Source: an uncultured Traorella sp.
GTDB taxonomy: Bacteria; Bacillota_I; Bacilli_A; Erysipelotrichales; Erysipelotrichaceae
Direction of reading: 5' to 3'
NCBI RefSeq assembly: GCF_944327115.1
Contig: NZ_CALVGS010000133.1
Location: 1-47,691 of the forward strand
Length of the DNA: 47,691 nucleotides
Shown here: in pieces, positions 1-47,691 of the stretch
Position numbering within the stretch: the first letter of the stretch is position 1
How the letters are laid out: every line of letters begins with the position of its first letter
Notes under the pieces: model-generated
Seen by the model: the letters and a program-made list of their open reading frames with translations, nothing else
Told to the model about the DNA's origin: nothing
The model's database searches: none
Translations under genes and position numbers: made by a program

Positions 1-240
1 GGTGGTCATATTGGTTATAGTGTCCGGCCGGGTGAGAGAAGAAAAGGGTATGCAACGCTCATGCTTTCTAAGATGATAGGGGTTTGTCGTGAGAAAAATA
101 TGGAGAAGATATTGGTTACTTGTTTGAAAAGTAATCAGGCTTCAAGAAAAACGATTTTGAAAAATGGTGGGGTCTATGAAGATGAACGTTTTGAAAAAGA
201 AGAAAATGATTATATCGAAAGATATTGGATCACTTTATAA
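1..240 (+). CDS. GNAT-family N-acetyltransferase, C-terminal part (5' end outside window)
   Basis: Frame 1 is open from the first base to a TAA at 238-240, giving the last 79 residues of a protein. The fragment opens with GGHIGYSVRPGERRKGYA, which matches the acetyl-CoA-binding motif A of GNAT acetyltransferases (the R/Q-x-x-G-x-G/A loop is here RRKGYA). It ends with the usual N-x-x-S-x-x-x-x-x-x-N-G-G pattern (residues about 47-58). This places the fragment in the YjdJ/RimJ-like branch, which transfers acetyl groups from acetyl-CoA to an amine. The substrate cannot be named. The next gene starts 10 bases downstream and also carries a GNAT domain, so the two are probably cotranscribed. The missing N-terminus prevents finer assignment. 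Confidence 0.85.
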   Translation, partial: GGHIGYSVRPGERRKGYATLMLSKMIGVCREKNMEKILVTCLKSNQASRKTILKNGGVYEDERFEKEENDYIERYWITL

Positions 241-249
241 GGAGCAGGC

Positions 250-1299
250 ATGAAGTATTACCATGGAAGCAATCAGGCAGGCTTAAAGGTATTAAAGCCT
301 TTTGTCAGTGAACATGAAAAAGCCTATGTTTATTTTTCCACCAATCCTGTGTTAGCGGCATTATATTGTGTACATGCATTACCAAAGCCACTTAACTGGT
401 ATCCTTATGGCTTTGATGCCAAGGGAAGGGTGGTCTATGAGGAATATTATGAAAATGGGTTCATGGACATTTATGGCGGTCAGAAGGGATATCTATATGT
501 ATGTGAAGATATACAGGGGGACAATCCTACAAAAATTAAAGATGTGGTGGTCAGCAAACATGAAGAAAAAGTGATCGATATCATTGAAATCAAGGATATG
601 GGAAGCTGGCTTCAAAAGAAGATCGATGATGGAAAACTGATTTTGCATCGTTATGAAGAGATCAGTCCTAAAGTACGCCAAATGGTCTTATCTTCTATCC
701 AAGATGACTTTAAAAAATATCATTTGGAAGAAACATCTTCAGCAGCCCGGTTTTATATCAGCCGTTTTCCTCAGCTTTTGTTTGGCGAAACGATTGAAAC
801 AGAGCGATTGCTGTTAAGAAAATGGCGCAAAGAGGATGTTTATGATCTTTATGAATATGCCAGTGTCCCGGAGGTAGGCCCGATGGCCGGCTGGAAGCCT
901 CATGAATCGCTGGAGGAATCCGCAAAAATCATAGAATTATTCATAAATCAAAAAGAATGGGCAATTGAGCTTAAAGAAAATCACAAGGTCATCGGTTCGA
1001 TTGGATTCCATCCTTCTAAGATCAAAAAAGATCGAAGCCTGGAATTTGGATATGTACTTTGTAAAGATTACTGGGGTCATGGTCTTATGAGCGAAGCTGT
1101 GAAACAGGTAAGTCAGTTTGCTTTTGAAAGACTTCACCAGGATCATCTTTTCATCTGTTGTTTTGATGATAATCTTCGCTCAGCAAGAGTGGCTGAGAAG
1201 TGTGGCTTTCACTATTATAAACACTTAGAAAAAGCCTATCATCGCTATGATGGCAGGTTTATGGATGAGCAGGTATTTATCATGTCAAAAAAAGACTAA
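250..1299 (+). CDS. Two-domain protein: uncharacterised N-terminal domain fused to a RimJ/RimL-type GNAT acetyltransferase
   Basis: The ATG at 250 follows AAGGAG at 239-244. The product has 349 residues, twice the length of a single GNAT protein. Residues about 180-349 form a GNAT domain of the RimJ/RimL type: ETERLLLRKW start, GSIGF strand, EFGYVL, then the acetyl-CoA loop YWGHGLMSEAV (about 275-284) and the SARVAEKCGF end motif. Residues 1-175 are a separate domain with a YYHGS start (residues 3-7), a YVYFST strand near 26-31, and a YLYVCE strand near 81-86. A Y-H-G-[ST] start followed by a vY-x-[ST] strand recalls ADP-ribosyltransferase folds (Arr/KptA-like), but this is a loose resemblance and I do not claim activity. 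It may modify or recognise the same substrate as the GNAT half. The gene is one of two adjacent GNAT genes. Confidence 0.75.
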   Translation: MKYYHGSNQAGLKVLKPFVSEHEKAYVYFSTNPVLAALYCVHALPKPLNWYPYGFDAKGRVVYEEYYENGFMDIYGGQKGYLYVCEDIQGDNPTKIKDVVVSKHEEKVIDIIEIKDMGSWLQKKIDDGKLILHRYEEISPKVRQMVLSSIQDDFKKYHLEETSSAARFYISRFPQLLFGETIETERLLLRKWRKEDVYDLYEYASVPEVGPMAGWKPHESLEESAKIIELFINQKEWAIELKENHKVIGSIGFHPSKIKKDRSLEFGYVLCKDYWGHGLMSEAVKQVSQFAFERLHQDHLFICCFDDNLRSARVAEKCGFHYYKHLEKAYHRYDGRFMDEQVFIMSKKD

Positions 1300-1346
1300 A
1301 AAATATGGATGCAACCAGCAGTTGACATTTTGGTTATAAAAGTTGA

Positions 1347-1376
1347 TTGAAAGAAATCTTCTAATAGTGTTACAAT
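1347..1376 (+). promoter_or_regulatory. Candidate promoter of the XRE regulator gene
   Basis: TTGAAA at 1347-1352 and TACAAT at 1371-1376 are separated by 18 bases, with predicted initiation near 1383, just ahead of the ribosome-binding site GGGAGG at 1383-1388. No terminator is obvious between the GNAT gene and this promoter. A perfect TTGACA at 1322-1327 lies further upstream but has no partner -10 at 16-18 bases. Confidence 0.5.
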
Positions 1377-1398
1377 TTCTCTGGGAGGAAGTGATGCT

Positions 1399-1998
1399 AT
1401 GCAAATGGGAGAGCGCATTGCCATATTAAGAAAGAAGAAAGGTCTGTCACAGGAAGAATTGGCAATAGTGATTGGTGTGTCAAGACAGTCTATTAGTAAG
1501 TGGGAAAGCTCCCAAAGCGTTCCGGATTTAGATAAAATCATTCAGCTTTGTGCTTATTTTGATATATCGATCGATCATCTTGTTTTAGGGAAAGAATTAG
1601 AAGAAAAAAAACATCTAAATATTAAAACGATCGTGTTGCTCGTAAGTGCATGTAATCTATGTGGTCTGATTTTCGGATGTGCACTATGGTTTGAATATAT
1701 GAGCTATCCTTCTTTTGTGGCAGGTCCGCTTCTTATAATCTTGAGTTGCGTCTTTTATATTTGGGCAATGATGAATCAGAAAAATCAAGAAGATAAAATA
1801 GAGGCAAATCGTATCTTTTGGTATTTGAATACTTGGATCTTGCTTTTTTATCCTTTTGTCATTTTAAATAATATTTTGGCGTTTCAACCTTTGATTCATT
1901 TTCCTTTTGGATATGGTCTGCATAATTTATATTATTGGGTTTTATATGGAGCTTTGTGTTTCATTGCTTACACTTTCATTCATAATAAATTAAAATAA
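1399..1998 (+). CDS. XRE-family transcriptional regulator with C-terminal membrane domain
   Basis: The ATG at 1399 is preceded by GGGAGG with about 10 bases spacing; 199 residues. Residues 3-60 are a Cro/CI helix-turn-helix: IAILRKKKGLSQEELA, then the recognition helix region VSRQSISKWE, then SVPDLDKIIQLC and DISIDHLVLG. After a short linker, residues about 75-199 hold four hydrophobic segments (about 75-95, 104-122, 135-155 and 170-192). The arrangement HTH plus membrane segments is common in Firmicutes and suggests a DNA-binding regulator tethered to, or sensing, the membrane. Targets are unknown. It may regulate itself or the neighbouring GNAT genes, but no operator is identified. The gene ends in a terminator shared with the convergent FAD dehydrogenase gene. 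Confidence 0.85.
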   Translation: MQMGERIAILRKKKGLSQEELAIVIGVSRQSISKWESSQSVPDLDKIIQLCAYFDISIDHLVLGKELEEKKHLNIKTIVLLVSACNLCGLIFGCALWFEYMSYPSFVAGPLLIILSCVFYIWAMMNQKNQEDKIEANRIFWYLNTWILLFYPFVILNNILAFQPLIHFPFGYGLHNLYYWVLYGALCFIAYTFIHNKLK

Positions 1999-2021
1999 AC
2001 CTGAGCTTGAACTCAGGTTTA
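1996..2021. terminator. Bidirectional intrinsic terminator between convergent genes
   Basis: A perfect 10-bp stem, TAAACCTGAG at 1996-2005 and CTCAGGTTTA at 2012-2021, surrounds a 6-base loop. The flanks are T-rich in the + direction (ATTTTAAA) and in the - direction (ATTTTAATTT). It includes the stop codons of both convergent genes (1996-1998 and 2019-2021), so it can end both transcripts. Confidence 0.85.
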
Positions 2022-3392
2022 TTTTAAATGATCACAGATATAGCGGGCAACATAAACGCCGCTGGCTGAAGCATGGGAAAGGGAGTGTGTTACTCCTGAA
2101 CAGTCGCCGATGACGAATAATCCCTTATGACAGGTTTCCAGATTTTCATTGATTTCTACCTGCATATTATAGAATTTGACTTCAACACCATATAAAAGCG
2201 TATCATCACTGGCAGTACCCGGTGCTACTTTATCTAACGCGTGGATCATTTCGATGATGTCATCTAATTGGCGTTTAGGAATGACCAGGCTCAGATCGCC
2301 CGGTGTTGCGGAAAGGGTAGGTGTCAGAAAGGAGCTTTCAATTCTGGAAGGTGTTGACCGCTGACCACGGATGAGATCGCCAAAGCGCTGAACGATGACG
2401 CCGCCGCCAAGCATATTGGATAGACGGGCAATGCTTTCTCCGTATTCATTTGAGCTTTTAAAAGGTTCTGTGAAATGGTTGGATACCAAAAGGGCAAAAT
2501 TTGTATTTTCGGTATAAAGAGCCGGATCGTTATAGCTATGACCATTGACGGTCACGATACCGTTTGTATTTTCATTAACGACGACACCTTTCGGATTCAT
2601 ACAGAAGGTTCTTACCTTATCCTGAAATTTTTTGGTACGATATACGATCTTGCTCTCATATAATTCATCCGTCAGATGAGAGAATACTTCATAAGGAAGC
2701 TCAACGCGGACACCGATATCTACACGATTTGATTTGGTCTTGATATTTAAATGATCACAGATGGATTGCATCCATTTGGAACCGCTTCTGCCGGTAGAAA
2801 TGATACATTGCTTGCCAACATAGCTTTGTGCGTTAGTGATGATCTCATAGCCGTCATCCAGATGATGGACCTCATCCACTTTGCTGTTGAAATAGAAATC
2901 GACATGATCTTTTAATTCTTCATAGAGATTTTTTAAGACGATATAATTAATATCGGTTCCTAAATGACGGACGCTGGCATCTAATAGATGAAGATCATTC
3001 TGCAAACAGATTTTTTTCAAACGTGTATTGGCTGTTGAATAAAGACGGGTGTTTTGACCGCCATGGGATGTGTTGATCTCATCGACATAATGCATGAGAT
3101 CGATCGCTTCTTTTTTACCGATGTATTCATATAGATCACCGCCAAATTGATTCGTGATGTTGTATTTGCCATCGCTGAAGGCACCGGCACCACCAAATCC
3201 ATTCATGATGGCACAGGTCTTACAGTTGATACAGGATTTGATTTTCTTGCCATCGATCGGACATTTTCTTTTTTCAAGGGGATTGCCCGTTTCAAATACT
3301 GCAATCTTTAGATCCGCTCTTTTTTTTACCAGTTCATAACAAGAGAAAATACCGCCGGGACCGGCACCAATAATCAAAATATCATAATTCAT
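2019..3392 (-). CDS. NAD(P)/FAD-dependent dehydrogenase (COG2509-like)
   Basis: The product is 457 residues when started at the ATG at 3392-3390, which has GAGG eight bases upstream; upstream in-frame ATGs lack such spacing. Residues 5-14 (ILIIGAGPGG) are a Rossmann dinucleotide motif for FAD, and a late GLFVIGDCSG (about 424-433) is the second FAD contact typical of this group. A cysteine cluster, Cys44, Cys54, Cys57 and Cys60 (C-x9-C-x2-C-x2-C), precedes a glycine-rich NGFGGAGAFSDGK stretch and is characteristic of the uncharacterised FAD-dependent dehydrogenase family. Its physiological substrate is not known; it is a cytosolic flavoprotein by lack of signal or membrane segments. It is convergent with the XRE gene and divergent from the VanY lipoprotein gene. 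Confidence 0.85.
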   Translation of the reverse strand: MNYDILIIGAGPGGIFSCYELVKKRADLKIAVFETGNPLEKRKCPIDGKKIKSCINCKTCAIMNGFGGAGAFSDGKYNITNQFGGDLYEYIGKKEAIDLMHYVDEINTSHGGQNTRLYSTANTRLKKICLQNDLHLLDASVRHLGTDINYIVLKNLYEELKDHVDFYFNSKVDEVHHLDDGYEIITNAQSYVGKQCIISTGRSGSKWMQSICDHLNIKTKSNRVDIGVRVELPYEVFSHLTDELYESKIVYRTKKFQDKVRTFCMNPKGVVVNENTNGIVTVNGHSYNDPALYTENTNFALLVSNHFTEPFKSSNEYGESIARLSNMLGGGVIVQRFGDLIRGQRSTPSRIESSFLTPTLSATPGDLSLVIPKRQLDDIIEMIHALDKVAPGTASDDTLLYGVEVKFYNMQVEINENLETCHKGLFVIGDCSGVTHSLSHASASGVYVARYICDHLK

Positions 3393-3414
3393 GTTCATTA
3401 CCTCGCACTTATTT

Positions 3415-3444
3415 ATTATACATGGCAAAGTGATATAATTTCAA
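3415..3444 (-). promoter_or_regulatory. Promoter of the FAD dehydrogenase gene
   Basis: On the - strand TTGAAA (3444-3439) is followed after 18 bases by a consensus TATAAT (3420-3415). Initiation near 3408 would leave a leader of about 15 bases carrying the GAGG ribosome-binding site. It is back-to-back with the promoter of the VanY gene. Confidence 0.65.
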
Positions 3445-3462
3445 TGAATTTATGAGAATGTT

Positions 3463-3473
3463 TATGATATAAT
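3463..3473 (+). promoter_or_regulatory. Extended -10 promoter of the vanY-like gene
   Basis: TATGATATAAT carries the TG one base ahead of a perfect TATAAT, the extended -10 form that tolerates a poor -35. No good -35 lies at 16-18 bases. Predicted start is about 3480, right before the GGAGAG ribosome-binding site. The identical 11-mer recurs upstream of rnc. Confidence 0.65.
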
Positions 3474-3491
3474 GAATTCAGGAGAGAGAAC

Positions 3492-4484
3492 ATGAAGAAA
3501 ATATTTTTTTTGATTTTATGTCTGTTTATAAGCGGATGTCAGATCAAACAGAGTCATTATACAGAAAAACAACAAGAGATCCTTCGTGAGGAGGATGTGT
3601 TGGAATTTGCGGAAAATAACTGTGAGCAGGTTGCTTCACTGCAGCTGATGCTGGATGAGGAAGCTTTTCAAAAAGGATATATCGAAGATTATTGCCGGAT
3701 GGATCTGACTTCTTCGTCACATGTGAATTTTCTTTTGGAAAGAGGATTGAGTGATGAAGATGTAGAGGGTTACAGTGCGATTCCTTATTTCAGGGAAGAA
3801 AATCTTGAACGTTATTTAAAAGCTGAAGGCAGCTATGAAGAAAGGGTATTGAATGTAAACATGAATATGGATCTAAAACCATTTGAAATGATTTCCATTG
3901 TCAATGATTTTTCTGACATGACCTTGCTGGTGAATAAATTCAATGCGCTGCCGGAAGGATATGTTCCTGATGATATGGTCCATGTCAAATATGTCTGTAC
4001 GCAAGGAATTGATTATTCATGTACAATGATGGATCAGGTAGTCTTGCGTCAGGAAGCGGAAGAAGCTTTTGAACGGTTTGTCGAGAGTGCCTTGGAGGAA
4101 AAGGGCATTGGGATCGTGGCGATTGCCGCTTATCGCTCTTATCAGTATCAAAAAGATTTATATAATTATTATTTGCCGATCTATGGGCAGGAAAGAACCG
4201 ATCAATTCTATGCCCGCCCCGGACAGAGCGAGCATAACAGTGGTTTAGCGGTAGATATTACCTTTGATCACATTCGTTATACGGATATTGAAAATCATGA
4301 AGCCTATCCATGGATCTTAGAAAATATGCATCGTTTTGGCTTTATTTTGCGTTATCCTGAAGATAAGCAAGAGATAACCCGCTATGGCTATGAAAGCTGG
4401 CATCTGCGTTATGTCGGTGCAGAAGCCGCAGCGATCATGTATGAGAACAATTGGTGCCTTGAAGAATATTTAGCACGAAAGTGA
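3492..4484 (+). CDS. Lipoprotein D-alanyl-D-alanine carboxypeptidase (VanY/M15B family)
   Basis: The 330-residue product opens with a lipoprotein signal: basic MKK, a hydrophobic stretch and the lipobox ISGC with Cys16 as lipid anchor. The C-terminal 120 residues are an M15B peptidase domain, with SEHNSGLAVD (His248, Asp255) and ESWHLRYVG (Glu301, His304) supplying the zinc ligands and catalytic glutamate. Such enzymes trim the terminal D-alanine from peptidoglycan stem peptides, acting outside the membrane. Residues 20-165 are a less conserved region whose role is unclear. The gene is transcribed from its own extended -10 promoter and is followed after 7 bases by another lipoprotein gene, so the two are probably one operon. 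Nothing suggests glycopeptide resistance: no VanS/R or ligase genes are near. Confidence 0.9.
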   Translation: MKKIFFLILCLFISGCQIKQSHYTEKQQEILREEDVLEFAENNCEQVASLQLMLDEEAFQKGYIEDYCRMDLTSSSHVNFLLERGLSDEDVEGYSAIPYFREENLERYLKAEGSYEERVLNVNMNMDLKPFEMISIVNDFSDMTLLVNKFNALPEGYVPDDMVHVKYVCTQGIDYSCTMMDQVVLRQEAEEAFERFVESALEEKGIGIVAIAAYRSYQYQKDLYNYYLPIYGQERTDQFYARPGQSEHNSGLAVDITFDHIRYTDIENHEAYPWILENMHRFGFILRYPEDKQEITRYGYESWHLRYVGAEAAAIMYENNWCLEEYLARK

Positions 4485-4491
4485 GGAAGTT

Positions 4492-5631
4492 ATGAAGAAA
4501 GTAAGCATGGTGCTGGCAGCTTTTCTGCTGCTGGCTTGTTCAACAAAAAATGAAGATCAGGATCCGCTTGTCTGTGTTTATGAGCCAAGTCCGATCACAG
4601 TTGTTTCTTTTTCGGGAGTCGGGGATAATCTGATCCATGAAACGGTGTATCTGGATGCATTGACATCTGATGGCAGTTATGATTTTACGAAGATGTATGA
4701 GGATGTGGCGGATGATATGAGAAAGAGCGATATTGCTTTTATCAATCAGGAAACAATACTGGGTGGCAGCGAATTGGGATTGAGCGGTTATCCGAGCTTT
4801 AATTCACCTAGTGAAATTGCTTCTGACTTAAAAGAAAGTGGTTTTAATCTGGTCAATCTGGCAACAAATCATACGTTGGATCGAGGATTGTCCGGTATTG
4901 TCAATGAATTGAATACCTTTTCTTCTGTGAAAGGGATGGTCGTTGATGGTGCTTATACGTCACAAGAAGCTTATGATACGATTCCAACGTTTGAGGTCAA
5001 AGGCATTACTTTTAGTTTTTTAGCTTATACCTATGGCACCAACGGTATCCGGCCGGAGTATTCCTATGAAGTTTCTTATTTTGATGATGCACAGATTACA
5101 AGTGATGTACAACGGGCAAAGGAAATCAGTGATGTTGTCATCGTGAGTGCACATTGGGGTGATGAGAATTCGTTTGTTCCGAATAGCTTTCAACGTCATT
5201 ATGCGCAGTTATTTGCCGATCTGGGCGTTGATGTGGTCATTGGTACCCATCCGCATGTGATCCAGCCTGTTGAGTGGGTGAGCGGTGAGATGGGAAATCG
5301 GACGCTGGTGGTATATTCGTTAGGGAATTTTATCGGTGGTATGCTGACGACGAATAATGCGATCGGTGGTATGATCCAATTTGACTTTGTGAAGGAAGAG
5401 GATGATATTTATATCGATCATGTAAGATGGGTGCCGCTGATGATTCATTTTGAAGGGAATGCCGCCAATATCAATGCTGAACGCTATAATTATAAATCCT
5501 ATAAGGTTTCCGATTATACGGATGAACTGGCTTCCAAGCATGTATTAAATGGCTATGATGGCAATGTGGTTTCTTTAGATTATATACATGAAATTACCGA
5601 TCGGGTGATCGATGCGTCATTTTTGGAGTAA
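4492..5631 (+). CDS. CapA-family lipoprotein (PGA_cap metallophosphatase-like)
   Basis: The ATG at 4492 has GTGAGGAAG upstream; 379 residues. MKK, a hydrophobic stretch and the lipobox LLAC (Cys16) mark a lipoprotein. The rest follows the PGA_cap/CapA pattern, a calcineurin-like metallophosphatase fold: FSGVGDNLIHE near residue 40, NQETILGG near 84, NLATNHTLDRG near 120, SAHWGDEN near 220 and IGTHPHVIQPVEW near 248. These hold the Asp/Asn/His residues expected to bind metals. Relatives take part in poly-gamma-glutamate export or are of unknown function. No CapB or CapC gene is nearby, so capsule synthesis is not supported; a cell-surface hydrolase is the more cautious view. It is coupled to the VanY gene upstream and the radical SAM gene two bases downstream. 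Confidence 0.88.
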   Translation: MKKVSMVLAAFLLLACSTKNEDQDPLVCVYEPSPITVVSFSGVGDNLIHETVYLDALTSDGSYDFTKMYEDVADDMRKSDIAFINQETILGGSELGLSGYPSFNSPSEIASDLKESGFNLVNLATNHTLDRGLSGIVNELNTFSSVKGMVVDGAYTSQEAYDTIPTFEVKGITFSFLAYTYGTNGIRPEYSYEVSYFDDAQITSDVQRAKEISDVVIVSAHWGDENSFVPNSFQRHYAQLFADLGVDVVIGTHPHVIQPVEWVSGEMGNRTLVVYSLGNFIGGMLTTNNAIGGMIQFDFVKEEDDIYIDHVRWVPLMIHFEGNAANINAERYNYKSYKVSDYTDELASKHVLNGYDGNVVSLDYIHEITDRVIDASFLE

Positions 5632-5633
5632 GC

Positions 5634-6524
5634 ATGGAGTGGATAGAAGCAAAAAGCCTTCTTTCTAAAAATAAATGTCCTGAAGAATGGTTTGGTTTTG
5701 ATTATAATCTGAATCTGTATAAGGGCTGTTGTCATGGCTGTATCTATTGTGATTCGAGAAGTCAGTGTTATCGGATCGACCGCTTTGATGTGGTCCGAGG
5801 TAAAAAGGATGCCGCTTTGATCCTTGAAAAGGAGCTGCGTCATAAAAAAAGCAGGGGCATCATTGGGATGGGAGCCATGTCCGATCCTTATAATCCCTTT
5901 GAAAAAGAGGTTCATCTGACAAGAGAGGCGCTCATGCTTATCGAGCGTTATGGTTTTGGTGCGGGAATTACGACAAAAAGTGATCTGATACTGGAAGATT
6001 TGGAGCTTTTGAAAAGAATTCATGAAAATATGACAACGGTCGTTAATTTTACGATCACGAGTGCTTCTGATGAATGTTCTTTAAAAATTGAACCACATGT
6101 TGCCGTATCGTCAAAACGGTTTGAGGCTGTGCGAAGATGTAAGGAAGCAGGTCTGATATGCGGCATCATCATGAATCCTGTTTTACCGTTTATTACGGAC
6201 AGCAAAGAAAATATTTTAAAAATCATCGAAATGGCCCACTTGTGTCATGCGGATTATATCATGACGTATATGGGAGTCACATTGCGGCAGAATCAGCGGG
6301 ATCATTATTATAAAAAATTAGAGGAACTTTATCCGGGCCTTTCTTATCAATATCAGCGTATCTATGGCAATCGCTATCACTGTGAATCGTTAAAATGGCG
6401 TGAAAATTATGAGCTGTTGAAAGAGGAATGTTTAAAAAGAGGGATCCTTTATCAAATGGAGGATATCGTGAAGCTGATCAGATCTCATAAAAAAGAAGTA
6501 CGTCAGCTCTCACTGTTTGGCTGA
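5634..6524 (+). CDS. Radical SAM protein of the SPL (SplB-like, COG1533) family
   Basis: The ATG at 5634 follows the CapA stop codon by two bases, with GGAG at 5625-5628 inside the upstream gene, so translation is probably coupled. The 296-residue product contains Cys32-x3-Cys36-x2-Cys39 in KGCCHGCIYC, the ligand set for a [4Fe-4S] cluster that cleaves S-adenosylmethionine. Next come GMGAMSDPYNPFE (about 80-92), the SAM-contacting region, and TTKSDLILEDLELL (about 113). The family includes spore photoproduct lyase and many unassigned relatives, often annotated as DNA repair photolyase. Whether this one repairs DNA cannot be decided here; the cysteine 'SPL' family name reflects similarity only. 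No sporulation gene is adjacent. Confidence 0.85.
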   Translation: MEWIEAKSLLSKNKCPEEWFGFDYNLNLYKGCCHGCIYCDSRSQCYRIDRFDVVRGKKDAALILEKELRHKKSRGIIGMGAMSDPYNPFEKEVHLTREALMLIERYGFGAGITTKSDLILEDLELLKRIHENMTTVVNFTITSASDECSLKIEPHVAVSSKRFEAVRRCKEAGLICGIIMNPVLPFITDSKENILKIIEMAHLCHADYIMTYMGVTLRQNQRDHYYKKLEELYPGLSYQYQRIYGNRYHCESLKWRENYELLKEECLKRGILYQMEDIVKLIRSHKKEVRQLSLFG

Positions 6525-6527
6525 TTT

Positions 6528-6538
6528 TGTGCTATAAT
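6528..6538 (+). promoter_or_regulatory. Extended -10 promoter immediately upstream of recG
   Basis: TGTGCTATAAT is a perfect extended -10 (T-R-T-G-n-TATAAT). The hexamer ends at 6538 and the recG ATG begins at 6545, exactly where initiation is expected, and no Shine-Dalgarno sequence lies between. A -35 is weak at best. This predicts a leaderless recG message, or one depending on read-through from the radical SAM gene. Confidence 0.6.
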
Positions 6539-6544
6539 ATCCGC

Positions 6545-8539
6545 ATGGAATTAAAAGAGATCACAACGCCAAAAAAAATTGAAATCTTAAAGACCATGGG
6601 AATCGAAAGTGTTGAGGATATATTGACGCATTATCCTTTTCGTTATGAGGAACATGAACGTAAGCCGATAAGTGAATGGAAGATCAATGAAAAGATTTTT
6701 ACAAGCGGTGTCATCTGTTCATCTGCCCGTGTCATTCGTTTGGGGGGCAAGAAAAGCATGACCCGTTTTTCAATGATGATCGATGATGAAGAATTTTTTT
6801 GCAGTATCTTTAATCGTCCATGGACAAATATCTTTCCTGTCGGCAAGACCTTGACGATCAGCGGTATTTATCAGGGAGGCAATAAGATTACCCTGACAAA
6901 TGTTAATTCAATGCCGATTGAATCGCAGCTGGGCTTGCAAAGCGTTTATTCCACGACGCAGGCATTATCCCAGAAGGATTGGATCAAGCTGGTCGATAAG
7001 GCCTTGGAGGTATGCTCAGATAAGATCGAAGAGCGGATTCCGGAGGAATACCGCTTGAAATATAAGCTATTGCCAAGAAGGGAAGCTCTTTATTTCATTC
7101 ATAAGCCGAAGACCCGGCATGCGCTTGTCCAGGCGCTTCGGACACTGAAGTATGAGGAATTTTTGATTTTTCAGTGCTGTATGCAGATCAGCCGCAGTGA
7201 AAATATGAAAATTCAGGGTGTAGGTAAGGAGTTTTCAAATGATGAGGTATATGAGCTGGCACGTAATCTTTCCTTTGAACTGACCGGTGATCAGAAGTCA
7301 TGCATTGATGAGATCTTACATGATCTGCATGCTTCGACGTGCATGATGCGCTTGCTTCAGGGAGATGTCGGCTGTGGAAAAACGCTGGTTGCGGCTTTTG
7401 CCGCTTATGCTTGTGTCTGTGCGCATAAGCAGGTGGCTTTTATGGCTCCGACAGAGATCCTGGCGAAACAGCATCTGGCCACTCTTTCGAAGGTCTATGA
7501 AGGCTTTGGTGTACGCTTGCGGCTCTACTGTTCTTCTTTGAAGAAAAGTGAAAAAGAAGAGATCTTAGAAAAGCTTACTAAAGGACAATTGGATATCCTC
7601 GTCGGAACGCATGCGCTTTTTCAGGACGATGTCCATTATGCGGATCTGGGTTTGGTGATCACGGATGAGCAGCATCGCTTTGGTGTGGAACAACGCAGAA
7701 AACTGTTAAATAAAGGGAAAAAGGTCGATATGCTTTTAATGAGTGCGACGCCGATCCCGCGAACGTTGGCTTCTTCTATTTATGGTGATCTGGATGTTTC
7801 AACGATCAGAGAATATCCAAAGGGAAGGAATGTCACTCAGACGTATTATATTGCTTCAAAAAGCATGAAACCGATCTTAAAGGATGTGCTTATGAAGATC
7901 GATGCAGGTGAACAGTGTTATGTGGTTTGTCCCAGCATCGAAGAAAATGAAGATTATAAGATGAGCAGCGTCATTTCAATATATGAAGGAATGTGTAAAA
8001 TCTTAAAGGGATATCGCATCGGACTTCTTCACGGTCAGATGAAAAGTGAAGAAAAAGATGCAGTCATGAATCGTTTTCTTGCTCATGAGCTGGATATCTT
8101 AGTTGCTACCAGCGTCATTGAAGTCGGTGTCGATGTGAAAGATGCGAATATCATGGTGATCTATGATGCCCACCGTTTTGGTTTGAGCCAGATCCATCAG
8201 CTTCGCGGACGTGTGGGGCGGGGTGAACGTCAGGGAATCTGTTACCTTTTAAGTGATACGAAGGATGAAGAAAGCATTGCCCGCCTTAAAAAGCTGGAGG
8301 AATGTCATGACGGCTTTGAGCTTTCTTTTTATGATCTGAAGATGCGGGGTCCGGGAGATATCCTCGGCAAGCGTCAAAGCGGATTGCCAAGCTTTATATT
8401 GGGAGATCTTGTTCAGGATTCCAATATTTTGAACAGTGCCCGTGAGGATGCGGTGGAAATTGTAAAACATATTGAGGATTATCCAGGCTTGAAAAAGATT
8501 TGCGAAAAATATACTTTAGAAAATAAATATCTTGATTAA
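6545..8539 (+). CDS. recG: ATP-dependent DNA helicase RecG
   Basis: The 664-residue product has the RecG layout: an N-terminal OB-fold wedge domain (about 50-150), then two helicase domains. Motif I, LLQGDVGCGKT, is near residue 272, the DEQH box (ITDEQHRFG) near 373, SATPIPRT (motif III) near 398, and HQLRGRVGRGE (motif VI) near 550. RecG remodels stalled replication forks and branched DNA by reversing and unwinding Holliday-like junctions. Start: ATG 6545 is favoured; a TTG 18 bases upstream is in frame but lies within the -10 region and has no ribosome-binding site either. The protein is of usual length for Firmicutes RecG (about 680). It sits 20 bases after the radical SAM gene and precedes rnc. 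Confidence 0.95.
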   Translation: MELKEITTPKKIEILKTMGIESVEDILTHYPFRYEEHERKPISEWKINEKIFTSGVICSSARVIRLGGKKSMTRFSMMIDDEEFFCSIFNRPWTNIFPVGKTLTISGIYQGGNKITLTNVNSMPIESQLGLQSVYSTTQALSQKDWIKLVDKALEVCSDKIEERIPEEYRLKYKLLPRREALYFIHKPKTRHALVQALRTLKYEEFLIFQCCMQISRSENMKIQGVGKEFSNDEVYELARNLSFELTGDQKSCIDEILHDLHASTCMMRLLQGDVGCGKTLVAAFAAYACVCAHKQVAFMAPTEILAKQHLATLSKVYEGFGVRLRLYCSSLKKSEKEEILEKLTKGQLDILVGTHALFQDDVHYADLGLVITDEQHRFGVEQRRKLLNKGKKVDMLLMSATPIPRTLASSIYGDLDVSTIREYPKGRNVTQTYYIASKSMKPILKDVLMKIDAGEQCYVVCPSIEENEDYKMSSVISIYEGMCKILKGYRIGLLHGQMKSEEKDAVMNRFLAHELDILVATSVIEVGVDVKDANIMVIYDAHRFGLSQIHQLRGRVGRGERQGICYLLSDTKDEESIARLKKLEECHDGFELSFYDLKMRGPGDILGKRQSGLPSFILGDLVQDSNILNSAREDAVEIVKHIEDYPGLKKICEKYTLENKYLD

Positions 8540-8541
8540 AA

Positions 8542-8552
8542 TATGATATAAT
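8542..8552 (+). promoter_or_regulatory. Extended -10 promoter of rnc
   Basis: TATGATATAAT lies across and just after the recG stop codon region, identical to the promoter core at 3463-3473. Predicted initiation is near 8559, leaving a leader of about 13 bases with GGAGG at 8563-8567. Confidence 0.6.
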
Positions 8553-8571
8553 GGGGGAACATGGAGGAAAT

Positions 8572-9252
8572 ATGGAAATATTCGACTGGCTTAAAGAAAG
8601 AAATATCGAGGTAAATGATAAAAATCTGATACAGAATGCGTTTGTTCATTCATCATATGTGAATGAACATCGTACTTTTAAAAGCGATAATGAGCGATTG
8701 GAATTTATGGGAGATGCTGTCTTGCAGGTATGGTCGGCCAGAAAGCTTTTCGAGCTTCAGCCGCCATTGGATGAGGGGCATATGACGACATTGCGTGCGC
8801 AGCTTGTCAGTGAAGCAGCTTTGGCACAATATACACGGGAATTGAAGCTGAATCAGTTTTTATTGCTGGGAGTCGGTGAAGAAAAGACCGGAGGTCGTGA
8901 ACGTGAATCGATCATGGCGGATATGTTTGAGGCATTTATCGGGGCATTGTATCTGGATAGCGGCTTTGATAATGTCTGCAAGGTATTGGAGAGCGTGATC
9001 ACACCGCATATTTTGGCGCCTAAGGCTGAAAATCTCATTGATTATAAGACCAAGCTCCAGGAATATGTGCAGGCAGATGCCCGCAGGACCGTCAATTATG
9101 AGGTCATTCATATGGAGGGCCCGAATAATCAGCCGGTATTTGAAGTAATCGTAAAGATGGATGATATCATTCTTGGCAAGGGTAAGGGTCCTTCCAAGAA
9201 AAAAGCTGAGCAGGCAGCAGCAAAGGATGCTTTTGAGAAAATGGTGAAATAG
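8572..9252 (+). CDS. rnc: Ribonuclease III
   Basis: The product is 226 residues from ATG 8572, which follows GGAGG by four bases. An upstream in-frame ATG at 8551 overlaps the promoter -10 and is unlikely to be used. The RNase III signature NERLEFMGDAVLQV is near residues 38-51, with Glu/Asp side chains for the catalytic Mg2+ ions, and the second acidic cluster (ADMFEAFIGALYLDSGF) near 113-130. A double-stranded RNA-binding domain (about 155-226) ends with KGKGPSKKKAEQAAAKDA. The enzyme processes rRNA precursors and other structured RNAs. In many Firmicutes rnc is next to smc and ftsY; here it lies between recG and polC. Confidence 0.95.
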   Translation: MEIFDWLKERNIEVNDKNLIQNAFVHSSYVNEHRTFKSDNERLEFMGDAVLQVWSARKLFELQPPLDEGHMTTLRAQLVSEAALAQYTRELKLNQFLLLGVGEEKTGGRERESIMADMFEAFIGALYLDSGFDNVCKVLESVITPHILAPKAENLIDYKTKLQEYVQADARRTVNYEVIHMEGPNNQPVFEVIVKMDDIILGKGKGPSKKKAEQAAAKDAFEKMVK

Positions 9253-9262
9253 CCATTTTTTT
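9238..9262 (+). terminator. Weak intrinsic terminator at the end of rnc
   Basis: AAAATGG (9238-9244) and CCATTTT (9253-9259) form a 7-bp stem with an 8-base loop that contains the rnc stop codon, followed by T residues to 9262. It overlaps the end of the gene. It is AT-rich and probably allows partial read-through into polC. Confidence 0.5.
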
Positions 9263-9277
9263 AGAAAGGAGATTTTC

Positions 9278-12200
9278 ATGAATATTGAGTATCTGTTGAA
9301 ACAGCTGAAAATGGAAGAAGAAAGCTCTTATTTTCAACAAGCAAAAATGGAGAAGCCCGTTTATTATAAAAGCAGCCAAAAGCTTTGTGTCTATCTGAAG
9401 CTTGAAAAGCCGCTTCCTTTTCAAATATGGCGCATGTTGAAGGACCGCCTGATGAAGCATCTCAAATGCAGCGTAGAGATGGAAATCTCTGTTTTGAACA
9501 TGAGCATGGAGGATGGGCTTTTAAAGGAATATGCGGATGAGTGCATCATTTTAAATCACTTGCATCTGCATAATGAGATTCACGAAGGAAAGATGAAGAT
9601 CAGCGAGGAGCAGACAGAAGATTTTTACGTGCTTCAGGAATGGCTGAAAAAAGCAGGTTTAAAGCTTGAAGAGGAAAAGGAAACAGCTGTTTTGATTGAA
9701 GAGGTGAAAAAGGTAAAAGCACCGAAAGTTACTTATACACCTGAAGCTCCTAAGGAAAAAAAGAGTTATGTCCCACGAGGTAAAAAAACATATCTGCCGC
9801 TTACGCTTCATGAAATTCATGAAGCCTGTGAAAATGTAGAGATATGGGGAGATATCTTTGAAATCGAGATGCGTCCGGTAGGAAAGAGCATGTTGCAAAG
9901 CGTTTATCTGGCAGACGATGACGATGCGATCGTCATGAAACGTTTTTCAGGAGCGCGTTTAAGCGAAGAAGAGATGAACCAGCTAAAGGTAGGTCAGCGA
10001 ATCCGTGCCTATGGAAGAGTGGTCGATGACTCTTATTTGCGCACTCTTGTTTTTATGCCGGACAGAATAGAAGTGATCGAGAAAAAAATGCGTGAAGATA
10101 CTGCCGAAAAGAAAAGGGTCGAGCTTCATCTGCATACCAAGCTTTCAGAAATGGATGGGGTCAGTGATATTTCCCAGTATATCGATCAGGCAGCAGCATG
10201 GAACCATACGGCTTTAGCGATCACGGATCATCTGGTCGTACAGGATTTTCCAAAGGCCCAGCGTTACCTGGAAAAGATCAATAAGGGAAGAGAGCATCCG
10301 ATCAAGATGCTGTATGGGGTTGAGATGAATATGGTCGATCCTGAATTGAACATCGTGACCCATCCGAATGATACGAAGCTGGAAGAAGCGAGCTATTGTA
10401 TCTTTGACCTTGAAACGACCGGCTTATCGAGCCGTTATGATCATATCATCGAATTTGGTGGTGTCATCGTTGAAAATCGTGAAGTAAAAGACAAATTACA
10501 GATGTTTATCAAGCCTCCTGTTGCTTTAAGTGCTTTTACGACCAATTTGACAAATATCACGGAAGATGATCTGGCAAATGCTTTGCCTTTTGAAGAAGCT
10601 GCTGATAAAATCTTAGAATTTATTGGAGATCGGGTATTGGTGGCTCATAATGCTTCTTTTGACGTAAACTTTATCAATGATTCACTGATCCGTATCGGCC
10701 GGAAGCCATTGGAAAATCCGGTGATTGATACCTTGGATCTGTCTTATTCGATGCACGCGGATCGCAAGGCCCACCGTCTTGGCAATGTTGCCCGTATCTA
10801 TAATATCAAATATGATGAAGAGGTTGCTCACCGTGCTGATTATGATGCGCAGGTGCTGAGTGATGTTTATTTGAATATGCTGAATGAACTCAAAGATGTA
10901 AAGACCTTAAATGAGCTGTCTCATTATTATACAGAAGCCTGTTTTTCTAAGGTAAGGGTAAAGCATATCGTTGTCTTTGCGAAAAATAAGGCAGGACTGA
11001 AATCTTTGTTTGAACTGATTACCTTATCTCATACGAAGCATTTGGCTTATAATGGCAAAAGCAGTGCGAATATTGTCGCCGAACCGCGTATCTTTCGAAG
11101 AGAGATCGAGGAAAGAAGGGAAAACCTTTTATTGGGCAGTGCCTGCAGCAATGGCGAAGTGTTTGAGATCGCTCATACCCGTAATGAAGAGCAATTGAAA
11201 AAAGTCGTTTCTTTCTATGATTTTATAGAAATTCAGCCATTAGAAAATTATCGCTTTTTGATCGAAAGGAATACGATTGCCAGCCAGGATCGCTTAAAAG
11301 AGATCTTATCGGGTATCATTGCAGCGGCGGATGAGTTGGGAAAATTGGTCGTTGCGACGGGTGATTGTCATTATGTAGAGCCATCGCAAAAGAAAATCCG
11401 TGATATCTATATCAATTCGCAAGCGATCGGAGGCAAACGTCATCCTTTATATATCTATGATGCCCAGCGCCGCAGAACGACGATCAATCCGGATCAGCAT
11501 TTCAGAAGCACGAATGAAATGCTGGAATGCTTTAACTGGTTAGATGAGAAGAAGGCTTATGAGATCGTTGTCGAAAATACGAATCTGATTGCCGATCAGA
11601 TTGAAAAGATCAATCGGGTCTATGATACGCTTTTCCCGCCTAAGATGGAAAATTCAGATAAGAAGCTGGCAGAAATCTGTTATGAAAATGCGTATAAAAA
11701 ATATGGCAATCCGCTTCCGAAGATCGTTGAGGACCGCTTGAAGCGTGAACTGGATTCGATCATCGGACATGGTTTTTATGTGGTTTACTATATTTCACAT
11801 CTGTTGGTGAAGAAGAGTCTGGAAGATGGCTATATGGTCGGAAGCCGAGGTTCTGTCGGCAGCAGCTTTGTGGCGACCATGGCCAATATCACAGAGGTTA
11901 ATCCATTGGCACCTCATTATGTTTGTCCAAAATGTCATTATGTCGAGTTTTTTACTGACGGTTCAGTTGCCAGTGGCTTTGATCTGCCGGATAAGAAATG
12001 TCCGAATTGCGGTGAGATCATTCGTGGTGACGGACAGGATATCCCGTTTGAAACCTTTCTGGGATTTGAAGGGGACAAGGTTCCTGATATTGATTTGAAC
12101 TTCTCGGGTGACTATCAGCCGCGAGCCCATAATTATCTTAAAGAAGTTTTTGGTGAAGACCATGTATTTAGAGCGGGTACGATTGGTACGGTTGCCCAGC

Positions 12201-13543
12201 AGACGGCCTTTGGTTATGTGAAGGGGTATGAAGAAGAAATGGGCATTGAGGGGCAGATGCGTCAGGCACAGATCCTTCATTTGGCGAAGGGCTGTGACGG
12301 GGTCAAGCGTACGACCGGACAGCATCCGGGAGGTATCCTTGTCGTACCGAATGAATTTGATGTTCATGATTTCACACCGGTACAGTATCCGGCGAATAAC
12401 CCATTTGCCGATTGGAAAACGACCCATTTTGAATTCCATGATATCCATGACAATCTTTTGAAATTTGATATTCTCGGTCATGTCGATCCGACAGCGATGA
12501 AGCTATTGGAAGAACAAAGCGGGATCGATCCGAAAACGATTCCGATGAATGATCCGGAAACGATGAAAATTTTCTCAAGTGTCGAAAGTTTACATATTGA
12601 TACCTCTAAAAATACAGAAGTTACGGGAGCTGCCGGTATTCCGGAGTTTGGTACACCGTTTGTCCGCGGTATCCTGGAATTGACCAAACCTACGACTTTT
12701 GATGAACTGGTACGTATTTCCGGTCTTTCTCATGGTACGGATGTCTGGCTGAATAATGCCAAGGATCTGATCGACAGCGGTCAGTGTACATTGAAGAATG
12801 TTATCGGATGTCGTGATGATATCATGGTGTATCTGCTTCATAAGGGACTTCCTGCGAAGCTGGCTTTTACGATCATGGAAAGCGTTCGTAAAGGTAAAGG
12901 CTTGAAGGATGAGTGGAAAGAGGAAATGAGCAAGAAGGAATATAATATCGATCCTTGGTATATTGACAGCTGTCTAAAGATCAAATACATGTTCCCGAAA
13001 GCCCATGCGGTTGCCTATGTCATGATGGCGGTGCGTATTGCCTGGTTTAAAGTCCATCAGCCTTTATATTATTACTGCATGTTCTTTTCGATTCGCTGTG
13101 ATGCCTATGAAATTGAAACGATGATTGCCGGTGAAAACATGATTCGTTCAAGAATGAATGAAATTGCCCAAAAGATGAATTCCAATGAATATAAAAATGA
13201 AGTATCTAAAAAAGAAAAAGATATTTATTCAACCTTGGAACTGGCTTTGGAAATGGTATTGCGCGGTTATCGGATCGGCAATATCGATCTGAATCGCTCA
13301 CAGGCAAGCACTTTTATCGTAGATCCGGATCATAAGAATACGATCATACCGCCATTTACGACGATTGATGGATTGGGAAGCAACGTTGCGGAAACGGTTG
13401 TTGAAGAAAGAGAAAAACGTCCATTCTTATCAAAACAGGATCTGATGGCACGTACTTCTTTGAATGGAACCCACATCAAAAAATTGGAAAGCATGGGCGT
13501 ATTAAAAGATCTTCAGGAAGAAAATCAAATGTCCTTATTTTAA
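9278..13543 (+). CDS. polC: DNA polymerase III alpha subunit, Gram-positive PolC type
   Basis: ATG 9278 has AAAGGAG upstream; 1421 residues, near the 1437 of B. subtilis PolC. Domain order fits PolC: N-terminal and OB regions (1-275), PHP start RVELHLHTKLSEMDGV (about 280), an inserted DEDDh 3'-5' exonuclease (CIFDLETTGL near 375; VLVAHNASFDVNF; HRADYDAQ near 530), the remaining PHP, then the polymerase core with the zinc motif CPKC...CPNC (about 881-913) and GDKVPDIDLNFSGDYQ (about 930-945), whose aspartates are catalytic. TGQHPGGI is near 1015, and a helix-hairpin-helix-like end near 1370. PolC is the replicative polymerase of low-GC Gram-positives, with its own proofreading. No frameshift is seen. 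It ends in a strong terminator. Confidence 0.97.
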   Translation: MNIEYLLKQLKMEEESSYFQQAKMEKPVYYKSSQKLCVYLKLEKPLPFQIWRMLKDRLMKHLKCSVEMEISVLNMSMEDGLLKEYADECIILNHLHLHNEIHEGKMKISEEQTEDFYVLQEWLKKAGLKLEEEKETAVLIEEVKKVKAPKVTYTPEAPKEKKSYVPRGKKTYLPLTLHEIHEACENVEIWGDIFEIEMRPVGKSMLQSVYLADDDDAIVMKRFSGARLSEEEMNQLKVGQRIRAYGRVVDDSYLRTLVFMPDRIEVIEKKMREDTAEKKRVELHLHTKLSEMDGVSDISQYIDQAAAWNHTALAITDHLVVQDFPKAQRYLEKINKGREHPIKMLYGVEMNMVDPELNIVTHPNDTKLEEASYCIFDLETTGLSSRYDHIIEFGGVIVENREVKDKLQMFIKPPVALSAFTTNLTNITEDDLANALPFEEAADKILEFIGDRVLVAHNASFDVNFINDSLIRIGRKPLENPVIDTLDLSYSMHADRKAHRLGNVARIYNIKYDEEVAHRADYDAQVLSDVYLNMLNELKDVKTLNELSHYYTEACFSKVRVKHIVVFAKNKAGLKSLFELITLSHTKHLAYNGKSSANIVAEPRIFRREIEERRENLLLGSACSNGEVFEIAHTRNEEQLKKVVSFYDFIEIQPLENYRFLIERNTIASQDRLKEILSGIIAAADELGKLVVATGDCHYVEPSQKKIRDIYINSQAIGGKRHPLYIYDAQRRRTTINPDQHFRSTNEMLECFNWLDEKKAYEIVVENTNLIADQIEKINRVYDTLFPPKMENSDKKLAEICYENAYKKYGNPLPKIVEDRLKRELDSIIGHGFYVVYYISHLLVKKSLEDGYMVGSRGSVGSSFVATMANITEVNPLAPHYVCPKCHYVEFFTDGSVASGFDLPDKKCPNCGEIIRGDGQDIPFETFLGFEGDKVPDIDLNFSGDYQPRAHNYLKEVFGEDHVFRAGTIGTVAQQTAFGYVKGYEEEMGIEGQMRQAQILHLAKGCDGVKRTTGQHPGGILVVPNEFDVHDFTPVQYPANNPFADWKTTHFEFHDIHDNLLKFDILGHVDPTAMKLLEEQSGIDPKTIPMNDPETMKIFSSVESLHIDTSKNTEVTGAAGIPEFGTPFVRGILELTKPTTFDELVRISGLSHGTDVWLNNAKDLIDSGQCTLKNVIGCRDDIMVYLLHKGLPAKLAFTIMESVRKGKGLKDEWKEEMSKKEYNIDPWYIDSCLKIKYMFPKAHAVAYVMMAVRIAWFKVHQPLYYYCMFFSIRCDAYEIETMIAGENMIRSRMNEIAQKMNSNEYKNEVSKKEKDIYSTLELALEMVLRGYRIGNIDLNRSQASTFIVDPDHKNTIIPPFTTIDGLGSNVAETVVEEREKRPFLSKQDLMARTSLNGTHIKKLESMGVLKDLQEENQMSLF

Positions 13544-13544
13544 A

Positions 13545-13588
13545 AAAAGACTGCATTCAGATAAGTCAATATCTGGCTGCAGTCTTTT
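13545..13588. terminator. Strong bidirectional terminator between polC and the yitT-like gene
   Basis: AAAAGACTGCA (13545-13555) pairs with TGCAGTCTTTT (13578-13588). Inside it CAGATA (13558-13563) pairs with TATCTG (13570-13575), separated by one wobble and one mismatch, and a 6-base loop closes it. Poly-A before and poly-T after the stem allow termination of both convergent genes; the yitT-like stop codon lies inside. Confidence 0.9.
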
Positions 13589-14468
13589 ATTCGATATTTT
13601 TTTGTTCATAGTTACCGATGATCTGTTCGGTCTTCGATACAGTGATGAATATCTGGGGATCAATGAGCTGGGCCTGTGATGCGAGCTCATTGACCTCAAA
13701 GGAATTGCAGACAAGGATCAGCATGGTCTTTTCTTCTTTTGTATATGCGCCCTGGGCATAGAGTTGGGTAGCACCATGCTGGGTCATCTTAAATATCAGA
13801 TTGCTGATTTCTTCAGGTTTAGATGTAATCAGGCGCAAGGAAACAAGCTTATAACGGTCATGAAGATTATTGATGATGTAGGTGGCTGCAAACTGATAGA
13901 TCATGGAATAGAAGGCATCATAAAAGCCAAAATAAATGCCGGCAATGATCAAGATGAGGATATTGAAGAGCATGATCTGATTCCAAAAGGGCTTATTGTA
14001 TTTGTGTGACATATAAATCGCAATGAAATCCATGCCGCCGCTGCTGGCATTTGCCTGTAAGGCCAATAAACTTGAAAAACCGGCAATGACACCTCCGAAA
14101 AGGCTGAGAAGCAGCGGATCATCGACAAGAGAAAAACGGGGAATCAGGGTAATGAAAAAAGAAACGAGAACAAACTGCAGTCCTGAATAGAGAAGAAACT
14201 TTTTGCCGGCTACCTTTCTTACCAGAAAAATAGAAGCCAGATTCAATATCAGATACAGAAGGTTGAATGAAAGATCAAAATGTAAAAATTTTAAAGAAAG
14301 ACGATTGATCAAAACAGCGATCCCCAAAAAACCGGATGGATAGAGATGGGCCGTTTCCACGAATCCCTGTACTGCAACTGCTGAAAGAAAGCTTGAAAGT
14401 ATTACAAGGGATAAGGCTTTGAATTGTCGGATAGATATTTGATGTTCAATGTTGTTTGAATGTTTCAT
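13587..14468 (-). CDS. YitT-family membrane protein (DUF161 + DUF2179)
   Basis: The 293-residue product starts at ATG 14468-14466 with AAAGGAG about seven bases ahead. Residues 15-200 hold about five to six hydrophobic segments, including the SSLLALQANASSGGMDFIA region typical of YitT proteins, and residues 205-290 form a soluble DUF2179 domain (KLVSLRLITSKPEEISNLIF onward) that ends with a PQIFITVSKTEQIIGNY. The family is widespread in Firmicutes as integral membrane proteins of unknown biochemical role; the C-terminal domain faces the cytosol and may bind a small ligand, by inference. The gene has a near-consensus promoter and converges on polC. Confidence 0.9.
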   Translation of the reverse strand: MKHSNNIEHQISIRQFKALSLVILSSFLSAVAVQGFVETAHLYPSGFLGIAVLINRLSLKFLHFDLSFNLLYLILNLASIFLVRKVAGKKFLLYSGLQFVLVSFFITLIPRFSLVDDPLLLSLFGGVIAGFSSLLALQANASSGGMDFIAIYMSHKYNKPFWNQIMLFNILILIIAGIYFGFYDAFYSMIYQFAATYIINNLHDRYKLVSLRLITSKPEEISNLIFKMTQHGATQLYAQGAYTKEEKTMLILVCNSFEVNELASQAQLIDPQIFITVSKTEQIIGNYEQKNIE

Positions 14469-14489
14469 ATAAACTCCTTTTGTGATGTT

Positions 14490-14518
14490 GTTATACTATT
14501 GAGATTTGGTTTTGTCAA
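14490..14518 (-). promoter_or_regulatory. Near-consensus promoter of the yitT-like gene
   Basis: On the - strand a perfect TTGACA (14518-14513) is followed after 17 bases by TATAAC (14495-14490). Initiation near 14483 leaves a leader of about 15 bases with AAAGGAG. Confidence 0.8.
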
Positions 14519-14546
14519 CCGGATTTGAATTATTTATAGTTTAGAC

Positions 14547-14575
14547 TAGTCAATTAAGAAAAAAAAAGCTATAAT
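14547..14575 (+). promoter_or_regulatory. Promoter of the PPDK gene
   Basis: TAGTCA at 14547-14552 and a perfect TATAAT at 14570-14575 are 17 bases apart. Initiation near 14582 gives a leader of about 34 bases with AGGAGG close to the start. The -35 matches consensus at four of six positions. Confidence 0.6.
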
Positions 14576-14615
14576 ATGTTGGTAAGCGATTACATATTAC
14601 TAGGAGGAATTTTTA

Positions 14616-17240
14616 ATGACAAAATATGTTTATCTGTTCTCTGAAGGTAATGGTCAAATGCGTGAGCTTCTTGGAGGAAAGGGAGCGAACCTGGCGGAAA
14701 TGACGAAGCTTGGAATGCCGGTTCCTTTTGGCTTTACGGTGACGACGGAAGCTTGTAACCGTTACTATGATGACGGAGAACAAATCCATGATGAGATTCA
14801 GAAAGAAATCTTTGAAGCGTTAGGTGAATTAGAAAAGAAAACCGGAAAAAAATTAGGGGATAAGGATAATCCTTTGTTGGTATCCGTGCGTTCCGGTGCC
14901 AGAGCTAGTATGCCTGGTATGATGGATACGATTCTGAATTTGGGTATCAATGATGAGGTCGTGGAAACGATTGCCGCAAAGACGAATAATCCGCGCTTTG
15001 CCTATGATTCTTACAGACGCTTCATTCAGATGTTTGCGGATGTTGTCATGGGATTGTCTAAAGCTCGTTTTGAAACGATCATTGATGAGATCAAGGCTGA
15101 ACGCGGCGTACAGCTGGATTCTGATCTGAATGCTGATGAAATGAAGGAAATGGTTTCTAAGTTTAAGGAATTTTATCGTGAACAGCTTCATGATGATTTT
15201 CCAACGGATCCTCGCACGCAGCTGATCAAGGCTGTTGAAGCGGTGTTTAAGAGCTGGAATAATGAACGTGCGATTTATTATCGTAAAGTTAACGATATCC
15301 CGTCCTCTTGGGGAACGGCTGTCAATGTTCAGTCGATGGTCTTCGGTAATATGGGAAATGACTGTGGTACAGGTGTTGCCTTTACCCGTAATCCGGCCAC
15401 GGGAGAGAAGAAGCTGTTTGGAGAATTTTTGATGAATGCGCAGGGTGAGGATGTTGTTGCTGGTGTTCGTACACCTCAGACGATTGACAAGCTGAAGGAA
15501 GTAGCTCCTCATGCGTATGAGCAGTTCGTGGAAATTTGTGGAATTTTGGAAAATCATTATAAAGATATGCAGGATATGGAATTTACGATTGAAAACGGAA
15601 ATCTGTATATGCTTCAGACACGCAGCGGTAAGCGTACGGCTGCCGCAGCATTGAAGATTGCCTGTGATCTGGTGGATGAAGGCTTGATCAATGAGGAAGA
15701 AGCGTTGATGAAGGTGGATCCAAAGCAGCTGGATGCGTTGTTACATCCACAGTTTGATGCTGATGAGTTAAAGAAGGCGAAAGTGATTGCAAGAGGTCTT
15801 GCTGCTTCACCGGGAGCTGCAGCGGGACAGGTATATTTCACAGCAGAAGATGCCATTGCTGCTCATGCCAATGGTGAAAAAGTCGTCCTGGTTCGTTTAG
15901 AAACAAGTCCGGAGGATATTCAGGGCATGGCTGCGAGCGAAGGTATCCTGACGGTTCGCGGTGGTATGACAAGTCATGCCGCAGTAGTTGCCCGTGGTAT
16001 GGGTACTTGCTGCGTATCCGGCTGTGATGCCGTTAAGATCAATGAAGAAGCCAAGACGTTCACAGTAGATGGTGTGACATATCATGAAAAAGACTGGATC
16101 TCACTTGACGGTTCTACAGGAAATGTTTATGGTGAAGCGGTTAAGACTGTTCCGGCAACGATCAGCGGTTATTTTGAAAGATTTATGACTTGGGCTGACA
16201 ATACGCGTAAGCTGCAAGTAAGAACGAATGCGGATACACCGAGAGATGCGAAACAGGCTGTTGAGTTTGGTGCTGAAGGTATCGGTCTGGTTCGTACCGA
16301 GCATATGTTCTTTGAAGGCGACCGTATCAAAGCGGTTCGTGAAATGATCGTTTCTAAGACGGAAGAACAGCGCCGTACTGCACTGGCAAAGATCCTGCCG
16401 ATGCAGCAGGGTGACTTTGAAGCAATTTATGAAGTGATGCAGGGTCTTCCGGTAACGATTCGTTACTTAGATCCGCCTCTGCATGAATTCCTTCCGAATA
16501 CGGATGAAGAAATTGCTGCTTTGGCTGATGAAATGAAGATGACATTTGAAGAATTGAAGAATGTCGTTGTTTCTCTGCATGAGTTTAACCCGATGATGGG
16601 TCATCGTGGCTGCCGTTTGGCTGTCAGCTATCCTGAGATTGCCGAAATGCAGACGGAAGCCGTGATTCAGGCAGCGATCAATGTCAATAAGAAGCATCCT
16701 GAATTTGATGTACATCCGGAAATCATGATTCCTCTTGTTGGTGATAAGGCAGAGCTTAAGTTTGTCAAGAATATCGTTGTGAAGAAAGCCGAAGAAATCA
16801 TGGAGAAAAATGGAGTTCGCTTAGATTATAAAGTTGGAACGATGATCGAAATTCCACGTGCTGCTTTATTGGCGGATGAAATTGCTGAAGAAGCTGAATT
16901 CTTCTCATTCGGAACGAACGATTTGACACAGATGACCTTCGGTTTCTCAAGAGATGATGCCGGCGGATTCTTGAAGGATTACTATGATAAGAAGATCTAT
17001 GAGCAAGATCCGTTTGCCCGTATTGACCAGAAAGGTGTTGGAAAACTGATCAAGATGGCAGCTGAAGGCGGAAGAAAGACTCGCCCGGATATCAAATTAG
17101 GTATTTGCGGTGAGCATGGCGGTGACCCTAGTTCGATTGATTTCTGTCATCGTTTAGGATTGACATATGTTTCTTGTTCACCGTTCCGTGTACCAATTGC
17201 CCGTTTAGCGGCTGCACAGGCAGCAATTCGCAATAAATAA
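14616..17240 (+). CDS. ppdK: Pyruvate, phosphate dikinase
   Basis: The 874-residue product starts at ATG 14616 with AGGAGG upstream and matches the usual length of bacterial PPDK. The order is an N-terminal ATP-binding domain (1-340, GGKGANLAEM and VRSGARASMPGMMDT), a phosphohistidine swivelling domain with GGMTSHAAVVARGMG, where His454 carries the phosphoryl group, and a C-terminal PEP/pyruvate barrel (about 530-874) with GTNDLTQMTFGFSRDDAGGF and LGICGEHGGD, where Cys831 is the catalytic acid. It interconverts pyruvate + ATP + Pi and phosphoenolpyruvate + AMP + PPi. In gut Firmicutes it often runs in the glycolytic direction. It is a single-gene transcription unit, with its own promoter and terminator. 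Confidence 0.97.
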   Translation: MTKYVYLFSEGNGQMRELLGGKGANLAEMTKLGMPVPFGFTVTTEACNRYYDDGEQIHDEIQKEIFEALGELEKKTGKKLGDKDNPLLVSVRSGARASMPGMMDTILNLGINDEVVETIAAKTNNPRFAYDSYRRFIQMFADVVMGLSKARFETIIDEIKAERGVQLDSDLNADEMKEMVSKFKEFYREQLHDDFPTDPRTQLIKAVEAVFKSWNNERAIYYRKVNDIPSSWGTAVNVQSMVFGNMGNDCGTGVAFTRNPATGEKKLFGEFLMNAQGEDVVAGVRTPQTIDKLKEVAPHAYEQFVEICGILENHYKDMQDMEFTIENGNLYMLQTRSGKRTAAAALKIACDLVDEGLINEEEALMKVDPKQLDALLHPQFDADELKKAKVIARGLAASPGAAAGQVYFTAEDAIAAHANGEKVVLVRLETSPEDIQGMAASEGILTVRGGMTSHAAVVARGMGTCCVSGCDAVKINEEAKTFTVDGVTYHEKDWISLDGSTGNVYGEAVKTVPATISGYFERFMTWADNTRKLQVRTNADTPRDAKQAVEFGAEGIGLVRTEHMFFEGDRIKAVREMIVSKTEEQRRTALAKILPMQQGDFEAIYEVMQGLPVTIRYLDPPLHEFLPNTDEEIAALADEMKMTFEELKNVVVSLHEFNPMMGHRGCRLAVSYPEIAEMQTEAVIQAAINVNKKHPEFDVHPEIMIPLVGDKAELKFVKNIVVKKAEEIMEKNGVRLDYKVGTMIEIPRAALLADEIAEEAEFFSFGTNDLTQMTFGFSRDDAGGFLKDYYDKKIYEQDPFARIDQKGVGKLIKMAAEGGRKTRPDIKLGICGEHGGDPSSIDFCHRLGLTYVSCSPFRVPIARLAAAQAAIRNK

Positions 17241-17248
17241 ATGACTGA

Positions 17249-17279
17249 AAAAGTACTTTCATTTGAAGGTACTTTTTTT
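17249..17279 (+). terminator. Intrinsic terminator of ppdK
   Basis: AAAAGTACTTTC (17249-17260) pairs with GAAGGTACTTTT (17265-17276), with one G-T wobble in 12 pairs and a 4-base loop, followed by a T run to 17279. Confidence 0.85.
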
Positions 17280-17473
17280 AGGTATATTTTAGGAAATTTA
17301 TGACAAAAGAGATATTATAAATCGTGATTGATGTAAATGTATGCATATAGGATCTATGTATTGTTGACGATGTATATAAAATATTATAATATAAAAAGGT
17401 GAAAGGACTTACATAAAAAGATTTTTTGTTTCATTTATTTACCGACTTACTATAATTTTGTAAAGGAGGCAGC
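17280..17473 (+). promoter_or_regulatory. AT-rich stretch with two candidate promoters upstream of small ORFs
   Basis: Between the ppdK terminator and the first small ORF, TTGACG at 17364-17369 can pair with TAATAT at 17387-17392 (17-base spacing) or with TATAAT at 17385-17390 (15). A second TATAAT lies at 17451-17456, 7 bases upstream of the AAAGGAGG ribosome-binding site (17463-17469), so a very short leader is possible. No gene is seen in 17280-17473. Confidence 0.45.
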
Positions 17474-17584
17474 ATGAAAGAAATGAATCGTAGTATCAGT
17501 GTATATGTTTTATCCTTGATCGACAAGGTACTTATCCAAGCTATAAATAATAGACTTCAGCGATCATCTGTATTTATTTGGTGA
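17474..17584 (+). CDS. Candidate small ORF 1 (36 residues)
   Basis: The ORF begins at ATG 17474 behind an excellent AAAGGAGG ribosome-binding site and ends with TGA at 17582-17584. The peptide starts MKEMNRSISVYVLSLIDKVL; it is moderately hydrophobic in the middle but has no clear membrane helix. It is not in any family I recognise. Its stop overlaps the GGTGA that would serve the next ORF, so the two would be translationally coupled. It may be a real micro-gene, a leader peptide or a decayed copy of the ORF at 17822. Confidence 0.4.
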   Translation: MKEMNRSISVYVLSLIDKVLIQAINNRLQRSSVFIW

Positions 17585-17589
17585 GCAAT

Positions 17590-17697
17590 ATGCCAGAATT
17601 TGAATTTATTATCGTAATTGAGCTTGGAGTATTGATATTTCTTGCGCTGATGATTTTATTAGCATTGTTTGAAAAAAATAGTCGGTGTGATCGATGA
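17590..17697 (+). CDS. Candidate small hydrophobic peptide (35 residues), holin-like-toxin resemblance
   Basis: ATG 17590 follows GGTGA at 17580-17584 by five bases, and a GTG at 17581 in the same frame overlaps the preceding stop. The peptide begins MPEFEF, then has about 20 continuous hydrophobic residues (roughly 7-27) and a charged end (EKNSRCDR). A short acidic start, one transmembrane helix and a basic tail is the general plan of small type I toxins and the 'putative holin-like toxin' family of Firmicutes. This is a resemblance of layout only. No antisense antitoxin promoter is evident. Confidence 0.45.
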   Translation: MPEFEFIIVIELGVLIFLALMILLALFEKNSRCDR

Positions 17698-17821
17698 TTT
17701 CACCATGATATTTATAGCTTGATATTTTATTTAATATTTGATGTTGACTTTGGCTGGCATGCTTAAATCATTTGGGGCATGTCTGTTGATGTAAGCTTTG
17801 ACTATAAAAAGGAGGCAGTAT
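17698..17821 (+). other. Spacer between small ORFs
   Basis: I see no further ORF with a ribosome-binding site here. A CATGC...GCATG pairing (five bases) around 17759-17780 is too weak to be called a terminator, so the downstream operon may be reached by read-through. Confidence 0.4.
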
Positions 17822-17914
17822 GTGGTATTTTACTGTCTATTGAAGGTCTATGTTTTTTATGGATGGTTCATGATTTTTATCTTGTTTTCTATTGCTCTGA
17901 TAGCTTATAATTAG
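17822..17914 (+). CDS. Candidate small hydrophobic peptide (30 residues), GTG start
   Basis: GTG 17822 has GGAGG at 17811-17815, six bases ahead. The peptide is almost entirely hydrophobic (MVFYCLLKVYVFYG, then WFMIFILFSIALIAYN) and ends at TAG 17912-17914, 25 bases before the DUF2207 gene. An ATG two bases upstream would encode only seven residues. The ribosome-binding and start region (AAAGGAGGCAG, T or C, ATG) matches that of the small ORF at 17474, which suggests a duplicated expression module. TATAAA at 17803-17808 could be a -10, but no -35 supports it. Confidence 0.4.
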   Translation: MVFYCLLKVYVFYGWFMIFILFSIALIAYN

Positions 17915-17939
17915 TAAAAAAAGAAAGGGGGGAATGACG

Positions 17940-20327
17940 ATGCGAAAAAATATGGTTTATTGCATTATTTTTTCGATGCTGCTTGTATTTCTTCCTTCAT
18001 TGACGATAAAGGCAGATTCAACGGGATATTATTATGAAAATATTGATGTTGAAGTTGAGGTCAATTCTAAAAGGGAATTTAAGATCACGGAAACGCTGGA
18101 TGTTTATTATGAAGAAGAAATGCATGGGATCATCCGCAGTATTCCCGAAGAAAGTGATGCTGAGGGATATAAGATCAAGGATATCCATGTCGAAGGAGCC
18201 CCGTATCAAATTGAGGAAACCTATTCAGGAGTAGAAATAAGAATAGGTGATGCAGATAAGACGGTGAGTGGTAAAAAGCGTTATGTGCTGACTTATACGC
18301 TGGCTCACTATCAGGATTATGATGAGAATTATGATTATATCTATCTGAATCTGATTGGAGATGATTTTGATTCACCTACCTGTCATTTAAGTGCACATAT
18401 CGTATGGCCAAATCATGCGACGGTTGAGAATGTTACGCTTCGTGACGGATATTATGGAAGCAAAGAAAATAAAAAACTGGATTATACGATGGGTGAAAAT
18501 GAAATATTTATTGAATCGAATCAAACGATTGAGCCATATGAAGCAGCAACCGTACAGATACAGCTTAATCAGGGAGCATTTGCAGATGCACCTGCTTATG
18601 TTTATCCGTATATCGTTCACCAAAAAACGATTCAGATCAATATCGATGAAGCACAGGATTTTCATGTAACACAAATCATTCAGCTTACTGCAAACGAAGA
18701 TGATGTGTCTTATCCCTTAAGTCCGGATTTTGATGCTTTTTATAGTTCTGAAACAGAGCTGTATGATTTTGAGTGTCTTGTTAATCGGGTAAAGAAGAGT
18801 TCTGAATATTATGCTCATTTAGATGAAGCCGGTGAATATACGATTGAAATGAAGTATCTCTTACATCCAAAGATCATTGCGGATGGTGAATTGAAGTTGT
18901 CACTGTTGGATTATTATGAAGATGCCCAGACAGAAAATGTGCATGTGGAAATTACCATGCCTGTGCTTTCTGATTACAGGGTATTTATAGGCAGATGGAA
19001 TGATGATACGGGTTCACAGCGCTATGAAGTCACTCAGAATGATCATACGCTGACCTTGATAACCCGTGATGTTTTGCAGCCGGAAGAAAAGCTGGAGCTT
19101 TCATTGTACTTGTCGGCAGCTGATTTCTATCGTCCTACACCGCCGGCTGTAAATGTGATACCGATGATAGGTGTGATATTGGTAATGATTGCAGCCTTCA
19201 TTCGATATGTCGTGTTTCGGCCACGTTTTGTAGAGCCTGTTAGTTTTTATCCGCCAAGGTCCATGAACAGTGCTGAGGCAGGATATGTCATTGATGGCAG
19301 GCTTTCTAATGAGGATATGACTTCATTGATTTTCTATTGGGCGGGATTAGGTGCTTTGCAAATCAAGGGAATTGATGGTGAATTTACATTAATCAAGGTC
19401 AATGAGCTTCCCGGACATTGTCCTTCTTATGAGAGAAAACTTTTTGACAGCATGTTTGAGCATGGTCATGATCATGAGGTCACCAGTGATGATTTAAAAG
19501 GCAGATTTTATGTTGATATCAATCGTGCACGGAAAAAGATCATTGAGAAGTACAAAGAGATGCCTATGTATGAAAAAATGGGCAATGGAATCAAATTATT
19601 GATTTATATCGCAGCATTGCTCCTCTTTTTGACCATGATCGCTGTTTTAAGCATGGCAGAGTCGAAAGAATGGGTCAGTGAATGTATCATAAAAATAATT
19701 TCTCTTTCTCCGGCTATGATCTTTATGATATTGATGCTGTTGATTTCCAGATTATTTGAACATAAAGATCGTATCATTTCGAAGATTTTCTATTATTTAT
19801 TTCTATTTATGCCTATCGGCATGTTTTACCTGATCATCAGTGTCGTAACTGAGATATATCAGACACAGCTGATGGTAACGGCATTTGAATGCATTTTTGC
19901 GTTTCTTATTGCCAGGGGAATCAAAAAATATTCGCCTCAGGCATTGGCTTTGATCGGTGAGTTAAAAGGGTTCAAACGGTTTATCAAAGAAGCGCAAAAG
20001 GATCAGCTGGAAAGGCTTTTAGAGGAAGATCCTGAGTATTACTATCATATTCTTCCTTATGCGCAGGCACTGCACGTGACAAAGATATGGCAGGATAAAT
20101 TTAGTGAGCTGGCAATGGAACCGCCTTCTTATCAAACAGGTGATATCATGACTTATGCAACCTTTAATTCCTTTGCGCATACCCTGACACGTTCAATGAG
20201 CAGCAGTATGTCTTCACCTTCATCTTCCAGCTCTGATGGTGGCGGTTACAGTGGAGGTGGCGGCGGCTTCTCTGGTGGCGGAAGCTCCGGCGGAGGCAGC
20301 GGTGGCGGCGGTTCCCGCGGCTGGTAG
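17940..20327 (+). CDS. DUF2207 membrane protein with Gly/Ser-rich tail
   Basis: ATG 17940 follows AAGGGGGG by seven bases and gives 795 residues; the ATG at 17934 touches the ribosome-binding site and is less likely. Residues 1-26 are a signal peptide (RKNMVYCIIFSMLLV...). The extracellular part (27-400) carries the DUF2207 fold, a beta-rich domain with YEEEMHGIIRSIP. Hydrophobic segments lie near 406-427, 552-571, 583-603, 617-637 and 644-661. The last 40 residues are Ser- then Gly-rich (GGGYSGGGGGFSGGG...), as in many DUF2207 (YciQ-like) proteins. The function is unknown; its link to MoxR, DUF58 and transglutaminase genes suggests an envelope assembly or maturation unit. Confidence 0.88.
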   Translation: MRKNMVYCIIFSMLLVFLPSLTIKADSTGYYYENIDVEVEVNSKREFKITETLDVYYEEEMHGIIRSIPEESDAEGYKIKDIHVEGAPYQIEETYSGVEIRIGDADKTVSGKKRYVLTYTLAHYQDYDENYDYIYLNLIGDDFDSPTCHLSAHIVWPNHATVENVTLRDGYYGSKENKKLDYTMGENEIFIESNQTIEPYEAATVQIQLNQGAFADAPAYVYPYIVHQKTIQINIDEAQDFHVTQIIQLTANEDDVSYPLSPDFDAFYSSETELYDFECLVNRVKKSSEYYAHLDEAGEYTIEMKYLLHPKIIADGELKLSLLDYYEDAQTENVHVEITMPVLSDYRVFIGRWNDDTGSQRYEVTQNDHTLTLITRDVLQPEEKLELSLYLSAADFYRPTPPAVNVIPMIGVILVMIAAFIRYVVFRPRFVEPVSFYPPRSMNSAEAGYVIDGRLSNEDMTSLIFYWAGLGALQIKGIDGEFTLIKVNELPGHCPSYERKLFDSMFEHGHDHEVTSDDLKGRFYVDINRARKKIIEKYKEMPMYEKMGNGIKLLIYIAALLLFLTMIAVLSMAESKEWVSECIIKIISLSPAMIFMILMLLISRLFEHKDRIISKIFYYLFLFMPIGMFYLIISVVTEIYQTQLMVTAFECIFAFLIARGIKKYSPQALALIGELKGFKRFIKEAQKDQLERLLEEDPEYYYHILPYAQALHVTKIWQDKFSELAMEPPSYQTGDIMTYATFNSFAHTLTRSMSSSMSSPSSSSSDGGGYSGGGGGFSGGGSSGGGSGGGGSRGW

Positions 20328-20367
20328 TAATTTTAAGTGACTAATTATAAAAAAACAGGAGGGAAAG

Positions 20368-21309
20368 ATGAGAGCGAAAAAAATAATTGATGAGGTCAAC
20401 AAAGCTGTCGTTGGCAAGGAAAATGAGGTCAACAAGATCATGATGGCTATTCTGAGCAGGGGACATGTTCTGCTTGAGGATATGCCCGGTGTCGGAAAGA
20501 CTACTCTGGCAAATGCTTTTGCGAAGGCTTTAGGCCTTGAATGGCGCCGAATCCAGTTTACACCGGATGTTTTGCCAAGCGATATCGTTGGCTTTAATGC
20601 TCTGGATCAAAATAGCGGTGAATTTGTATTACATAAGGGAGCAGTTTTCTGTAATCTTTTTCTGGCAGATGAAATCAACCGTACATCAAGCAGAACACAG
20701 TCGGCATTGCTGGAAGTCATGGAAGAAAACCAGATTACTGTAGATGGGGTTACTTTTCAGGCATATGATCCGTTTAATGTCATTGCGACCCAAAATCCTT
20801 TTGGTTCTGCCGGTACACAGCTTTTGCCTGAAAGCCAGCTTGACCGATTCATGATCTGTCTTTCATTAGGTTATCCTGATGCGGAAAGTGAAGTGGAGAT
20901 TCTTCGCCGTAAGCAGCATCCCGAAAAGTATCAGATATCACAGGTACTTACAGCTGATGAGCTTTGCGAAATGCAGAAAGAGGTAGATCGTATATATGTT
21001 CATGATGAAATCATGAAATATGCCGTTCGTCTTGTTGATGCGACTCGTTCCCATGATCAGCTTTCTTTGGGAGCATCGCCGCGTGGATCGATTTGTCTGA
21101 TTCAGATGGGAAAGGCAAACGCATATCTGCATGAGCGCAGTTATGTGATTCCACGAGATATTCAAGAAGTATTCTTTGATGTGTTAGGACATCGAATCGT
21201 ATCTGCCAGTGCCCGTCATTCAAAGGAAAATGAGGTTAAAAGACAGATTCTTCAGGAAGTATTGAATTCTGTTCAGCAGCCTTCCCTGAGTGAGAAACAT
21301 GCTGGCTAG
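20368..21309 (+). CDS. MoxR-family AAA+ ATPase
   Basis: ATG 20368 follows GGAGG; 313 residues. The Walker A is GVGKTT at 41-46, the Walker B is LFLADEINR (Asp101, Glu102), followed by the MoxR insert region SRTQSALLEVMEE and the sensor ATQNPFGSAGT. MoxR proteins act as chaperone-like ATPases that help activate or insert partners, often with DUF58 (VWA-like) proteins. The gene ends inside the DUF58 gene (20-base overlap), a strong sign of coupled translation and complex formation. The DUF2207 gene is 40 bases upstream. The substrate is unknown; the transglutaminase downstream is the likely client by context. Confidence 0.95.
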   Translation: MRAKKIIDEVNKAVVGKENEVNKIMMAILSRGHVLLEDMPGVGKTTLANAFAKALGLEWRRIQFTPDVLPSDIVGFNALDQNSGEFVLHKGAVFCNLFLADEINRTSSRTQSALLEVMEENQITVDGVTFQAYDPFNVIATQNPFGSAGTQLLPESQLDRFMICLSLGYPDAESEVEILRRKQHPEKYQISQVLTADELCEMQKEVDRIYVHDEIMKYAVRLVDATRSHDQLSLGASPRGSICLIQMGKANAYLHERSYVIPRDIQEVFFDVLGHRIVSASARHSKENEVKRQILQEVLNSVQQPSLSEKHAG

Positions 21310-22222
21310 ACGCTTATTTGTTTTATTGTTAGCTTTTCTTCTTATCATTACGTTCCTTATAACAAGAGCCTATTATTTATTGCTGCTGATCGTGCTTTTG
21401 TTTTCATTGATAGTGATAAGTGTTTTCTGCATGCTCATGATGTATCGAAAGATCAGCTTTCAGTTTCTGCAATCAGAAAATGAAATGAATTTAGTATTTA
21501 GAGGAAAGGGCTTTTTTCCCGTTGGACGAATAAAAATTGAAATCGTCATAAACAATCTTTTTTTGGATACATCCCTTTCACAGTCAAAACAGTTTTTAGT
21601 ATGTGGCGGCAGCGTTTATATACCTTTGGATGAATCACTTTTTCATTTAGGAAAATCTGTGATTTCCATCAAGTCGTGTCGGATCATTGATATGTTAGGC
21701 ATCTTTTCAAAAAAGATACGTTGTCAGGAAAAAATGGAGAGCTTTTGTTATCCTTATATTGATGAATCGTATCGAAAATTGAATGCTCAGGTCAATGAGA
21801 AGTTGCGTAACTATAATCAGCAGAAAAATGAGGACTATGATATTCGGGAATATCGAGAAGGAGATTCTGTCAAGGATATTCATTATAAGGTCAGTTATCG
21901 TCAGTCGAAACTGATGATCAAGGATAAATATAAGGATGCAGGCCTCATGATGAAGCTGTTTTTAGATCTTTCGGGTGATGAAGAAGACTGCCGGCAGGTT
22001 CTTTCATATCTATATCAGTTTGTCTGTCATTTGACGATTCAGAAATCAAAATGTCAGGTGCAATGGTATTCAAAAAATAAATTGATGGAAGAAAAGATTT
22101 CTGATCTCAAAGAGTATGAAGAGGCATTACATACTATTCTTTCAAATCCAAAGGCAGATGGAGAAGATTTTGTTCATGCTGAATGGGTCATTACAAAGAT
22201 GGGAATTGAAGGAGGCGAATAA
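21299..22222 (+). CDS. DUF58 domain protein, MoxR partner
   Basis: The product is 307 residues from ATG 21299 or 310 from GTG 21290; both overlap the end of the moxR gene and neither has a strong ribosome-binding site, so coupling decides the start. Two hydrophobic segments near the N-terminus (about 4-40) anchor it to the membrane. The DUF58 core is shown by YDIREYREGDSVKDIHYKVS (about 178-198), the R-x-Y-x-x-G-D-x-x-x-x-I-H-W/Y-K signature. DUF58 proteins pair with MoxR ATPases, and the domain is distantly VWA-like. Its neighbours on either side are MoxR and a transglutaminase. Confidence 0.92.
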   Translation: MLARRLFVLLLAFLLIITFLITRAYYLLLLIVLLFSLIVISVFCMLMMYRKISFQFLQSENEMNLVFRGKGFFPVGRIKIEIVINNLFLDTSLSQSKQFLVCGGSVYIPLDESLFHLGKSVISIKSCRIIDMLGIFSKKIRCQEKMESFCYPYIDESYRKLNAQVNEKLRNYNQQKNEDYDIREYREGDSVKDIHYKVSYRQSKLMIKDKYKDAGLMMKLFLDLSGDEEDCRQVLSYLYQFVCHLTIQKSKCQVQWYSKNKLMEEKISDLKEYEEALHTILSNPKADGEDFVHAEWVITKMGIEGGE

Positions 22223-22223
22223 G

Positions 22224-24335
22224 GTGGAAAAGAATGATCGGATCACATTTGTTCTTTATTGCATGGGATGTATGTTTTCGCCTTTGCTGCTTATCGTTCA
22301 TTTCGGGGTCTTAGACAGTGCGTTGAGTGCATTTTTCTTGCTGCTTCTTATTTCTGTTTGTATTTATTTATTGTGGCATTATGTCAAATATAAATGGATT
22401 TGCTGGCTGATCTTGGCTGGCGGCATCGCTGTGGTGTTCATGAATCAGAGCATATTGATCGATGCTTTGATGTATGCATATAATCAGGTCGTAGAAACAT
22501 ATAGGCAATATACAGGATTGAGCTTTCAGAAATTTGATATCTATTTTTCCAGAAATCAAGTACAAATTGAAGTATTGCTTCTGCTTTCGCTGATGCAGAT
22601 CTTTGTGTCGGAAATCATGTGCTTTCTTTTCGACAGAAGAAAACCATTTTTGATCTTTATAGTATCGTTGCTTCTCGTATCTCCTTCATTATTTTTTCAG
22701 ATCCGTTTGAACTGGATATTGATGCTTTTGGTTTTTGCTTTCTGGTTCATGCTTTTTGTAACGTTTAATGATAAAAAGATATTGATCGATTGGAAAGCAA
22801 GAGGAAAACAGCTTTTGCTTGTAGGAATTACGGTCTTTGTCGTTTCAGGTGGATTTATGTTCGTACTGAGTGAAGCACGCTTCAAGGAAACAGCTTATAA
22901 GCCCTTTTCCATCGAGTCGCTTTTAGATCGGTTTAATTCATTGATTACCTTTTTTTCAACCCTGCAATTTGATGATGATGAGCTGGATCTGAACCTTGCA
23001 GGAAATCGATTTTATACAGGAGCCCAGCATCTTGAGGTGAGGCGCAACAGAAGGGAAGACCTTTATCTGAAATATTACAGCGGAGCCGTTTATGAGGATA
23101 ATAGCTGGAAAGCCCTAAAGGATGAAGCTTATTCGGAATTAAGCGCTTCGGAGTTTGAACGTTCGTATGAATGGATCGTGAAATATGAGGTAAGCTCGGT
23201 GGATACTGAAAAAATTACGGTCACAGATCTGAGGTCAGGGAATGTTTTTGCGCCCATACCTTATTATCTTCGTTCGATAGAGGCTGATTACAGTATCAAT
23301 CATGATATTTATATCAAGCTGGATCATAAGAATGATACGGTTGTCTATCAGGTATGGAATCCTAATACTGCTACCAATAATCGGAAATATGGAGAATATA
23401 TCAATTTTGTAAATGAACATTACTTGGATATTCCAAGTGAGATTCAAAGCATCTTTAGAGATAGGATGGATCTGGCGAAAGCGACACTTTCTGTCGATGA
23501 AGCAACAAGTCGGATTTTATCACTGCTTAGTGAATACCGTTATACGCTGAGTCCGGGTGCTACTCCGGACGGTGAAGACTTTTTAGAGTATTTTCTTTTG
23601 AAAAATAAAAGAGGTTATTGTGTACATTTTGCGACTGCTGCAACCCTGTTGTTTCGTTATTATGGAATACCGGCCCGTTATGCGGAGGGCTATCATATTG
23701 ATGCGTCATCCTTTGATTCATATATGAACGCAAAAGTCGTTGATTCTGATTCGCATGCATGGGTAGAAATTTTTGATCGAAATTATGGCTGGATTCCGGT
23801 TGAGGTAACCGTTGGCAGTACACAGGGATCTTCGTCTAATGATCCTGAGCAGCCTTCAAATATCCAAAACAATCGCCCGGATGATGCGACAAATAATTCT
23901 CCGAATAATCCTTCAGTGAATCAGCCGGATAATACACCGGATGATCCGATAGAAAATGGTTCAGAGGAAGTGATCGATCGGCAACCTGTATCATCTGTTT
24001 TATACGTGACCTTAACGATTCTGGTTTTACCGTTGCTGTTAGTGATCTATCGTATCGTTCGCCGTCGTTCATTAGTTGGGAAAATGAGCCAGAGGAATCG
24101 TCAGCAGGCTGTTTTTGAAATTTATCATTATTTATGCAGGATTGAAAAATACCGGCAGGTCAAGAATGAGAAAATACTTTCTTTATTTGAAAAGAATCGT
24201 TTTTCGGAAGAAGGGCTTGATGAAGAGGAATATCGTATTATGTTTGATTTTGTACAAGCATCTTCACTTGAAGTTTATCGTTCATTGCCATGGTATAAAA
24301 AGATGATTTATAAATACGTGAAATGCTTGATCTGA
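22224..24335 (+). CDS. Membrane transglutaminase-like protein (TgpA type)
   Basis: GTG 22224 follows GGAGG by eight bases, immediately after the DUF58 stop; 703 residues. A start at 22116 would run inside DUF58 and is rejected. Residues 1-215 hold about six transmembrane helices. Residues about 430-540 form the transglutaminase core with RGYCVHFATAATLLFR (Cys466), SHAWVEIFD (His511) and GWIPVEVTVG. The third catalytic position is Glu527 instead of the usual Asp, a change seen in some Firmicutes TgpA-like proteins. A Pro/Asn-rich linker (about 545-590) and a last membrane helix (about 595-615) follow. Such proteins sit with MoxR and DUF58 and are thought to act on cell-surface proteins or wall. 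The true substrate is unknown. Confidence 0.9.
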   Translation: MEKNDRITFVLYCMGCMFSPLLLIVHFGVLDSALSAFFLLLLISVCIYLLWHYVKYKWICWLILAGGIAVVFMNQSILIDALMYAYNQVVETYRQYTGLSFQKFDIYFSRNQVQIEVLLLLSLMQIFVSEIMCFLFDRRKPFLIFIVSLLLVSPSLFFQIRLNWILMLLVFAFWFMLFVTFNDKKILIDWKARGKQLLLVGITVFVVSGGFMFVLSEARFKETAYKPFSIESLLDRFNSLITFFSTLQFDDDELDLNLAGNRFYTGAQHLEVRRNRREDLYLKYYSGAVYEDNSWKALKDEAYSELSASEFERSYEWIVKYEVSSVDTEKITVTDLRSGNVFAPIPYYLRSIEADYSINHDIYIKLDHKNDTVVYQVWNPNTATNNRKYGEYINFVNEHYLDIPSEIQSIFRDRMDLAKATLSVDEATSRILSLLSEYRYTLSPGATPDGEDFLEYFLLKNKRGYCVHFATAATLLFRYYGIPARYAEGYHIDASSFDSYMNAKVVDSDSHAWVEIFDRNYGWIPVEVTVGSTQGSSSNDPEQPSNIQNNRPDDATNNSPNNPSVNQPDNTPDDPIENGSEEVIDRQPVSSVLYVTLTILVLPLLLVIYRIVRRRSLVGKMSQRNRQQAVFEIYHYLCRIEKYRQVKNEKILSLFEKNRFSEEGLDEEEYRIMFDFVQASSLEVYRSLPWYKKMIYKYVKCLI

Positions 24336-24383
24336 TACTAAATTCCAACAATCTTTTTGCTTGATTTATTTTAAAATGCATTC

Positions 24384-24740
24384 ATGAAAGATATGATCGC
24401 TTATAAAAATCACACAGAGTATGTGCATTTGCATTGCTGTTATCAAAATCTTTATGATGTTCTTTTAAGAGTTGATTTTCTTGATTTTATGGAAAGGATG
24501 AAACGACATCCGATGACCCATGAGCTGACGTGGGTACAAAGAATCACGTTTTTCTTCCATCGTCTTCATTATTTTATCTTTGAAGCGGATCTGGAGATTC
24601 TTCGTGAAGCCTTTGATTCGTTGCGCATGGCCTATCAGGAATTGAAGAAATTGGAGGCTGATGAGGAAATGCTGGCAGATTATGCGTGGATCTTAGAAAA
24701 AATGAAACAAATGATGATTGATAGGGGCCATCTTGATTGA
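24384..24740 (+). CDS. Hypothetical protein (118 residues)
   Basis: I do not recognise this protein. It is 118 residues, soluble, rich in aromatic and His residues at the start (TEYVHLHCCYQNLYDVLLRV), and mostly predicted helical, with a coiled-coil-like end (residues 80-115). The codon pattern and length support a true gene. No ribosome-binding site lies upstream of ATG 24384; a possible -10 (TAAAAT, 24372-24377) ends six bases before it, as for recG, so it may be leaderless. The gene is bounded downstream by a terminator. Confidence 0.6.
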   Translation: MKDMIAYKNHTEYVHLHCCYQNLYDVLLRVDFLDFMERMKRHPMTHELTWVQRITFFFHRLHYFIFEADLEILREAFDSLRMAYQELKKLEADEEMLADYAWILEKMKQMMIDRGHLD

Positions 24741-24753
24741 AAGATGGTCTTTG
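24726..24753 (+). terminator. Intrinsic terminator overlapping the end of the hypothetical gene
   Basis: GGCCATCTT (24726-24734) pairs with AAGATGGTC (24741-24749), with one wobble, a 6-base loop and a T-rich tail (TTTGTTTG). The stop codon lies in the loop. Confidence 0.6.
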
Positions 24754-24759
24754 TTTGAT

Positions 24760-24765
24760 TATAAT
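24760..24765 (+). promoter_or_regulatory. Candidate -10 of the pepT promoter
   Basis: TATAAT at 24760-24765 lies shortly after the preceding terminator. Initiation near 24772 would give a leader of about 20 bases with AGAAGGAG. A convincing -35 is not seen. Confidence 0.4.
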
Positions 24766-24792
24766 GAATGAAAAACAGAAGGAGATTAATTT

Positions 24793-25995
24793 ATGAAAAT
24801 TGAAGAAAGATTTTTGAATTATGTGAAATTTGATACAACTTCAGATCCGGCTTCTGAAACGGTACCTAGTACGATGAAGCAGAAAGAGCTGGCTCGATTC
24901 TTAGTGGATGAGTTGCATGAAATGGGCATTGAAAATGCTTATATGAATGATTTTGGTGAAGTGTATGCACATATTGAAGCCAATTGTGATATGAAGGAGA
25001 GAATTGGTTTTATTGCGCATATGGATACTTCTTCGGATTGTTCGGGGAAGGATGTTTGTCCCCGGATTATTAGAGATTATGATGGCAGTGATATTGAATT
25101 GAATCCCCGGGTGATCCTTTCACCGAAAGAATTTAAAAATTTATATCGGCATCTTCATCAGGATCTGATCGTCACTGACGGTAATACGCTTCTTGGTGGT
25201 GATGATAAGGCGGGAATAGCGATTATCATGAGCATGGCAGAGCGAATCATGGAAGATGAATCTTTGAAGCATGGTTATATCGGGATAGCTTTTACCTGTG
25301 ATGAAGAAATTGGGCGTGGTGCGGATCATTTTGATTTACAGGCTTTTCATTGTGATTATGCTTATACGGTGGATGGCGGTGATATCAATGTCATTGCTTA
25401 TGAGAATTTTAATGCCTGCGAGGCGGTTGTCCATGTACATGGGAAAAGTGTTCATCCGGGTGATGCCAAAGGAAAAATGATCAATGCTTCTTTGGCAGGA
25501 ATGCAGTTTCATATGTGTTTGGATCCATTTAAAGATCCTGCAATTACCGAAGGATATGAAGGCTTTCATCATTTGACTGATTTTCAGGGAAAATGTGATG
25601 AAGCAACGCTTTCTTATATTCTCCGCGATCATGATGAAGATAAATTAGCGGCTATGATCAAGGAGCTTGAAAATGTTCGGGATTTTATGAATCAGCGTTA
25701 TGGTTATGAAATCATTGATTTGGAAATACATGAGCAATATAAAAATATGAGAACTTATATTGAAAAAGATATGCGTTGTATTGATAAGGCAGTTAAAGCT
25801 TTGAAAGAATGTGGATTGCGTGGGGACAGTGAAGCGATACGAGGAGGTACTGATGGTGCCATGTTGACTTATAAGGGGCTGAATTGTCCGAATCTGGGAA
25901 CCGGAAGTGAAAATTGTCATGGCAGATATGAATATGTGAGCATTCAAGATATGGATGTGATGACAGAGGTATTGATTAAAATCGTATCTGCATAA
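24793..25995 (+). CDS. pepT: Peptidase T (tripeptide aminopeptidase, M20B)
   Basis: ATG 24793 follows AAGGAG by about eight bases; 400 residues, close to the usual 405-410. The M20B metal motifs are present: FIAHMDTSSD (near 73-82), LLGGDDKAGIA (near 132-142) where the Asp bridges two zinc ions, TCDEEIGRGADHFD (near 166-180) with the general base Glu, and the final NLGTGSENCHGRYEYV (near 370-386). Peptidase T releases the N-terminal residue of tripeptides in the cytosol. The gene has its own promoter and its downstream neighbour tex has another. Confidence 0.95.
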   Translation: MKIEERFLNYVKFDTTSDPASETVPSTMKQKELARFLVDELHEMGIENAYMNDFGEVYAHIEANCDMKERIGFIAHMDTSSDCSGKDVCPRIIRDYDGSDIELNPRVILSPKEFKNLYRHLHQDLIVTDGNTLLGGDDKAGIAIIMSMAERIMEDESLKHGYIGIAFTCDEEIGRGADHFDLQAFHCDYAYTVDGGDINVIAYENFNACEAVVHVHGKSVHPGDAKGKMINASLAGMQFHMCLDPFKDPAITEGYEGFHHLTDFQGKCDEATLSYILRDHDEDKLAAMIKELENVRDFMNQRYGYEIIDLEIHEQYKNMRTYIEKDMRCIDKAVKALKECGLRGDSEAIRGGTDGAMLTYKGLNCPNLGTGSENCHGRYEYVSIQDMDVMTEVLIKIVSA

Positions 25996-26025
25996 GTCAA
26001 GTCTTTTTATCGGTTAGTTTTCAGT

Positions 26026-26031
26026 TATAAT
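26026..26031 (+). promoter_or_regulatory. Candidate -10 of the tex promoter
   Basis: TATAAT at 26026-26031 lies 18 bases before the favoured tex ATG (26049). The -35 is poor. The transcript would start near 26038. Confidence 0.4.
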
Positions 26032-26048
26032 AAGTATGGGTGAATAAG

Positions 26049-28187
26049 ATGGAATTAGAAACAATAGCTCAAGAGCTGCAAATAAGAAAAGAGCAGGTAG
26101 AAGCAGCATTAAAACTGCTTGAAGAGGGAAATACGGTCCCTTTTATTGCTCGTTATCGAAAAGAAATGACACAGGGACTTGATGAGGAACAGATCCGCAG
26201 CATTTCAGAAAAATATACGTATCAGCAAAATCTTAAAAAGCGAAAGGAAGATGTGGCCCGCCTGATTGAAACTCAGGGCAAACTGACAGAGGAGATCAAA
26301 CAGCAGTTGGACACTTGCGTGAAGCTTTCTCAAGTAGAAGATATCTATCGTCCTTATCAGCAAAAGCGTAAGACAAGGGCGAGCGAAGCGATATCGAAAG
26401 GCTTGAAGCCTTTGAGCGAGTGGATCTTAAAAAATAAAGATCATGACTTGACAAAGGAAGCAGAGAAATATATCAGCGAGCAGGTGACAAGCGTCGAAGA
26501 GGCCCTTCAGGGAGCAAGCGATATTATTGCGGAAATGGCAAGCGATCATCTTGAGATCCGTCAGAAAATTTATGATTCAATGATGCATTATGGAAGAATC
26601 GTAACCAGAGAGAAAAAGAAGCATGATGATGAAAAGAAGGTATATCGGATGTATTACGATTTCTCAGTACGGGCAGATCGTATCGCAAATCATAATATCA
26701 TGGCAATCAATCGTGCTGAAAAGGAAAAAGTCATAACATGTGAGATCAGCTTTGATCATCAGTATTGTATCAATTATGCCATTAGAAAGTTTGTTCGTCA
26801 TCAAAGTGAAGCCTGTAAAACGCTGATCGAAAAAGCGGTAGAAGACGGATGTATGCGTCTTGCAATACCAAGCATTGAAAATCAGATCCGCAGCGAGCTG
26901 ACTGAACGAGCACAGGCAAGCAGCATGGATGTATTCTCGATGAATTTAGAAAAGCTTTTGCTTCAGCCGCCTTTAAAAGACAAGGTGATCCTTGGCTTTG
27001 ACCCTGCTTTTCGTACCGGGTGTAAATTGGCGGTCATCAATCAGATGGGCAAGATGCTGGAGGTCAGCGTGATTTATCCGCATGAGCCGAATGCAAGAGT
27101 CAAACAAAGCAAGGAAGAGCTGAAACGATTGATCGATACATACCATGTCGAAGTGATTGCAATCGGAAATGGTACGGCATCCAGGGAAAGTGAGAGATTT
27201 GTTGCACAGTTTATCCAGGAATATCATTATGATATTCAATTTACGCTTGTCAGTGAGGCCGGGGCTTCGGTTTATAGCGCAAGCGAATTGGCACGCAAGG
27301 AATATCCTGAATTAAGCGTTGAAAAAAGAAGTGCGATCTCGATTGCCAGAAGGCTCATGGATCCGCTCTGTGAACTTATCAAAATTGATCCGGAATCAAT
27401 TGGTGTGGGTCAGTATCAGCATGACCTTCCTAATAAAAAGTTAAAGGAACGATTGCACTTTGTCGTAGAAAAAGCGGTCAATCTGGTAGGCGTAAATATT
27501 AATACGGCAAGTGTTGAGCTTTTGAAAAATGTTTCCGGTCTGAGTGCTGCCAGTGCTCAGTCAATCGTGGATTATCGTGAAAATCATGGCAAGATCAAAA
27601 ATCGCAATGAAATCAAAAAGATTCCTAAGATCGGTGCTAAATCCTTTGAACAGGCAGCGGGTTTTTTACGGATCATCGATTCGGATGAGGTGTTAGATAA
27701 AACTGCGATCCATCCGGAAAGCTATGAGCTGACCTATAAAATATTAGATGCTTTAAAGATGGACAGCAGTGATATTGGCAGCGATAAAATCAAAGAAGCC
27801 TTGAAAAGCTGCGATGAGAATAAGATCAAAAAGGATACAGGCTGTGATGATTATACATGGAAAGATATCTGTGATGCCTTATCTTCTCCGTTAAGAGATT
27901 ATCGTGATTCATTTGACAAGGTATTATTAAAAAGTGATATCCTGGAGCTGTCTGATCTGAAAATAAATGAAAAATTGCAGGGAACTGTACGCAATGTCGT
28001 TGATTTCGGTGCTTTTGTCGATATCGGCTTGCATGATGACGGTCTTGTACATATTTCTAATATGTCAAAAGAAAAAATATCACATCCATCTCAAATTGTC
28101 AGCGTAGGAGATATCGTTGATGTCTGGGTTAAAAAGATCGATGAAGAAAAGCAAAAGGTACAGCTTACGATGATTGAACCGATTTAA
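26049..28187 (+). CDS. tex: Tex-family S1 RNA-binding protein
   Basis: ATG 26049 follows GGGTGA by five bases; a GTG at 26040 in the same frame is another possible start. The length, 712 residues, is normal for Tex. The order is the N-terminal helical region (VPFIARYRKEMTQGLDEEQ near 30-50), the YqgF/RNase H-like core (GFDPAFRTGCKLAVIN near 315), helix-hairpin-helix (NVSGLSAASAQSIVDYRENHGKIKNR near 490-520) and a C-terminal S1 domain (GTVRNVVDFGAFVDIG near 640). Tex proteins bind RNA and nucleic acid at transcription complexes; in some species they affect toxin expression or ribosome behaviour. The exact role here is not known. Confidence 0.95.
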   Translation: MELETIAQELQIRKEQVEAALKLLEEGNTVPFIARYRKEMTQGLDEEQIRSISEKYTYQQNLKKRKEDVARLIETQGKLTEEIKQQLDTCVKLSQVEDIYRPYQQKRKTRASEAISKGLKPLSEWILKNKDHDLTKEAEKYISEQVTSVEEALQGASDIIAEMASDHLEIRQKIYDSMMHYGRIVTREKKKHDDEKKVYRMYYDFSVRADRIANHNIMAINRAEKEKVITCEISFDHQYCINYAIRKFVRHQSEACKTLIEKAVEDGCMRLAIPSIENQIRSELTERAQASSMDVFSMNLEKLLLQPPLKDKVILGFDPAFRTGCKLAVINQMGKMLEVSVIYPHEPNARVKQSKEELKRLIDTYHVEVIAIGNGTASRESERFVAQFIQEYHYDIQFTLVSEAGASVYSASELARKEYPELSVEKRSAISIARRLMDPLCELIKIDPESIGVGQYQHDLPNKKLKERLHFVVEKAVNLVGVNINTASVELLKNVSGLSAASAQSIVDYRENHGKIKNRNEIKKIPKIGAKSFEQAAGFLRIIDSDEVLDKTAIHPESYELTYKILDALKMDSSDIGSDKIKEALKSCDENKIKKDTGCDDYTWKDICDALSSPLRDYRDSFDKVLLKSDILELSDLKINEKLQGTVRNVVDFGAFVDIGLHDDGLVHISNMSKEKISHPSQIVSVGDIVDVWVKKIDEEKQKVQLTMIEPI

Positions 28188-28198
28188 TCAAATAATGA

Positions 28199-28227
28199 TT
28201 GCGGTCGATAAAAAAATATGATATTAT
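28199..28227 (+). promoter_or_regulatory. Promoter of rpsO-pnp
   Basis: TTGCGG at 28199-28204 and TATTAT at 28222-28227 are separated by 17 bases, with a TG at 28219-28220 giving an extended -10 (TATGATATTAT). Initiation near 28234 would start the RNA just before the structured S15 leader. Confidence 0.6.
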
Positions 28228-28233
28228 ACTAGA

Positions 28234-28309
28234 GGTTTCATTCTGTGATAGTTGAATCCTCAGCTTCTATCTCGGATTGGAACGACGATGAAACAGGAGG
28301 AAATTAAAA
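28234..28309 (+). promoter_or_regulatory. Structured 5' leader of rpsO, probable S15 autoregulatory element
   Basis: The leader folds by perfect pairing of GTTTCAT (28235-28241) with ATGAAAC (28288-28294), the latter touching AGGAGG (28295-28300), the ribosome-binding site. Inside, GATAG (28247-28251) pairs with CTATC (28267-28271), while AATCC in its loop (28255-28259) can pair with GGATT outside it (28274-28278), forming an H-type pseudoknot. S15 is known to repress its own mRNA through structured leaders in several bacteria. The exact Rfam family is not confirmed. Confidence 0.6.
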
Positions 28310-28576
28310 ATGATCAGTAGAGAAGAAAAAACAAGAATCATGCAGGAATTTGCCACTCATGAAGGTGACACAGGTAGTCCTGAAGTTCAGGTAGCAGTAT
28401 TGACAGCTAATATCAATAACCTGACTGAACACATGAAAAAGCATAAGCATGATTATCATTCACAGCGCGGTTTGCTTCAGATGGTAGGTCATCGCCGTAA
28501 TCTTTTGGCTTACTTAAAGAAGAAGGATCTGAACCGTTACAGAAATCTGATTGAGAGATTAAATTTAAGAAAGTAG
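28310..28576 (+). CDS. rpsO: Ribosomal protein S15
   Basis: ATG 28310 follows AGGAGG; 88 residues, matching the family. The signature region [21 protein letters not shown] (written here across residues about 41-61) with the [11 protein letters not shown] motif (20-30) is typical S15. S15 is a primary binder of 16S rRNA in the platform of the 30S subunit and helps assemble S6, S18 and S11. The pnp gene follows after a hairpin, the classical rpsO-pnp arrangement. A structured leader suggests feedback control. Confidence 0.97.
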
Positions 28577-28578
28577 TG

Positions 28579-28602
28579 AAAAGACATCGAAAGATGTCTT
28601 TT
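28579..28602 (+). terminator. Terminator-like hairpin between rpsO and pnp
   Basis: AAAAGACATC (28579-28588) and GATGTCTTTT (28593-28602) form a 10-bp stem with a GAAA tetraloop and a T-rich end. It could end most rpsO transcripts, with pnp also served by its own promoter. Confidence 0.75.
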
Positions 28603-28624
28603 ATTGTTTCAAATATGATAAAAA

Positions 28625-28635
28625 TATGATAAGAT
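28625..28635 (+). promoter_or_regulatory. Extended -10 promoter of pnp
   Basis: TATGATAAGAT is an extended -10 (TG at 28627-28628, hexamer TAAGAT 28630-28635). Initiation near 28642 leaves a leader of about 19 bases with GAGGTGA. Confidence 0.5.
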
Positions 28636-28660
28636 AGACAAGGAAAATAGAGGTGAAAGA

Positions 28661-30802
28661 ATGGCTAAACATACATATAGTTTAGATTTCTGTGGTCGGG
28701 TGATCACAGTTGAAACAGGCGAGCTTGCAAAGCAGGCAGGAGGATCTGTTTTAGTACGTTATGATGATACAGTTGTTTTGTCAACAGCAACTGCCAGCAA
28801 ACAACCCAAGGAGGGAATTGATTTTTTTCCGTTAACTGTTACGTTTGAGGAAAAACTTTATTCCGTTGGAAAGATCCCTGGGGGTTTTTTAAGAAGAGAA
28901 GGGCGTCCAAGCGAACATGCTACTTTGACGGCTCGTATGATTGACCGTCCGATTCGTCCGCTGTTCGCAGAAGGCTTCAGAAATGAGGTTCAGGTCGTAA
29001 ATACAGTATTATCTGTCGATACCGATGTAACACCGGAGATGACAGCAATGTTCGGAGCTTCTTTGGCATTGTGCATCAGCGATATTCCTTTCAATGGACC
29101 GATCGCCGGTGTATATGTTGGTTATGTAGATGGTGAATATATTATTAATCCAACAGTTAAAGAAATTGAAAAAAGCCGTATCTTATTAGCGGTAGCAGGG
29201 ACTTCAGAAGCGATTAACATGGTGGAAAGCAGTGCCAGCGAAGTCAGTGAAGATGAAATGGTCGAAGCCATCATGTTTGGACATGAATACATTAAAAAGC
29301 TTTGTCAGTTCCAGAAAGAAATCATACGTGACTGCGGTAAGGAAAAACGTGAGGTAGTTTTGTATGGTATTGATGAAGATTTGAATCGTGAGGTTCGTGA
29401 TTATGTACAGGACCGTATGGTAGAAGCTGTACGTATTCATGAAAAATTAGAGCGTTATGGAAAGATCGATGATCTGGAAGCTGAAACCGTTGCGCTTTAT
29501 GAAGCAAAAGAATATGCAGATGAAAAAGAAAAGAATCAGGTATTGAAGCAGGTTCATGAAATCTGTCACAATATCGTCGTAGAAGAGGTTCGTCGTTTGA
29601 TCACCGTCGATAAAATAAGACCTGATGGCAGAAAGATCGATGAAGTACGTCCTTTGAATTCTCAAGTGGATCTTCTGCCTCGTGCTCATGGCAGTGCTTT
29701 GTTTACAAGAGGTGAAACACAGGTACTTTCTGTATGTACCTTAGGACCTGTCAATGATAATCAAATCGTTGATGATCTTACAGAAATCGAAACGAAACGT
29801 TTCATGCATCACTATAACTTCCCGCCATATTCTGTTGGTGAAGTAGGACGTATGGGTTCTCCGGGAAGACGAGAAATCGGGCATGGTGCTTTAGGTGAAA
29901 AGGCATTGAGTCAGGTTCTGCCTTCGCTGGAAGAATTCCCATATACGATTCGTGTGGTTGCAGAGGTATTGGAATCCAACGGTTCAAGTTCACAGGCATC
30001 GATCTGTGCCGGTACAATGGCTCTCATGGCTGCAGGTGTTCCTATAAAAGCACCGGTGGCCGGTATTGCGATGGGACTTGTGAAGGAAAAAGAAAACTAT
30101 ACGATCCTAACAGATATCCAAGGTATGGAAGATCATTACGGAGATATGGATTTCAAGGTTGCCGGTACTAAAAACGGCATTACTGCTTTGCAGATGGATA
30201 TCAAAATTGATGGAATCACCCGTGAGATATTGACGGAAGCTTTGGCTCAGGCACATAAGGGTCGTGAGCAGATCATGGAAAACATGATGGGAGCTATCAG
30301 TGAGCCACGTAAAGAAGTAAGCAAGTATGCACCAAAGATCTATCAGATGACGATCTCACCTGAAAAGATTCGTGATGTCATAGGTCCTAGCGGAAAGATG
30401 ATCAATCAGATCATCGCTGCTTGTGATGATGTGAAGATCGATATTGATGATTTTGGACATGTTGTGATTTATCATACGGATCTCGAACCGATCAAAAAGG
30501 CTGCAGATATGATCAGCAATATCGTGCGTGAAGCAAAAGTAGGGGAAATTTATGATGCGAAAGTCGTGCGTCTTGAAAAATTCGGTGCTTTCGTGGAATT
30601 GTTCCCGGGATGTGACGGATTGCTTCATGTTTCCAAGATTGCTCATGAACGAGTTGAAAAGCCTGAGGATGTCTTGAAGCTCGGCGATATTGTGAGAGTC
30701 AAGGTCATGGAGATCGATGATAAAGGAAAAGTCAATGTATCTCGCAAAGCCTTGCTTGAGAAACCAAAGCCTAAAAAGGTGAATAAGGAAGCTGCTGAGT
30801 AA
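28661..30802 (+). CDS. pnp: Polyribonucleotide nucleotidyltransferase (PNPase)
   Basis: ATG 28661 follows GAGGTGAAAG; 713 residues, the usual length. The first RNase PH domain is 1-225 ([20 protein letters not shown] near 67), an alpha-helical linker follows, and the second RNase PH domain is about 315-545, with RDRTSRGETQ-like [19 protein letters not shown] near 345 and [16 protein letters not shown] near 488, whose aspartates bind the catalytic metal. KH (about 560-615, [14 protein letters not shown]) and S1 (about 625-695, [17 protein letters not shown]) domains end the protein. PNPase degrades RNA by phosphorolysis and adds tails. It forms a trimer and is part of RNA decay complexes. Confidence 0.97.
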
Positions 30803-30806
30803 TCAT

Positions 30807-30835
30807 GAGATTTGCGTTTAGCGCAAATCTCTTTT
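30807..30835 (+). terminator. Intrinsic terminator of pnp
   Basis: GAGATTTGCG (30807-30816) and CGCAAATCTC (30822-30831) form a perfect 10-bp stem with loop TTTAG, followed by TTTT. Confidence 0.8.
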
Positions 30836-30848
30836 CAAAGGAGAAAGT

Positions 30849-31796
30849 ATGAAAATAGTAATACAAGATCGATTGAATGAATCAGAACGGGAATTATTAG
30901 CAAAGGGACTATCAAAGCATCATTTAAAATTTGTTCGGAAATTATCTCAGGAAGATATTGATGATGCCCAGATCATTTTGGGAAATCCGACACCTGATTT
31001 AAATATCAAGAAAAAACATCTTAAGCTGATTCAGCTAAGAAGTGCCGGAAGTGATACATTTGTAAAACGAATATATCCGGATACGGTTCTTTGCAATGCC
31101 AGCGGCTGCTATGGCATTCCGCTTAGTGAACACGTTTTGGCACTGCTTTTAGCTCTTTCTAAAAATATACCGACCTATGTACATCAAATGGATCAGGGAT
31201 TATGGAAGAATCTGCATCAGGGCAAAGAAATCTATCATTCACAAATTGCTATTGTGGGCTGTGGTGATCTGGGTACTCAGACGGCTAAAAGGCTGCAAGC
31301 CTTTGACTGTCATATCACCGGTATCAAGCGAAGAAAGACAACCGCTTTAAAATATTTTGATGAAATAAAAACAATTGACCAGCTGGATGATGTATTAGGC
31401 GATATGGATACGGTCATTCTCTGTCTGCCGCAAACAGAAGAAACATCTTCACTTTTCAATAAAGAAAAGCTGCTTAAGATGAAAAAAGATGCCATCCTGA
31501 TCAATGTAGGAAGAGGAAGTGCCATTGTTCATGATGATCTTGTTGAAATCTTGCCATATCATCTTGGCGGGGTTGGACTGGATGTGACTGACCCGGAGCC
31601 GCTTCCTGCTGATGATCCATTATGGAGAAATGATAAAGTGATGATCACTCCTCATAGTGCCGGTGGCTTCATATGGAAAAGCACAAGAGAAAGATTTATT
31701 CAGCTATGTATTGAAAATGTTGAACGAATCAGCGAAAATCGTCCGTGTCTAAATCAGGTGGATTTGGATACGGGTTATCGAATAAATGTAAATTGA
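30849..31796 (+). CDS. D-isomer-specific 2-hydroxyacid dehydrogenase
   Basis: ATG 30849 follows AAAGGAG by five bases; 315 residues. A Rossmann NAD-binding domain has the motif IVGCGDLGTQTAKRL (near 135-150), and the catalytic residues follow in order: Arg in INVGRGSAIV (near 223), Glu in DPEPLPADDPLW (near 250) and His in ITPHSAGG (near 276). It reduces a 2-keto acid to a D-2-hydroxy acid. The substrate could be phosphoglycerate, lactate or another 2-keto acid, but length and short N-terminus do not tell. It sits alone between the pnp terminator and the M16 peptidase pair. Confidence 0.92.
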   Translation: MKIVIQDRLNESERELLAKGLSKHHLKFVRKLSQEDIDDAQIILGNPTPDLNIKKKHLKLIQLRSAGSDTFVKRIYPDTVLCNASGCYGIPLSEHVLALLLALSKNIPTYVHQMDQGLWKNLHQGKEIYHSQIAIVGCGDLGTQTAKRLQAFDCHITGIKRRKTTALKYFDEIKTIDQLDDVLGDMDTVILCLPQTEETSSLFNKEKLLKMKKDAILINVGRGSAIVHDDLVEILPYHLGGVGLDVTDPEPLPADDPLWRNDKVMITPHSAGGFIWKSTRERFIQLCIENVERISENRPCLNQVDLDTGYRINVN

Positions 31797-31803
31797 TTGA
31801 ATA

Positions 31804-31833
31804 TTGTGTTAAAGTATATAGGATGTTTATACT
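31804..31833 (+). promoter_or_regulatory. Candidate promoter of the M16 peptidase pair
   Basis: TTGTGT at 31804-31809 and TATACT at 31828-31833 are 18 bases apart. Initiation near 31840 gives a very short leader that carries GGGGAGG. No terminator follows the dehydrogenase gene, so read-through is also possible. Confidence 0.45.
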
Positions 31834-31850
31834 AGTAGGGGAGGAATTTT

Positions 31851-33116
31851 ATGATCAAAACGATTGCCGAAGGTGTTAGCTTGAATTATATTCAAAGCAA
31901 AAAATTCAAGGACATCTGTATATCTATCAATTTTATCAATAAAAATGAAGAAAAAAAAGCAACAGAGAGATCGCTGCTGGCAATGATGCTGGTAGATCGA
32001 TGTGCCCGCTATGATACCAAGAAAAAGATGAATGAGGTCTGTGATCATTTATATGGCTGTACATTAGGAAGCCGTACCGTTACATATGGAAAAGCTCATT
32101 GCGTAGAGATTCGCAGTAAAATCATCAATCCGCTCTATATTCATGAAAATCACAATATTTTAAATGACTGGTTAAATTTTATCAGCGATATTTTATTTCA
32201 GCCGCTGATGAAGCATGAAAGTTTTGATGCTGATCTGTTTCAGGAAAATAAAAATATCTTGATGTCGAAAATCAAGCGTAAAGAGGATGATGCTCAAAGC
32301 TATACGATCATGAAAGCATTTGAGATAGCAGGTAAGGATCAGCCGCTCAGTATTCGGGTGAGAGGAAGCAAAGAACTTCTTGAACAACTCCAAGCGGAAG
32401 ATATGGTTTCTTGTTATCATTCAATGATGAAAGAGGATCAGATTGAAATTATTGTCTGTGGTGATCTTGATGAAAATGCTTTTGTCAAGCTGATTACACA
32501 AAAGTTAAGTTTTAGTGATAGAAAAGCTTGTTATGAAACTTATTATCTTTTAAAATCACAGGAGTGTGGAATAAGCAGGGAAGAGAAAAATCAGCCTCAG
32601 ACAAATATCGCAATGGTCTATGCGACAAATGTAACGGTAAAGGATGCTGATTATCCGGCATTGAAAGTTGCGAATGGCATCTTAGGTCAACTGCCAAGCA
32701 GTTATCTTTTCCAGGTCGTCCGTGAGCAAAATTCACTATGTTATTCCATATCCTCCAATCTTATTTCTTATGATGGTGCCTGTCTGATCTCGACAGGTAT
32801 TGAGGAAGAAAATATAGATAAGACGTTGCGTCTAATCCAAGAACAGATCCAACGCTGTAAGCAGGGAGATATCAGTGATGAGCTTCTTGAAACTACTAAA
32901 AAGATGCTGGTCGGGGCATTGATGAATTCGCTTGATGAGATGAGCAGCATCATCGGTTATCAGTTGGGAAATTCCATATTAAAACGCAAATATCCGATCG
33001 AAGAAAATATTCAAGCAGTATCTGCTGTTACCAAAGATGATGTAGTCAGGGTGTTTCAGAAGATGACGCACGTTGCCACTTTTATATGTGCTTCAAAGGA
33101 GAAGGATTATGAATAA
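31851..33116 (+). CDS. M16-family protein without zinc motif (YmfF-like)
   Basis: ATG 31851 follows GGGGAGG; 421 residues. The overall fold is M16 (two LuxS/MPP-like halves; SYLFQVVREQNSLCYSISSN near 284-304 in the C-terminal half), but the zinc motif H-x-x-E-H is absent from the N-terminal half, where RSLLAMMLVDRCARYDTKKKM stands in its place. It overlaps by eight bases with the next gene, which does carry the motif. The layout is that of B. subtilis ymfF-ymfH, a non-catalytic and a catalytic half which likely form a heterodimer. RefSeq names these as EF-P 5-aminopentanol modification-associated, which rests on B. subtilis; the substrate here is unknown. Confidence 0.85.
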   Translation: MIKTIAEGVSLNYIQSKKFKDICISINFINKNEEKKATERSLLAMMLVDRCARYDTKKKMNEVCDHLYGCTLGSRTVTYGKAHCVEIRSKIINPLYIHENHNILNDWLNFISDILFQPLMKHESFDADLFQENKNILMSKIKRKEDDAQSYTIMKAFEIAGKDQPLSIRVRGSKELLEQLQAEDMVSCYHSMMKEDQIEIIVCGDLDENAFVKLITQKLSFSDRKACYETYYLLKSQECGISREEKNQPQTNIAMVYATNVTVKDADYPALKVANGILGQLPSSYLFQVVREQNSLCYSISSNLISYDGACLISTGIEEENIDKTLRLIQEQIQRCKQGDISDELLETTKKMLVGALMNSLDEMSSIIGYQLGNSILKRKYPIEENIQAVSAVTKDDVVRVFQKMTHVATFICASKEKDYE

Positions 33117-34389
33117 GGTTGTATCAAATAAATATCAGGAATGTTATTACGAAACAACATTAGATAATGGGTTAAAGGTAGTTATCTGGCATAAGGAAGG
33201 CTATGAAAAAAGCTTTGCGATCATGGCAACGCCCATGGGAGCTTTTGATGTATCGCAAATAGATTCAAAAGGCAATGAGTTTGAATATCATTCAGGCGTT
33301 GCTCATTTTCTTGAACATAAGATGTTTGAATCCCGGCATCGTGATGTTATGGAAGATTTTTCTAGGATGGGTGCAAATGTGAATGCAACTACAACATATG
33401 ATATGACCTGTTATTATTTTCAAACAAGTCATGATTTGAAGGAGCCTCTTAATCTGCTTCTTGATTTTACCCAAAGCCTTGACATCAATGAAAAAAGTGT
33501 TGAAAAAGAGAAGGGAATCATCATTCAGGAATTGAATATGTATCAGCAGATGAGTGATTTCCGTCTTGTCAGGGAGAGCTTTGCGGCACTTTATCATGAG
33601 CATCCTCTAAAAAATGATGTCGGAGGTACGATCCAAAGCGTTACGGAAACCACTTTGGATGAATTAAAGCGTTGTTTTAACAACAATTATCATCCACATT
33701 CAATGATTTGTGTTGTAGTAACCGGCAAAGATCCTGAAGAGGTCATGAAGATCATCGAAGAAAATCAGTCTAAGAAGAAATTCGCCAGCATCAATACCGC
33801 AAAACGTAAATATGTTCATGAACCCAAAGAAGTGGTCAAAGACCATGTTTCATTTGAAATGGATATCAATCGGCCAAAAGTCAATCTTGCTTTTAAATTA
33901 GATGGCATTGCTGATCCGAAAGAACGCTGTCGGACAGAAATTTATCTGCGTTTTTATTTTGATGCATGGTTCTCGTCCATCAATGATGAATATCAGAAAT
34001 GGCTGGATCAGAAAATTATCAACGATTTCTTTGGATATGAGTTTGATTTTGGCGAAGATTACGGTTACTGCATGCTTTACAGTGAAACAGATAAAACAGA
34101 AGAATTTAAACAATTGGTTTTTGACCAGTTGAACAGGATGAAGAATACGCCTTTGAAGAAAGAGGTATTCGATCAGCTGAAGCGAAGATATTATGGTGAA
34201 AATATCCGGGAATTGAATGATTTTGAAGGTATTGCCATTACTTATATCCGTAACTATTTCAATCAGCTTTCTTACTTTGAAATTTATGATTTAATAGAGA
34301 ATGTAACCTTGGAAGAAGTTCAGAAAGTGATGGATAAACTGGATCTAAGTCATTTCTCATTTATTGAATGTCTACCATTTAGAGGCTAA
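33109..34389 (+). CDS. M16-family zinc peptidase (YmfH-like)
   Basis: The favoured ATG is 33109 with AAAGGAG just ahead; an in-frame ATG at 33073 lies inside the previous gene. The 426-residue product has HFLEHKMFE (near 65-73), the H-x-x-E-H zinc motif, and the distal Glu in EKEKGIIIQELNMY (near 130-144), so it should be catalytic. It pairs with the YmfF-like protein encoded upstream, a heterodimer by analogy with MPP/PQQL-like M16 pairs. It acts in the cytosol as no signal is seen. It ends in a good terminator. Confidence 0.9.
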   Translation: MNKVVSNKYQECYYETTLDNGLKVVIWHKEGYEKSFAIMATPMGAFDVSQIDSKGNEFEYHSGVAHFLEHKMFESRHRDVMEDFSRMGANVNATTTYDMTCYYFQTSHDLKEPLNLLLDFTQSLDINEKSVEKEKGIIIQELNMYQQMSDFRLVRESFAALYHEHPLKNDVGGTIQSVTETTLDELKRCFNNNYHPHSMICVVVTGKDPEEVMKIIEENQSKKKFASINTAKRKYVHEPKEVVKDHVSFEMDINRPKVNLAFKLDGIADPKERCRTEIYLRFYFDAWFSSINDEYQKWLDQKIINDFFGYEFDFGEDYGYCMLYSETDKTEEFKQLVFDQLNRMKNTPLKKEVFDQLKRRYYGENIRELNDFEGIAITYIRNYFNQLSYFEIYDLIENVTLEEVQKVMDKLDLSHFSFIECLPFRG

Positions 34390-34402
34390 GGCCTCTTTTT
34401 TT
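34381..34402 (+). terminator. Intrinsic terminator of the M16 pair
   Basis: AGAGGC (34381-34386) pairs with GCCTCT (34391-34396) around a TAAG loop and is followed by seven T residues. It overlaps the stop codon. Confidence 0.8.
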
Positions 34403-34435
34403 ATAATAGCGATTCTTTTGAACCGCTTCGGCTGC

Positions 34436-34750
34436 TTATGAAAGAAACGATACTTTTTCAGCAACAAATTTATATGCGAGAAATGGTTTGCCTTCATTTG
34501 TCTTCAGCTTTGAAGATTGAATCCGTCCCTGAATGCTGAGCATATCTCCTTCCTTTGAATTTTCATAGCAGATTTCCGCTATGCCTCTCCACAGTTCTAC
34601 TTCTATCGTGTCTTCGTCATAAAAACCTTCACTGTTGCGAAAATTACGTTCAACATCAAGAGTGACCCGTGAAAATTTGATGCCTTTATCCGTTTCTCTG
34701 ATTTCGCTTATTTCTTTCAGCTTTCCTTCTACGATAAATGTATTGATCAT
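34436..34750 (-). CDS. Short single-stranded DNA-binding protein-like OB-fold protein
   Basis: The 104-residue product starts at ATG 34750-34748 with AAAGGAGG ahead. It has the OB-fold pattern of bacterial SSB: MINTFIVEGKLKEISEIRET, VTLDVERNF, DTIEVELWRG and GDMLSIQGRIQSSK. It is shorter than the usual 150-170 residues because the disordered tail that ends in D-D-x-x-F is missing, so it cannot recruit partner proteins in the usual way. It may be a second SSB or a related OB-fold protein acting on DNA or RNA. A promoter on the - strand drives it, and the rpsD gene lies upstream on the same strand. Confidence 0.85.
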   Translation of the reverse strand: MINTFIVEGKLKEISEIRETDKGIKFSRVTLDVERNFRNSEGFYDEDTIEVELWRGIAEICYENSKEGDMLSIQGRIQSSKLKTNEGKPFLAYKFVAEKVSFLS

Positions 34751-34773
34751 AAATTGACCTCCTTTTCGGACAT

Positions 34774-34802
34774 AGGATATAATAAAGAGCTTTTTTCGTC
34801 AA
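34774..34802 (-). promoter_or_regulatory. Promoter of the SSB-like gene
   Basis: TTGACG (34802-34797) and TATCCT (34779-34774) are separated by 17 bases on the - strand, with initiation near 34767 and a short leader carrying AAAGGAGG. Confidence 0.6.
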
Positions 34803-34952
34803 AAAGGCATATTTGTCCAAATATAATTATTAGTTTGAAAAAAAGAGGCAGCAGGTAATATTTGTTTCAATTATTAATGATATAGACAAATTCAGTAAAA
34901 TTTATCTGATTGAGAGAAATACAGATTTTATACAATAAAATATGACATAAAA

Positions 34953-34970
34953 AAGCCCCGTATGGGGCTT
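34953..34970 (-). terminator. Intrinsic terminator of rpsD
   Basis: AAGCCCC and GGGGCTT form a 7-bp GC-rich stem with a 4-base loop; on the - strand it is followed by TTTTT (34954-34949). It lies just after the rpsD stop codon. Confidence 0.85.
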
Positions 34971-34974
34971 AAGA

Positions 34975-35577
34975 TTATCTGTTGTAGAATTCAACAACTA
35001 AGGCTTCATTGATTTCCTGATTCAATTCACTGCGTTCAGGATAACGTGCATAGACACCTTTTTTAGCTTCCTTATCAACGGTTACGAAAGCAACTGTGTT
35101 CAATGTAGCTTCCAAAGCTTCGTTGATAGCGCTGTTGTTCATCATCGATTCCTTGACAGAAATTGTCTGTCCCGGCTTGATCAGGCATGAAGGAATATCT
35201 ATACGCTTGCCGTCAACCAAGATGTGTCCGTGGTTAACTAACTGTCTTGCAGCTCTGCGGGTTCTTGCAAAGCCCATTCTGTAAACCAGGTTGTCAAGTC
35301 TTGATTCAAGCATGAATAAGAAGTTGTCACCTTTGACACCCTTCATCTTGCTGGCTTTTACGAAAGTGTTGTGGAACTGCTTTTCGTTAACGCCATACAT
35401 GTATCTGATGCGCTGTTTTTCTCTCAGCTGCAATCCGTAGTTTGTCAGCTTGACTCTTTTTGTTGGTCCGTGCTGACCAGGTGCATAATTTCTCTTTGTC
35501 AATTCTTCGCCTGTTTCCAAAACAGAAAATCCTAAACGACGAGATTTCTTCCAAACAGGTCCTGTAATTCTTGCCAT
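34975..35577 (-). CDS. rpsD: Ribosomal protein S4
   Basis: The correct ATG is at 35577-35575 ([11 protein letters not shown]), with GGAGG a few bases before; a longer in-frame reading to 35670 would take in the leader. The 200-residue product matches S4: [15 protein letters not shown]-like start, YAPGQHGP motif near 38, an S4 RNA-binding domain (about 90-150, [23 protein letters not shown]). The N-terminus lacks the cysteine zinc motif (C- form). S4 is a primary 16S rRNA binder in 30S assembly and, in several bacteria, represses its own mRNA. Confidence 0.97.
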
Positions 35578-35748
35578 AATTTTTCCTCCTATAATTGTTT
35601 TATGGTTTGCATAAAACAATAACAGATGCAAATCATCTGCCTGTGTGTCAATATTCGATTCTTTCACCAATGCAGCCGTGCTACTTGAATCACTCTTTGG
35701 TCATTGACGCGGATAGTCAGACTTTGCTTGCTGCCATCATTTTGACGC
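35578..35748 (-). promoter_or_regulatory. Long structured 5' leader of rpsD (probable S4 autoregulatory element)
   Basis: About 170 bases separate the promoter from the start codon, far more than any other gene here. It holds a perfect 11-bp hairpin, ATTGTTTTATG with CATAAAACAAT (35594-35604 and 35610-35620 on the + strand), that lies directly before the ribosome-binding site, and a CAGATG/CATCTG hairpin at 35623-35639. Long rpsD leaders with S4 binding sites are known in Bacillus; equivalence here is inferred. Confidence 0.55.
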
Positions 35749-35754
35749 TTAATA

Positions 35755-35783
35755 ATGATATCAGATAATATCGGGTAAGTCAA
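35755..35783 (-). promoter_or_regulatory. Promoter of rpsD
   Basis: TTGACT (35783-35778) and TATCAT (35760-35755) are 17 bases apart on the - strand with a TG upstream of the -10. Initiation near 35748. Confidence 0.7.
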
Positions 35784-35929
35784 ATATAATTTACCTAAAA
35801 ATGGGACTTTTTTGCACTTTTGGGATATGTTCAGCGAGCAAAATGAAATGAATGATCTAAAAAGATGAAGATTAATGATTCAAGGGTTCAAAATTATGAT
35901 ACAATAATACAGTAAGTAGGTGGAATGAT
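35784..35929. other. Intergenic region between divergent rpsD and ezrA
   Basis: Apart from the ezrA promoter at 35895-35905 I see nothing in this stretch: no ORF with a ribosome-binding site, no clear hairpin. Confidence 0.4.
35895..35905 (+). promoter_or_regulatory. Extended -10 promoter of ezrA
   Basis: TATGATACAAT (extended -10, hexamer TACAAT 35900-35905). The -35 is weak. Initiation near 35912, with GTAGGTGG as the ribosome-binding site. Confidence 0.55.
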
Positions 35930-37669
35930 ATGGATCAGATAAGAGAATTTTTAAATCAGTTTACAGGCAGTAATTCAATGCTGTTTATTGTCATAGGTGT
36001 TTGTATTGCATTGCTGGTATTGATCATTTTGATAACAGCTTTGTCCAGAAAAAAGGTAAAAGCGATGCAGGATGAGGCGGAAACGCTTTATACATCCATA
36101 AAAAGCATTTCTTTACCTTTTAAAATGAATAAAGCAGAATCACTGGCAAGGGTAAATACAAGCATTAAAGAAGCTGTGGAAAAATCACAGGCACAGTTTG
36201 AAAGCGTTCAGGAATGTCTGAAGGAGTGCAGCAGTGAATTAGGTGAAATCGATGATTTGATTTATGTACATAAAACAAAGGCAGCCAAGGTGCAGCTGAT
36301 CGACCTCATTGAAAAGCTTCACGGATGTGAAGCTGAAGCCAATACCTTAAATGCGGTATTGGATTCTATCTTGGAACAGCAGTCGACACAGCGTGAACAG
36401 ATTATTCGCCTGCAAAATCGTTTCCGTGTGAATAAGGGTGTCATTGCCAGCAACCGGGAAATCTATAACAGTGGCATCGAGGTATTGGAAGACCGTGTAT
36501 TGACGATCGAAAAGATGTTTTCAACATTTGAAGAATGGATGTATGCCAGCGAATTTTCTAAGGCAGCTAAGCAGCAGGAAGAAATCAGTGAAGCGATCGA
36601 TGAGCTGGAACTGCTGATGAAGGAATATCCGGCGTTGTATGAGGAAGCCAAGCTCACATTGCCAAAGGCCATCGATGAAACGAGCTATGTATATTCACAG
36701 GCCCGCAACAAAGGTGTTTATCTGGAGCATCTGGAAGTCAGCAAGAATCTGGAAATCATTTCAGGTACGTTAAAGGATGATTTAAATCAGCTTTCAGAGG
36801 GCAGGGTCGATGGTATCATGGATTCGCTTTTGGAAAGCCGCAAGCGTCTTACACAGCTGAAAGAACAGGTCGTACATGAAGAAAAAGCCTATGATGAATT
36901 AAAAGGCAATGTGCAGTTTTTATATGATCAGATCGATCATTTAGAAAAGCAGCGTTTGATGTTACGAGAGCTTTATGAAAAGAAAAAGGATCGGTTCGAT
37001 CTTAACGATATGACTGCACAGCTCGATATGATCGATCAGGAAGTGAAAAAGCTTTTTGCGGATCGTGAAACATTAAAGGGATGCATGCTGGAAAAAACGA
37101 TTCCGGCAACGACATTGTTGCTGACCTATAAGGATCTGAGTGCAGATACTAATGAGGTATGCGATCGATTTGAAAAGCTCAAGGAGCAGCTGGAAAGTGC
37201 CTGCAGTGATGAAATACGTGCACAGAAGCAGCTTTTGAAGCTTCAGCTGATTCTTAATGAGATCCACGTCAAGATGAATAAGAAGCGTTTGCCAAGTGTT
37301 TCTATGACTTATTCAGATGACTATCATAAGGCTGAAATGATGGTAGCGGATATTGAACATATTTTAAATGTTTCACCGTTGGATATCGATGCGTTGAATG
37401 TAAAGATCAAGGAATCGATTGATTTTGTCTATACATTGTATAATTCGGTAAATAATCTGGTGGGTATGGCTACCATGGTTGAAAATACGATCGTCTTTGG
37501 TAACCGTTATCGTTCCAGCAATGCCGAGATCGATAGTGAACTGACAAGAGCCGAGCTTTGTTTCAGAAACGGACAATATACAAAGGCTTTAAAGATAGCC
37601 ATCTCGGCTATTGAAAAGATACATCCCGGTTCTTATGAAAAGCTTTTGAGAAAATCTCAGGGAGTTTAA
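35930..37669 (+). CDS. ezrA: Septation ring formation regulator EzrA
   Basis: ATG 35930 follows AGGTGG; 579 residues, slightly above the 562 of B. subtilis. One transmembrane helix near the N-terminus (about 18-38, MLFIVIGVCIALLVLIILIT) with a short extracellular start is followed by a long, all-helical cytoplasmic part with coiled-coil heptads (about 50-560), the EzrA plan. EzrA binds FtsZ and limits Z-ring formation at wrong places, while helping septal wall synthesis. Sequence divergence in this family is high, but the gene order ezrA-desulfurase-thiI is the same as in B. subtilis, which supports the name. The desulfurase begins three bases after the stop. Confidence 0.88.
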   Translation: MDQIREFLNQFTGSNSMLFIVIGVCIALLVLIILITALSRKKVKAMQDEAETLYTSIKSISLPFKMNKAESLARVNTSIKEAVEKSQAQFESVQECLKECSSELGEIDDLIYVHKTKAAKVQLIDLIEKLHGCEAEANTLNAVLDSILEQQSTQREQIIRLQNRFRVNKGVIASNREIYNSGIEVLEDRVLTIEKMFSTFEEWMYASEFSKAAKQQEEISEAIDELELLMKEYPALYEEAKLTLPKAIDETSYVYSQARNKGVYLEHLEVSKNLEIISGTLKDDLNQLSEGRVDGIMDSLLESRKRLTQLKEQVVHEEKAYDELKGNVQFLYDQIDHLEKQRLMLRELYEKKKDRFDLNDMTAQLDMIDQEVKKLFADRETLKGCMLEKTIPATTLLLTYKDLSADTNEVCDRFEKLKEQLESACSDEIRAQKQLLKLQLILNEIHVKMNKKRLPSVSMTYSDDYHKAEMMVADIEHILNVSPLDIDALNVKIKESIDFVYTLYNSVNNLVGMATMVENTIVFGNRYRSSNAEIDSELTRAELCFRNGQYTKALKIAISAIEKIHPGSYEKLLRKSQGV

Positions 37670-37672
37670 GCT

Positions 37673-38803
37673 ATGATTTTTTTAGATAGTGCATCAACAA
37701 CACCTCTGCATCCAGAGGTGTTGAAAACATATGTATATATTTTGGAGAATTATTTTGCGAATAGTGATGCGCTTTATGATTACGCATTGAAAAGCTCGTC
37801 ACTGATGGAACAAAGCCGGGAACAGATTGCCAATATGCTGAAGGTAAAAGATGATGAGATCTTTTTTACCAGCGGTGCGAGTGAAAGCAACAATATGCTG
37901 ATCAAGGGTATCAGCTTTGCTTATCAGCATAAGGGAAAGCATCTGATTACTTCAGCAGTTGAACATTCTTCAGTGATGGGAGCTTTTAAGCAGTTGGAAG
38001 AATTTTTCGGATTTGAAGTGACTTATCTGCCTGTTAATTCAAAGGGAGTCGTTGAATGTGAGCGATTAAGACAAGCGCTGCGTCCGGATACGATTCTTGT
38101 ATCGATCATGTCAATCAATAATGAAGTAGGTTCTGTCAATGATCTAAAAGCTCTTTCAAAGATCGTTAAGACATATTCGCATGCATTTTTTCACAGTGAC
38201 TGTACACAGTCACTGGCTAAGATGGAAATTCCTATGGAATGCCTGGACGCAGCCAGTTTTTCAGCGCATAAGATTTATGGCTGCAAGGGCAGCGGATTTC
38301 TTTATAAAAAAGCACCTATTCAGCTTTTGCCGCTGATCAATGGCGGTCAGCAGGAAGAAGGACTGCGCGGTGGAACAAGCAATCATCCGTGTAACATCGT
38401 GTTGGCCAAGACGCTTCGCCTTGCCTTAGAAAAGATGGAAGAGCATCGTCAGAAGGTGGCCGTCTTGAATGACTTATTAAGAAGAGAATTGAATCGGATG
38501 GATGACATTGTTATCAATTCGCCTGAGGATGCTTCACCGTATATTTTGAATTTTTCCTGCACCTGCATGACAAGTGAGATCATGTTGAATGCTTTGAATG
38601 AAAGACAGATTTATGTATCGGCGCAAAGCACTTGTCACAGCAAGACCCGAAGTGTCAGCCCTGTTCTTTTAGCGATGGGGATCGATCAGAAAAGAGCCTC
38701 ACAGGCAATACGTATTTCTTTTTCTTATTTGAACACGGAGGAAGAAGTACATGAATTTATTAGAAATTTAAAGGAGATCTTACATGAGTATCGAATCAAA
38801 TAA
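37673..38803 (+). CDS. Cysteine desulfurase (NifZ/IscS-like), sulfur donor for ThiI
   Basis: ATG 37673 is three bases after the ezrA stop with GGGAG ahead; 376 residues. It is a fold-type I PLP enzyme: FTSGASESNNML (near 66-77), HS (near 99), Lys200 in FSAHKIYGCKGSG as the PLP lysine, and Cys321 in STCHSKTR as the sulfur-accepting residue. It takes sulfur from L-cysteine, giving alanine and a persulfide. Because its end overlaps the start of thiI by 20 bases, and B. subtilis NifZ serves ThiI, it most likely feeds 4-thiouridine synthesis (established for NifZ, inferred here). Confidence 0.93.
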   Translation: MIFLDSASTTPLHPEVLKTYVYILENYFANSDALYDYALKSSSLMEQSREQIANMLKVKDDEIFFTSGASESNNMLIKGISFAYQHKGKHLITSAVEHSSVMGAFKQLEEFFGFEVTYLPVNSKGVVECERLRQALRPDTILVSIMSINNEVGSVNDLKALSKIVKTYSHAFFHSDCTQSLAKMEIPMECLDAASFSAHKIYGCKGSGFLYKKAPIQLLPLINGGQQEEGLRGGTSNHPCNIVLAKTLRLALEKMEEHRQKVAVLNDLLRRELNRMDDIVINSPEDASPYILNFSCTCMTSEIMLNALNERQIYVSAQSTCHSKTRSVSPVLLAMGIDQKRASQAIRISFSYLNTEEEVHEFIRNLKEILHEYRIK

Positions 38804-39992
38804 ATTGGTTGTGGATCATATTCTTGTACGTTATGGTGAATTATCAACCAAGGGTAAAAATAAAAATGATTTTATCAAAAAGCTTTTCGTGAACATTAAG
38901 AATGCTTTGCGGGCCTTTGATAAACTGACCTATGAGAAAAGCTATGATCGCATATATATCATGCTGAATGGTACAGATCCTGATGAGGTTGCCGTATATC
39001 TTCGTCAGGTATTTGGTATCAGCTCGTTTAGTTATGCGATAAAGATCAATAGTGAATTGGAAGATATGGTCAAGACGGGCTTGGAAGTAGCTAAGCAGTC
39101 ACAGGCGAAAACCTTTAAGATACAAGCCAGACGTCATTATAAGCCTTTTCCGTATATTTCAGATGAAATTAATCGCGCAATGGCTTCTGAAATACTAAAA
39201 AATACGGATATGAAGGTCGATGTTCATCAGCCTCAGCTTTTGCTGATGGTAGAAGTACGACAGTTTGATACTTATATCATGCCAAATAAGATCAAGGGGG
39301 CAGGCGGCTATCCGGTCGGTATCGGCGGTAAGGCAATGGTCATGCTTTCGGGAGGCATTGATTCACCGGTTGCTGCCTATCTGATGATGAAACGAGGCAT
39401 TCATGTGGAATGTATTCATTATGCTTCACCGCCTTATACTTCCTCACAGGCTCGCCAGAAGGTGTTGGATCTGGCGCGTATCGTAAGTCGTTATCAAGGC
39501 CATATCCGTTTGCATATCGTACCATTTACGGATATTCAGCTTGCCATTTATAAAAACTGTGATGAAAGCTATGCAATTACGATCATGCGTCGTATGATGT
39601 ATCGTTTGGCAGAAAGACTCAGTGAAAAACAAAACTGTAAAGCAATCGTGAATGGGGAAAGCATCGGACAGGTGGCAAGTCAGACGCTTGATTCTATGGG
39701 AGCTATCAATGAGGTTGTCAAAATTCCGGTAATTCGTCCTTGTGTAGCGATGGATAAGCTGGAAATCATTGATCTGGCAACAAAGATCGATACTTATGAA
39801 ACAAGCATCCTGCCTTTTGAAGATTGCTGTACGATTTTTACACCGAAAAATCCCGTGACAAAACCAACCATCAAAAAATGTGAAAAGCTTGAAGGCCGCT
39901 TTGATTATGAAGCATTACTTGAAGAAGCATTAGAAAAAGTCGAAACGGTGGATGTTTATCCGACAAAAGATGTTGATGAAAATATTTTTTAA
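38784..39992 (+). CDS. thiI: tRNA 4-thiouridine synthase ThiI
   Basis: ATG 38784 is within the preceding gene; 402 residues, the short form without the C-terminal rhodanese domain found in E. coli ThiI. A ferredoxin-like region and THUMP domain (about 60-165) bind tRNA, followed by the PP-loop ATP pyrophosphatase motif SGGIDSPVAAYLMMKRG (about 188-204) and a late DCCTIFTPKNP. It adenylates U8 of tRNA and replaces its oxygen with sulfur, also contributing to thiamin synthesis in some species. The missing rhodanese domain means the desulfurase must pass sulfur directly, as in B. subtilis. Confidence 0.95.
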   Translation: MSIESNKLVVDHILVRYGELSTKGKNKNDFIKKLFVNIKNALRAFDKLTYEKSYDRIYIMLNGTDPDEVAVYLRQVFGISSFSYAIKINSELEDMVKTGLEVAKQSQAKTFKIQARRHYKPFPYISDEINRAMASEILKNTDMKVDVHQPQLLLMVEVRQFDTYIMPNKIKGAGGYPVGIGGKAMVMLSGGIDSPVAAYLMMKRGIHVECIHYASPPYTSSQARQKVLDLARIVSRYQGHIRLHIVPFTDIQLAIYKNCDESYAITIMRRMMYRLAERLSEKQNCKAIVNGESIGQVASQTLDSMGAINEVVKIPVIRPCVAMDKLEIIDLATKIDTYETSILPFEDCCTIFTPKNPVTKPTIKKCEKLEGRFDYEALLEEALEKVETVDVYPTKDVDENIF

Positions 39993-40019
39993 AAACTGGG
40001 TATATGAGTTGTAAAAGCA

Positions 40020-40042
40020 CTCACTCTATTAGTAGAGGTGAG
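40020..40042 (+). promoter_or_regulatory. Hairpin covering the ribosome-binding site of the Asn/Gln-rich gene
   Basis: CTCAC (40020-40024) pairs with GTGAG (40038-40042) and TCT (40025-40027) with AGA (40034-40036), leaving one bulged G; the loop is ATTAGT. The 3' strand is the likely Shine-Dalgarno sequence GAGGTGAG, so the site would be hidden until the hairpin opens. Start codon is at 40048. Confidence 0.5.
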
Positions 40043-40047
40043 AAAAA

Positions 40048-40314
40048 ATGCAGAACAATCAAAACAACAAAAAACAGAATAGTCAGAACAAAAACCGCCT
40101 GAATCAGAACAGCCAGAATAAACAGAACAATTCTCTGGACAAACAACAGCAGAATAATCTGTTCCAGTTTGAGATGGGAAATGAACTGGGAGCTGATATC
40201 GAGCAGGAAAAGACGATGTTTAAGAATGAATATTGCAAAGATAAGCTTAACAGCAATAACAATCAGAAACGTAAGAACAATAACTTCAGTACCAATAAAA
40301 ACCAGTTTAAATAA
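40048..40314 (+). CDS. Small Asn/Gln-rich protein with a spore-SASP-like motif
   Basis: ATG 40048, 88 residues, with about 25 Asn and 14 Gln. The ends are low-complexity and Asn/Gln/Lys-rich; the middle (about 38-62) is FQFEMGNELGADIEQEKTM. FEMGNELGAD recalls the E-x-G-x-x-LG-AD core of alpha/beta-type small acid-soluble spore proteins, but the DNA-binding NGSVGG half is missing, so I do not call it an SASP. Good ribosome-binding site (GAGGTGA), own terminator and probable own transcript support a real gene. Function unknown. Confidence 0.6.
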   Translation: MQNNQNNKKQNSQNKNRLNQNSQNKQNNSLDKQQQNNLFQFEMGNELGADIEQEKTMFKNEYCKDKLNSNNNQKRKNNNFSTNKNQFK

Positions 40315-40320
40315 GGAAGT

Positions 40321-40353
40321 GCCAGATGTCATTTGATGTCTGGCTTTTTTTTT
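40321..40353 (+). terminator. Intrinsic terminator of the Asn/Gln-rich gene
   Basis: GCCAGATGTC (40321-40330) pairs with GATGTCTGGC (40335-40344), with two G-T wobbles and an ATTT loop, followed by about nine T residues. Confidence 0.85.
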
Positions 40354-40357
40354 CGTA

Positions 40358-40368
40358 ACTGATATAAT
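40358..40368 (+). promoter_or_regulatory. Extended -10 promoter of the rluA-family gene
   Basis: ACTGATATAAT carries TG one base before a perfect TATAAT (40363-40368). Initiation near 40375; the ribosome-binding site AGGGGAG overlaps it, so the leader is short. Confidence 0.55.
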
Positions 40369-40386
40369 TGTTAGGGGAGTGATGCT

Positions 40387-41334
40387 ATGAGAGAATTTCT
40401 GATCAATGAAAATGACGCTGATCAGCGTTTAGACAAATATATTCAAAAAACATGCAGGAAGATGCCGAAGAGTCTGATGTATCGGCTGATACGTCAAAAG
40501 AAGATCAAGGTAAACCGTAAAAGGAGCGAGCCGAACGCTATGCTTCAAAAAGGCGATAGGATCCAGATGTTCATCAATGAAGATTTTTTTGCTGATGAGA
40601 AAATAGATGTTTCAAAGGCATCAAAGCTGCAAGGCATCGTTTACGAAGACAAGCATTTTCTAATTTTGGATAAGCAGCAAGGGGTCATCGTTCACAGCAG
40701 CCGGAAATTTCAGGGGGATACGCTGATCGATCAGGTAATGAAATATCTGATTGATACCCATCAATACGATCCACAACATGAGAATAGCTTTAGACCGGCG
40801 TTTGCAAATCGTCTTGATCAGAATACCGGAGGCCTTATCATTGCCTGTAAGAATGCGAAAAGTCTTCGGATCATGAATGAAATGATCCGTACGCATCAGG
40901 TTGAGAAGCATTATCTTTGCATCATTGAAGGAAAGCTTCGTGACGGTTTGTATAAACATTATTATATGAAAGATGAAAAAAGGAATATAGCTTTGATTTT
41001 TGATGAACCTAAATATAATTGTGCTGAGATATCTCTGGCTGTCCAAACTTTGCATCAGGGGAAAAAATATTCGCTGTTGGATGTTGATCTGATCAGTGGA
41101 AAATCTCATCAAATAAGAGCTCAACTGGCTCATCTCCATCATCCTTTGATCGGTGATGTCAAGTATCATGGCAAGCAGATCATGAAGCATCAGGCATTAT
41201 ATGCTTATAAGCTTACCTTTCATACGGATCAGCCGGATTTTGAATATCTCAATGCTATTAAAATCGTTCAAAAAAATAATTTCATAATTCAGAAATATAA
41301 AAGTATTGAAAATGTTGAAGTTGAAATTGATTAG
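40387..41334 (+). CDS. RluA-family pseudouridine synthase with S4 domain
   Basis: ATG 40387 follows AGGGGAG; 315 residues. An S4-like RNA-binding domain (about 10-72, RLDKYIQKTCRKMPKSLMYRLIRQ with KKIKVNRKR) precedes a pseudouridine synthase domain. The catalytic Asp is Asp144 in NRLDQNTGGLIIACKNAKS; the usual His of H-R-L-D is Asn here, as in a known Firmicutes subgroup. Other motifs are SGKSHQIRAQLAHLHHPLIGD (about 238-258). It isomerises uridine to pseudouridine in 23S rRNA by family analogy; the position is not predictable. Its tail contains the V-ATPase operon promoter. Confidence 0.9.
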   Translation: MREFLINENDADQRLDKYIQKTCRKMPKSLMYRLIRQKKIKVNRKRSEPNAMLQKGDRIQMFINEDFFADEKIDVSKASKLQGIVYEDKHFLILDKQQGVIVHSSRKFQGDTLIDQVMKYLIDTHQYDPQHENSFRPAFANRLDQNTGGLIIACKNAKSLRIMNEMIRTHQVEKHYLCIIEGKLRDGLYKHYYMKDEKRNIALIFDEPKYNCAEISLAVQTLHQGKKYSLLDVDLISGKSHQIRAQLAHLHHPLIGDVKYHGKQIMKHQALYAYKLTFHTDQPDFEYLNAIKIVQKNNFIIQKYKSIENVEVEID

Positions 41335-41343
41335 GAGTATAAT
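41315..41343 (+). promoter_or_regulatory. Promoter of the V-type ATPase operon
   Basis: TTGAAG at 41315-41320 and a perfect TATAAT at 41338-41343 are separated by exactly 17 bases, lying across the end of the rluA-family gene. Initiation near 41350 puts AGGAG just inside a leader of about 18 bases. Confidence 0.75.
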
Positions 41344-41367
41344 ATGTCGAGTTAGGAGAAGATGTGT

Positions 41368-41676
41368 ATGGAAAAACATATTGAAGAGGTTGTAAATGAA
41401 GATAGAAAAGCCAGAGAAAAAGTAGAAAATGCCAGACGTGCGCTTTTAGATATTACAAGCGAAGTATCTTCTAAAAGCCAAAGGATATATCAGCAGTTCA
41501 TGGAAGATGAAAAAAATCAGATGAACCAGCTTCAAAAAGAAATGGATGAAGAAGTAGCACAGGTTAAAAAACAGTGCAATGATGAAAAAGAGGAAGGATT
41601 AAAAAAACTGAACGAACAGTTTGAAGCTCATAAAGATGAATGGGTAAAGCAGATCGTTGATAACGTTTTGAGTTAG
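41368..41676 (+). CDS. V-type ATP synthase subunit G/H-like coiled-coil protein (NtpF-like)
   Basis: ATG 41368 is favoured (AGGAG nine bases ahead); ATG 41362 is nearer than normal. The 102-residue product is highly charged with long helical heptads (about 5-95), the plan of the peripheral stalk subunit that pairs with subunit E. It is the first gene of the operon, as ntpF is in Enterococcus. Sequence conservation in this subunit is low, so position in the operon carries much of the assignment. Confidence 0.75.
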   Translation: MEKHIEEVVNEDRKAREKVENARRALLDITSEVSSKSQRIYQQFMEDEKNQMNQLQKEMDEEVAQVKKQCNDEKEEGLKKLNEQFEAHKDEWVKQIVDNVLS

Positions 41677-41689
41677 AAAGGAAGTCGTT

Positions 41690-42718
41690 ATGGGAAGTAG
41701 TAATGCAATAGCGTCTAAAGCAAAGGCGATGTACGCAAAGAGGCTGAAGGATGAAGATTACCATGCACTTTTAAAGAAAAGTACAGTAGGTGAAGTTGCT
41801 TCCTATCTGAAGAATGAAACAGATTATGCTTATGCATTGAAGGATGTAAAAGAAAATGATATTCATCGCGGACAGCTGGAAACATTGCTGAATCGAGATC
41901 TTTATTATAAAGAGCTTCGTCTGGCGTCTTATGCGCCGATCAAAGAACGTTCTTTCTATAAAGCAACACTGCGGAAAATTGAAATCCACAGGATCCTGAC
42001 AAAAATCAAACAAGTAACTTCTTCCTTATATGGTGAAATGTTTACATTAGATAAATTTCATTATAAAGATGTTTGCTTTGATCAAAATCTGCTGGAAGAA
42101 GCTAAGAGTTATGATGATGTTCTTCAGGCAATTATCCGAACGCCTTATTATAAGACCGTTTTGAAATACCGTCCAAAGGATGGCAGTGCTGTTGATTATG
42201 TTTCTTTGGAAAAAGAAATCGATCAGCTTTATGATGATATGATTCTTGCTGATATTGAAAAATATCTGAAAGGGAAGGATAAAAAAGATGCTTTAACGAT
42301 ATACTTGAGTGCTATTGAGCTGAAGGTCATCAGTAAGATCTACCGCTTGAAGAAATATTATCATTCAAGTGCTGAAAGCATTCTTAAATATGTGGATTTT
42401 TCGCATTTCAGAATGAATAAAAAGATGATCGATGATCTGATTCATGCGCAAAGCGGTGAAGAAGTATTAGCATTGTTAGCGAAAAGCAAGTATCATCTTT
42501 ATATGGATGAAAAAGAATATATTTATATTGAATATTATGCTGAGAAGATCAAATATAACCTTTCAAAAAGGATTATGCGATTCTCAAGCAGTCCGCCTTT
42601 GGTGTTCATGACTTATATCATTCTGCATCAGATCGAAATCATGAATCTGGTGAATATCGTAGAAGGTGTACGTTATGGAATGAATGAAGAACAGATAGAA
42701 AAAACCTGTATATTTTAG
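41690..42718 (+). CDS. V-type ATP synthase subunit C
   Basis: ATG 41690 follows AAAGGAAG; 342 residues. Sequences such as SNAIASKAKAMYAKRLKDEDYHALLKKSTVGEVASYLK at the start and the ADIEKYLKGKDKKDALTIYLSAIELKVISKIYRLKKYY region (about 184-222) match the AC39/V0D family. It forms the stalk platform joining the K ring to the rotor axle. It is read in the operon between the G/H-like subunit and the I subunit, with 13 and 12 base gaps. Confidence 0.88.
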   Translation: MGSSNAIASKAKAMYAKRLKDEDYHALLKKSTVGEVASYLKNETDYAYALKDVKENDIHRGQLETLLNRDLYYKELRLASYAPIKERSFYKATLRKIEIHRILTKIKQVTSSLYGEMFTLDKFHYKDVCFDQNLLEEAKSYDDVLQAIIRTPYYKTVLKYRPKDGSAVDYVSLEKEIDQLYDDMILADIEKYLKGKDKKDALTIYLSAIELKVISKIYRLKKYYHSSAESILKYVDFSHFRMNKKMIDDLIHAQSGEEVLALLAKSKYHLYMDEKEYIYIEYYAEKIKYNLSKRIMRFSSSPPLVFMTYIILHQIEIMNLVNIVEGVRYGMNEEQIEKTCIF

Positions 42719-42730
42719 AAGGGAGATATT

Positions 42731-44644
42731 ATGGCAATTGAAAAATTGAAAGAAGTCAATCTGATCAGTGATGCCGATCATATCCAGAATGTGCTGCTGA
42801 AATTCAAGGACCTGGATTATTTCCATCCGGAGCTGGCACAGCGTATCGTGGATCGTGTTTCCGGACTTAAGACACTGAACCAGACGAATCCTTATTCAGA
42901 AACGCTTGCAAAGATCCATGAGATATGTGAAAGCTGTCAGCTTCAGGTAGATAAAGATGCGAAGCAGCTGATGCGTATCGATCTAAAGCAGGTCAATGAA
43001 GAGCTTGATGAGATGGGCAATGAATTCCAGCTGTATGTCAATGCGAAAAAAGATATTCAAAAGGTCATTGATGAAGATAAGCTGGCTTTGGAACAGCTTT
43101 TAAATGTCCAGGATCTTGATATCAACTTTGATCATTTATTTCAATGTACGTATCTAAAGCTTAGAATTGGAAAAATGCCAAAGAAAAATCTGGATTGTCT
43201 GAATAAATACGGAAGCAGGCCTTATCTGTGGATCAAATTAAGCGAAGATGACAAGATGGTTTGGATCCTGTATATGACAACATTATTATATGAGGGAGAA
43301 GTCGACAACATTTTCTCGAGTCTTGATTTTTCAAGGATCCGCATTCCTGATTTTGTACACGGAAAGCCTGCTGAGGCAGTCGAAACGCTTCGGGAAGAGA
43401 TTGAATCAAATAAGAAGCTGATTGCTCATGTAGAAGAGAAGATGGAAAGGTTCAAGGCCCAAAAGCGGGAAGAGCTCAGTGTTTATGAGCTGAGCCTGAA
43501 GGGCTTGTCATCAACTTATGAATTACAGAAATATGTAGTAGTGTATGGACAGCGTGCTTCGATCAGTGGTTTTATTCCTGAAGATAAGGAAGAAGCATTA
43601 AAAGAAGCCTTTAAGGATTATGACAAGGTTGAAATTGAGATCAATGATCCTTATTCGGATGCTCGTTTGGTGCCACCGACAAAATTGAAGAATAACTGGT
43701 TTGTACGGCCATTTGAGATGTTTGTGGAAATGTATGGCATGCCGGCTTATGATGAAATCGACCCGACACCTTTTTTCGCAATTACATATTGTCTTTTATT
43801 TGGTATCATGTTCGCAGACTTAGGTCAGGGACTGGTTGTATCGATTTTGGGTGCTTTTGCTTATCACAAGATGAAATTGAAGCTGGGTGCCATCATGGAG
43901 CGAATCGGAATTTTTTCAGCTTTTTTTGGACTGATGTTTGGCAGTGTATTCGGAAATGAAGAAATCTTGAATCCGATGTTCCATGCTTTAGGCTTTGAAG
44001 AAAAGCCATTTGAGGTCTTGGCACCGGATTTCACAATGACGCTGATTCTCGGTGCAATCGTGATCGGAGCTATCTTGATTCTATGTTCAATGGGGTTAAA
44101 TATTGCTAACCATATACATAAAAAAGATTGGGGAGCCATGCTTTTCTCCCAGAATGGAATAGCAGGATTTATTCTCTATGGAGGTTTGCTTGGTGGTATC
44201 GGCGGTATGATGCTGGCCGGCTGGCAGATATTTACGCCTGTTTACATTTTGTTTATCATCGTGATTCCTGTGCTGGTAATCTTTATGCAGGAGCCTTTGG
44301 AAAGAGCCTTGAATCATGAAAAGCTGTTTCCTGAAGGGATCGGCGGCTTTTTGATGACAAATGTATTTGAGCTTTTGGAAATCGCTTTGACATTCTTATC
44401 AAATACGATGTCTTATATGCGTGTTGGCGGCTTCGTATTGAGTCACGCCGGTATGATGTTAGTGGTTTCGGTTTTGATGGAGATTACAGGTGGCGCCGCT
44501 CCAATCGTATGTGTTTTCGGAAATATCTTCGTCATGGTTCTTGAAGGCATGATCGTAGGTATCCAGGTGCTGCGACTTGAATTTTATGAAATGTTCTCAC
44601 GTTACTTCAGTGGTGACGGAATCGTTTTTAAGGCAATAAATTAG
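42731..44644 (+). CDS. V-type ATP synthase subunit I
   Basis: ATG 42731 follows GGGAG; 637 residues. Residues 1-330 form a soluble helical arm (HDI-like MAIEKLKEVNLISDADHIQNVL start), and residues about 340-637 hold seven to eight transmembrane segments, including PFFAITYCLLFGIMFADLGQG (about 348-368) and YMRVGGFVLSHAGMM (about 562-577), which line the ion path. It is the membrane stator that faces the K ring. Family and position in the operon agree. Confidence 0.92.
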   Translation: MAIEKLKEVNLISDADHIQNVLLKFKDLDYFHPELAQRIVDRVSGLKTLNQTNPYSETLAKIHEICESCQLQVDKDAKQLMRIDLKQVNEELDEMGNEFQLYVNAKKDIQKVIDEDKLALEQLLNVQDLDINFDHLFQCTYLKLRIGKMPKKNLDCLNKYGSRPYLWIKLSEDDKMVWILYMTTLLYEGEVDNIFSSLDFSRIRIPDFVHGKPAEAVETLREEIESNKKLIAHVEEKMERFKAQKREELSVYELSLKGLSSTYELQKYVVVYGQRASISGFIPEDKEEALKEAFKDYDKVEIEINDPYSDARLVPPTKLKNNWFVRPFEMFVEMYGMPAYDEIDPTPFFAITYCLLFGIMFADLGQGLVVSILGAFAYHKMKLKLGAIMERIGIFSAFFGLMFGSVFGNEEILNPMFHALGFEEKPFEVLAPDFTMTLILGAIVIGAILILCSMGLNIANHIHKKDWGAMLFSQNGIAGFILYGGLLGGIGGMMLAGWQIFTPVYILFIIVIPVLVIFMQEPLERALNHEKLFPEGIGGFLMTNVFELLEIALTFLSNTMSYMRVGGFVLSHAGMMLVVSVLMEITGGAAPIVCVFGNIFVMVLEGMIVGIQVLRLEFYEMFSRYFSGDGIVFKAIN

Positions 44645-44656
44645 GAGGAAAGAAAG

Positions 44657-45097
44657 ATGAACGTATTAGAGATTTTATTACCTGCAGTATGTGTTGTGAT
44701 GATTTGTTTACCGCTTGTAAAGGTATTTACAGGAAAGGTAAGTAAAAAGGAAGCAAAATATAGACTTTATACACATGTAGCTTGCTTCTTTGTATGTTTG
44801 CTCGGATTTTCTTTATTTCAGATGAATGGTATGGGCGTTTTTGCGGAAGGTGAAACAGCTGTCAATTCAATTACCGGAACAATGGCTCAGGGTCTTGGTT
44901 TCCTTGCTGCTGCATTGGCAACCGGTCTTTCAAGTGTTGGTGCCGGTATTGCCGTAGCTGCTGCTGCTCCTGCTGCTATCGGAGCTTTCAGCGAAAATGA
45001 CAAGAACTTCGGTAAAGCGATGATCTTCGTTGCTTTGGGTGAAGGTGTTGCCATCTATGGTGTATTGATCTCTATTCTGATCATCAATAAGCTGTAG
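44657..45097 (+). CDS. V-type ATP synthase subunit K (proteolipid) with atypical first hairpin
   Basis: ATG 44657 follows AGGAGG; 146 residues with four hydrophobic segments. Only the second hairpin is c-like: GFLAAALATGLSSVGAGIAV (about 76-95), then FGKAMIFVALGEGVAIYG with ion-carrying Glu129. The first hairpin (residues 3-55) lacks the glycine-rich packing pattern, and ends with FAEGETAV, which looks like a processed signal region. So this is not the doubled NtpK of Enterococcus (two c-like hairpins) but an extended single-hairpin form. No Gln or Ser/Thr partner for Na+ is evident, so H+ may be the coupling ion, by inference. Confidence 0.88.
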   Translation: MNVLEILLPAVCVVMICLPLVKVFTGKVSKKEAKYRLYTHVACFFVCLLGFSLFQMNGMGVFAEGETAVNSITGTMAQGLGFLAAALATGLSSVGAGIAVAAAAPAAIGAFSENDKNFGKAMIFVALGEGVAIYGVLISILIINKL

Positions 45098-45105
45098 GCC
45101 GAATT

Positions 45106-45414
45106 ATGAAATTTTTTCTGATCAGCGACAATATCGATACACAGATGGGCCTGCGTCTGGTTGGCATTGAAGGGGTCGTGGTTCATGAACGCCGTGATTT
45201 TCTGGAAATATTGGAAGAAAAGATGCATGATGAATCCATTGCCATTATTTTGATAACGACCAAGCTGGTCACGATGTGTCCGGATATTATTTCTGAAATC
45301 AAACTGAAGCAGCAGAAACCGCTGATTGTAGAAATACCGGATCGACATGGAAATTCTAAAATCGGAGAAACGATCGATGCGTATGTTTCAAGTGCAATCG
45401 GGGTAAAACTATGA
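45106..45414 (+). CDS. V-type ATP synthase subunit F (NtpG-like)
   Basis: ATG 45106 has only a weak ribosome-binding site, so coupling with the K gene (8 bases upstream) is likely. The 102-residue product has the subunit F pattern: MKFFLISDNIDTQMGLRLVGIEG at the start, a Rossmann-like alternation of strands and helices, and IAIILITTKLV near 44-54. It binds the central stalk with subunit D and regulates ATP hydrolysis. The stop TGA overlaps the start region of the E gene. Confidence 0.88.
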   Translation: MKFFLISDNIDTQMGLRLVGIEGVVVHERRDFLEILEEKMHDESIAIILITTKLVTMCPDIISEIKLKQQKPLIVEIPDRHGNSKIGETIDAYVSSAIGVKL

Positions 45415-45425
45415 GAGGTGAAACG

Positions 45426-46001
45426 ATGAATGATTTAGATAAAATCGTTTTCTACATGAAAGAGGAAATCAATAAGCAGGCGGATGCAGAGGTTGAGCAT
45501 ATTCAAAAAGAGGCTGATGAAATCAGGGAAAGAGAAGAGAAAAAGGTGATGGATGAGGCAAAAAAAGAAGCGGATCTTCACTTAGAAGCCGCTAAGCGAA
45601 GAATGAGCCAGAAGAAGTCACAGATGATATCTCAATATCAAAGCGATAAGACCAAGACATTGATTCAGCAGCGTAATGCTTATACTCAAAAGCTTTTTGA
45701 TGAAGTCAAAGAGAAGCTTTTGGAGTTCTGTTCAAGTGATGATTATCTTGAGTATATGAAGAAAAAGATCGATAAGTATGCCTTTGATCAAAAGGTAAAC
45801 GTATATGTGAAAAAAGAAGATTTAAGGCTAGAGAAGATGTTCAAGGAAAAGCTTGATTGTGAAGTTTTAGCGGGTGACATTGAAATCGGCGGCTTTAAAA
45901 TTGAAACATGGAATCAGCAGATCATGGATGAAACGCTGGACAGTGCATTAAAAGATCAGCGTGTCTGGTTTGAGGATCATTCCATGATGATCTTACAGTA
46001 A
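45426..46001 (+). CDS. V-type ATP synthase subunit E
   Basis: ATG 45426 follows AGAGGTG by five bases; a more upstream ATG (45411) overlaps the F stop codon and is less likely. The 191-residue product begins with a long charged helix (EINKQADAEVEHIQKEADEI, about 14-95) followed by a compact C-terminal domain. It is a peripheral stalk subunit paired with the G/H-like protein. Family divergence is high, but coiled-coil plus operon position is clear. Confidence 0.85.
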   Translation: MNDLDKIVFYMKEEINKQADAEVEHIQKEADEIREREEKKVMDEAKKEADLHLEAAKRRMSQKKSQMISQYQSDKTKTLIQQRNAYTQKLFDEVKEKLLEFCSSDDYLEYMKKKIDKYAFDQKVNVYVKKEDLRLEKMFKEKLDCEVLAGDIEIGGFKIETWNQQIMDETLDSALKDQRVWFEDHSMMILQ

Positions 46002-46010
46002 GGAGGCTAT

Positions 46011-47691
46011 ATGAGCGAAAACAGAATTTATTCAATCAACGGGCCGGTAGTTAAGGTAAGAAATGCTAAGGATTTTTCCATGATGGAAATGGTTTATGTC
46101 GGAGATGCACAGCTTGTTGGAGAAGTAATTTCCATCAGTGAGAAGGAAACGACGATACAGGTATATGAATCTACGACAGGTCTTCGGCCGGGAGAACCGG
46201 TAGAAGGCACAGGCTCTCCGATCAGCGTTACATTAGGTCCGGGAATTTTAAGAAATATCTTTGACGGAATTGAACGTCCTCTTGAACAGATCGAGGCTGA
46301 AGCCGGAGCCTTTATTCCGACTGGCAGCCATGTAGCACCGTTGGATGTTCATAAGAAATGGTCCGTTACGGTTTGTGTAAAAAAAGGAGATCGGGTAAAG
46401 GGCGGCGATATTTTCGCAACGACCCCTGAAACGAACCTGATCGTTCATAAATGTATGATCCACCCTGATTTAAGTGGTGAGGTTGTTGATTGTGTTGCTG
46501 ATGGTGATTATACGATCGAAGACACGATCATAAAGGTAAAGGATGATAACGGGGTCATTCATGAATGTAAGATGGCACAGAAATGGCCGATCAAGGATCC
46601 TCGTCCGGTAGCAAAACGTCTTCCTTTATCAATTCCGTTGATTACTGGTCAGCGTGTCGTTGATACGCTGTTCCCAATTGCGAAAGGCGGTACGGCTGCT
46701 GTTCCCGGGGGATTTGGTACAGGAAAGACAATGATGCAGCATCAGCTTGCAAAATGGTGTGATGCAGATATTATCGTATATGTCGGCTGTGGAGAACGTG
46801 GTAACGAGATGACACAGGTATTGGAAGAATTTAGAGAATTGATCGATCCAAAGAGCAAACAGCCGTTGACCGATCGAACTGTGTTGATTGCCAATACATC
46901 AAACATGCCGGTAGCAGCGCGTGAAGCATCAATCTATACAGGTGTTACATTAGCTGAATATTATCGTGATATGGGTTATCACGTAGCTATTATGGCGGAT
47001 TCAACGAGCCGTTGGGCTGAAGCCTTGCGTGAGATCAGCGGACGTTTGGAAGAAATGCCGGCTGAAGAAGGATTCCCGGCTTATCTGCCTTCACGTATTT
47101 CGCAGTTTTATGAACGCGCCGGTTATATGGAAACGCTGAATGGTCAAAATGGATCTGTTTCGATCATCGGTGCCGTATCGCCGCAGGGAGCTGACTTTTC
47201 TGAACCGGTCACACAGAATACGAAGCGTTTCGTACGCTGTTTCTGGGCATTGGATAAAGCATTGGCCTATGCAAGACATTATGCAGCGGTCAATTGGAAT
47301 CAGAGTTATAGTGAATATATCAGCGATCTTGAAAATTACTATAACGAGCATGTCAGTCCACGCTTTTTAAAGGACCGACAGGAAATCATGCAAATTTTAA
47401 ATGAAGAAACGAAGCTGATGGAAATCGTGAAGCTGATCGGATCGGATGTTTTGCCGGATGATCAGAAATGTACGATAGAAATCGCCAAGCTGATCCGTGT
47501 TGGCTTTCTGCAGCAGAATGCCTTCCACCCGGAAGATACCTATGTACCTTTGGATAAGCAATTGAAGATGATGGATGTGATCCTGCATCTTAATAAGCGA
47601 TGCAAAGAATGTGTGGAAAAGGGAATACCGGTCAGCACGATTCTTTCATTGGGCTTATTTGAAAAAATCGTAAAGATGAAATATGATGTAC
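46011..47691 (+). CDS. V-type ATP synthase catalytic subunit A (3' end outside window)
   Basis: ATG 46011 follows AGGAGG; 560 codons are read to the window edge with no stop, against a usual length near 590. The P-loop PGGFGTGKT has Lys239, with [16 protein letters not shown] (about 264-279), the [17 protein letters not shown] region (about 302-318) and [23 protein letters not shown]. The A-type 'non-homologous' insert ([16 protein letters not shown] onward, about 110-190) is also present. It is the catalytic subunit that hydrolyses or makes ATP with subunit B, which should follow beyond the edge. Confidence 0.97.

Follow-up and report, generated by a model that had tools for sequence, protein, structure and literature searches.

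A predicted leaderless start for recG behind an extended −10 element in an uncultured Traorella sp., with counterparts across the Erysipelotrichaceae

How is a recG gene expressed when a promoter element lies almost against its start codon and no Shine-Dalgarno (SD) sequence stands before it? The question is raised by a 47,691-nt stretch of DNA (contig NZ_CALVGS010000133.1; hereafter the window, along which all positions are counted) from an uncultured Traorella sp. whose genome (G000) spans 2.23 Mb in 133 contigs. The forward-strand ORF at 6545–8539 encodes a 664-aa protein that homology and profile matches identify as RecG (748 bits to NCBIfam NF008165, cut-off 711, with TIGR00643 also over its cut-off). 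In the window sequence, the gene opens with ATGGAATTAAAA at 6545, directly after the hexanucleotide ATCCGC (6539–6544, +), which is expected to be untranscribed and forms the 6-nt spacer between the ATG and an extended −10 promoter element, TGTGCTATAAT (6528–6538, +; TATAAT core at 6533–6538, +). A first-pass annotation had described a perfect extended −10 six bases before the recG ATG, and rereading the sequence verified both the element and its position. The whole intergenic stretch amounts to 20 nt (6525–6544, +) and holds the entire promoter core and no SD.

That annotation had further held that none of the in-frame recG starts is preceded by an SD; the three seen in the window sequence (TTG 6527, ATG 6545, and ATG 6596) all lack one. 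More specifically, the AGGAGG-like SD that marks SD-led genes was not found 5 to 13 nt before the recG ATG. The start at 6545 is taken as correct because SD-led relatives begin with MELK or MDLK at the same residue; the alternatives at TTG 6527 and ATG 6596 were rejected, being likewise without an SD while the N-terminus aligns with the SD-led relatives at 6545. By its sequence, TGTGCTATAAT fits the extended −10 type of sigma-70 promoter (TGnTATAAT, in which a −35 is dispensable), making it a predicted promoter. Reading of the window sequence found no −35-like hexamer at a spacing of 16 to 18 nt from this −10, and a promoter scan omits the site because the scan demands a −35. The gap of 6 nt places the end of the −10 box at the distance from the start codon (about 6 to 7 nt) that characterizes leaderless genes. 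Over its initial 60 nt, the predicted leaderless message shows no unusual folding (z 0.09). The 120 nt spanning the junction are better folded than their shuffled versions (z −2.36), owing partly to a stem at the 3′ end of the upstream radical SAM gene that, by eye, was not seen to be kept in the sister species G001.

We regard leaderless transcription as the best explanation of this junction and, judging from sequence, put its probability at roughly three in four. The extended −10 TGTGCTATAAT would suffice, with no −35, for recognition by RNA polymerase carrying the housekeeping sigma factor; RNA would start at or beside the first base of the recG start codon, seven positions downstream of the −10, and the resulting 5′-AUG mRNA would be bound directly by the ribosome with initiator tRNA, no SD taking part. 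Initiation on a 5′-terminal AUG is a general mechanism described in PMC6431027 and PMC10783764. Any functional benefit of a leaderless recG is one that we infer.

Comparison of the junction among relatives, which the first-pass annotation had proposed as a check, gives a divided answer within the genus. In G001, whose RecG is 89% identical to that of the window genome, the junction is retained base for base: the −10 element and the spacer are the same, as are all 21 bases before the recG ATG, where the recG DNA overall is 82% identical and 211 of 594 third positions (about a third) differ in codons for the same residue. At 34 bases, the unbroken identical run at the junction ranks near the top of such runs in the 2,013-base comparison, whose maximum is 37. 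A congener, G002, whose RecG is 65% identical, is instead SD-led, with AAAAGGAGG and no −10 nearby. Neither G003 nor G004, both incomplete genomes, gave a recG-grade match.

A search of the family found some match in 193 of 195 genomes, in some of them solely to related helicases. We inspected recG starts in 127 loci and assigned 119, dropping eight without an assignable start; G025, G058, and G189, in which the matched part started either deep within the gene or too near a contig end, were left out. With a −10-like hexamer defined by five of six matches, A2 and T6 being fixed, 32 of the 119 starts have one 5 to 8 nt before the ATG, and the distribution peaks at the gap seen in the window: 23 at gap 6, 6 at gap 7, 2 at gap 8, and 1 at gap 5, with 0 to 2 at each of gaps 0 to 4 and 9 to 13. 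Adding TGn to the hexamer leaves 19 at gap 6 and at most one at each of gaps 0 to 5 and 8 to 13. The 32 −10-adjacent cases are spread over 11 of 47 genera (10 without G076, a doubtful case at gap 5 that lacks TGn and is of the hairpin type). An SD of at least 5 bases precedes none of the 32, versus 38 of the 87 other starts (Fisher p 4e-7, uncorrected for relatedness), and several of the nonadjacent starts have TGnTATAAT or a close variant 21 to 33 nt upstream, followed by an AAAGGA-type SD. Among 80 named recG loci (74 given a start, 5 unassigned, and L250 omitted), 4 of the 8 that belong to the Erysipelotrichaceae by title (L186 to L193) show gap 6 or 8; of the remaining 66 (Bacillales, Lactobacillales, other Bacilli, and a few more), none has a gap of 5 to 8.

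On a RecG tree of 73 rows, −10-adjacent and other starts need at least seven changes, a parsimony minimum in which rows without an assigned start are uncounted and to which 40 added rows contribute, 26 of them chosen for being −10-adjacent. Well-supported contrasts set G000/G001 against G002 and G096/G069 against G021. The gene would have shifted between leaderless and SD-led states several times. The original proposal that recG appears to be leaderless stands as a prediction, carried by the position of the element, its conservation in G001, the family-wide spike at gap 6, and the exclusion of SDs from −10-adjacent starts; the SD-led recG of G002 weighs on the other side.

The exact pattern TGNTATAATN6ATG occurs once in the window versus 0.16 expected, and this single site is only suggestive because 0.16 matches are expected by chance; the weight of evidence comes from the genome and the family. 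Across the whole window genome there are 14 sites at gap 6, 5 at gap 11, and 7 at gap 15 (reversed-pattern controls: 2, 2, and 1). At 13 of the 14 gap-6 sites, the ATG begins an ORF no shorter than 135 aa, and for nine of these the exact pattern also stands at the G001 ortholog (recG, dnaE, signal peptidase I, a YigZ-family protein, an RlmI-like methyltransferase, a queuosine-precursor transporter, a VanZ-like protein, a pullulanase-type protein, and one unknown); the other four are tilS, an IS1182-like transposase fragment, a sigma-54-interaction-domain gene, and a PRD-domain regulator. In a sample of 20 stretches of this genome, −10-like hexamers without TGn at gaps 5 to 7 are not above shuffles (15 versus 13.6). 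Since these stretches come largely from contigs that had already given hits, the gap histogram and shuffle test made on them overstate gap 6, and the whole-genome counts are the unbiased ones. The window holds another −10-adjacent start (24372–24386), with TAAAAT six bases before the ATG, no SD, and no TG; the gene behind it (24384–24740) encodes a 118-aa protein with no Pfam or NCBIfam match, and the arrangement could be due to chance.

The preference for gap 6 extends through the family. In 115 family genomes, we counted 1068 sites at gap 6, 497 at gap 15, and 127 for the reversed gap-6 control; per genome, gap 6 is more frequent than gap 15 in 89, less frequent in 18, and equal in 8. A class-wide draw of 149 genomes gives a gap 6:gap 11 ratio of 171:58 in the Erysipelotrichaceae (14 genomes) and of 764:904 in the 21 other families together (135 genomes). 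A similar excess appears in a few small families outside the Erysipelotrichaceae (f18, 23:8; f19, 27:11; f16, 14:6), so the Erysipelotrichaceae are not alone in the gap-6 habit; these three are possibly further lineages with many leaderless genes.

A second gene, dnaE, was followed in 30 loci (L336 to L365), taken as the best from the 56 genomes that matched out of 59 searched, and 29 starts were assigned. In most of these, a TGn extended −10 lies no more than 26 nt from the start. Over the 29 starts, TGn plus a −10-like hexamer is counted 4 times at gap 6 (G000, G001, G061, and G026) and 18 times at gaps 16 to 25, with none between, so the two states of dnaE argue for an extended −10 anchored to the start codon. 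The leader would be either absent or some 10 to 20 nt long with an SD, taking its length from the gap, and the pattern is leaderless-like in both G000 and G001.

The genes around recG bring in another possible source of its message. Upstream, all on the forward strand, lie a VanY-type carboxypeptidase gene found by profile search (3492–4484), the first of a tightly spaced run; a CapA/PGA_cap-like gene with an SD-like GAGG (4492–5631); and a gene for a radical SAM protein (5634–6524) that resembles the PA0069/Rv2578c kind at scores below the NCBIfam cut-offs and from which read-through is possible. The spacings from the VanY-type gene through to recG are 7, 2, and 20 nt. The last of these runs from the radical SAM stop to the recG ATG, and translational coupling there would require co-transcription as well. 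On the 3′ side follow an RNase III gene, identified by a profile match, and PolC, recognized from its sequence without a profile scan. An ATG of the RNase III gene at 8551 sits within TGATATAAT (8544–8552), and the start of that gene is more likely the ATG at 8572, which is preceded by GGAGG and would have a short leader of about 13 nt (8544–8574).

It may thus be asked whether recG is supplied mainly by read-through from the VanY/CapA/radical SAM run, with termination and reinitiation at an SD-less ATG and the −10-like string unused or of minor use. This is possible in the window genome because nothing there clearly qualifies as a terminator ahead of the −10 and 20 nt separate the upstream stop from the ATG; the close same-strand spacing and the SD-like strings at the upstream genes speak for it, and SD-less starts without a −10 do exist, as recG genes that follow a hairpin in this family often have neither. 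We nonetheless consider it unlikely that read-through is the main source, given that the −10 and its spacer are kept in G001 and that the family shows both the gap-6 spike and the exclusion of SDs. Relatives in which the upstream gene may be cut off from the promoter add a further argument. In nine −10-adjacent relatives (G069, G016, G180, G176, G035, G078, G104, G141, and G064), a terminator-like hairpin ends 18 to 35 nt before the recG ATG, just upstream of the −10, and its place between the upstream gene and the −10 argues against read-through there. In G069, where the gene upstream of recG is fakA (Pfam FakA-like_C), the T-run of the hairpin leads directly into TGTTATAAT; at junctions of this type, read-through seems unlikely and a leaderless message seems the simplest supply. 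Hairpins within 90 nt were found at 16 of 32 −10-adjacent, 2 of 38 SD-led, and 24 of 49 other recG starts, several of them far upstream or weak.

Both sources may also act together, read-through mRNA giving a base level and the leaderless promoter an independently controlled extra supply. This arrangement, which overlaps the explanation that we prefer, is a serious prospect at somewhat less than even odds: the 20 nt between the radical SAM gene and recG show no terminator and the promoter core is conserved, but relatives with a hairpin before the −10 seem to manage without read-through. That the element is a functionless TATAAT-like string in an A+T-rich gap is very improbable. The 0.16 exact matches expected per window allow for such an accident, whereas conservation, the family spike, SD exclusion, and the surplus of gap-6 sites over those at gaps 11 and 15 across the genome do not favor it, and chance was rejected as the main explanation on the conservation in G001 and the family spike.

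In many relatives, recG begins 6 to 18 nt after a terminator-like hairpin located directly 3′ of the upstream stop, usually with neither an SD nor a −10 before the ATG (L173, L149, L113, L176, L181, and others; genera g26, g24, g58, g6, g16, g47, g35, and g8). The stem sequences vary and the layout is kept; the upstream gene is fakA in L113, and the remaining loci were judged by their similar endings. One might speculate that ribosomes finishing fakA open the hairpin ahead of recG.

Returning to the leaderless reading, we place the recG junction of the window as one case of a family-wide habit. The Erysipelotrichaceae would place an extended −10 near start codons, so that recG or dnaE has no leader at gap 6 and a short, SD-bearing one at a gap of about 16 to 33. 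We tentatively extend this to a model, somewhat less probable than its contrary, in which promoters are tethered to start codons in this family, recG and dnaE repeatedly flip between leaderless and short-leader, SD-led states, and the extended −10 of recG may have arisen from a T-rich flank provided by the T-run of the upstream terminator, producing a compact terminator/promoter/start junction. Orthologs of recG and dnaE that are leaderless-like in one genome and SD-led in a close relative offer matched pairs for testing a missing leader. If tethering and flipping are true, the family is a natural experiment on leaderlessness and expression, e.g., under stress or altered initiation-factor ratios. 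For annotation, start finders that require an SD may misplace leaderless starts.

The first-pass annotation had called leaderless messages rare for such genes in Firmicutes, which overstates the case. Differential RNA sequencing of three streptococci gave 8.6 to 9% leaderless mRNAs, mostly conserved between species (8.6% in S. pyogenes; PMC6431027), leaderless genes were predicted in 56 of 209 Firmicutes genomes (PMC3160421), and 32 of 119 family recG starts are −10-adjacent here; lower counts are also on record, with only 15 leaderless genes in C. difficile (PMC7438776) and nine leaderless transcripts in Mycoplasma gallisepticum (PMC4245973). The anti-SD type of the class containing the Erysipelotrichaceae is given in PMC10783764; in PMC4245973, the class is named only among the references. 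Among titles and abstract openings, we found no report of leaderless transcription or of a leaderless recG in the Erysipelotrichaceae.

Of the systems already described, the predicted recG start most resembles the TA-led leaderless genes of Zheng et al. (2011; PMC3160421), which have a TANNNT/TAtAAT core about 12 bp upstream; the first T of the recG core is exactly 12 bp upstream. The TG before the recG box likewise recalls what that study reports for Lactococcus, with a TG peak in several low-GC genomes, although the Firmicutes that it names include Lactobacillales and Mycoplasma and its text does not contain "Erysipelo-". Pyogenic streptococci share extended −10 boxes and a leaderless status conserved between species (81% there), but leaderless mRNAs were measured in those species and are predicted for recG (PMC6431027). 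In Deinococcus-Thermus, too, a −10 region directly before an ORF is a promoter for leaderless mRNA; such ORFs amount to about 30% there, versus 14 exact sites in the 2.23-Mb window genome (PMC12340547). Mycoplasma gallisepticum combines a 5′-UTR mode near 15 nt with a few leaderless messages, akin to the short leaders that we infer here, but it belongs to a different class, its leader lengths were measured, and its leaderless transcripts number only nine (PMC4245973). As such, recG, as predicted, matches the known TA-led leaderless genes (PMC3160421), to which the present comparison adds this lineage, orthologs that switch state repeatedly, and junctions that pack terminator, −10, and ATG compactly together.
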